DNA of 28,706 nt. Source: a virus. The position numbers and the translations under genes are program-made. The notes beneath the pieces are model-generated. The model was not told where the DNA came from, did no database searches, and saw nothing but the letters and a program-made list of their open reading frames with translations. How positions within the stretch are numbered: the stretch's first letter is position 1; each line of letters starts with the position of its first letter. The DNA lies in the IMG/VR virus record IMGVR_UViG_3300042868_003420, positions 1 to 28,706 of that record; one strand, given 5' to 3'. This document shows, piece by piece, positions 1-28,706 of the stretch.

Positions 1-127
1 CTACCCAAGTTTTATTTATTAAAAATGCACCTGTTAATGTAGCTTCATAATAACCAGCGCCAATTCGTGAAAAGATAATATCGCCAATTGTGTTTTCTAA
101 AATAATAACAGTTGGGTCAAGTATTCC
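1..127. repeat. Terminal direct repeat, left copy (circular contig overlap)
   Basis: The first 127 bases are identical to bases 28580-28706. The reading frame of the tail gene continues without a stop across the joined ends. An exact overlap of 127 bases matches a common assembler k-mer length, so I infer an assembly overlap of a circular map (a circularly permuted or circularised genome) rather than biological terminal repeats. The unique length would be 28,579 bp. Confidence 0.93.
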
Positions 128-2650
128 TGTTTGACTTATTGTGGCAATATATTTTGTATAAGTTGGTAGTATTTCAGTTACAGATTGCCCGTTTATCGTT
201 TCAGTTACCGTTAAATTAGTGGTCGTTATTCCGTCTTCCGTTACGCTTTGATTATCACCGATAACAATTCCTTTTAAACCGCTTGGAATTACATTACCTT
301 TTCCAAATACTTGGACGTTACCCTCGCTCAAATTAACATTTGATTGTTCCGTGATTACGGTATTCATTTCAGATTTACCTTTCGAATCTAAAATATCACC
401 AATTGGTATTGGTCTTTTTATAGGAAAATTAGCGAGTTCGATTTCAGTGTCTACGCTTATTAATTCAACCTTTGTTAAAACCTCATCGTTTGCGTTATAA
501 TCAATTACTTTATTAATATTCCACCATGAGTTATCAATTCGTATTTTATCGTTAAGTTTTAATGTTTGGATATCAGCTTCATTCAGTAAAAAAGAAGTGA
601 TTAGCATTTTCCCTACATTGATTTGATTAACCGTTCTGCGCCAATATAGGTTATAAAGATTATTATTCGTTAATACGCTTGTTTGGTAAAAGTAGTAATC
701 ACACACCCCGAAATTTATGTCGAAAGTCGGAGTTAACGCGTTGTTAAAATGCCCCGTTTGTGGATAAGAAGTTAAACCCGTTGTTCCCGTTGTTCCTTGT
801 TCGTAAATATTAAACGGTTGACACGTTTCTAATCCTGAATCGTAAAGTATTCTAATATTCGTGTTTGGCGCTATTCCATTAATCATTGGTAAATAAGCGT
901 CAAAACTTGTTTTGTTTACGGGAGTAGGTGAAAATAAAAGTTCTTTTGTGTCGGTGTCTTTTACATACTCATTATCGAAAGTGTATTCTAATTGTCCGTA
1001 GGTTTCAGCGGTTGCCTGTGTATAAACATCGTTTGCTGTGTCGGTATCTGGCTTATAAGTTAGCTTTAATTTCTTTTTACTTAGGTCAGGTAAAAATATT
1101 AATTGTTGTTCTTGGTTTTTTGCCAATTTAGTTGACCAATCTTTTTCCGTTCCCGCGTCGTACCACTCATCACGTTGAACTAAAATCAATTCATTAGGTT
1201 GGTTCGTGTTTGGGTATGCGTAAAGGTTATACATCTGAAATATTGCCTTAACGAAATCCGATTGTTTAATCTTCAAAGGAATGAACTCATTAATAACTTG
1301 CGTTCCGCCAATAACTTGAATATTATTTGAGGGAACTATGTCTAATTTTAAGCTACTAAAATTAACTTGTGGGTTTACTTGCACATTTGAGCCGCCAGAA
1401 GTTGCGTTTGTACTTCGCCAAACCGCGTCAACTCCGAAATTATATAACGATGTTACGTTAATACCTACTTTTATTTCAACAATATCGGTAGCCGTTATAT
1501 TAATCGGAATCGGAATTGTAGTTGTTCCCGAAGCTGTTAAAACTGATAATGAACTTGAAGGTGGTATGCTTATGGTTGTAATTCCATCACCTACGATAAC
1601 ATCGTCTGAAGCTTGAACAAAACCAACGCCCGAACCATTAACTAATAATTCAAATTGAAGATTATATTGGATTTCAGCGTTTTGATATAATAAGGTAGTA
1701 GGGTCCTGAACTTTTAAATAAGCGGTGAAAGGTGGTGAGGTACTTGCATTATCTAAAATTATTTCATATGCATAAATAAAATTAAAGAAATATGTTTGAC
1801 CTTGCGTAGTATCTGAATTAAATGGAGTGGTGTATTCACCTGTTGCCGGGTTAAATAAACTTTGATTATCAAGCGTTTCAGTCCACGTTGTTACTTGTTG
1901 AGTAAATGACTCATTATAACCAGGATTTGGCTGCGCAAAAGAACTTAAATAAGTTGTTTCAGCGGTTACCCTATAATCAGAAAAATCAAAATTATTAACG
2001 TCACCATTATAAGGAATTAACAACTTGTCAAAATGGAAATTCGTTAAATCCGCCCAATCGTAAGTAAATCCAGCGTTTGCGAATATCCTATCAAAATAAC
2101 TTTTAGCGTAAATAGCGGGTTTAAAATGATTAACCGTGTAATTTGTCGTGTCATTATACGGCATTAAATACTTATAATTGTCGCTTTGAGTATGTAACCA
2201 ACTATCCGTAATTGATGTTATGCTAAACTCGTGATTACAATCGCTAAAATCCAAATCCGTTAACTCCAAATTTGTTATCGTAGTGTAAAATTCAGCTTGT
2301 GAGTCACGAACTAAAACCTCGTATTCCAAACCTTGCTCGTAGGCGTCTGTTAATTGAACTTTTTTAACGTTTACTAATTGAAGCAAAGCGTTTGTAACAA
2401 TTGGAATCCCATTTTGAAGAACCGAGCAGCGAGTTAATTTATTTATATCGAAATTACCCGAACTGATATTGATATCGTAATAATTGTTTAGGAGCGTGTT
2501 ATTATTCTTTGTGCCACTTAGTGTTATAGTCTTCGAGAAAGTTCCTTTACGCTGCGTTAAATCGCGTATATCACCTACTTGAAAGTTAAGCGGAAAAGAC
2601 GTTCCCTCTTTTACATCTAAATAACCCGTTTCTAATTGTATCCTAACCAT
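1..2650 (-). CDS. Large tail/baseplate protein (main part; 936 aa across the junction)
   Basis: This is an open frame on the minus strand with no stop from its ATG at 2650 to base 1. Joined to 28419-28579 on the circle it encodes 936 residues. The N-terminus begins MVRIQLETGYLD, followed by the segment TQRKGTFSKTITLSGT, which I associate with distal tail or baseplate proteins of flavobacterial phages. The rest is rich in beta-type residues (T, N, I, V), with no transmembrane segment. The start overlaps the stop of the 499-residue gene by 8 bases, and the next gene downstream is the tape measure, which fits a tail-tip or hub role. Function is inferred from context and remembered similarity. 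A receptor-contact role is possible but not shown. Confidence 0.75.
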   Translation of the reverse strand, partial: MVRIQLETGYLDVKEGTSFPLNFQVGDIRDLTQRKGTFSKTITLSGTKNNNTLLNNYYDINISSGNFDINKLTRCSVLQNGIPIVTNALLQLVNVKKVQLTDAYEQGLEYEVLVRDSQAEFYTTITNLELTDLDFSDCNHEFSITSITDSWLHTQSDNYKYLMPYNDTTNYTVNHFKPAIYAKSYFDRIFANAGFTYDWADLTNFHFDKLLIPYNGDVNNFDFSDYRVTAETTYLSSFAQPNPGYNESFTQQVTTWTETLDNQSLFNPATGEYTTPFNSDTTQGQTYFFNFIYAYEIILDNASTSPPFTAYLKVQDPTTLLYQNAEIQYNLQFELLVNGSGVGFVQASDDVIVGDGITTISIPPSSSLSVLTASGTTTIPIPINITATDIVEIKVGINVTSLYNFGVDAVWRSTNATSGGSNVQVNPQVNFSSLKLDIVPSNNIQVIGGTQVINEFIPLKIKQSDFVKAIFQMYNLYAYPNTNQPNELILVQRDEWYDAGTEKDWSTKLAKNQEQQLIFLPDLSKKKLKLTYKPDTDTANDVYTQATAETYGQLEYTFDNEYVKDTDTKELLFSPTPVNKTSFDAYLPMINGIAPNTNIRILYDSGLETCQPFNIYEQGTTGTTGLTSYPQTGHFNNALTPTFDINFGVCDYYFYQTSVLTNNNLYNLYWRRTVNQINVGKMLITSFLLNEADIQTLKLNDKIRIDNSWWNINKVIDYNANDEVLTKVELISVDTEIELANFPIKRPIPIGDILDSKGKSEMNTVITEQSNVNLSEGNVQVFGKGNVIPSGLKGIVIGDNQSVTEDGITTTNLTVTETINGQSVTEILPTYTKYIATISQTGILDPTVIILENTIGDIIFSRIGAGYYEATLTGAFLINKTWV

Positions 2651-4142
2651 TGATATTGTCTTGGTTTGCTAATTTAACTAAAATAGAATGTTTAATTAGG
2701 TTCTTATTTCTTTGTTGGTATATTTCGTAGTTCGTGTTTGTGATAATTACGGGTTGGTATTCGGTACTTTCTGGAATCCTTAACGGGCAGCCGCTTTCAT
2801 CTTCAGGATATAACCAACTTTCAGTATTTGTGTACGAAGCTAATTTTAAATAAACTTGCGGTGATGTCATTAACTCTTCAAAATAACGATTCATTTCTTC
2901 AGACATCCAATTCGTGTTTAATTCAATGGTTTTCTTTACATTGATATTGAAAGTTTTAAACCCGTCTTCGATTGTTTTATAACTCCATTGGTCAACCGTT
3001 GGCACGGTGTTTATAAACCCTGTAACATCTTTATTAAATTCATCGCGTGTAACTTCGCCACGTTCATAGTTTTTAAGCTGAAAAGCAAAAGAACTAAATG
3101 AACCAAGCCTATCCAAAAACAAACAATGGTATTCGGAAATTTGAACCCTTGTATCTAAATTTATTGTATAGATTAAAGACTTTTGCGCGGGTGTTCCGCT
3201 GTTCGCGTTTGAGTAATAAACTTCATAGGACGTTGTATCCGTTTTTATCATTGGTAAGGTTGCCGCTGCTATTGGAATTAATATTCCGTAATTGTTTGGG
3301 CCAACTGCAATTTGATTGGCTAAATCTGTTCCCGAAATTGATTTGTAAAAGTATTCGCCGTTTGAGTTTTTAAATATAACGTAATCAGGTGTTCCGCTTG
3401 GATTTAACGCATTCAAATATATATCTTGACCCAACGTGCTATAAAAAGTCGTAGGTTGGTTTGTGAGCAATCTTTTCGTGTTTGCCGTTAAACTAAAATC
3501 CGTGTAATCAAAAGCGGGAAAATCCAGCCATCTGAAAACTCCATTGAAAACAGCCTTTGTATATTCAACGCTAAATGAATAAGTTTTTCTATTATCAGCA
3601 TAGGTAATTACACCGTCAATAGTTGAATCGGTTACAAGTGACCAAAGCGAATTAATAACGATATACGAACCCGTTGCGCTTAATACCGTAAATAAACCCT
3701 CCATATAAGGATTTGCCGTTCCGCTGTCCGCTTGTTTTATGTTTATTCGGTCACCCGCTACAAAAGTATTTGTTACGTTTATTCGTACATTTCCTGAACT
3801 ATCCACTAAACTTGACGTATAACTTACTCGGGTAGTATATTCTTCGCCTAATTCAATTTTATACGTGTAAAATGAATTATTTGCAGCGTAGTAACTTGTT
3901 GAGGTAGTATCCAAATCAAACGACACGTAATTGCTTAATAGCTTAGATAAATCTTGTTCACCGTAGCCAGTTCCAAAAGTTGGCAAAAGACGATATTCTG
4001 CAATAACATTACTTGAATTATCTTTTATTTTGAATACATATCTAAAACCTTCGTAATTTTTAATGTTAGAATCTACAATCCATTTAACAGGGTTGTATGC
4101 CGGTGTTATATCTTGCGGTCGCGCTATTAAAGTTATTGCCAT
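2643..4142 (-). CDS. Distal tail/baseplate structural protein
   Basis: A 499-residue protein beginning MAITLIARPQDITPAYNPVKW. It is rich in S, T, N and Y with regular beta-strand patterning, has no signal peptide or membrane helix, and carries a single Cys near residue 343 (EYHCLFLDRLGS) and another near 452. Its ATG sits inside the TAATG overlap with the stop of the 72-residue gene upstream, and its own stop overlaps the ATG of the 936-residue tail gene. Such tight coupling suggests the products are made together. I recall similar proteins in Bacteroidota siphophages between fibre genes and the tape measure. A baseplate or upper-tail component is the best call, but no catalytic motif can be pointed to. 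Confidence 0.7.
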   Translation of the reverse strand: MAITLIARPQDITPAYNPVKWIVDSNIKNYEGFRYVFKIKDNSSNVIAEYRLLPTFGTGYGEQDLSKLLSNYVSFDLDTTSTSYYAANNSFYTYKIELGEEYTTRVSYTSSLVDSSGNVRINVTNTFVAGDRINIKQADSGTANPYMEGLFTVLSATGSYIVINSLWSLVTDSTIDGVITYADNRKTYSFSVEYTKAVFNGVFRWLDFPAFDYTDFSLTANTKRLLTNQPTTFYSTLGQDIYLNALNPSGTPDYVIFKNSNGEYFYKSISGTDLANQIAVGPNNYGILIPIAAATLPMIKTDTTSYEVYYSNANSGTPAQKSLIYTINLDTRVQISEYHCLFLDRLGSFSSFAFQLKNYERGEVTRDEFNKDVTGFINTVPTVDQWSYKTIEDGFKTFNINVKKTIELNTNWMSEEMNRYFEELMTSPQVYLKLASYTNTESWLYPEDESGCPLRIPESTEYQPVIITNTNYEIYQQRNKNLIKHSILVKLANQDNING

Positions 4143-4360
4143 TAGTTAATAGGTGGGTTTGGTTTTGGTATAAATTCACTCAAAGGAATATCTAATAAAT
4201 AAGCATATTCAGTTGGTGCAATATCGTTTGAATCTTGTTCACTTAAAAATAAAAAATAGACATCGTTAATATCTTGAACAAAATTTAAGAATGTATCTGC
4301 GTCAAAAAATACGCCTTGTAATTGTTCCGCTTGTTGGTTTGTTACTATCCTACCTTTCAT
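4142..4360 (-). CDS. Small tail-module protein, unknown function
   Basis: A 72-residue acidic protein (begins MKGRIVTNQQAEQLQGVFFDAD, ends with the proline-rich FIPKPNPPIN). It is coupled at both ends: its ATG overlaps the stop of the lectin-like gene in a TAATG arrangement, and its stop overlaps the next ATG in the same way. No known domain is evident. The recurring placement of such short acidic proteins between a lectin-like tail protein and a baseplate protein suggests an adaptor or chaperone for tail-tip assembly, but that is guesswork from position. The coding frame is well supported by the two exact overlaps. Confidence 0.7.
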   Translation of the reverse strand: MKGRIVTNQQAEQLQGVFFDADTFLNFVQDINDVYFLFLSEQDSNDIAPTEYAYLLDIPLSEFIPKPNPPIN

Positions 4361-5130
4361 TAGACCTGTCTTGATAAAGTTGTTTGATATGCTTGTACCG
4401 CTGTGTAATAATTAGCCGCGTCCGTATCTGTTAAGCCGTCACCTATTGAAGCGAAGGCACATTGTTTACCAGTTGGAAAAGACGCTGTGCCGCCATTATT
4501 TAAAGCTCCTAAATAAATATTAAAATTTGGCTTAGTAGTTGAAGCTCCCGTGCTTGTTGCTAATTTAGTTCCGTTTTTCCATGCGTTCATTAAATTTGAA
4601 GCCGTCCTGTTCGCTAAATAAAAAGCTCTTGAATCAGTATCTGCATGAGTTAATAAAGCTGATGAATGAACTCGATAATAAGAAACATTTGCCGTTCTTG
4701 CTTCAATAAATAAACCGTCAGTTAAACCCGTTCCCATTTCGATAACCGCTACATTTTGATTTGTACGCGAATAATAACTTATATGAACTGAATTTAAAGT
4801 TAAAATTGTGTTATCGTTTAAATTTGTATTTGCAAAAGTATTTAAAGGGGTCATTCCTAAATTTGAATGTGTCCAACCCGTTGCAAAACTTAAATTGTGA
4901 GTTCCCGGTATTTTTAGATTAACGGCATGACTTGAAGCTACTCCACCACAAATTGGATAAATAGCTTTGAACTTTGTCCATATTGAATACCCTTTTAAAG
5001 CAATTACCAAAGTATTAATAGCGCCTTGTTGCGTTGGGTCTGTTATTGCTGCCGCTGTTATAAATGCCTGTGCGTCTGGGTCGAATCCAGCACTTGACCT
5101 CGTTAAAATTCCGTGTGTCGCTAAAAACAT
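4360..5130 (-). CDS. Lectin-like tail/receptor-binding protein
   Basis: A 256-residue protein. The last 100 residues contain NAWKNGTKLATSTG, IYLGALNNGG and CAFASIGDGLTD, the pattern of concanavalin/laminin-G-like jelly-roll modules found at the ends of many Bacteroidota phage tail proteins, followed by TDAANYYTAVQAYQTTLSRQV. The N-terminal third (FDPDAQAFITAAAITDPTQQGAIN) looks like a helical attachment segment. Such modules commonly bind surface glycans, so a receptor-binding or fibre role is likely, though it could be a decoration of the tail tip. It lies 3 bases after the fibre-like gene and is coupled by TAATG to the next. The fold assignment is from memory of similar sequences. Confidence 0.72.
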   Translation of the reverse strand: MFLATHGILTRSSAGFDPDAQAFITAAAITDPTQQGAINTLVIALKGYSIWTKFKAIYPICGGVASSHAVNLKIPGTHNLSFATGWTHSNLGMTPLNTFANTNLNDNTILTLNSVHISYYSRTNQNVAVIEMGTGLTDGLFIEARTANVSYYRVHSSALLTHADTDSRAFYLANRTASNLMNAWKNGTKLATSTGASTTKPNFNIYLGALNNGGTASFPTGKQCAFASIGDGLTDTDAANYYTAVQAYQTTLSRQV

Positions 5131-5133
5131 TTA

Positions 5134-6279
5134 TTAAGTTGTTAAGTCACCAGCTAAATACCAATCATTTGTAGTGCGTTTTATTAATGTCAACATAGCA
5201 TATTGTGCAGCTGTTTTCGTCTTTCCACCGCTTGACCTAATTGTTACGCCCAAAGCTGGTGTTATTGTAGTTTGACCTGTTCCTAATTGCGATATTAATA
5301 TTTGAGTACCTATTGGAAAAGGCTCCGATGTATTTGTTGGAATTGTCAACGTGTTTGCCGTACTAACCTCCATTTCTATTAATTTATAGTTATCACTTAA
5401 AACTAATATATAAGAAGACGATTGCTTTGAAGCTGTTATTTCTTTTGGAGCTTTATTATCAAATGTAGTCCAATCAGTTGAACTTAAAGCACCCCTATTC
5501 GTGGCTGAAGCCGTTGGTAAATTAAACGTATGAGTATCTGTAACCGAATTAATAGCAAAATCCGTTCCCGATGTTCCTGTTGCTAAATATTGTGTATTTG
5601 CAGTCAATCCATTTAAAGAAGTTACACCACCCGAAAAGGTAGTTATAATTTCACATAACGTATTATCCTCGGTATGCAAAGTAACTGTTCTCCCCCCTGA
5701 ATTATCTACTATATAAACCCGAACCGCAAGTCTATCCGTTACTAATAAAATAGTAGTAGGCACGGCGATTGATGTGAGGTATAAATCAATATTTGTTCCG
5801 CCCGTTATTTGTTCTGGAATTGCTGAACTTGAAGCGATACTTGTAAAAATAGAACCATCGTATTTTAATAATTCAACATAAAACTTTGTATTGCCACCGC
5901 TTGAAGAAATATTAAAAAACATTTCAAAATTCCAAGCTCCACTCGGTATTAATAATCTATTCGGGTCACCAGCATCCGTTAAGAATTGAGCAATTAAACC
6001 ATTTCCAGTTAAATTAAAATCAGTTCCTGTTCCAATTATTGCCGTTTTTGACATTTGATTATAAGTGGCAACAGACGCGCTTACACTTCCGTTAAGATAA
6101 TAATTAACAGATGAATTGCCACCACCGCCACCAGCGGCATCAATTAAATCTTTTCCTGTAATTGAACGTGTCACATAAGAACCACTTTCAATAATCGATA
6201 CTTCGATTAAATCCGTAGCTCCAAGATTAGCACCTTTCGGCGTCATCTGACTAATCTTTTGTCTTTCTCGGTATGCCAT
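5134..6279 (-). CDS. Tail fibre-like protein
   Basis: A 381-residue protein. The N-terminus (MAYRERQKISQMTPKGANLGATDLIEV) is a short attachment motif common in phage fibres (ISQMTPKG...DLIE). A glycine hinge (AGGGGG near residue 50) follows, then low-complexity S/T/G/N-rich beta regions. The motif NRGALSSTDWTTFDNKA (around 265) is a repeat-type sequence typical of trimeric tail fibres, and the C-terminal domain ends LIKRTTNDWYLAGDLTT. This strongly suggests a trimeric tail fibre or side-fibre attached by its N-terminus. It lies between terminase and the lectin-like protein. Host-receptor specificity probably resides in this pair of genes (inference). Confidence 0.8.
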   Translation of the reverse strand: MAYRERQKISQMTPKGANLGATDLIEVSIIESGSYVTRSITGKDLIDAAGGGGGNSSVNYYLNGSVSASVATYNQMSKTAIIGTGTDFNLTGNGLIAQFLTDAGDPNRLLIPSGAWNFEMFFNISSSGGNTKFYVELLKYDGSIFTSIASSSAIPEQITGGTNIDLYLTSIAVPTTILLVTDRLAVRVYIVDNSGGRTVTLHTEDNTLCEIITTFSGGVTSLNGLTANTQYLATGTSGTDFAINSVTDTHTFNLPTASATNRGALSSTDWTTFDNKAPKEITASKQSSSYILVLSDNYKLIEMEVSTANTLTIPTNTSEPFPIGTQILISQLGTGQTTITPALGVTIRSSGGKTKTAAQYAMLTLIKRTTNDWYLAGDLTT

Positions 6280-6308
6280 AACAATATTAAGTTTTTCCGT
6301 GTTTATGT

Positions 6309-7466
6309 TTAGAACGCAAAGTAAGAATCGTCCGTGTAATATTCTTGTCGTATATTAGTAACAGCGTATCTAATCGCATCCATTGCATCGTCAAAAAGTT
6401 TAACGGGTTCATCTGTTATTTGATCACCTACTTTTTTCCATTTGTAATTATCGTATTCCTTTTTTATTTCTTTTGAATCCTCGCAGAACACTCCAAAGGT
6501 TTTTATGTTATCAATTCCTTTTTTAACTACCTTATTCGCGTTTTGTACGTCAAACCCCGCATTGTTCATTTCGGCTATTATTTCAGGTCGTGAGTAATCA
6601 GCTAAAATGGTTACGTGTTTTTCTATATTCAAATCCAGCATTTTATCAATCAGGTTCGTAGTGGTTAAATAGCTTTCATAAATTACATTTTCGATAAATA
6701 TATCTTTGTCGCACCAATAAACCCGAACCAATGCCGTGGGGTGATTATAACCAAAATCCAAACCATAAACAAAATTTACAAACTTTGAGGGTCGGTGATT
6801 TAAGAAAGTCCAGTTCGAATAAATGTTTGATTTACTGACCGCCTTTTCACCGAGTGCATAGATTTGATATAACGCTTCATCGGTTCGTTTAAGGTCTTCA
6901 ATTTGTTTCTTTATACTATCCGGTAAAAAAGGGTTATCGCGATACGTAGACTTAATTAAAATGGATTCGTGTTTAGGTAGTTCGTAAAGCCAACTTGAAG
7001 ATTCTGAAGGGTTGTAATCAAATATCAGTTTGAATTCGGTTCGCATATTCAATTGGGTAAAGTCATCGTAATAAAGTTCATTCGCTTCATTACACCATGC
7101 GATGTCACGTTTACGCCCTCGTATCTTTTGTTCATCGTCAACTGAAAAAAATTCTATAATCGAACCATTTTCAAACGTGTAAATATGTTCCGACTTGTTA
7201 TGGCGTTCCTGTGAATAGATTTCTAAGTCTTTTAAGATTTCTAAAAAGTCACGCATTACCGTTGCCCGTAAAGCCGGGAATGTCTTTCTGATTATACTAA
7301 TTACCTTTTGAGGGTTTTGTAAAGCGTAAACGATTAGCAATTGACAAAGCGAATAAGTTTTACTTGAACGTGAGCCACCCTCATTAATAACAAAACGCAC
7401 CCCGTTATCTTGGAGCGCGTTAAAGTTCTTTTCAAATATAATTGTACTATTTAACTCCATTTGCAC
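6309..7466 (-). CDS. terL: Terminase large subunit (packaging ATPase-nuclease)
   Basis: A 385-residue PBSX-type large terminase. The ATPase half has Walker A GGSRSSKT (residues 30-37) and a Walker B-like strand DIAWCNEA (121-128). The C-terminal RNase H-fold nuclease has acidic positions D237 (GLDFGYNHPTAL), D290 (ILADYSRPE) and D360/D363 (FDDAMDAIRYAV). The protein translocates DNA into the procapsid and cuts concatemers. An alternative start at Met3 would remove only two residues. It follows the small terminase gene after a 41-base gap, which holds no recognisable promoter. Length is slightly short for the family but both domains are complete. Confidence 0.96.
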   Translation of the reverse strand: MQMELNSTIIFEKNFNALQDNGVRFVINEGGSRSSKTYSLCQLLIVYALQNPQKVISIIRKTFPALRATVMRDFLEILKDLEIYSQERHNKSEHIYTFENGSIIEFFSVDDEQKIRGRKRDIAWCNEANELYYDDFTQLNMRTEFKLIFDYNPSESSSWLYELPKHESILIKSTYRDNPFLPDSIKKQIEDLKRTDEALYQIYALGEKAVSKSNIYSNWTFLNHRPSKFVNFVYGLDFGYNHPTALVRVYWCDKDIFIENVIYESYLTTTNLIDKMLDLNIEKHVTILADYSRPEIIAEMNNAGFDVQNANKVVKKGIDNIKTFGVFCEDSKEIKKEYDNYKWKKVGDQITDEPVKLFDDAMDAIRYAVTNIRQEYYTDDSYFAF

Positions 7467-7507
7467 ACATTTTACATATTTCGGTTATACTAACCCTATA
7501 TATGCAT

Positions 7508-7954
7508 TTACAATTCATTCGTGTTTATGTCACTTGGTTTAATGATATTTACCTTTATTTCGTTTATTGATTCACCATTTGTTGTTACATCGCTACTATC
7601 TTTAATTCCGAGTTTACGTGCAATTAAGTTAGGGTCAAACAATTTTACCGCTGCGCCTTTAAAGTTGTGAATATAGCAATGTTTCCTTATATACGCGATG
7701 ATGGGGGCATAATCTGAATATCGACCTTCTTTGTTTTTAGAATAGTCGCCTAAATCGTTTATAATTTCCTTTTGAAATAGGTATACTTCAAAGCCATCAA
7801 ATGTTACAGGTGTTTCAAGAGGTGTTTTAACTTGTTTTCCGTCTTTACCTACGTAATCAGTTCGATACATTGGATTTTCTGATTCGTGTTTTACGTAGTC
7901 TTTAAATAGCTGAAGTAGTTTTTCGGGTGTTTGTATTAGTTTAGGTTTTGGCAT
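7508..7954 (-). CDS. terS: Terminase small subunit
   Basis: A 148-residue protein with the pattern of phage small terminases: N-terminal PEKLLQLFKDYVKHESENP, then TPVTFDGFEVYLF, which corresponds to the P(L/V)T..GF..YL motif preceding the DNA-binding helices, then YAPIIAYIRKHCYIHNFKGAAVKLFDPNLIARKLGI. It would recognise the packaging site and recruit the large subunit encoded directly downstream. One base separates it from the upstream 66-residue gene. An AAACACG motif lies in its last codons. The packaging site itself cannot be identified, although such sites often lie in or near this gene. Confidence 0.9.
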   Translation of the reverse strand: MPKPKLIQTPEKLLQLFKDYVKHESENPMYRTDYVGKDGKQVKTPLETPVTFDGFEVYLFQKEIINDLGDYSKNKEGRYSDYAPIIAYIRKHCYIHNFKGAAVKLFDPNLIARKLGIKDSSDVTTNGESINEIKVNIIKPSDINTNEL

Positions 7955-7955
7955 T

Positions 7956-8156
7956 TTAATTAGGGTTATAATAATAATTATTGTATTCGTCTTTTGTTAC
8001 GGGGTGAACCTCCATGTTGTAAAGTCTGTAATCTATAAAAACAGCGTAATTTATTTCAGTTACTTTCATGATTAGTTTGAGCGCGTTCCATTCAGATTTA
8101 TGTTTTGATGGATTCATAAATACAATGTAGTAATCACTTGTTAAATATAGGCTCAT
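7956..8156 (-). CDS. Small conserved-type phage protein, unknown function
   Basis: A 66-residue protein (begins MSLYLTSDYYIVFMNPSKHKSEW, ends in a Tyr/Asn-rich tail NNYYYNPN). Start and stop overlap neighbours closely: an ATGA overlap with the 75-residue gene upstream, and one base before the small terminase. No domain is recognised. Spacing makes the frame convincing. A role linked to packaging is conceivable only because it sits between a regulator and the terminase. Confidence 0.65.
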   Translation of the reverse strand: MSLYLTSDYYIVFMNPSKHKSEWNALKLIMKVTEINYAVFIDYRLYNMEVHPVTKDEYNNYYYNPN

Positions 8157-8380
8157 TCACTTTTTTTTCTCCGTCTTTTTGGTTTTTCTGCGGTTGGTTC
8201 TTGTTCTATGCCTGTGTAACTAATTGCTTCAGGTTCGAATAAGTAACCGAGCCCTATTGATTGGTAGTAATTAAATCTATTTGGATCAAGTTTATCGACT
8301 TCGATTCGTCTTTGTCCGAGTACGGAATCGTATTTTACAATTACTTTTCCTTTGTGTTCGTCTTTAATTTTCATATTCAA
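8153..8380 (-). CDS. Small protein with basic C-terminal tail, unknown function
   Basis: A 75-residue protein. The N-terminal 50 residues (KVIVKYDSVLGQRRIEVDKLDP, SIGLGYLFEP) form a compact possible beta fold, and the C-terminus is a charged tail ending KPKRRRKKSE, which could bind nucleic acid. Its ATG lies 17 bases inside the 3' end of the sigma-like gene, and its stop overlaps the next start by 4 bases. I have seen proteins of this layout near terminase genes of flavobacterial phages, but I cannot name the family. A DNA-binding packaging accessory is only a suggestion. Confidence 0.65.
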   Translation of the reverse strand: MNMKIKDEHKGKVIVKYDSVLGQRRIEVDKLDPNRFNYYQSIGLGYLFEPEAISYTGIEQEPTAEKPKRRRKKSE

Positions 8381-8894
8381 GTTTTATTCGTTTTAAATCT
8401 TCTTTTATTTCTTTTATCCAATAGTGAGCCGTTGTGTACGGGAGTTCAAAGTATTTACCCATTGCTCGTGCTGTTACATAACCTTTGTCGTAGTACGCTT
8501 CAAATATAATTAACTTTATTTTATCGTTGATCGTGTTTCTGTAAATTTCGATACATGACTTTTCAAGTTGGTATTTTTTTTCCTGTTCTATTTTAAATAT
8601 TAAATCGGAATCATCGTTTGTTTCGTTTGAGTGACTTTCTAAGGCGGTCACTAAGTCATCTTTATTGCTTTGTGATGTATTCCAAAGGATTTGTTTTTTA
8701 ATAGTGTTTAAAAGGTAGCTTTTGATTTCGTTTTCCGTGTTTATATTTGGGTTTAACTTTACTAAATATAGATAGGAATTGTTTATTACGGTATCGGCAC
8801 TTATTGGGCTACTCATTCTAACCAAAAAATAATTTGTGTACTTTCTGATTTCAGGGTAATTCGTGTTAATGTATTTGTCAAGAATTGTTTTCAA
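8364..8894 (-). CDS. Sigma-70-like / HTH transcription regulator (putative late regulator)
   Basis: From the chosen TTG at 8894 this is 176 residues starting (M)KTILDKYINTNYPEIRKYT. The middle has the helix-rich layout of a sigma region 2 (SADTVINNSYLYLVKL... SYLLNTIKKQI). The last 60 residues (NTINDKIKLIIFEAYYDKGYVTARAMGKYFELPYTTAHYWIKEIKEDL) look like a region-4-type helix-turn-helix. The frame is open to an ATG at 8954, but that start would overlap the preceding gene by 77 bases and add residues unlike the rest. ATG 8936 is a further option. Being directly upstream of terminase and structural genes, it could direct late transcription (inference). It could also be a plain HTH protein. Confidence 0.68.
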   Translation of the reverse strand: MKTILDKYINTNYPEIRKYTNYFLVRMSSPISADTVINNSYLYLVKLNPNINTENEIKSYLLNTIKKQILWNTSQSNKDDLVTALESHSNETNDDSDLIFKIEQEKKYQLEKSCIEIYRNTINDKIKLIIFEAYYDKGYVTARAMGKYFELPYTTAHYWIKEIKEDLKRIKLEYEN

Positions 8895-9081
8895 ACCATT
8901 GGATAAAATCTTTAAACCACACGCGACGCCTGACATTTGAACAGAAACATTCATTCTCTTTTTTACCCGTTTTTAGTTCCTTAATTTTCTTCAGCTTATT
9001 TAAACTGACTTTCGAATACTTAACAACGTCCTGTGATAACGCTATTTCGTTTATTACTTCGCGCTCAACTTGTTCAAACAT
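8878..9081 (-). CDS. Small charged protein with CxC motif, unknown function
   Basis: A 67-residue protein starting MFEQVEREVINEIALSQDV. The frame is open further upstream to 9177, but that extension overlaps the membrane-protein gene and its composition is out of character, so the ATG at 9081 is preferred (28-base overlap). The second half is basic: KKIKELKTGKKENECFCSNVRRR. The CFC pair followed by RRRVWFKDFIQWFE is a pattern I recall from small flavobacterial phage proteins, with no known function. A metal-binding or nucleic-acid-binding role is possible. Confidence 0.6.
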   Translation of the reverse strand: MFEQVEREVINEIALSQDVVKYSKVSLNKLKKIKELKTGKKENECFCSNVRRRVWFKDFIQWFENNS

Positions 9082-9308
9082 ATTTCTAATGAATAAGCAA
9101 TTAAAGCCGCCATGCATGACATAAAAAAGCTGCCCGTATAAATTAAAGATGTCCAAAACGACCAACATTTCCAGCAACCTAAACTCGAATGAATATAATC
9201 AGAAAGGTGCGAAATATTAATCTGTTTAAATATAAAATCAAAAAGCAGCTGCAAGGGTTCGAAATTAACAAACCACCAAGCAACTGATATAATAAAAAGT
9301 AACTCCAT
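9054..9308 (-). CDS. Small membrane protein with two predicted helices
   Basis: An 84-residue hydrophobic protein. The first segment (MELLFIISVAWWFVNFEPLQLLFDFIF) and a second (FWTSLIYTGSFFMSCMAALIAYSLEI) are likely membrane-spanning, separated by a loop with the motif SSLGCWKCWSFW. The CxxC pair flanked by tryptophans is distinctive. It is followed by an overlapping 67-residue gene. It is too far from the lysis genes to be called a holin, and its loop is unlike typical holins. It could act at the host envelope, for example in exclusion or entry protection. The frame is supported by hydrophobic periodicity and tight packing. Confidence 0.65.
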   Translation of the reverse strand: MELLFIISVAWWFVNFEPLQLLFDFIFKQINISHLSDYIHSSLGCWKCWSFWTSLIYTGSFFMSCMAALIAYSLEICLNKLSAK

Positions 9309-9328
9309 TCCTAAAATTTTAGGCTAAA

Positions 9329-9961
9329 TTAAAACAATTTTTGTTGTGAAGTATAATTTTTAATTCTTTGAATTGCCTTTTCATAATATTCAGTATCTAA
9401 TTCACACGCTGTTAAATCAAATTCGTAATCGTGACAAGCAATGGCAATACTGCCACTGCCTAAATGAGTATCTAAGATTTTATCACCTTGTTGAGCGTAT
9501 TTGTCAAGGAGCCATTTGTAAAGTGCAACGGGTTTTTGGGTAGGGTGTATTCTGTTTTGTTGGCTTGGGTGTTTATCAAATTTTTTAGCACTTGAATTAA
9601 ATGAAGTCCACGCCATTTCAAACTGCGCAAACGTAACATCTTCTGAGAAACCTTTATCCCATAATAACCAACAAGAAGACGGTCTTAAAAATTCAGTCAT
9701 ATAATTACCACCCCATACAATTTGATTTTTAGATACTCTTTTAAGTTCATCAAAATAATCTGCAGATGGTATTTCTGAATCATTACCAGCAAATTTATGA
9801 TAATCACTTTTCTTATCTCCTTTTCTTCTACCCATTGAAACATTTATATTTATTCCATAAGGCGGGTCAACAATAGCCAAATCAAAGTAATTATCTGTAT
9901 ACCGAGCCATTAGCTCCATGTTATCTTCATTAGTTATTTTCATTTTATCTGTTACTTGCAT
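9329..9961 (-). CDS. DNA (adenine-N6) methyltransferase, orphan
   Basis: A 210-residue SAM-dependent methyltransferase of the type that methylates adenine N6. The catalytic motif DPPY is at residues 32-35, HPTQKP is at 139-144, and the SAM-binding DTHLGSGS is at 164-171. The order (catalytic motif before SAM motif) is that of the beta class. No restriction endonuclease is adjacent, so it probably methylates phage DNA to evade host restriction or to influence replication or transcription. It overlaps the DnaJ-type zinc protein gene upstream by 17 bases. Target specificity cannot be read from the sequence. At 210 residues it is short, with only a modest target-recognition segment between the motifs. 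Confidence 0.93.
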   Translation of the reverse strand: MQVTDKMKITNEDNMELMARYTDNYFDLAIVDPPYGININVSMGRRKGDKKSDYHKFAGNDSEIPSADYFDELKRVSKNQIVWGGNYMTEFLRPSSCWLLWDKGFSEDVTFAQFEMAWTSFNSSAKKFDKHPSQQNRIHPTQKPVALYKWLLDKYAQQGDKILDTHLGSGSIAIACHDYEFDLTACELDTEYYEKAIQRIKNYTSQQKLF

Positions 9962-10307
9962 AACTAATTAATTTTCTTTTATAGTTTAACAAACGACCCA
10001 AACCACATGAACAAAGTTCCAAACGGTCATTATATTTTTGCGCTAAATTAGGTAAATATCCTTTGTTTGCTAACTTAATGAAATCGCTTAATGTTCTTAG
10101 ACGTGTTTGCATTCCTAAAATCATATCGTTAAGTTCTTCAATACGCTCTTTAATTAATTCAGGGTCTAATTCAGCTCCCGTTCCTGTGCAACTCATGCAT
10201 TCGTAATCAACTACATCTTGTAAATAAGGAATATCTGTGTCGTTGTGTTCTATTGTTATAGTTCCCCAACCGTTACATTCTTGGCAATCTTTTGTTAAAT
10301 TTTTCAT
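9945..10307 (-). CDS. DnaJ-type zinc-finger protein
   Basis: A 120-residue protein. Two CxxCxGxG-like knuckles, CQECNGWGT (residues 9-17) and CMSCTGTGA (37-45), could bind zinc as in the DnaJ central domain. A helical region rich in E, R and L follows, then CSCG near residue 99. No J domain is present. Phages often carry such small zinc proteins near DNA-metabolism genes; their role is not established. The 18-base gap upstream holds one AAACACGAA motif in an A-rich leader, in place of a Shine-Dalgarno site. Confidence 0.72.
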   Translation of the reverse strand: MKNLTKDCQECNGWGTITIEHNDTDIPYLQDVVDYECMSCTGTGAELDPELIKERIEELNDMILGMQTRLRTLSDFIKLANKGYLPNLAQKYNDRLELCSCGLGRLLNYKRKLISYASNR

Positions 10308-10325
10308 AATTCGTGTTTTTAATTG

Positions 10326-10574
10326 TTACTTAATAATTTCGAATTGACTCCAATCAATAAATTTAGCTTTCGTGCTAAATGTAGGATAGTAAACTTTACA
10401 ATCTCTTAATGATTTTCTATTACAAGCTAAAACCCTTTGTTGTCCATTATCAGAAAGTAAAAAGTAAAAATCAATTATAAATCTTGTTTTGTTCCCTTTG
10501 TCATCGTAGTTAACATCAATACCTTTAACGATTTGTTTAACTTCGAAACTTTTAATTTTATCACCTATTTTCAT
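10326..10574 (-). CDS. Small protein at the head of the late-direction operon, unknown
   Basis: An 82-residue protein (MKIGDKIKSFEVKQIVKGIDVNYDD... ) with alternating beta-type residues. It may form a small barrel. It contains two Cys (ACNRKSLRDCK) and ends FIDWSQFEIIK. It is the first gene after promoter P4 (10598-10626) and directly follows a strong terminator, so it heads the transcription unit that leads towards methyltransferase and terminase. I do not recognise the family. The start is supported by the leader AAACAATTAAAC upstream, which resembles leaders of other first genes here. Confidence 0.68.
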   Translation of the reverse strand: MKIGDKIKSFEVKQIVKGIDVNYDDKGNKTRFIIDFYFLLSDNGQQRVLACNRKSLRDCKVYYPTFSTKAKFIDWSQFEIIK

Positions 10575-10597
10575 AACCTTTTGTTTAATTGTTTCTA

Positions 10598-10626
10598 CAA
10601 ATATACTAAAAAGAATAACACTACAA
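10598..10626 (-). promoter_or_regulatory. Bacteroidota-type promoter P4
   Basis: On the minus strand there is a TTG (10624-10626), an 18-base spacer and TATATTTG (10598-10605), matching the Bacteroidota TTG/TAnnTTTG pattern. The spacer holds AAAAAGAATA, but on the plus strand, inverted compared with promoters P1-P3. The start codon of the downstream gene is 24 bases away, after AAACAATTAAAC. Confidence 0.75.
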
Positions 10627-10659
10627 ATAAAAAAGAGGAAATTTTTTACATTTCCCCTT
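10627..10659 (-). terminator. Rho-independent terminator after the HTH gene
   Basis: A 10-bp stem (10633-10642 with 10650-10659, one G-T wobble) with a 7-base loop. On the minus strand it is followed by TTTT and further T-rich sequence. It ends the recombination operon just before promoter P4. Confidence 0.85.
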
Positions 10660-10663
10660 AAAT

Positions 10664-10867
10664 TTACTTTTTTAAGAACGATCCAAGCCTTTCTATCGTT
10701 CGTGAACTTATATTAGTTTTATAGTACAGGAACTTAAATAGAATCGGTTGGTTAATCTTAACTAACTTAGAAAACGCGTTTAGACTTAGTTCGTGTTTCG
10801 TTAAGTAATCAATTATCATTTTCCTCGTAAGCTGGTTTATATTGCTTAAAATTTGCGCTTCTCTCAT
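10664..10867 (-). CDS. Small Cro/CI-type helix-turn-helix protein
   Basis: A 67-residue protein. After an N-terminal helix, residues 24-62 (KHELSLNAFSKLVKINQPILFKFLYYKTNISSRTIERLGSFL) fit a five-helix HTH fold: LNAFSKLVKI is the first HTH helix, NQPILFKFLYY the recognition helix and SSRTIERLGSFL the last. It is the last gene before a strong terminator and overlaps the upstream gene by ATGA. It may act on the repeated AAAAAGAATA element at the phage promoters (inference). It lacks any oligomerisation domain, so Cro-like rather than CI-like is the better guess. Confidence 0.7.
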   Translation of the reverse strand: MREAQILSNINQLTRKMIIDYLTKHELSLNAFSKLVKINQPILFKFLYYKTNISSRTIERLGSFLKK

Positions 10868-11100
10868 TTTCCGTTTAAAAAGTCATCAAAATCTTTATTA
10901 CCATAGCTTGGTTTTTCACTTTGTGTTTGTTCCGTTGGCTTAAAGTCATTCACAAAGATTTTAAAATCAGGTTGTTTTTCTTCTTTTTTGTAGTTATTAA
11001 CCCACATTGAATATTTAACATCGTTAATTGTAAAGTTTATTACTTCACCTTTTTGCGTTTGTTTTTTCCACGCTCCGGTACTCCATTTTTTTTCTTCCAT
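10864..11100 (-). CDS. Small recombination-operon protein (possible ssDNA-binding type)
   Basis: A 78-residue protein. Residues 4-52 (KKWSTGAWKKQTQKGEVINFTI, YSMWVNNYKKEEKQPDFKIFV) have the aromatic/basic beta pattern of small DUF736-like or OB-like proteins found beside phage recombination genes. The C-terminus (SYGNKDFDDFLNGK) is acidic with a terminal phenylalanine segment, reminiscent of the C-terminal tip of single-stranded DNA-binding proteins. It follows exonuclease and annealing genes, so an accessory role in recombination or replication is plausible. Family assignment is tentative. It starts one base after the 26-residue gene's stop. Confidence 0.68.
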   Translation of the reverse strand: MEEKKWSTGAWKKQTQKGEVINFTINDVKYSMWVNNYKKEEKQPDFKIFVNDFKPTEQTQSEKPSYGNKDFDDFLNGK

Positions 11101-11101
11101 T

Positions 11102-11182
11102 TTAATTGTATTTTATTGGATTTATACTTTGAAGCCATATCTTTAAAACTTCAATTTTACTTTTTGTACTTGTTTTACTCAT
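11102..11182 (-). CDS. Tiny ORF (26 aa) coupled to neighbours
   Basis: A 26-residue reading frame, MSKTSTKSKIEVLKIWLQSI then NPIKYN. Its ATG overlaps the stop of the 63-residue gene as ATGA, and its TAA ends one base before the ATG of the next gene, so it fills what would otherwise be the only gap in this operon. The product would be basic, with one amphipathic helix. Coupling argues for translation, but its size leaves doubt. It could simply keep ribosomes moving between the flanking genes. Confidence 0.5.
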   Translation of the reverse strand: MSKTSTKSKIEVLKIWLQSINPIKYN

Positions 11183-11370
11183 CTTTTTTCTGCATATAAA
11201 CGTGTAAACCTTTCTTGACTGCAGCAAAACTCTGTTATCGTGTTTCTGTCGTTTTGTCTAAGTGTTTCATACCACATCATATTTCTTTTCATGTCTTTAA
11301 TTTGTACAATTTGGTCAGGGCGTGTCGTATTGTAATACTTACCCATGATTTTTAATTCTTTTGTTTCCAT
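11179..11370 (-). CDS. Small hypothetical protein
   Basis: A 63-residue basic protein (METKELKIMGKYYNTTRPDQ... ). The motif GKYYNTTRPDQIVQIKDMKRNMMWYETL looks like a small beta barrel of the kind used for DNA or metabolite binding, but no family is recognised. A start at Met9 (GKYYNTT) is possible. It lies 12 bases after the exonuclease stop and overlaps the 26-residue frame by ATGA, so it belongs to the recombination operon. Confidence 0.6.
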   Translation of the reverse strand: METKELKIMGKYYNTTRPDQIVQIKDMKRNMMWYETLRQNDRNTITEFCCSQERFTRLYAEKR

Positions 11371-11382
11371 TTTACTTTTTTT

Positions 11383-12054
11383 TTAAAGGTTAATTAATAA
11401 TTCATTGTAATATTCTCTGCATTCTTCAACTCGTTGTTTAATCTTTTCAATTACTTCTTCGTCTTTTGCTATTTTAAACAATTTTAAACGCTTTTCTTTT
11501 GGTATATGGTCAAAGTTATGTTTCGCCTGAACAAAATCCCTTAAATCCAAACTTTCATCAATTAGGTTTTGTTTCCAATGTTCGCGCCTAACCTCGTCTT
11601 CAACTATCTGAAATGGTGTATTAATTAGGCAATAACATAAAAGTGATTCGTCTTTTCCTGTTAGCCACATATAACCCTGTAATTGATAGTAATAATCTTT
11701 GTTTGGTAATTCAGTTTCAAACCATGGAAAAGTTGTTGCGTCCCAGCTACATTTTATATCCAAAAGAATTTCGTTCGTGTTTACGTCAGGTGTTCCCGTT
11801 AAATAATCGTTGTTTAGGTTTTCATCGTTTTTAAAAATAAACCCTAAATTCAATACATCGTTAACAAGTTCGATTCCATCGTTTTCAACTTCGTTTCCTT
11901 TGTCGGTGTATCTACTCCAGAACTCTTTTCGGATTCCGTATTTTTCTTCGATTACAAGTTCCTGAATGTAGGTTTTGCAAGTCTTAGATAAAACCTCACC
12001 TTTTGTTTTAGATGAGGTCATTATTTTTCCTATTTGTGAACAGCGAATTTTCAT
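11383..12054 (-). CDS. YqaJ/lambda-exonuclease-like PD-(D/E)XK exonuclease
   Basis: A 223-residue nuclease. Key elements are an N-terminal SQIGKIMTSS segment, an acidic helix with E57 (DKGNEVEND), GTPDV with D90, LLDIKCSW with D99 and K101, and YYQLQGYMW (residues 122-130). Together they form the PD-(D/E)XK core of the lambda-exo/YqaJ group, which degrades one DNA strand 5' to 3' from an end. The product is normally handed to an annealing protein, and the Erf gene is directly upstream with a 4-base ATGA overlap, so they form a two-component recombination system. Residues 150-223 form a helical C-terminal region. Confidence 0.85.
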   Translation of the reverse strand: MKIRCSQIGKIMTSSKTKGEVLSKTCKTYIQELVIEEKYGIRKEFWSRYTDKGNEVENDGIELVNDVLNLGFIFKNDENLNNDYLTGTPDVNTNEILLDIKCSWDATTFPWFETELPNKDYYYQLQGYMWLTGKDESLLCYCLINTPFQIVEDEVRREHWKQNLIDESLDLRDFVQAKHNFDHIPKEKRLKLFKIAKDEEVIEKIKQRVEECREYYNELLINL

Positions 12055-12587
12055 ATCAGTAATAATGCTTTTTGTTGAACTTCATTTAATTCGAACTTCG
12101 CTTGTAGTTCTTCAATAGTAAATTCGTTTGCTCTTATTGCTTCAATAGCTTTTACAAATCGTTCACCTTGTATCGTTGGTTTCTTTTCCGTCTTTACGGG
12201 TTCTTCTTTTTTATTGTCTTTTGAATCAGGGTCGCTTTCAGTTTCATCAATTAAAAACAAGCCATTTAAAGCGTATTTACGTGCGTAGCTTGAAGCTGTG
12301 CCAGTACATTGTTCGCTTGACATTCCTTTATGTTCTCCAAGTTCCGCCCAACCGTAAATTTCCACTATATCCGTTCCGTCTTTTAAAGTTGCCGTTGCTC
12401 TTAAAAATAGCTTACTACCTACTTCGATAATTGTATCAGACAAAACCAAAGTTGATTCGTGTTTGTGTAAAATAGGTTTTACCGATTCTAAAATTTGTTC
12501 AGCACTTCGATATTTAAACCCTCCGAACTTATTTAAACTTCCTTTTGGACATTTTAATTCTGCCTGAATTTGCAATAACTTTTTCAT
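12051..12587 (-). CDS. erf: ERF-family single-strand annealing protein
   Basis: A 178-residue ERF-type recombinase that anneals complementary single strands, used for recombination and circularisation. The diagnostic segment is SSEQCTGTASSYARKYALNGLFLI, matching the GSAxTYARRYALxxLF signature of the family. The N-terminus (MKKLLQIQAELKCPKGSLNKFGG, YRSAEQILESVKPIL) is typical too. An acidic, low-complexity linker (DETESDPDSKDNKKEE) is followed by a short helical C-terminus. The open frame extends upstream to 12686, but that stretch holds promoter P2 and codes for an unlikely sequence, so the ATG at 12587 is chosen. It is partnered with the exonuclease gene downstream. Confidence 0.9.
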   Translation of the reverse strand: MKKLLQIQAELKCPKGSLNKFGGFKYRSAEQILESVKPILHKHESTLVLSDTIIEVGSKLFLRATATLKDGTDIVEIYGWAELGEHKGMSSEQCTGTASSYARKYALNGLFLIDETESDPDSKDNKKEEPVKTEKKPTIQGERFVKAIEAIRANEFTIEELQAKFELNEVQQKALLLI

Positions 12588-12609
12588 GATATAAATTTTA
12601 ATTGTTTGA

Positions 12610-12639
12610 CAAATATAACTATTCTTTTTAATATAACAA
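12610..12639 (-). promoter_or_regulatory. Bacteroidota-type promoter P2 (erf-exonuclease operon)
   Basis: On the minus strand: TTG (12637-12639), a 19-base spacer that contains TATATTAAAAAGAATA (12620-12635), then TATATTTG (12610-12617). This is the best match to the consensus in the window. The leader is CAAACAATTAAAA before the erf ATG at 12587. Confidence 0.85.
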
Positions 12640-12655
12640 TGAATAATAAAATAAT

Positions 12656-13018
12656 TTATAAAAATTTTCTTAATCCAGCAGCACATCGACCTATGCTGTT
12701 TGCTCGTTCGTAAAGGCTTTGAATTTGGTTTTGTATGGTTTCCTTACAATCGGTAGTAAAGTACCCGTGTGACGTAGCTATTAAAGGAATGATTCCGTTT
12801 GTACGAATGTAGTTAACCATTTTACGCAATCTCGGTTGTGTTATTTTAGTTTTATAACCTTTTATTTTTAAGTATTCGTTTAATCGGGTTACAATTAATT
12901 CAGCTTTTATCGGGTTTTCTTTTTTATAGTTTCTGAATCCGTGAACCACTACGGGCAGTATTTCCATTTCTTCGCTTGTAAGTTCGTGTGTGAACTCTTC
13001 AAAATTTGTTACGCTCAT
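12656..13018 (-). CDS. Winged-helix-like phage protein, unknown role
   Basis: A 120-residue protein. It begins MSVTNFEEFTHELTSEEMEIL and continues with NEYLKIKGYKTKITQPRLRKMVNYIRTNGIIPLIATSHGYF, which resembles a winged helix: a recognition helix (TQPRLRKMVNYIR) followed by a beta wing (IIPLIATSHGYFTTD). The C-terminal helix SLYERANSIGRCAAGLRKFL is a motif seen in many small phage proteins near replication genes. DNA binding is likely; the target is unknown. Its ATG lies 20 bases inside the 51-residue frame. Its stop is followed at once by promoter P2, so it closes the operon that includes the 80-residue gene. Confidence 0.72.
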   Translation of the reverse strand: MSVTNFEEFTHELTSEEMEILPVVVHGFRNYKKENPIKAELIVTRLNEYLKIKGYKTKITQPRLRKMVNYIRTNGIIPLIATSHGYFTTDCKETIQNQIQSLYERANSIGRCAAGLRKFL

Positions 13019-13154
13019 TTTGTTTTCTTTCTAATTGTTCAACTCTTTTTAATAAATCATTTATTTGGTCTTGAATCCTATAAATATGCCTATTTTTAAA
13101 TTTAATTATATCTTTTCTTTTTGTAAATAATAAATCTTTTATAAATTCTTTCAT
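12999..13154 (-). CDS. Small coiled-coil ORF (51 aa)
   Basis: A 51-residue frame with an ATG at 13154 and a TGA at 12999, filling an otherwise empty 138-base gap. The product is very basic and helical (MKEFIKDLLFTKRKDIIKF..., then RIQDQINDLLKRVEQLERKQ with a leucine heptad pattern). It starts 2 bases after the stop of the 80-residue gene and overlaps the next start by 20 bases, as expected of an operon member. No family is recognised. The heptad repeats suggest a short dimeric coiled coil, perhaps binding DNA. Confidence 0.62.
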   Translation of the reverse strand: MKEFIKDLLFTKRKDIIKFKNRHIYRIQDQINDLLKRVEQLERKQNERNKF

Positions 13155-13156
13155 AA

Positions 13157-13399
13157 TTATTTAAATGTTTCGTTATAATAATGTTCATCATCTTCCCATA
13201 ATGTTTGTTCAAATCCAGTTGTATATCTACACCCTTCGGTAAACCCTTCATTAAAACAGTCCATTATTTGCTCTTTTTCCATTTCTAAAAACTTATGAAA
13301 GTTATTTACAAATTCTTTGCCTTGTTGCGTATGCGTGTCAAATAAATACGGGTGCAACTTTTCTAATTCGCTAAATACTTCTTGTAATGCTGTTTTCAT
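13157..13399 (-). CDS. Small acidic protein, unknown function
   Basis: An 80-residue protein, MKTALQEVFSELEKLHPYLF..., with the segments KEFVNNFHKFLEMEKEQIMDCFNEGF and an acidic, aromatic C-terminus (WEDDEHYYNETF). I recall small proteins of this kind (helix plus KEQIxDAFNxG) in many Bacteroidota phages and prophages, always without a known role. It is the first gene after promoter P3, whose −7 box lies 24 bases before the ATG, with an AAACAATTAAAA leader. Confidence 0.68.
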   Translation of the reverse strand: MKTALQEVFSELEKLHPYLFDTHTQQGKEFVNNFHKFLEMEKEQIMDCFNEGFTEGCRYTTGFEQTLWEDDEHYYNETFK

Positions 13400-13422
13400 A
13401 ATTTAAGTTTTAATTGTTTGGT

Positions 13423-13448
13423 CAAAAGTAATTATTCTTTTTAATATA
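13423..13448 (-). promoter_or_regulatory. Bacteroidota-type promoter P3
   Basis: On the minus strand: TATATTAAAAAGAATA (13433-13448), 2 bases, then TACTTTTG (13423-13430), fitting TAnnTTTG. No TTG is found at the −33 position (GAG instead). The element overlaps the ninG stop codon. The leader CAAACAATTAAAA precedes the 80-residue gene. Confidence 0.7.
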
Positions 13449-13965
13449 ACTCTAATTCTTTTATCTTTTTTTTATAAATAACCATAATTTCTTTCAACTC
13501 ATCAATACTCCATTTTTTAACCAGGTGCGCTTTTGCCTGTAATTCGATTAGTTTTTCAGCTCCGATTCGTTTTTCTATTTCAATTTGGTAGTTCAAAAGA
13601 TTTCCACTTAAAAAAGTGTTGCAGTGTTCACATTGTAAATGCACGTTATCTTCGTGAAACCTTACGTTTGAATGTCCTCCACTTGAAAAATAATGTCCAG
13701 AATTCTTTTTTTTTGGTGGTTTTTGGCAGCTTATACATAGTTCGTGTTTATCTCGCAGTCGAATGTATTTATTAAATATCTGTTGGGTTAATTTCAGGTA
13801 GTCACTCAAAGTCATTAAATCCAGCTTTGCTTTTGCTTTCGTCTTTTGCCAAGTTTTCTCTTTTACGTCAGCTACAAAAACACGTAAGCACTCATCTTTT
13901 AAGCAATATTTTTGCAGGAACTTAATAGGATCAAACTTTTCTTTGCAGTTTTTACAGCGTGACAT
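13441..13965 (-). CDS. ninG: NinG (Rap)-type recombination endonuclease
   Basis: A 174-residue protein like lambda NinG/Rap, which cuts Holliday junctions and other branched DNA. Zinc-ligand pairs are visible: C4-C7 (CKNCKEKF) with C21/C26, C77-C80 (CISC) and C112-C115 (CEHC). The HNH-like core reads GHYFSSGGHSNVRFHEDNVHLQCEHCN (residues 90-116), and NKYIRLRD plus FLSGNLLNY are family signatures. It overlaps the upstream coiled-coil gene by 14 bases. With the Erf and exonuclease genes it gives the phage a full recombination set: resection, annealing and junction resolution. Confidence 0.92.
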   Translation of the reverse strand: MSRCKNCKEKFDPIKFLQKYCLKDECLRVFVADVKEKTWQKTKAKAKLDLMTLSDYLKLTQQIFNKYIRLRDKHELCISCQKPPKKKNSGHYFSSGGHSNVRFHEDNVHLQCEHCNTFLSGNLLNYQIEIEKRIGAEKLIELQAKAHLVKKWSIDELKEIMVIYKKKIKELELY

Positions 13966-14245
13966 CTTTAAAATTTAATTGTGTTTGTAAATCTTTATTT
14001 TTAAACTTTTCTTCCATGAGTAACTTTTCAAGTCTGAAACTTTGTTGAACGGCTGCCCGGAACTCCTTTTCCATTGTTGCATAAACTAAACTTATTTCCT
14101 GTAAGTCTACTAAGGTACGCTCCATTGAATGTATAATGTCAAGTCTATTCGGGTGGTTCGTCTTTATTTCCTCTAAGCTAATTTTAACTTTTAAGAAAGT
14201 AGTTTGAATTGATACTTTTGCGCTTATTATATTTAATTCGTCCAT
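13952..14245 (-). CDS. Coiled-coil hypothetical protein
   Basis: A 97-residue helical protein, MDELNIISAKVSIQTTFLKVKI..., with long stretches compatible with coiled coil (SLEEIKTNHPNRLDIIHSMERTLVDL, RLEKLLMEEKFKNKDLQTQL). No catalytic motif is seen. It sits between the PP-loop gene and ninG, overlapping ninG by 14 bases, and may be a structural accessory of either. I do not recognise a family. Confidence 0.65.
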   Translation of the reverse strand: MDELNIISAKVSIQTTFLKVKISLEEIKTNHPNRLDIIHSMERTLVDLQEISLVYATMEKEFRAAVQQSFRLEKLLMEEKFKNKDLQTQLNFKDVTL

Positions 14246-14260
14246 TTGTTATTTTTTATG

Positions 14261-15109
14261 TTATAATCCACAATATCCACTATCGCAATCAGTAAAATCA
14301 TTATCAAATAATTCTAATTGCGTTTTGTAGCTTTTTATTTTTTCGTAAGTAATTCCATTTTTAAATGTGCATTCGTTTTTTTGTTCCATTTTTATAAACC
14401 AATCAAATTGCTTTTCGGCTTTATTACTCATGTGCTTTAACATTAATTCGCTTCGGTGAAAACACCCGACACAATTATTTCGATATGCAAATCTAACGGG
14501 TTTATCTTTCCAGTAATTTTCTATTGTATCTTTAAATATAGCGTCATTTATTAAAGGAAAAGTAGTTTTTCGGTATGGTAATTCTTGCCATTTGTTGCGT
14601 CCGTTTTTTTCTCCAACCTTAAATTTAAAACTTTCTATTCCGTCAACGGCTCTTTCACTCATTGTTTTTGCTCTACTCATTTCGTTTGCTCTAAATCCTA
14701 TCCTCATTTCAATAGGTAGTTCCGTATTTTCGTAGCACCATTGAGCAATTGGTTTAACTTTCATATCAGTAGTGCAGTATCGTGTCATTTGATTAGGTAA
14801 ATAGTTTTTACCATTTGCCATTTTATAACTTCCGATAACGTCTTCAAACGTGTTTTTGCTTATCCAAACAATTTCTTTTCCTATAAATTGTTCTAAATCT
14901 AACATCGTGTAAATTATAGTATCATCTTCTAAAGTCCCGATAAAATCCGTTCCTATTCTATCGCTTACAATTTGTCTTATTTTGGCGTCAGGGAACAAGC
15001 AATTTGTGTCGTTTGTACGAACCAACGCAAAGACGTTGTAATCAGCTGGGTAATTAGCTGCAATATAACTTGACGTTTTACCACCGCTTAGTGAATTAAC
15101 TGTTTTCAT
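14261..15109 (-). CDS. PP-loop ATP pyrophosphatase (PAPS-reductase-like)
   Basis: A 282-residue protein of the PAPS reductase/adenine nucleotide alpha-hydrolase family. The PP-loop is SLSGGKTS (residues 6-13). Conserved cysteines include YCTTDMK (C112), CVGCFH (C213, C216) and a C-terminal CDSGYC pair, which could bind a metal or Fe-S cluster. The motif MRIGFRANEMSRA is also typical. Family members activate substrates by adenylation, including sulfate reduction, tRNA thiolation and DndC-type DNA phosphorothioation. The phage substrate is unknown, and no cysteine desulfurase is adjacent. It lies within the replication operon, 2 bases from the helicase gene, so a nucleic-acid modification role is favoured over sulfate assimilation. 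Confidence 0.85.
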   Translation of the reverse strand: MKTVNSLSGGKTSSYIAANYPADYNVFALVRTNDTNCLFPDAKIRQIVSDRIGTDFIGTLEDDTIIYTMLDLEQFIGKEIVWISKNTFEDVIGSYKMANGKNYLPNQMTRYCTTDMKVKPIAQWCYENTELPIEMRIGFRANEMSRAKTMSERAVDGIESFKFKVGEKNGRNKWQELPYRKTTFPLINDAIFKDTIENYWKDKPVRFAYRNNCVGCFHRSELMLKHMSNKAEKQFDWFIKMEQKNECTFKNGITYEKIKSYKTQLELFDNDFTDCDSGYCGL

Positions 15110-15111
15110 AA

Positions 15112-16071
15112 TTAAAAAGGTGTTTGTTGGTTCATTTTTTCTGAAAACGAAAGTAATTCTTTTCCGTTTACTATGTCAGGTTTCATTAAAGGTAGTTGTT
15201 TAACAGGAAAACTATTTGATATTGAGTTCGTGTTTCTAATTGGGTCAACTGAATTTATTTTAAATCCTAACCCACTATTGAACTCGCACAAAATTGGTTC
15301 ATCTAATCTGGTATGCATTCCGCCCGTGTCCATATCTTTAATCTTTTCTACATTTACCATAGTGTAATATTTCATCGTTTCGTGTTTTATTAACCTGTGA
15401 ATAACAAACATATCGTCACACCTATTTAAAAAAGCCTTACCGCCTTCAACGTGGTCTTTTAAAGGTGGTTTAAGGTGTCCTTTCCATTGGTGGTTATCAG
15501 GATATAAATTACCGCTCCTACCGCTTTCACTATTCGGGTGCGTGTTTATATAAATTGACATTCCTGATTCATTTACAAATTGCCGTGCTTGGTTTAAAAA
15601 TTGATAATTACCCTCGTAAGTCATTGATCGGTCAAGTCCTGTAAATGGGTCAATTAATCCAGCGTCGCATTCGCTTTCTTTAAACAGCTTTAAAATATCC
15701 GTAGGGGTGTAAAGTTTATTGTTTGGTATAAAATCAAAATACTGCTCAATAAAAGTGGCTGTGCTTAAAATCTTTGAATCTTCTATTTCAGAAAACTTTT
15801 GCCCTAAGTACATTTGTATCATATCACGCAAAATTTGCCCTTTTTGGTTTTCACCGCTCCAAATACAAAACCTTAGTTTATGTTTTACTGCAAGTGTTAA
15901 GAAATACCAATTTATCCAATAAGTTTTACCTACGTTATCGTGTCCGAGAATAATGTTTAGTTGTTTACGTTTAAATCTAAGGTGGTTATCCAAGTCGCAG
16001 TTTATGCCGTAACCCTTTTTAATTTTTCCGTGTTTATAATCAAGTAAATATTGCGCTGAATCTCCAATCAT
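15112..16071 (-). CDS. RecA-fold replicative helicase-type ATPase
   Basis: A 319-residue single-domain ATPase of the DnaB/RepA-like RecA fold. Walker A is GHDNVGKT (residues 43-50), the SGE motif of DnaB-type ATPases is at 72-74 (WSGENQKGQILRDM), and Walker B is DAGLIDP (136-142). THPNSE (about 177-182) and a DDMFVIHR strand follow. It lacks the DnaB N-terminal primase-interaction domain, so it is a short phage-type helicase that would depend on host primase or on the small DUF6291-like protein directly upstream (4-base overlap). It is the only clear replication enzyme in the window. No DNA polymerase or primase was found. Confidence 0.88.
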   Translation of the reverse strand: MIGDSAQYLLDYKHGKIKKGYGINCDLDNHLRFKRKQLNIILGHDNVGKTYWINWYFLTLAVKHKLRFCIWSGENQKGQILRDMIQMYLGQKFSEIEDSKILSTATFIEQYFDFIPNNKLYTPTDILKLFKESECDAGLIDPFTGLDRSMTYEGNYQFLNQARQFVNESGMSIYINTHPNSESGRSGNLYPDNHQWKGHLKPPLKDHVEGGKAFLNRCDDMFVIHRLIKHETMKYYTMVNVEKIKDMDTGGMHTRLDEPILCEFNSGLGFKINSVDPIRNTNSISNSFPVKQLPLMKPDIVNGKELLSFSEKMNQQTPF

Positions 16072-16685
16072 AATCCAAGTTGTTTGTTAACGTATTCTAC
16101 TAAGTGGTCGTTTTCGGTAATTTGATATTGTTTAGGATTTCTACTAAGCCAAGTTTTTAACCTTTGAGAAATACCAAAAGTTTTTTCCTTTTCAAATCTA
16201 AGTTTTTTATCCTGTTCTCCGTGTTCAGTCCAATAACCATAAAAATCATTTAATAACAATCTTCCGTATTCATTTAAAAAAGGTTGAAGCGCATTAGCAA
16301 ATTTTAATTTGCGTTCTTCTATGCTTTCTTTATTATTTACTTTATCATTTACATTATCATTATCATTTACATTATCAGCTATTTTTGCTATACTTAAAAT
16401 GCGTTTGCTATCTTTTGCTATCGGTTGCCATCTTTTGTTAGCACCTGCTTTACCCGCTTCACTTCGTTTTTCCTTAGTTTCAGTGTACTTTAATAAGTCA
16501 CGTTTCAACTGTTGCTGAATAGGTGTAAAAGCTAAATTAATTATTAAATCTTCGCTAATCGGATTCTCATCGTTAACGTAAGAAAAAATAAACTTAATTA
16601 ATTCACCTGCCTTTTCATTTGGCAATTGGTCAAACAACGCTTTTTGGTCAGCGTATAAAATAAATCCTTTTTTGTCTTTTGCCAT
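16068..16685 (-). CDS. DUF6291-like replication-module protein
   Basis: A 205-residue protein starting MAKDKKGFILYADQKALFDQLP. The N-terminal 70 residues (FILYADQKALFDQLPNEKAGELIKFIFSYVNDENP) match what I remember as DUF6291. The segment KEKRSEAGKAGANKRWQ is a basic linker, then an N/D-repeat region (DNVNDNDNVNDKVNN), and the C-terminal part resembles a replication-initiator or helicase-loader tail (FEKEKTFGISQRLKTWLSRNPKQY). The frame opens upstream at a TTG (16718), but this lies in the terminator hairpin, so the ATG at 16685 is preferred. It is followed immediately by the helicase gene, supporting a loader role (inference). Confidence 0.75.
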   Translation of the reverse strand: MAKDKKGFILYADQKALFDQLPNEKAGELIKFIFSYVNDENPISEDLIINLAFTPIQQQLKRDLLKYTETKEKRSEAGKAGANKRWQPIAKDSKRILSIAKIADNVNDNDNVNDKVNNKESIEERKLKFANALQPFLNEYGRLLLNDFYGYWTEHGEQDKKLRFEKEKTFGISQRLKTWLSRNPKQYQITENDHLVEYVNKQLGL

Positions 16686-16701
16686 TTGTAAATTTTTAGC
16701 A

Positions 16702-16793
16702 TAAAAAAAGCCTCTCAAAATCCACAGGCTCTCACTTCTGTTTCATTTAAAAGGCTAATAACTTCTTTAAGTTCTATAATGTGAGAGCGAACC
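16702..16793 (-). ncRNA. Attenuator-like leader or small RNA before the replication operon
   Basis: The leader starts just downstream of promoter P5 and ends at a poly-T tract (plus-strand A-run 16703-16709). The terminator stem is 16709-16713 with 16726-16730 (AGCCT/AGGCT on RNA). A competing 8-bp perfect pair, 16728-16735 with 16781-16788 (GTGAGAGC/GCTCTCAC), shares three bases with the terminator arm, so the two folds exclude one another. A further small hairpin sits at 16760-16773, and a second AGCCT copy lies at 16752-16756. Either it is an attenuator controlling helicase expression or it is an independent RNA of about 90 nt. A four-codon frame (MKQK) is visible inside it. Confidence 0.6.
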
Positions 16794-16798
16794 GTTTA

Positions 16799-16831
16799 CA
16801 AATATACTAATTATTTTTTAATCACACTCAA
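16799..16831 (-). promoter_or_regulatory. Bacteroidota-type promoter P5
   Basis: On the minus strand: TTG (16829-16831), a 22-base spacer, and TATATTTG (16799-16806). It drives the attenuator-like leader and then the replication operon. The spacer holds TGATTAAAAAATAA, a weaker version of the element seen at P1-P3. Confidence 0.72.
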
Positions 16832-16925
16832 AATTCTTATAATATTTATTCGATATATTAACTTTTATTTTCCACCGCTTTAATTTACGGTAGTCAATCT
16901 TTTGCTTAGGGTTTTCTATTATCAC
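16818..16925 (-). CDS. Possible tiny basic ORF (35 aa, GTG start)
   Basis: A 35-residue frame beginning at GTG 16925, overlapping the stop of the 67-residue gene in a GTGA arrangement and ending TAA at 16818. The predicted product is strongly basic (NPKQKIDYRKLKRWKIKV..., ending NFECD). It lies in the otherwise gene-free stretch before promoter P5 and overlaps that promoter's TTG region. Composition and coupling are in favour, while the GTG start and short length are against. Confidence 0.38.
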   Translation of the reverse strand: MIIENPKQKIDYRKLKRWKIKVNISNKYYKNFECD

Positions 16926-17125
16926 AGCTTTTCGATTTCGTGTTTAACGTCCAACAGCCATTTATGAGCAATACTACCCTCTTTAATATATAAGCCGTTT
17001 CCATTATCAATCATTTCATCTACTGCAATCAATGCGCATTCTTTAGCGTTGTCAATATGAAACCCTATTGGTGTGTTCATTAAATATTTATTTACTAACT
17101 CTTCAGCTTTTTCTTTTGCACTCAT
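16922..17125 (-). CDS. Small helical protein, paralogue A
   Basis: A 67-residue helical protein (MSAKEKAEELVNKYLMNTPI...). The pattern KEKAEELVNKY–AKECALIAVDEMI–HKWLLDVKHEIEKL is shared with the next upstream gene, so they are paralogues by tandem duplication. I recall this family as very common in flavobacterial phages; function unknown. It overlaps the upstream paralogue by ATGA. It lies in the early block under promoter P1, which fits a host-takeover or regulatory protein (inference). Confidence 0.75.
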   Translation of the reverse strand: MSAKEKAEELVNKYLMNTPIGFHIDNAKECALIAVDEMIDNGNGLYIKEGSIAHKWLLDVKHEIEKL

Positions 17126-17304
17126 AATTTTTCGATTTCATTAATTATTTCTTTAAAATGTTTTATTCTGGCAACGTCTAAGGTTTCAAGTATTAAGCGA
17201 TGTGCTAAATAAATAGAACAATTCTTTGCCTTTTGGTAATCTTTAATTCCAAGTTCATAACTAAAATGCTGAACTAAATACAATGCTTCTTCTTTTGGTG
17301 TCAT
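17122..17304 (-). CDS. Small helical protein, paralogue B
   Basis: A 60-residue protein (MTPKEEALYLVQHFSYELGI...). It aligns by eye with its neighbour: KEEALYLVQHF with KEKAEELVNKY, AKNCSIYLAHRLI with AKECALIAVDEMI, and identical C-terminal EIEKL. Identity is modest, so the duplication is old or the copies were acquired separately. It overlaps the gene upstream by ATGA and the one downstream by ATGA, all in the early operon. No known function. Confidence 0.75.
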   Translation of the reverse strand: MTPKEEALYLVQHFSYELGIKDYQKAKNCSIYLAHRLILETLDVARIKHFKEIINEIEKL

Positions 17305-17528
17305 ATATAAGATTTTATTAAAATTAAATTATTTTCTATTTTAAAACTACGCTTTTTTTTGTATTCTTGTTGAAAATGTAAATAGCGTTTGTTTTGCCCT
17401 TTGTCTTTAATAACGTCCTCAAAGTATTCTTTGCCTTGCATGATTTCTTCTTTTAATCTGTTTAGCATTAATTCTAAACTGTCAAAATTTGTGTAATCAA
17501 ATTGAACGGTTACGTGTTTTGCTTTCAT
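17301..17528 (-). CDS. Small early protein, unknown function
   Basis: A 75-residue protein from the ATG at 17528 (MKAKHVTVQFDYTNFDSLELML...). The frame opens further upstream to 17567, but Met14 is preferred because it starts just after the stop of the upstream gene. The sequence looks like an alpha/beta fold: VTVQFDY strand, then SLELMLNRLKEEIMQGK helix, then a basic segment (KDKGQNKRYLHFQQEYKKKR) and a C-terminal strand. No family is identified. It is coupled by ATGA to the paralogue pair. Confidence 0.66.
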   Translation of the reverse strand: MKAKHVTVQFDYTNFDSLELMLNRLKEEIMQGKEYFEDVIKDKGQNKRYLHFQQEYKKKRSFKIENNLILIKSYI

Positions 17529-17529
17529 G

Positions 17530-17709
17530 CTATTTAAATATTTGTGTCCAAGTTTTATCGTTATCATTCCACCTTAAAATTCGAGCTTTTGCCCGGCAAA
17601 CATTCATGTAATGTGCGATATTCATTTTACCCGTGTTTTTTTCCTTTTGGTCTTCCCAATAGTTTATTATTTCTAATAAAGTGTAACACTTATTTTCAGC
17701 CGTTCTCAT
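17530..17709 (-). CDS. Small early DNA-binding-like protein (59 aa)
   Basis: A 59-residue protein, MRTAENKCYTLLEIINYWED..., from the ATG at 17709; the upstream open frame overlaps the 48-residue membrane protein and is disregarded. The pattern YTLLEIINYWEDQ...MNIAHYMNVCRAKARILRW resembles a short winged or MerR-type helix arrangement, but no catalytic motif is present. The ATG overlaps the stop of the preceding small gene as ATGA, and one base separates its stop from the next start. Confidence 0.66.
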   Translation of the reverse strand: MRTAENKCYTLLEIINYWEDQKEKNTGKMNIAHYMNVCRAKARILRWNDNDKTWTQIFK

Positions 17710-17852
17710 CGCATATAAATTAAAAGTGAATACAATGCACCAATCGTTACAATAAGTAGTGGGAAAAAGCCTAAAAAGCACTTTAAAATGTCTTTATGCT
17801 CCTCGGTTCGTGGTGTGACTTGGTCTAATAAGTCAAAAAAGTAATTTTTCAT
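17706..17852 (-). CDS. Small single-helix membrane protein (48 aa), first early gene
   Basis: A 48-residue protein, MKNYFFDLLDQVTPRTEEHK..., with a C-terminal membrane helix (CFLGFFPLLIVTIGALYSLLIY). It is the first gene after promoter P1, whose −7 box lies 24 bases upstream, with an AAACAATTAAAT leader. Its TGA overlaps the next ATG as ATGA. An N-terminal soluble helix and a C-terminal anchor suggest a protein acting at the host inner membrane early in infection (for example exclusion), which is inference. The frame runs 49 codons without a gap. Confidence 0.72.
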   Translation of the reverse strand: MKNYFFDLLDQVTPRTEEHKDILKCFLGFFPLLIVTIGALYSLLIYMR

Positions 17853-17875
17853 AGTTGTTTATTTAATTGTTTTGA

Positions 17876-17902
17876 CAAATATACGTTATTCTTTTTAATA
17901 TA
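17876..17902 (-). promoter_or_regulatory. Bacteroidota-type promoter P1 (early operon)
   Basis: On the minus strand: TATATTAAAAAGAATA (17887-17902), 3 bases, then TATATTTG (17876-17883). A TTG lies upstream, 23 bases from the −7 box. The leader contains AAACAATTAAAT. Together with the upstream non-coding stretch it marks the start of the early genes. Confidence 0.75.
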
Positions 17903-17931
17903 GTTACAATTATTTTAATTTATTTTTTTTC

Positions 17932-18033
17932 AGAATTAAGAATTAGCAGTAATTGCTTACGGGGGTATCCCTTAAAAATTTAATTCATTTATACATATAT
18001 ACCCAATAGGAGTGTTTCTTAATTCTTAATTCT
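17932..18033. repeat. 14-bp inverted repeat around a non-coding segment
   Basis: Perfect arms AGAATTAAGAATTA (17932-17945) and TAATTCTTAATTCT (18020-18033) enclose 74 bases without any gene. Each arm contains a GAATTA(A) direct repeat. Within are AGCAGTAATTGCT (an imperfect hairpin), GGGGGTATCCC and a very AT-rich core. The segment sits between the UUCG terminator of the lysis unit and promoter P1, so it is transcribed weakly if at all. Candidate roles are replication origin, operator region or attachment site. Nothing decides between them. Confidence 0.6.
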
Positions 18034-18040
18034 ATAAACT

Positions 18041-18067
18041 AAAAAACCCCTACCGAAGCAAGGGTTT
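18041..18067 (-). terminator. UUCG-loop terminator after the lysis genes
   Basis: On the minus strand a 10-bp stem (18058-18067 with 18044-18053, three G-T wobbles) closes a TTCG tetraloop and is followed by TTTTTT (A-run 18041-18046 on the plus strand). This ends the portal-to-lysis transcription unit. The plus strand has no T-run after it, so it acts in one direction. Confidence 0.88.
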
Positions 18068-18101
18068 AATAAAACAATTAACTATTATGAAAAAGTCACT
18101 G

Positions 18102-18109
18102 CAAATATA
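18102..18109 (-). promoter_or_regulatory. Candidate −7 box directly after the last lysis-unit gene
   Basis: TATATTTG on the minus strand abuts the TAG stop of the 74-residue gene, 35 bases before the UUCG terminator. No TTG is found at the −33 position. It could start a short transcript ending at the terminator, or be chance in an AT-rich genome. Confidence 0.35.
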
Positions 18110-18334
18110 CTATTTTAATCTTTTGGAAATGTATCTTCCTAAAATTTTACCTACCAAACCGCAAAAAGGTTTATCCGTATCGACTTTCACCTCGATTTTG
18201 TCACCCGTTTTTGTAACCTCGATATCTAAATTCTTAGTATCTAATTTCACTTCGCTAATCGTTTCGTTTCTGTGAATTTCTAACGATGAATCATTCACTT
18301 GAATTTCAACATCAATCTTTTTTTTCTTTGCCAT
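18110..18334 (-). CDS. Small charged protein after the endolysin, unknown
   Basis: A 74-residue protein rich in K, E and D (MAKKKKIDVEIQVNDSSLEIHRNETISEVKLDTKNLDIEV...) with strictly alternating beta patterning, suggesting an all-beta fold. The C-terminus (CGLVGKILGRYISKRLK) is a basic amphipathic helix that could touch a membrane. One base separates it from the endolysin gene, so it may assist lysis (spanin-like function lacks any lipobox or membrane helix here), but there is no direct support. A UUCG terminator follows 43 bases downstream. Confidence 0.66.
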   Translation of the reverse strand: MAKKKKIDVEIQVNDSSLEIHRNETISEVKLDTKNLDIEVTKTGDKIEVKVDTDKPFCGLVGKILGRYISKRLK

Positions 18335-18335
18335 T

Positions 18336-18854
18336 TTATTTTTCGTTTGTTGTTATTACTCCTTTTGGTTCTAATTTTACTACTCGCACATTTGCGGGTT
18401 GTGCTATTTTCCAAGCCGTTCTACGTGCCTGGTTTAATCGTGTTTTTGCAATTCGTGAAACGCTTACCATGTTATTCTGATTGCCGCCTAATACGTGGTA
18501 ATGTGTAATATCCTCACCAACGTAAATACCAACGTGACCGCCGCCGTTTCGAGTAAAAGTTAATACATCACCTAACATAGGAACTTCAACCTTTGTGCCG
18601 TACTTATTCCAATTAAGCGCCCACAACGGATTTTTAACTACATCTAATTTTTGAGCGTGGCAACAGTATGCTATATATAAACCACACCAAGGTATTTCAT
18701 CGTTTGTGTAAACGTCTTCTAAGTCCAAAGCCTGTGCCCAACCGATAATAGTTTCAGAATGATATCGTCCTATAATTTCTTTTACTCCGATATGCTTAAC
18801 GGCTTCGACCAATATTTTTGGCGATGGTTCGTGTTTTAACCATTCGTAACTCAT
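18336..18854 (-). CDS. Endolysin, CHAP/NlpC-P60-like (TIGR02594 type)
   Basis: A 172-residue peptidoglycan hydrolase. The catalytic Cys is in IPWCGLYIAYC (C57), the catalytic His in GGGHVGIYVG (H107), and the typical LGGNQNNMVSVSRI is at 122-135. This matches the TIGR02594 group of phage cell-wall peptidases. It would cleave peptide bonds in the peptidoglycan at the end of infection. No signal peptide is present, so release depends on a holin. The holin-like gene lies directly upstream with a 4-base overlap. Residues 150-172 form a short tail (AQPANVRVVKLEPKGVI). Confidence 0.88.
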   Translation of the reverse strand: MSYEWLKHEPSPKILVEAVKHIGVKEIIGRYHSETIIGWAQALDLEDVYTNDEIPWCGLYIAYCCHAQKLDVVKNPLWALNWNKYGTKVEVPMLGDVLTFTRNGGGHVGIYVGEDITHYHVLGGNQNNMVSVSRIAKTRLNQARRTAWKIAQPANVRVVKLEPKGVITTNEK

Positions 18855-19057
18855 AATGTATCGTTTAGTTCGTCTTTTGGAATTATAGCAACAAACGAAT
18901 TATCTTCAATTAAGTTTTTAGATATTTGCCCGTCTTTACCATAACACTCATATAAGCGCATTTTTAATTCCTGTACTTCGGTATGCGTATACCATAGCCA
19001 CATAGCCAAAACTCCGACTGCTCCGTTCTTTTTTATAGCTGCTACAAATTCATTCAT
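18851..19057 (-). CDS. Holin-like small membrane protein
   Basis: A 68-residue protein. The N-terminal hydrophobic segment (AVGVLAMWLWYTHTEVQ, residues 13-29) is a short single membrane helix, followed by ELKMRLYECYGKDGQ and a soluble C-terminus. The layout resembles BhlA/UviB-type holin-related proteins (one helix plus a charged helix with RLYEC). It sits immediately upstream of the endolysin with a 4-base overlap, the usual lysis arrangement. Hydrophobic length is modest, so the assignment rests mainly on context. Confidence 0.65.
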   Translation of the reverse strand: MNEFVAAIKKNGAVGVLAMWLWYTHTEVQELKMRLYECYGKDGQISKNLIEDNSFVAIIPKDELNDTL

Positions 19058-19062
19058 GATTT

Positions 19063-19320
19063 TTAAGGTGTTGTTAGTTCTACAATTCGTGCTAAATAAC
19101 TTCCGTTTAATGGTGTTTCGTTGCCTAAGGTTTCGGCAATATCCTGATAATAATTTCCTTTACTTTCATTAATGTCAAATCCTAATGCAATGGCTATATC
19201 TTTAACCATATTTACTGAATTAGGTGAAACGGCGTAATATTTTGCAATAGTTCGAATCCAAGAACCGTTTTCAGTTTCAGTTTTTCCAAGGTTGTTTGCC
19301 CATTGTTCTATTAAACTCAT
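19063..19320 (-). CDS. Small protein built of three LG-x-NGSW-type repeats
   Basis: An 85-residue protein consisting of about three imperfect repeats: LGKTETENGSWIRTIAKYY, LGFDINESKGNYYQDIAETLG and LGNETPLNGSYLARIVELT. The consensus LGx(T/N)xxxNGSWxxxIAxxL is one I have seen in repeats of flavobacterial phage structural proteins, where many copies may occur. Here the protein is a short stand-alone version. It overlaps the adaptor gene upstream by ATGA and precedes the holin by 5 bases. A virion-decorating or connector role is possible; function unknown. Confidence 0.72.
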   Translation of the reverse strand: MSLIEQWANNLGKTETENGSWIRTIAKYYAVSPNSVNMVKDIAIALGFDINESKGNYYQDIAETLGNETPLNGSYLARIVELTTP

Positions 19321-19871
19321 AGTATTAAGATTTGATTGTTATATCCATTTCCGCTTTCACCGTTACACGTTGCATTGTGACACCCAGAACAACCTAAACA
19401 ATCAATCATTGGGCGTAAATCAGTATCGCGGTTTTCATGTGAAATAAATTCAGGAAATAAATTTCTATTTTTTAATAGGTATCTGATTAATCGTGTTTCA
19501 AAGAATGAAGCCTTTTGTGCGTAATGATCCATACCAAAAGCCACTTCGCGTTGACTAACCGAACTTGAGTAATCACCGCTTTGTAATTGAAGTCCTTTGT
19601 TTTTAAGTTGGTATGTTAAACCAAAAACAGCGTCTTCAGCCGAACGCCAAGCGATAACGGGTTGAATGAATTTAATTAAAGTTTCTTCATCGTTTGTTGC
19701 CGTTTGGTCGTTATAAACTTCCAGCATATAATTAAAAAATGTAGTTCCTAAAATTGGCATAACCCTTAACTGCGCCTGTGTTGCAATATACGGGGTTACA
19801 TCTGTAACGTCTACATTCGCCGTTATCGGCGTGTTTGTTTTTAGGTAGTTTTCAGTTATAAAATATAACAT
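19317..19871 (-). CDS. Head-tail adaptor-like protein (DUF6712-like)
   Basis: A 184-residue protein starting MLYFITENYLKTNTPITANVDV. The segments PYIATQAQLRVMPILGTTFFNYML and FIQPVIAWRSAEDAVFGLTYQLKNKGLQ match what I remember of DUF6712, a Bacteroidota phage family placed next to portal and thought to be a head-completion or adaptor protein with a helical-bundle fold. The C-terminus carries an unusual Cys cluster (CLGCSGCHNATC), which could bind zinc. It is coupled to the portal gene by a TAATG overlap, consistent with stoichiometric connector parts. Confidence 0.75.
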   Translation of the reverse strand: MLYFITENYLKTNTPITANVDVTDVTPYIATQAQLRVMPILGTTFFNYMLEVYNDQTATNDEETLIKFIQPVIAWRSAEDAVFGLTYQLKNKGLQLQSGDYSSSVSQREVAFGMDHYAQKASFFETRLIRYLLKNRNLFPEFISHENRDTDLRPMIDCLGCSGCHNATCNGESGNGYNNQILIL

Positions 19872-21187
19872 TATTCAGGTGTTTGGGGTTGGTTATTAAC
19901 TGTAATATCGCCACCTTCAATTGGTGGTAATGAAGCCAAGGCACGAATTTCGTTCGGTGTCATGCTTCCGAGTACTTTTGTAGCTACCAAAGGCGACAAA
20001 GAGTTCAATGCGTCGCTTGTTTTTGACGCGCTTTCTTCAACCTCTACAATAGTTTCATTAATGATTTGAAAATTATTGATTTTTAATGTTCCTTTTACCT
20101 TTGCAATATATAACAATTCGTTAAATATATCTTGGATACATTCGCGTAATGGTTTTACTACGTTTTTCTCAAATATAACATACGCTTGTTTTATATCCGC
20201 ACCGCCACCAAGTGAACCCGTTGTTCGAACGCCCATTAATATAGGGTCAATAGTATGTGAAAAACATATTTGTTCCGTGTTTAGGTTTGAAGCTTCCTGA
20301 AACAACTTATCGTTTGAATTTGTTGGTAAACTTTCTATTTTCGGCATCTGTTCAGCACTATTTGCAAAGAATGCAACCGCTTTTCCAGCGTTTTCAGCGC
20401 CTTTTAGTTTATCTATGGTGCGTCTTATCATATTTTTTTCTTCTTCGCTTTGTGGACGCTTAGGAAAAAACATTGCAAAAGAAGGGAAAACAGCGTTTTG
20501 AATATTTGATTTTGCTAAATAACTAAGTTCACCACTTAAAAAGGCAAAGTTCAAAGCACTTGAATATTGTGGTAATGGATAATAATCTTGTCCAATACAA
20601 GGTAGCTCGTAAATAAATAATTGCTCGTAATCTTTATTTAATGGGTGGTAGGGTTTGATTTCTAAAACATCAATTCTTGAAGCCCAATCATCACAAACAA
20701 AATAAGTTTTACCGTCCTGTGAACGTCTTAATTTTTCAGGTGAAAGATTATCTATTTTAACTATTTTTCCCTTTTCAGAAAAACATAACTTAAAATAAAC
20801 TCGGTTATGAATAACAAGTTGTTTAGTAACAACCGAAGCCATTTTTTTTAACTTCAATTTAGATTCAAAAGCGTATAATTCGAGTTTTTCCTCATTGGTT
20901 AATTTATCAATCATGATATTAAAACCGCCACCGATAACCGCATTTGTTTTATAGTCTACAATTGCGCCATGTAAAGGTGAGCTGTAATACATCTGATTAA
21001 GGATTTCAGGGTATAAGTTATCCGAACCAAAAGGAATGTACCCAGCGACTTGATAACGTCCATTTACATAAGGTAATGCAAGATTTGCACTACCAACTCG
21101 AGCAAATGGAGTAGAAAAACTATGATAACCTTCGACAACTTCAACGCCTTGTTTTTCACTTTTAGAAAATATGTTATACCATGCCAT
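19871..21187 (-). CDS. Portal protein
   Basis: A 438-residue phage portal. Recognisable parts are the N-terminal region with SSPLHGAIVDYKTNAVIGGGF (about residues 79-99, portal clip/wing), the central FAFLSGELSYLAKSNIQNAVFPS, and the crown-proximal IDPILMGVRTTGSLGGGADIKQAYVIFEKNVVKPL, a strong signature of Bacteroidota phage portals. It forms the dodecameric DNA gate to which terminase docks. Length is typical. It lies downstream of capsid and tail-tube genes rather than after terminase, which is unusual. Confidence 0.9.
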   Translation of the reverse strand: MAWYNIFSKSEKQGVEVVEGYHSFSTPFARVGSANLALPYVNGRYQVAGYIPFGSDNLYPEILNQMYYSSPLHGAIVDYKTNAVIGGGFNIMIDKLTNEEKLELYAFESKLKLKKMASVVTKQLVIHNRVYFKLCFSEKGKIVKIDNLSPEKLRRSQDGKTYFVCDDWASRIDVLEIKPYHPLNKDYEQLFIYELPCIGQDYYPLPQYSSALNFAFLSGELSYLAKSNIQNAVFPSFAMFFPKRPQSEEEKNMIRRTIDKLKGAENAGKAVAFFANSAEQMPKIESLPTNSNDKLFQEASNLNTEQICFSHTIDPILMGVRTTGSLGGGADIKQAYVIFEKNVVKPLRECIQDIFNELLYIAKVKGTLKINNFQIINETIVEVEESASKTSDALNSLSPLVATKVLGSMTPNEIRALASLPPIEGGDITVNNQPQTPE

Positions 21188-21190
21188 AAG

Positions 21191-21532
21191 TTAATCGTAT
21201 ATTGAATTTATAATAGAACCTGAAACAACCATTCGCCCTTCTTCGATAACAATTCCTGTTGTGTCTATAATTGCAACGGGTGGTATTACCGATTCGTAAA
21301 CCGAATATGAGTATTGCCCTTTGATTAGTTCAACGTCAACGGGTTCATCTAATAAAAACTGATTGTATCGTTCCGGATAAGCTGAAACATCTGAAGATGT
21401 AAATAAAACAGGTTCGCTTTCAGGGTTCATTTCGTTTTGAAACACGAATAAATAATAAGGATTTGTTAAGGTACTAACCTCACTAAGCGTTAACACGATA
21501 TTGTTTACCTCGTCTTTATTTATATATATCAC
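21191..21532 (-). CDS. Small structural-module protein
   Basis: A 113-residue protein, MIYINKDEVNNIVLTLSEVSTLTNPYYLFVFQ..., with strong beta patterning. The motif NEVNNIVLTLSE...PYYLFVF...QYSYSVYES is one I recall as a conserved structural or tail-associated protein of flavobacterial phages (no named family known to me). It is placed between the tail-tube terminator and portal. It follows the strong terminator at 21565-21594 and must have its own promoter or depend on read-through. A TATAGTTG sequence shortly upstream is a weak −7 candidate. It is probably a head-tail completion or tail accessory component. Confidence 0.66.
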   Translation of the reverse strand: MIYINKDEVNNIVLTLSEVSTLTNPYYLFVFQNEMNPESEPVLFTSSDVSAYPERYNQFLLDEPVDVELIKGQYSYSVYESVIPPVAIIDTTGIVIEEGRMVVSGSIINSIYD

Positions 21533-21564
21533 AACTATATTAAGTTAGTACGTCTTTTTGTTTA

Positions 21565-21594
21565 AAAAAAAAAGCACCCTTATAAAGAGTGCTA
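21565..21594 (-). terminator. Strong rho-independent terminator after the tail-tube gene
   Basis: AGCACTCTT/AAGGGTGCT stem on the minus strand (21574-21594, one internal mismatch, three-base loop) followed by a run of ten T (plus-strand A-run 21565-21574). It lies 22 bases after the tail-tube stop and separates protease-capsid-tube from the portal unit. Confidence 0.88.
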
Positions 21595-21615
21595 ATTTTC
21601 TTGGAGAAGATAGTA

Positions 21616-22131
21616 TTAAATAACCGCTAATACCGCAGCTTCCGTAACCTCATAAGCTAAGAAATCGTTTTCCGCAGTCAAAGTAACTGAATATTTAGAA
21701 CCATCAGCACGGGCAGTTCCCGAACCTTCAGCGGCTCCCGTTAATTGCATGAATGGAAAATACCAATATTTTCCGTTAGCGTCTAAAACGATTGCATTTA
21801 GATATTGTTGACCAGCTCCTAAAACTTTAATCGCCTGTGACTTAGTTTGGTCACGACGATGGAACATCAAAGTAATTATTTGAGTGTAATAAGAAGACCC
21901 GTTTACAAGGTCGATTGCAGCTTCTTCAGTATAAGAACCCGTATTTCTTCGGATTTCAAATTCAGTGTAAGGTGTTGGTGTTACTAAGGTAATTTCATCA
22001 ATAGTCCACGTTAATGTTGGGTTAACGGCAACGCTATCAATCTCATCTTGTTGGTTTATCCACACTTTGTAGATACCACCGGAATTGTTGTCACACGACT
22101 TTACAATTCCTTCTAATGCTTCACATGACAT
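21616..22131 (-). CDS. Major tail protein (tail tube)-like
   Basis: A 171-residue protein, MSCEALEGIVKSCDNNSGGIYK..., with a beta-rich fold. The C-terminal part (PFMQLTGAAEGSGTARADGSKYSVTLTAEND) matches the GxGTxRADGxxYxVTLTA motif I associate with tail-tube proteins of Bacteroidota siphophages. The N-terminal EALEGIVKSCDNN...YKVWI is also typical. It would form stacked hexamers around the tape measure. It follows the capsid gene, from which it is separated by a GC-rich hairpin, and is followed by the strongest terminator here, consistent with very high expression. Confidence 0.78.
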   Translation of the reverse strand: MSCEALEGIVKSCDNNSGGIYKVWINQQDEIDSVAVNPTLTWTIDEITLVTPTPYTEFEIRRNTGSYTEEAAIDLVNGSSYYTQIITLMFHRRDQTKSQAIKVLGAGQQYLNAIVLDANGKYWYFPFMQLTGAAEGSGTARADGSKYSVTLTAENDFLAYEVTEAAVLAVI

Positions 22132-22162
22132 AATTTATATATTTTTTTAGTGTTTATAAATA

Positions 22163-22180
22163 GGGGGTTTTTACACCCCC
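22163..22180 (-). terminator. GC hairpin between capsid and tail-tube genes
   Basis: A 6-bp stem (GGGGGT/ACCCCC, 22163-22168 with 22175-22180, six-base loop) followed on the minus strand by TATTTATAAA, a poor T-run. It may be a leaky terminator that sets the ratio of capsid to tube transcripts, or an RNA-stabilising 3' hairpin for capsid mRNA. Confidence 0.6.
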
Positions 22181-22191
22181 GTTAATTTTAA

Positions 22192-23124
22192 TTAGTCAAA
22201 ACAAGCAGACCAAACAGAAATTTGCGCAGGGTTTACATAAAAGAAACCAGCTTTTACATTCGCACGTGTACGGATATAAGGCTCTGCAACTGTATCTGTT
22301 AAGTTGACAGCTTTCAACGCTTTAGAATCGCCCTCAGCGTCAAATGCATAGATTAAATCAGTTTGCAAAGAAGCTACGATTGTATTGTCAGGCATACCCT
22401 CACAAACAACAACTTTAATTCCTAAATAAGTCATTTGCAACGGAGCAGAAACATAAGTTAATGTGTTACCTGAAGCGGCAGCAAGTTCATAAGCCGCTGC
22501 AACATTTGAAGAAACTCGGATTCTTAAGTCTGTTTTCTTAAATCGAACTGAAGCTGGTAAACTATTTACAACCGTGTTCAATGTAGCAAGTACATTTGAC
22601 GAGTTAACAGCACCACCATTTTCGTAAGCCAAATTGCCTGTTTCTAAACAAAGTTTTTTCAAGTAACCATCACACAAAGCAAGTAAAGGATTTTCGCTTT
22701 CTGTGTCACCTTGCCATCTGATTAGTTCGATGTCCTCTTCAATTTGTCTTGCCATTTCACCCCAGTAGTAATTCATGAATGAAGGCACTGAAAAGTCACC
22801 GTTAGACCCTTGCGTCATTTGTAAAGCAACAAAAGACTGCTCCAAATCAAATTGACAGATTTGTGCCATTGCACTAAATGCACATACCTCGATGTCGATT
22901 GCGTCAAGCGTATCTGTTGGCGCTTCGAAGTTACAAGTTGAAGCCTTAAGGATTGAACCAAAAGCAACATTTGCTAATTTTGTTTTTGATTTAATACCCG
23001 GTAATGCTCGGTAAGTATCCGCAACATCAGCTGTTAAATAAGCTCTTGAATAGAACTCGTTAGGATTTGGACACAACAAAGCGTTGGTTTCGATATCCAA
23101 GTCAAATTTTAATTTTCTTTCCAT
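22192..23124 (-). CDS. Major capsid protein (HK97-type)
   Basis: A 310-residue protein next to a protease/scaffold gene. Visible are the N-terminal region (MERKLKFDLDIETNALLCPNPNEFYSRAYLTAD), LANVAFGSILKASTCNFEAPTDTLDAIDIEV (E-loop region), a long helix with LEQSFVALQMTQGSN...YYWGEMARQIEEDIELIRWQGD (spine helix), and a P-domain ending FYVNPAQISVWSAC. The pattern E-loop, spine helix, P-domain and the size fit an HK97-fold capsid protein without a cleaved delta domain. It is the most purine-balanced, codon-regular gene here. It carries several Cys (about 8), which could support disulfide stabilisation. Assigned by context and pattern, not by a named signature. Confidence 0.82.
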   Translation of the reverse strand: MERKLKFDLDIETNALLCPNPNEFYSRAYLTADVADTYRALPGIKSKTKLANVAFGSILKASTCNFEAPTDTLDAIDIEVCAFSAMAQICQFDLEQSFVALQMTQGSNGDFSVPSFMNYYWGEMARQIEEDIELIRWQGDTESENPLLALCDGYLKKLCLETGNLAYENGGAVNSSNVLATLNTVVNSLPASVRFKKTDLRIRVSSNVAAAYELAAASGNTLTYVSAPLQMTYLGIKVVVCEGMPDNTIVASLQTDLIYAFDAEGDSKALKAVNLTDTVAEPYIRTRANVKAGFFYVNPAQISVWSACFD

Positions 23125-23146
23125 TTTTATTTGTATTTGATTTTAA

Positions 23147-24112
23147 TTAATTACTTAGTTTAGTTAATGCGCTGAACTTTTCAGCAATACTCATTTTTAC
23201 ATCAGACTTTAATTCGATTTCGTCTTCTGTTCTTTCTGCTAACATATCCTCGATTTGGGATTTTAAATCAGCGATAATTTTTAATAGGTTGTTAACCTGC
23301 TCTTCAATTACAGGTGAAACAATTGCTAAAACAGCTTCAGCGTCCGTTGTTATGTCAACAGCCATTTCAGCTTCTTCAGGTTCTGGTTGCTCATCAATAG
23401 GCTCGGTTTCGGTTGTTACCTCTTCTTCGACTACCGTGTCGCTTTCCATTGCCACGTCTTCGGTTGGTGCGTCTTTTATCTCGATAATCTCGCCGCCTTT
23501 TACAACGTAGATTTTACCTTCGATAAGGTGTTCACCGTCTGGTAATTTGTTCATATTATATTTATTTAATTGATTACTTAATTTTAAACCTAAAAACCCC
23601 TCGATTGAAAATCCGATTTGTTCGTTTTTTACTAACTCATTATAATATTCTTGGTCAGTAATTTGAGCCGTTAACATCAAAGTTCCTTTTGGCACTTCAA
23701 TTCCAAACGTGCTAAACGCTTTGTCTTCTTTTGGGTTATCTACTATCCACGATTCAAGAATATATGCGGGAACTTGTTGTGTTTGGTCGTGTTCTAAATT
23801 AAAAATGTCGCGATTCTTTAAATCTTGCATGAATTTAGAATGTATTTGCTCGATTGTTTCAGCTGTAAATTGAACGTAGTATTCGCCCGTTTCATCGTCA
23901 CGTCTATAAATTTCCATTGGAATCATAGCGGGAGCCGTAACGCGATATTTTAAATTGTCTGCAAATAACAATTTTACATCTTGATTAAAAGCCATTCCTT
24001 TAACCTTAATAGCGGGGTTTGAAGTGAAAGCGATTTGCTCGATTCCTAAATCTTCGCCATCTGAATATTCAGGTTCAATGGTAATTTTGTAAATAGGTAA
24101 ATCTTTTGTCAT
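23147..24112 (-). CDS. XkdF-like prohead protease with scaffold-like tail
   Basis: A 321-residue protein. The N-terminal 180 residues (MTKDLPIYKITIEPEYSDGEDLGIEQIAFTSNPAI...) resemble the XkdF/S78-type phage protease: FNLEHDQTQQVPAYILESWIVDNPKEDKAFSTFGIEVPKGTLM contains the conserved H (residue about 118) with EH, and ESWIV, which corresponds to the ES-W of the family. The region EEQVNNLLKIIADLKSQIEDMLAERTEDE (about 273-301) is a coiled coil, preceded by an acidic stretch (TETEPIDEQPEPEEAE), as in scaffold domains. Thus one product may act as protease plus scaffold. It sits directly upstream of the capsid gene, as expected. Divergent from the plus-strand chaperones, with 45 bases between. Confidence 0.8.
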   Translation of the reverse strand: MTKDLPIYKITIEPEYSDGEDLGIEQIAFTSNPAIKVKGMAFNQDVKLLFADNLKYRVTAPAMIPMEIYRRDDETGEYYVQFTAETIEQIHSKFMQDLKNRDIFNLEHDQTQQVPAYILESWIVDNPKEDKAFSTFGIEVPKGTLMLTAQITDQEYYNELVKNEQIGFSIEGFLGLKLSNQLNKYNMNKLPDGEHLIEGKIYVVKGGEIIEIKDAPTEDVAMESDTVVEEEVTTETEPIDEQPEPEEAEMAVDITTDAEAVLAIVSPVIEEQVNNLLKIIADLKSQIEDMLAERTEDEIELKSDVKMSIAEKFSALTKLSN

Positions 24113-24117
24113 CTCAC

Positions 24118-24141
24118 TATATTAAATATTATTTATATTTG
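24118..24141 (+). promoter_or_regulatory. Plus-strand promoter P6 before the chaperone cassette
   Basis: Plus-strand TATATTAAATATTATT (24118-24133) followed directly by TATATTTG (24134-24141), then 16 bases to the ATG at 24158. The TATATTAAA element matches the first nine bases of the element at P1-P3, although the spacing is shorter. No TTG is found at −33. It shows that the inverted cassette can carry its own transcription signal. Confidence 0.62.
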
Positions 24142-24157
24142 TTCAAAAATTATAAAC

Positions 24158-24700
24158 ATGATTGAAGTTTTAGGTAGGCAAATTGCCAACAAAATGAATG
24201 AAATTAACATCGAAGAATTCGAAAAGATTTCAGCTATCCATAACAATCCCGAATTGGATAACATCGAAAAACAAATCAAAGTTTTTGAAGTTGTCGGAAT
24301 CGAAGAAGATGAGTGGGAAGATTTTAAATACTTTGTTGAAAAGACAAAAGAATTTAATACCGATAATTACGAAAATAAAGAACCCGTTACAAGTTTAGAA
24401 ATTGACGGATTTACTTATAATGCCGAAATGCGTTTATCTGTAAAAGATACGAAGCTAATTGAAAAGATAATTACCAAAGAAAACAAACATTCAGTTTCTG
24501 ATATCATGGCTTTGTTGTTTAAAAGAAGCGACCTTTCAAATACGGAACACTACGACAACGCGCACCTAAAACACAAATCAAAGTTGTTTAGATTACAAGC
24601 CGCTGAAATTGCAATCCCTTATTTAAACTTTGTAACTCAAACAATATCCAGCCATGCTCAAAAACAAGCTTCCGAAAGCGTGGAATCAAATAACGATTGA
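24158..24700 (+). CDS. Tail assembly chaperone-like protein, G-type (plus strand)
   Basis: A 180-residue protein, MIEVLGRQIANKMNEINIEEFEKI..., acidic and helical, with EKQIKVFEVVGIEEDEWEDFKYFVEK and KEPVTSLEIDGFTYNAEMRLSVKDTKLIEKI. Size, acidity and the position before a 246-residue overlapping frame are those of the G component of tail chaperone pairs (lambda gpG-like). Such proteins coat the tape measure during tail assembly. The pair is on the strand opposite to every other gene in the window, apparently with its own promoter. Similarity is by general character only. Confidence 0.66.
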   Translation: MIEVLGRQIANKMNEINIEEFEKISAIHNNPELDNIEKQIKVFEVVGIEEDEWEDFKYFVEKTKEFNTDNYENKEPVTSLEIDGFTYNAEMRLSVKDTKLIEKIITKENKHSVSDIMALLFKRSDLSNTEHYDNAHLKHKSKLFRLQAAEIAIPYLNFVTQTISSHAQKQASESVESNND

Positions 24701-25394
24701 ATCCTTTATAGAACTTAGAACCCTATCCGATGAAGATGGGGTTTTTAATTATCAGATTGATGTACTTTGTACGTTGTTAGATTGCTATCCTGAAGATATT
24801 GAAGAACTTGCCATCGAAGAACTTGAAGACTTATTAATGGAGGTTAAATTTATACGTGGCGAACCGCATAAAAACTACAAAAAAGAAATCGGAGTTTATA
24901 AACTAAAACCATTTAACAAAATTACACTCGGTGAGTTTATAAGTTTAGAATCTTATTTCTCGGATAACTACATCGAAAAGTTGCTTAACATCGTTGCAAT
25001 TCTTTACAGGCGGGTTCGTGTTAATGAATGGGGCGATAACGTCTTAGAAAGCTATAATTATCATTCTAATGACCGTTTAGATTGGTTTTTGGATTTTCCG
25101 ATTACTGATGTTTACGGGTTACTACCTGAATATATTAAATTTCGTGAGGATATTATCGACCAATATAAAAACCTAATGTCGGAATCCTATGAAGATGACT
25201 TCGAAACCGATTTAACCTTAGACGCTGAGGAACAAAAGGAATTTGAAGAAGAAAAGAAACAGAAAAAATGGGCGTGGGAACAACTTATTTGGTCACTATG
25301 CAACGAGGATTTAACTAAGTTTCATGCCGTTTGTGAACTACCATTAATTTTGGTCTTTAACTTTTTAGGAATGAAAAAAGAATTAAGCGTTTAG
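24654..25394 (+). CDS. Tail assembly chaperone-like second component (T-type)
   Basis: A 246-residue protein starting (M)LKNKLPKAWNQITIESFIELRTL, a pattern (PK.WN.ITxxxFIEL) I recall in Bacteroidota tail-chaperone second genes. It continues with PFNKITLGEFISLESYF and ends KKWAWEQLIWSLCNEDLTKF...LPLILVFNFLGMKKELSV. It overlaps the first gene by 47 bases in another phase. Classic chaperone pairs are joined by programmed frameshifting. Here the −1 frame meets a stop at 24691, so only a +1 or −2 shift, or an independent start, would give this product. Its stop TAG overlaps the TAA of the converging gene, sharing TTAG at 25391-25394. Confidence 0.7.
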   Translation: MLKNKLPKAWNQITIESFIELRTLSDEDGVFNYQIDVLCTLLDCYPEDIEELAIEELEDLLMEVKFIRGEPHKNYKKEIGVYKLKPFNKITLGEFISLESYFSDNYIEKLLNIVAILYRRVRVNEWGDNVLESYNYHSNDRLDWFLDFPITDVYGLLPEYIKFREDIIDQYKNLMSESYEDDFETDLTLDAEEQKEFEEEKKQKKWAWEQLIWSLCNEDLTKFHAVCELPLILVFNFLGMKKELSV

Positions 25395-25804
25395 TATTCC
25401 AATGCCGCCCAAAACTCACCAAATAACGGATTAAAGTCATAGATTACATTTTGTTTTTTACGCAACATTCCAGCAACTTGAACAAGTGGATATTTACCCG
25501 TTAACCATTCAATATATTGCGCGTACATTTCTGAAATTATACCTTGCATTTCTAATTGTTTATTGAATGACCGCACTAAATTGTAAGGTTCAATGCTTAT
25601 TGTGCCATTATTTAAGAATCCAAAGTAATAAGCTGCCAAAATTTCAATTCTTAAACTGCCCTCGGTTGTGAATTTAGCATTAATACGGATAGATTCGTAA
25701 AGCGTTCCTGTATCGATTAACGCGTCCTGTTTAATTACTTGCTTTAAAACCTTTGCGGCTTTATTCCGTATCTTATATTTTAGTTTAAATTCTTTGTCCG
25801 GCAT
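25391..25804 (-). CDS. HK97 gp10-like tail/head-completion protein
   Basis: A 137-residue protein. LIDTGTLYESIRINA (residues 29-43) is the typical DTGxLxxSI motif of HK97-gp10-type phage proteins that join head and tail or complete the tail. The remaining sequence is mixed alpha/beta (RIEILAAYYFGFLNNGTI, QYIEWLTGKYPLVQVAG). Family size fits. The stop codon overlaps by three bases the stop of the converging plus-strand chaperone gene. The upstream neighbour, 13 bases away, is a tail-terminator-like protein, as in many siphophages. Confidence 0.78.
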   Translation of the reverse strand: MPDKEFKLKYKIRNKAAKVLKQVIKQDALIDTGTLYESIRINAKFTTEGSLRIEILAAYYFGFLNNGTISIEPYNLVRSFNKQLEMQGIISEMYAQYIEWLTGKYPLVQVAGMLRKKQNVIYDFNPLFGEFWAALEY

Positions 25805-25817
25805 GACTATATTAATT

Positions 25818-26270
25818 TTAATCCTCTAATTGTTCAGGAACTTGGCAATTGGTATAATTATTTATTGAGCAAGTAACGGTCATTACCCATCCAGCCGCGT
25901 AATCTAATAAATCGTTATTTAAAGGTGACATTGTAGGAACTCCGATAATATCAAAAGAGTAATCGTCCGAGTTTAAAAACCAATTGTAAAGATCGTTTAA
26001 TATTAAGTGGCAATCGCTTAAAATTACGTTTATGTTTGCTCGGTCTTTTTGTATAATATCAAAACAATAGATTTCTAAATTAATTTCGGTAGTGAAACCC
26101 ATTTCAGACGGCGCAGCGTCAACGGGGCAAATATAAACCAAAGGATATTTTTCGTCCTTAGTGGCAAAGTTTTCTAATTGTTCGCGAAAGTCCGAACCTA
26201 CTTTTTTAACTTGTAAATGATTATCGTAAAAATTGATAATCTTATTTATTAAACTTTGGTAACTTATCAT
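25818..26270 (-). CDS. Tail terminator/completion-like protein
   Basis: A 150-residue protein, MISYQSLINKIINFYDNHLQVKKV..., with the alpha/beta pattern of tail-terminator proteins (minor tail U-like). FATKDEKYPLVYICPVDAAPSEMGFTTEINLEIYCFDIIQKDRANINVILSDCHLILNDL contains the central strands and helix. It overlaps the tape measure gene by ATGA and lies before the gp10-like gene, so a completion role is the best inference. There is no specific signature residue that I can name, and a small minor-tail function remains possible. Confidence 0.68.
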   Translation of the reverse strand: MISYQSLINKIINFYDNHLQVKKVGSDFREQLENFATKDEKYPLVYICPVDAAPSEMGFTTEINLEIYCFDIIQKDRANINVILSDCHLILNDLYNWFLNSDDYSFDIIGVPTMSPLNNDLLDYAAGWVMTVTCSINNYTNCQVPEQLED

Positions 26271-28414
26271 AGCGTTGCATTTTTATTGATTTGAGCGACT
26301 TTATTTTGTGTGTTTGTTAATTCCGTTTCACTTACAACAGCATTCACCGTTATTGATGTTTGACTATCCTGTGGTGCGCCCACGTTATTTGCGTCGTTAC
26401 CTTGTCCAAATAAACTAAATGAAGGGGCTGCGGCTGTTGTCGATGAGGAACTTGCACTTGGAATCGTTGGTGTATTACCACCGCCACCACCTGTTGAGGT
26501 AAATTGCGTTGACGCTATTTTAGCAATGTTTGTAGCTGAAACGGCGGCGGTTGCAACTAATGCAGCAATAGAACCGGGGTTTGGAATACCTAAAACGGTT
26601 AAAGGCGACGCTGCTAATGAAGCTGTAATTGCTTTTCCAGCATCTACAATAGCACCTGATAATTGCAAGGCTTTGTTAAACTTAAATTGTTTTTTTGCGA
26701 GTTCTTCTTCTTCTTTGCTACCTTTTTTAACTTTTGACATTTTATTTGCAAAAGCAATATCGCCTAAATTTTGAATTGCCTGATTACTTTGTTCGGCTAA
26801 TTTTAAACCAAAGTTCACACTATCTAAAATGGCAGCGCGTTTTTTTGCTTCGGCTGTTTCAGCTTCTGTAACTTCTTTATTTTTATATTTTGTTGTAATG
26901 TCAGAAAGTTCCTTTTCTTGTTGTTCTTTTAAAATCTTTGTATCTAATCCAAATTGTTCAGCTTTTGCAATTAAAGTAAAGTATTTTGAATTAACCGAAT
27001 CTTCTTCGCGTTTCTGGTCTGACATTATTTGAAGTCTATACTGCTCGTAATACTCTTCTTCAGATTGTTGTGCGGCTTCTTGGTTTGCTTTTATTAATTC
27101 AGTTAGTTTATCTTGTTTAGCCTTTTCAGCGTCAATAACGGTTTGTTCTTGTTTCTTTAGGTCAACGGCTAACTGTTGGTTATATAATTCGGCTAATCGT
27201 GTTTTTTCTGCTGCTGTTAATGATTCGTTTTTTTCCAACTCTTGCATTTGTCGGACATACTTTTCGTTAATTGTAGCTATTTCTCGGTCATTATCATTTT
27301 TGATTAATGCGATTTCTAAATCTGCAATTGTTCTTTGAGCGTTTAACCTATCTTCAGCGAATTTCTTAGCCGCTGCCGCTGCCGCTTTTGCTGCGTCCGC
27401 ATTTGCTTTGGCTATTTTCTCATTATTTTGCTTTTGGTTATCTAAATCTTTTTTAGCGTCCGCTTGTTTGTCGACCCTATCCTGTGCAACAATAGCGTTT
27501 CGTTCACGACGTTGGTCTGTTATTATAGCGTTTTCTTCTTTTATAGCTTTTTTAAGTTTCTTAACCGTTTCTTTGTCGGCTTTGTCACCTAATGCTAATT
27601 GAGCGTCTAATGCTTTCTGGGAAGACGCTAACCGCGATTTAGCTTCACTACCAATTGCTTTGCTTTTGTTTAATTCTAAATCCAAAGTATCTTGACCATA
27701 AATTTTAGCCATTCGTATTTCGTAATCAAAATTACCTACGATTGTTTCTTGGCGTTCCTTAGAACTTTCCATTATCTTTTCGTTGGCTTCAAGCATTTTA
27801 GCCGCGTTTTCTTCAGCTGCATAACTTGTAAGTCCAAGCCAATCGGTAAGCTCTTTAAATCCCGCGATTAAATCGTTAATTGGTTTCATTAAAGCGTCAA
27901 TCACTTTCTTTAAAATACCCATTTTATGCATTACCAAAAGTATAGCCGCAACGATTGCAACAATAACAGCAACTAATAAAAAGATAGGGTTTGCCAAAAG
28001 CGATAAACCAAAGGTTAAAAATTGTTTTGTAAGTACCCCAACCGCAGAACCAAGCGAACCGATAACTTTTCCAAATCCTTTGAATTGTTCTGCAAAATCC
28101 GCGGGGTTTATTCCTTTCAAAGTCGAAGTTAATAACTTTGCTTTATCCCCAGCTTCCGCAAAATCCAAACTCATGATTGAACTTTTAATAGAATCTAATC
28201 CGTTGTTTACTTGTTCAAATTTAGAACCCGAAGCGAAGATTGCAACTTGTTCGTTAGCGTCTGCTAATTGGTCTTTTAATTGACCAGCTCTTTGCGATAA
28301 CCTTGCAATAGATTCCGAATCCGTAGCATTTGCTAATTCGCCTTTTAAATCGCGTAATTCTTTCTTTATTGCACCTATGCCGGTGACTTTTATAGGAACT
28401 TCTATTTCATTCAT
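26267..28414 (-). CDS. Tape measure protein
   Basis: A 715-residue protein. The N-terminus (MNEIEVPIKVTGIGAIKKELRDLKG) has the start common to tape measures. A hydrophobic stretch at residues 132-163 (QFLTFGLSLLANPIFLLVAV...) would insert in the membrane during DNA ejection. Residues about 205-560 are strongly coiled-coil (long runs of A, K, E, Q), with a second hydrophobic helical part near 590-640 (FGLKLAEQSNQAIQ, AVSATNIAKIA). A Gly-rich and S/T-rich C-terminal tail (GGGGGNTPTIPSASSSST) is unusual for a tape measure. By the 0.15 nm per residue rule the tail would be about 100 nm, consistent with a siphovirus. It starts 4 bases after the stop of the big tail gene and overlaps the next gene by ATGA. 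Confidence 0.9.
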   Translation of the reverse strand: MNEIEVPIKVTGIGAIKKELRDLKGELANATDSESIARLSQRAGQLKDQLADANEQVAIFASGSKFEQVNNGLDSIKSSIMSLDFAEAGDKAKLLTSTLKGINPADFAEQFKGFGKVIGSLGSAVGVLTKQFLTFGLSLLANPIFLLVAVIVAIVAAILLVMHKMGILKKVIDALMKPINDLIAGFKELTDWLGLTSYAAEENAAKMLEANEKIMESSKERQETIVGNFDYEIRMAKIYGQDTLDLELNKSKAIGSEAKSRLASSQKALDAQLALGDKADKETVKKLKKAIKEENAIITDQRRERNAIVAQDRVDKQADAKKDLDNQKQNNEKIAKANADAAKAAAAAAKKFAEDRLNAQRTIADLEIALIKNDNDREIATINEKYVRQMQELEKNESLTAAEKTRLAELYNQQLAVDLKKQEQTVIDAEKAKQDKLTELIKANQEAAQQSEEEYYEQYRLQIMSDQKREEDSVNSKYFTLIAKAEQFGLDTKILKEQQEKELSDITTKYKNKEVTEAETAEAKKRAAILDSVNFGLKLAEQSNQAIQNLGDIAFANKMSKVKKGSKEEEELAKKQFKFNKALQLSGAIVDAGKAITASLAASPLTVLGIPNPGSIAALVATAAVSATNIAKIASTQFTSTGGGGGNTPTIPSASSSSTTAAAPSFSLFGQGNDANNVGAPQDSQTSITVNAVVSETELTNTQNKVAQINKNATL

Positions 28415-28418
28415 ATCG

Positions 28419-28706
28419 TTATGGGTAAACTCTTATTTCTATTGAAGTATTAACAAGCATATCATCAAATGGTGAAAAATTATCATATGTTCTTAAACTT
28501 ATTACATTATCTGAAATTCTACGTATGTCCAAAGTAGCGAAGTCACCACTACCCGCGGTGTTATCCGCTGAACCACCTACTACCCAAGTTTTATTTATTA
28601 AAAATGCACCTGTTAATGTAGCTTCATAATAACCAGCGCCAATTCGTGAAAAGATAATATCGCCAATTGTGTTTTCTAAAATAATAACAGTTGGGTCAAG
28701 TATTCC
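28419..28706 (-). CDS. Large tail/baseplate protein (C-terminal part, ends TAA)
   Basis: Continuation of the gene that starts at 2650. The frame runs without a stop to TAA at 28419-28421, five bases before the tape measure ATG at 28414. About 95 residues are encoded here, beginning GILDPTVIILENTIGDI. The C-terminal domain has the pattern (TISQTG...LENTIGDI...GYYEATLTGAF) of a small beta-rich module I have seen at the ends of flavobacterial phage tail proteins. It may be an exposed, exchangeable tip domain, which is inference. Bases 28580-28706 duplicate the start of the window. Confidence 0.75.
   Translation of the reverse strand, partial: GILDPTVIILENTIGDIIFSRIGAGYYEATLTGAFLINKTWVVGGSADNTAGSGDFATLDIRRISDNVISLRTYDNFSPFDDMLVNTSIEIRVYP
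28580..28706. repeat. Terminal direct repeat, right copy
   Basis: Exact duplicate of bases 1-127. One copy should be removed when the sequence is circularised. It lies inside the C-terminal coding part of the large tail gene that starts at 2650, so the gene is intact on the circle. Confidence 0.93.

Follow-up and report, generated by a model that had tools for sequence, protein, structure and literature searches.

A structured leader RNA in viruses of Bacteroidota bacteria, probably a genetic control switch of an undescribed class

What kind of RNA is encoded between a phage promoter and the first gene of a replication operon? The question was raised by the minus strand of IMG/VR virus record IMGVR_UViG_3300042868_003420, of which a stretch of 28,706 nt (here called the window) was analysed. 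Read along this strand, the promoter element TATATTTG (16806-16799) is followed by TAAACGGTTCGCTCTCACATTATAGAACTTAAAGAAGTTATTAGCCTTTTAAATGAAACAGAAGTGAGAGCCTGTGGATTTTGAGAGGCTTTTTTT, 17 nt and the ATG (16685) of a gene for a DUF6291 protein. An initial annotation had proposed a regulatory RNA or attenuator of ~90 nt here, in which an 8-bp pairing and a terminator hairpin were thought to exclude each other by competing for three bases. Much of its description was borne out: the promoter lies just ahead, GCTCTCAC (16788-16781) and GTGAGAGC (16735-16728) are perfect complements, seven T are found on the minus strand at 16709-16703, the start codon follows the terminator at the distance given, and the gene after DUF6291 encodes a DnaB/primase-helicase relative. 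The DUF6291 protein also matched phrog_6451 ("primosomal protein," E 2.5e-8). A phosphoadenosine phosphosulfate reductase-like gene (phrog_424) is located in the same operon (window 14261-15109, minus strand).

The leader RNA, ~90 to 92 nt in length, almost certainly comprises a 5' hairpin (P1), a terminator hairpin (P3 and P4) with a U-run, and a helix (P2) between the loops of P1 and P4, as predicted from the comparisons described below. Transcription is expected to start at ~16795-16793, at the foot of P1. In the 5'-to-3' direction, the features are as follows.

16799 to 16806, minus strand: Bacteroidota -7 promoter element TATATTTG (TAnnTTTG), from the sequence
16789 to 16793, minus strand: P1 5' strand GGTTC, pairing with 16774-16770; compensatory changes in 5 of 5 pairs, 100% of cells paired
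16781 to 16788, minus strand: P2 5' strand GCTCTCAC in the P1 loop (kissing strand), pairing with 16735-16728
16770 to 16774, minus strand: P1 3' strand GAACT, from covariation and the minimum-energy fold
16757 to 16769, minus strand: A-rich linker TAAAGAAGTTATT from P1 to P3, conserved and unpaired in the model, from the alignment consensus
16746 to 16756, minus strand: P3 5' strand AGCCTTTTAAA (terminator stem); compensatory changes in 10 of 11 pairs
16742 to 16745, minus strand: internal loop, 5' side, TGAA, facing GGAT; AGTA/GAA in other leaders
16738 to 16741, minus strand: P4 5' strand ACAG; compensatory changes in 4 of 4 pairs
16728 to 16735, minus strand: P2 3' strand GTGAGAGC in the P4 loop, from covariation
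16724 to 16727, minus strand: P4 3' strand CTGT, from covariation
16720 to 16723, minus strand: internal loop, 3' side, GGAT, from the alignment of related leaders
16709 to 16719, minus strand: P3 3' strand TTTGAGAGGCT, from covariation
16703 to 16709, minus strand: terminator U-run of seven, the first U paired in P3, from the sequence; a U-run also follows P3 in related leaders
16068 to 16685, minus strand: gene for the DUF6291 protein, 205 aa, primosomal-protein-like (Pfam DUF6291, E 4e-23)
15112 to 16071, minus strand: gene for a DNA primase/helicase (DnaB-like ATPase) relative (phrog_18375, E 5e-21; phrog_19 DnaB-like, E 7e-9)

Relatives were collected by searching with the DUF6291 protein, not with the RNA, which yielded 80 viral loci; an exact 18-mer search added 10 loci. 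The same arrangement, with differing helix sequences, was present before most start codons of DUF6291 relatives. In a first alignment of 28 RNAs, both sides had changed in 24 of 27 pairs. Realignment of 44 hits (42 distinct homologues) revealed compensatory double changes in 25 of 27 pairs, distributed over all four helices. In this realignment 96.6% of cells were paired, falling to 30 to 49% once partners were slid, and the covariation score was 0.682, compared to 0.203 for shuffled and at most 0.116 for slid partners. Since the realignment profile encoded P1, P3, and P4 and omitted P2, support for P2 is independent of the profile. P2 alone had 93.2% of cells paired (75.6% shuffled), a covariation score of 0.468 (0.169 shuffled), and compensatory changes in 6 of the 7 counted pairs. 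A structure-blind G-statistic scan of all column pairs placed predicted pairs at ranks 1 to 14, three of them in P2, and no conserved alternative (antiterminator) helix was among its top pairs. The covariation across related phages for which the initial annotation had called is thus strong.

These comparisons changed the proposed architecture. The terminator stem originally drawn, AGCCT (16730-16726) with AGGCT, was rejected by covariation (65% of cells paired versus 63% shuffled); the conserved stem is formed by AGCCTTTTAAA (16756-16746) with TTTGAGAGGCT (16719-16709). The second AGCCT is indeed present at 16756-16752; rather than offering a further alternative, it is part of conserved terminator stem P3. 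Because this stem carries the P2 3' strand in its loop, competition for the three bases vanishes: instead of excluding each other, all four helices, P1 to P4, are present together in a kissing-loop fold, with no conserved alternative helix. What stands of the earlier proposal is a promoter-proximal RNA with a terminator before the replication operon; the competing-hairpin switch does not, and attenuation itself is predicted.

The minimum-energy fold of the window RNA was exactly P1, P3, and P4 (-19.3 kcal/mol) and left both complementary loops free; the P2 duplex by itself was computed at about -9.6 kcal/mol. The single-sequence folding z-score of the region was -0.87, which is uninformative alone; it is the comparative evidence that reveals a structured RNA. 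The internal loop TGAA/GGAT may represent a tandem G-A motif and the AGTA/GAA type a loop-E-like motif; this motif is swapped between leader types. In related leaders, a G+C-rich stem foot is followed by a run of mostly 5 to 8 U.

A descriptor combining the promoter, P1, P2, P3, and U-run scored 34 in the window; the best score in first-order random sequence (0.8 Mb) was 29, and a similar descriptor reached at most 28 in 1.68 Mb. The profile score of the window was 105.5 bits, a value that is partly by construction, as the window was among the 28 building sequences. Judged from the sequence comparisons, the element is real and functional.

Applied to 83 DUF6291 loci, the descriptor detected 59 copies in 53 loci, representing 38 distinct leaders with 27 different P2 strands. 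The 53 loci are a lower bound, since some loci without a hit are short contigs and others have diverged leaders, which were found by profile or by eye. All 59 copies were on the coding strand, 5 to 46 nt before an ATG, and none was on the opposite strand. The TAnnTTTG element ahead of the distinct leaders was exact in 28 of 38 and had one or two changes in the remaining 10. Metagenomic phages carry the leader, as do phage isolates of Flavobacterium, Cellulophaga, and Olleya. Among named phages, it was located at the head of the replication operon in Flavobacterium phage 11b and filifjonk9-1 (one copy per whole genome), Cellulophaga phages phi13:2 and phi19:3 (the latter read by eye), Olleya phage Harreka_1, elemoA_1-9A, and stinky9-1. 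In mumin6-1 it heads a helicase/VapE operon that has no annotated DUF6291 gene. A blastn search of the region against named phages gave no match, because the helices change sequence.

Phages carry one or two leader copies. Second copies precede a gene for a ParB-like protein with a DUF4326 domain in four loci (L005, L033, L035, and L092), and in L062 a thymidylate synthase gene is headed by the leader. In L005 (725-1720), the ParB-like protein has its DUF4326 domain at the C terminus and heads an operon with its own leader copy. P2 strands are complementary to each other within each single leader, and P2 sequences are unrelated among the leaders of one genome (stinky9-1, mumin6-1, L003, L005, and L092).

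Bacterial genomes were also searched, and the results do not favor an element of host genes. Profile R1 hit a single genome among 397 of one family, and that genome was again its only hit among 395 of the class; a second profile (R2, described below) matched none of 397 genomes under strict filters, which make this a weak negative. At this sensitivity, bacterial genomes rarely contain the element. A single copy in a bacterial assembly (genome G107, locus L129, 312-409) precedes a gene for a predicted replication-type protein; its contig is numbered C164 and is therefore probably a phage or prophage fragment.

Within the window, four other minus-strand promoters (17883, 13430, 12617, and 10605) have short unstructured leaders with no fold, so that the structured leader is special to the DUF6291/helicase operon. 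These TAnnTTTG promoters share an upstream block resembling ATTAAAAAGAATA and a short AAACAATTAAA-type leader before the ATG, and are probably ordinary early promoters of the phage. Elsewhere in the window, TATATTTG occurs right after the stop of gene 18110-18334, with a TTCG hairpin and T-run within ~40 nt (18109-18044, minus strand); this site either simply terminates the operon or yields a further, very short transcript. Two ORFs on the plus strand (24134-25394) have their own TATATTTG promoter inside an otherwise minus-strand block of structural genes.

Two further second copies were found upstream of NUMOD4-HNH homing-endonuclease genes, and a search with the NUMOD4-HNH protein located the leader before at least eight distinct genes of this type; it was also found in Flavobacterium columnare phage FCV-1. 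The homing-endonuclease leaders have a TGTAG/CTACA P1, a 7-bp P2, a 3-bp P4, and an ATG 9 to 12 nt after the stem. In eight aligned examples every P2 cell was paired (100%), and 5 of the 7 P2 pairs had compensatory changes. Profile R2, built from homing-endonuclease leaders only, matched the replication-operon leaders of Harreka_1 (E 5e-6) and 11b (E 3e-4) as well as the ParB-type leader in L092 (E 1e-4) and FCV-1 (E 2.6e-7). Since R2 matches both, homing-endonuclease and replication-operon leaders constitute one class.

The NUMOD4-HNH gene of stinky9-1 lies between two shared genes and is absent from filifjonk9-1. Similarity between the two phages stops ~35 nt upstream of the leader promoter, and for this reason the homing-endonuclease gene appears to take its promoter and leader along when it moves; on the opposite side, the neighboring gene differs too. 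In a comparison of close Flavobacterium phages (L136, 13400-13430, versus L201, 1561-2175), one has and the other lacks a NUMOD4-HNH gene and leader between shared genes; the adjoining single-strand binding protein gene diverges too, as after homing with co-conversion. Because homing-endonuclease genes carry their own copy, the leader behaves as a portable cis element.

How might such a leader act? We favor, with a probability of roughly 0.55, a cis-acting 5' leader that serves as a promoter-proximal transcription attenuator, its terminator gated by the kissing fold. RNA polymerase would start at the foot of hairpin P1, and the emerging P4 loop would then pair with the P1 loop to form P2, a kissing helix of 7 to 8 bp. 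The P3/P4 hairpin would close as the polymerase arrives at the U-run, and the choice between stopping and reading through into the DUF6291 and helicase genes would be set by the forming or holding of the kissing fold, not by competing hairpins. Expression from the leader promoter would need read-through, because the terminator sits between the only promoter and the gene, ~20 nt away. We infer that the terminator works, that P2 alters its efficiency, and that read-through sets the gene dose. A classical antiterminator is unlikely because no competing helix is conserved, and differing P2 sequences within one genome make it unlikely that the loops share an antisense regulator. Movement of the leader along with homing endonucleases suggests that it operates through the host machinery or a very common factor.

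Attenuation has competitors, the strongest of which, although unlikely, is a free-standing small RNA gene. A start at the P1 foot and an end at the terminator would delimit a complete unit for a trans-acting RNA of ~92 nt, a protein could bind to the conserved A-rich linker, which is unpaired, and to the internal-loop motifs, and the downstream gene would be fed by leak-through. Such a gene would not be expected always 5 to 46 nt ahead of a same-strand ATG and upstream of unrelated genes, nor with a separate copy for each homing-endonuclease gene, and loops that differ even within one genome leave no common pairing target. Somewhat less likely still is a 5' mRNA element for protection or positioning, giving a stable 5' end or control of translation, with the U-run a mere hairpin end and termination minor. 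A hairpin at the extreme 5' end, together with a compact kissing fold, is what protective leaders typically show, and in homing-endonuclease leaders the ATG is close enough to the stem to be within reach of the ribosome footprint; however, the U-run after a G+C-rich stem foot would be superfluous for protection, and ATG spacing is variable, up to 46 to 47 nt. An RNA-only antiterminator like HK022 put (~70 to 90 nt), whose nascent fold binds RNA polymerase (in put, the beta' zinc-binding domain) and lets the enzyme pass terminators, the RNA's own among them, is very improbable: put is likewise promoter-proximal and compact, with two hairpins and one or two copies per phage, and a leader with no obvious trans factor that works with genes moving between phages would suit it, but the leader contains its own terminator and kissing loops, whereas an intrinsic terminator hairpin is not part of the put fold (PMC9378689), and there is no sequence or Rfam relation.

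Other candidates found no support. For a possible leader peptide (ATGAAACAGAAGTGA, or the frame IIELKEVISLL...), reading of the aligned relatives by eye showed a frame interrupted by stops and indels and, in the loop-E type, loss of the ATG, and no conserved reading frame was seen; the ATGA conserved in leaders is the internal loop. For an antisense RNA, no TAnnTTTG promoter was seen by eye opposite the leader, and the window contains no second copy of the loop 8-mers. A type III toxin-antitoxin system (toxI-toxN) was discarded, the leader being a single copy without tandem repeats and the genes concerned being DUF6291, NUMOD4-HNH, thymidylate synthase, and DUF4326.

Like known attenuators and transcriptional riboswitches, the putative attenuator combines a promoter, a structured leader with an intrinsic terminator, and a gene start soon after. 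Its predicted terminator lies between the promoter and the first gene within the conserved structure, as P3 covaries and is followed by the U-run. Most known attenuators have an antiterminator helix; here no mutually exclusive one was found, P2 being compatible with P3, and the kissing helix would anchor the terminator loop to a hairpin upstream. Neither a ligand nor a leader peptide was found for the leader. The repC/repR leaders of pT181/pIP501 and the pseudoknot leaders of IncI repZ control replication through antisense RNA. They resemble the phage leader as structured leader RNAs of a replication gene with loop-loop contacts and differ in that the loops of each phage leader are complementary to each other. 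The ColE1 RNAI/RNAII kissing complex contains a 7-nt loop-loop helix, and homing-endonuclease leaders similarly have 8-nt loops with 7 nt paired; the phage leader instead unites both hairpins in a single molecule, and one of them is a terminator.

Searches against Rfam 15 (including Flavo-1, 6S-Flavo, and HEARO) gave no match in the window at gathering score, and relaxed searches (E up to 5 or 1) of 24 loci gave nothing credible, the hits being below gathering score and to unrelated families. Bacteroidetes structured-RNA motifs are listed in two large surveys (PMC2864571 and PMC8040213); none of the PMC2864571 motifs present in Rfam matches the leader. No description of it was found in the open-access literature, whose coverage is incomplete and excludes preprints. 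The leader probably represents a class of genetic control switch that had not been described before, occurring in viruses of Bacteroidota bacteria. More tentatively, at slightly below even odds, we propose a new RNA class of these viruses in which kissing between a 5' hairpin and a terminator loop would set read-through into the replication operon, and which homing endonucleases would carry as an expression module.

If confirmed, this would be a widespread undescribed phage RNA class in which a terminator loop is held by another hairpin, and a compact model for tertiary RNA contacts that gate intrinsic termination. It would also show that homing endonucleases bring their own expression control and would provide a first handle on the timing of replication genes in Bacteroidota phages.
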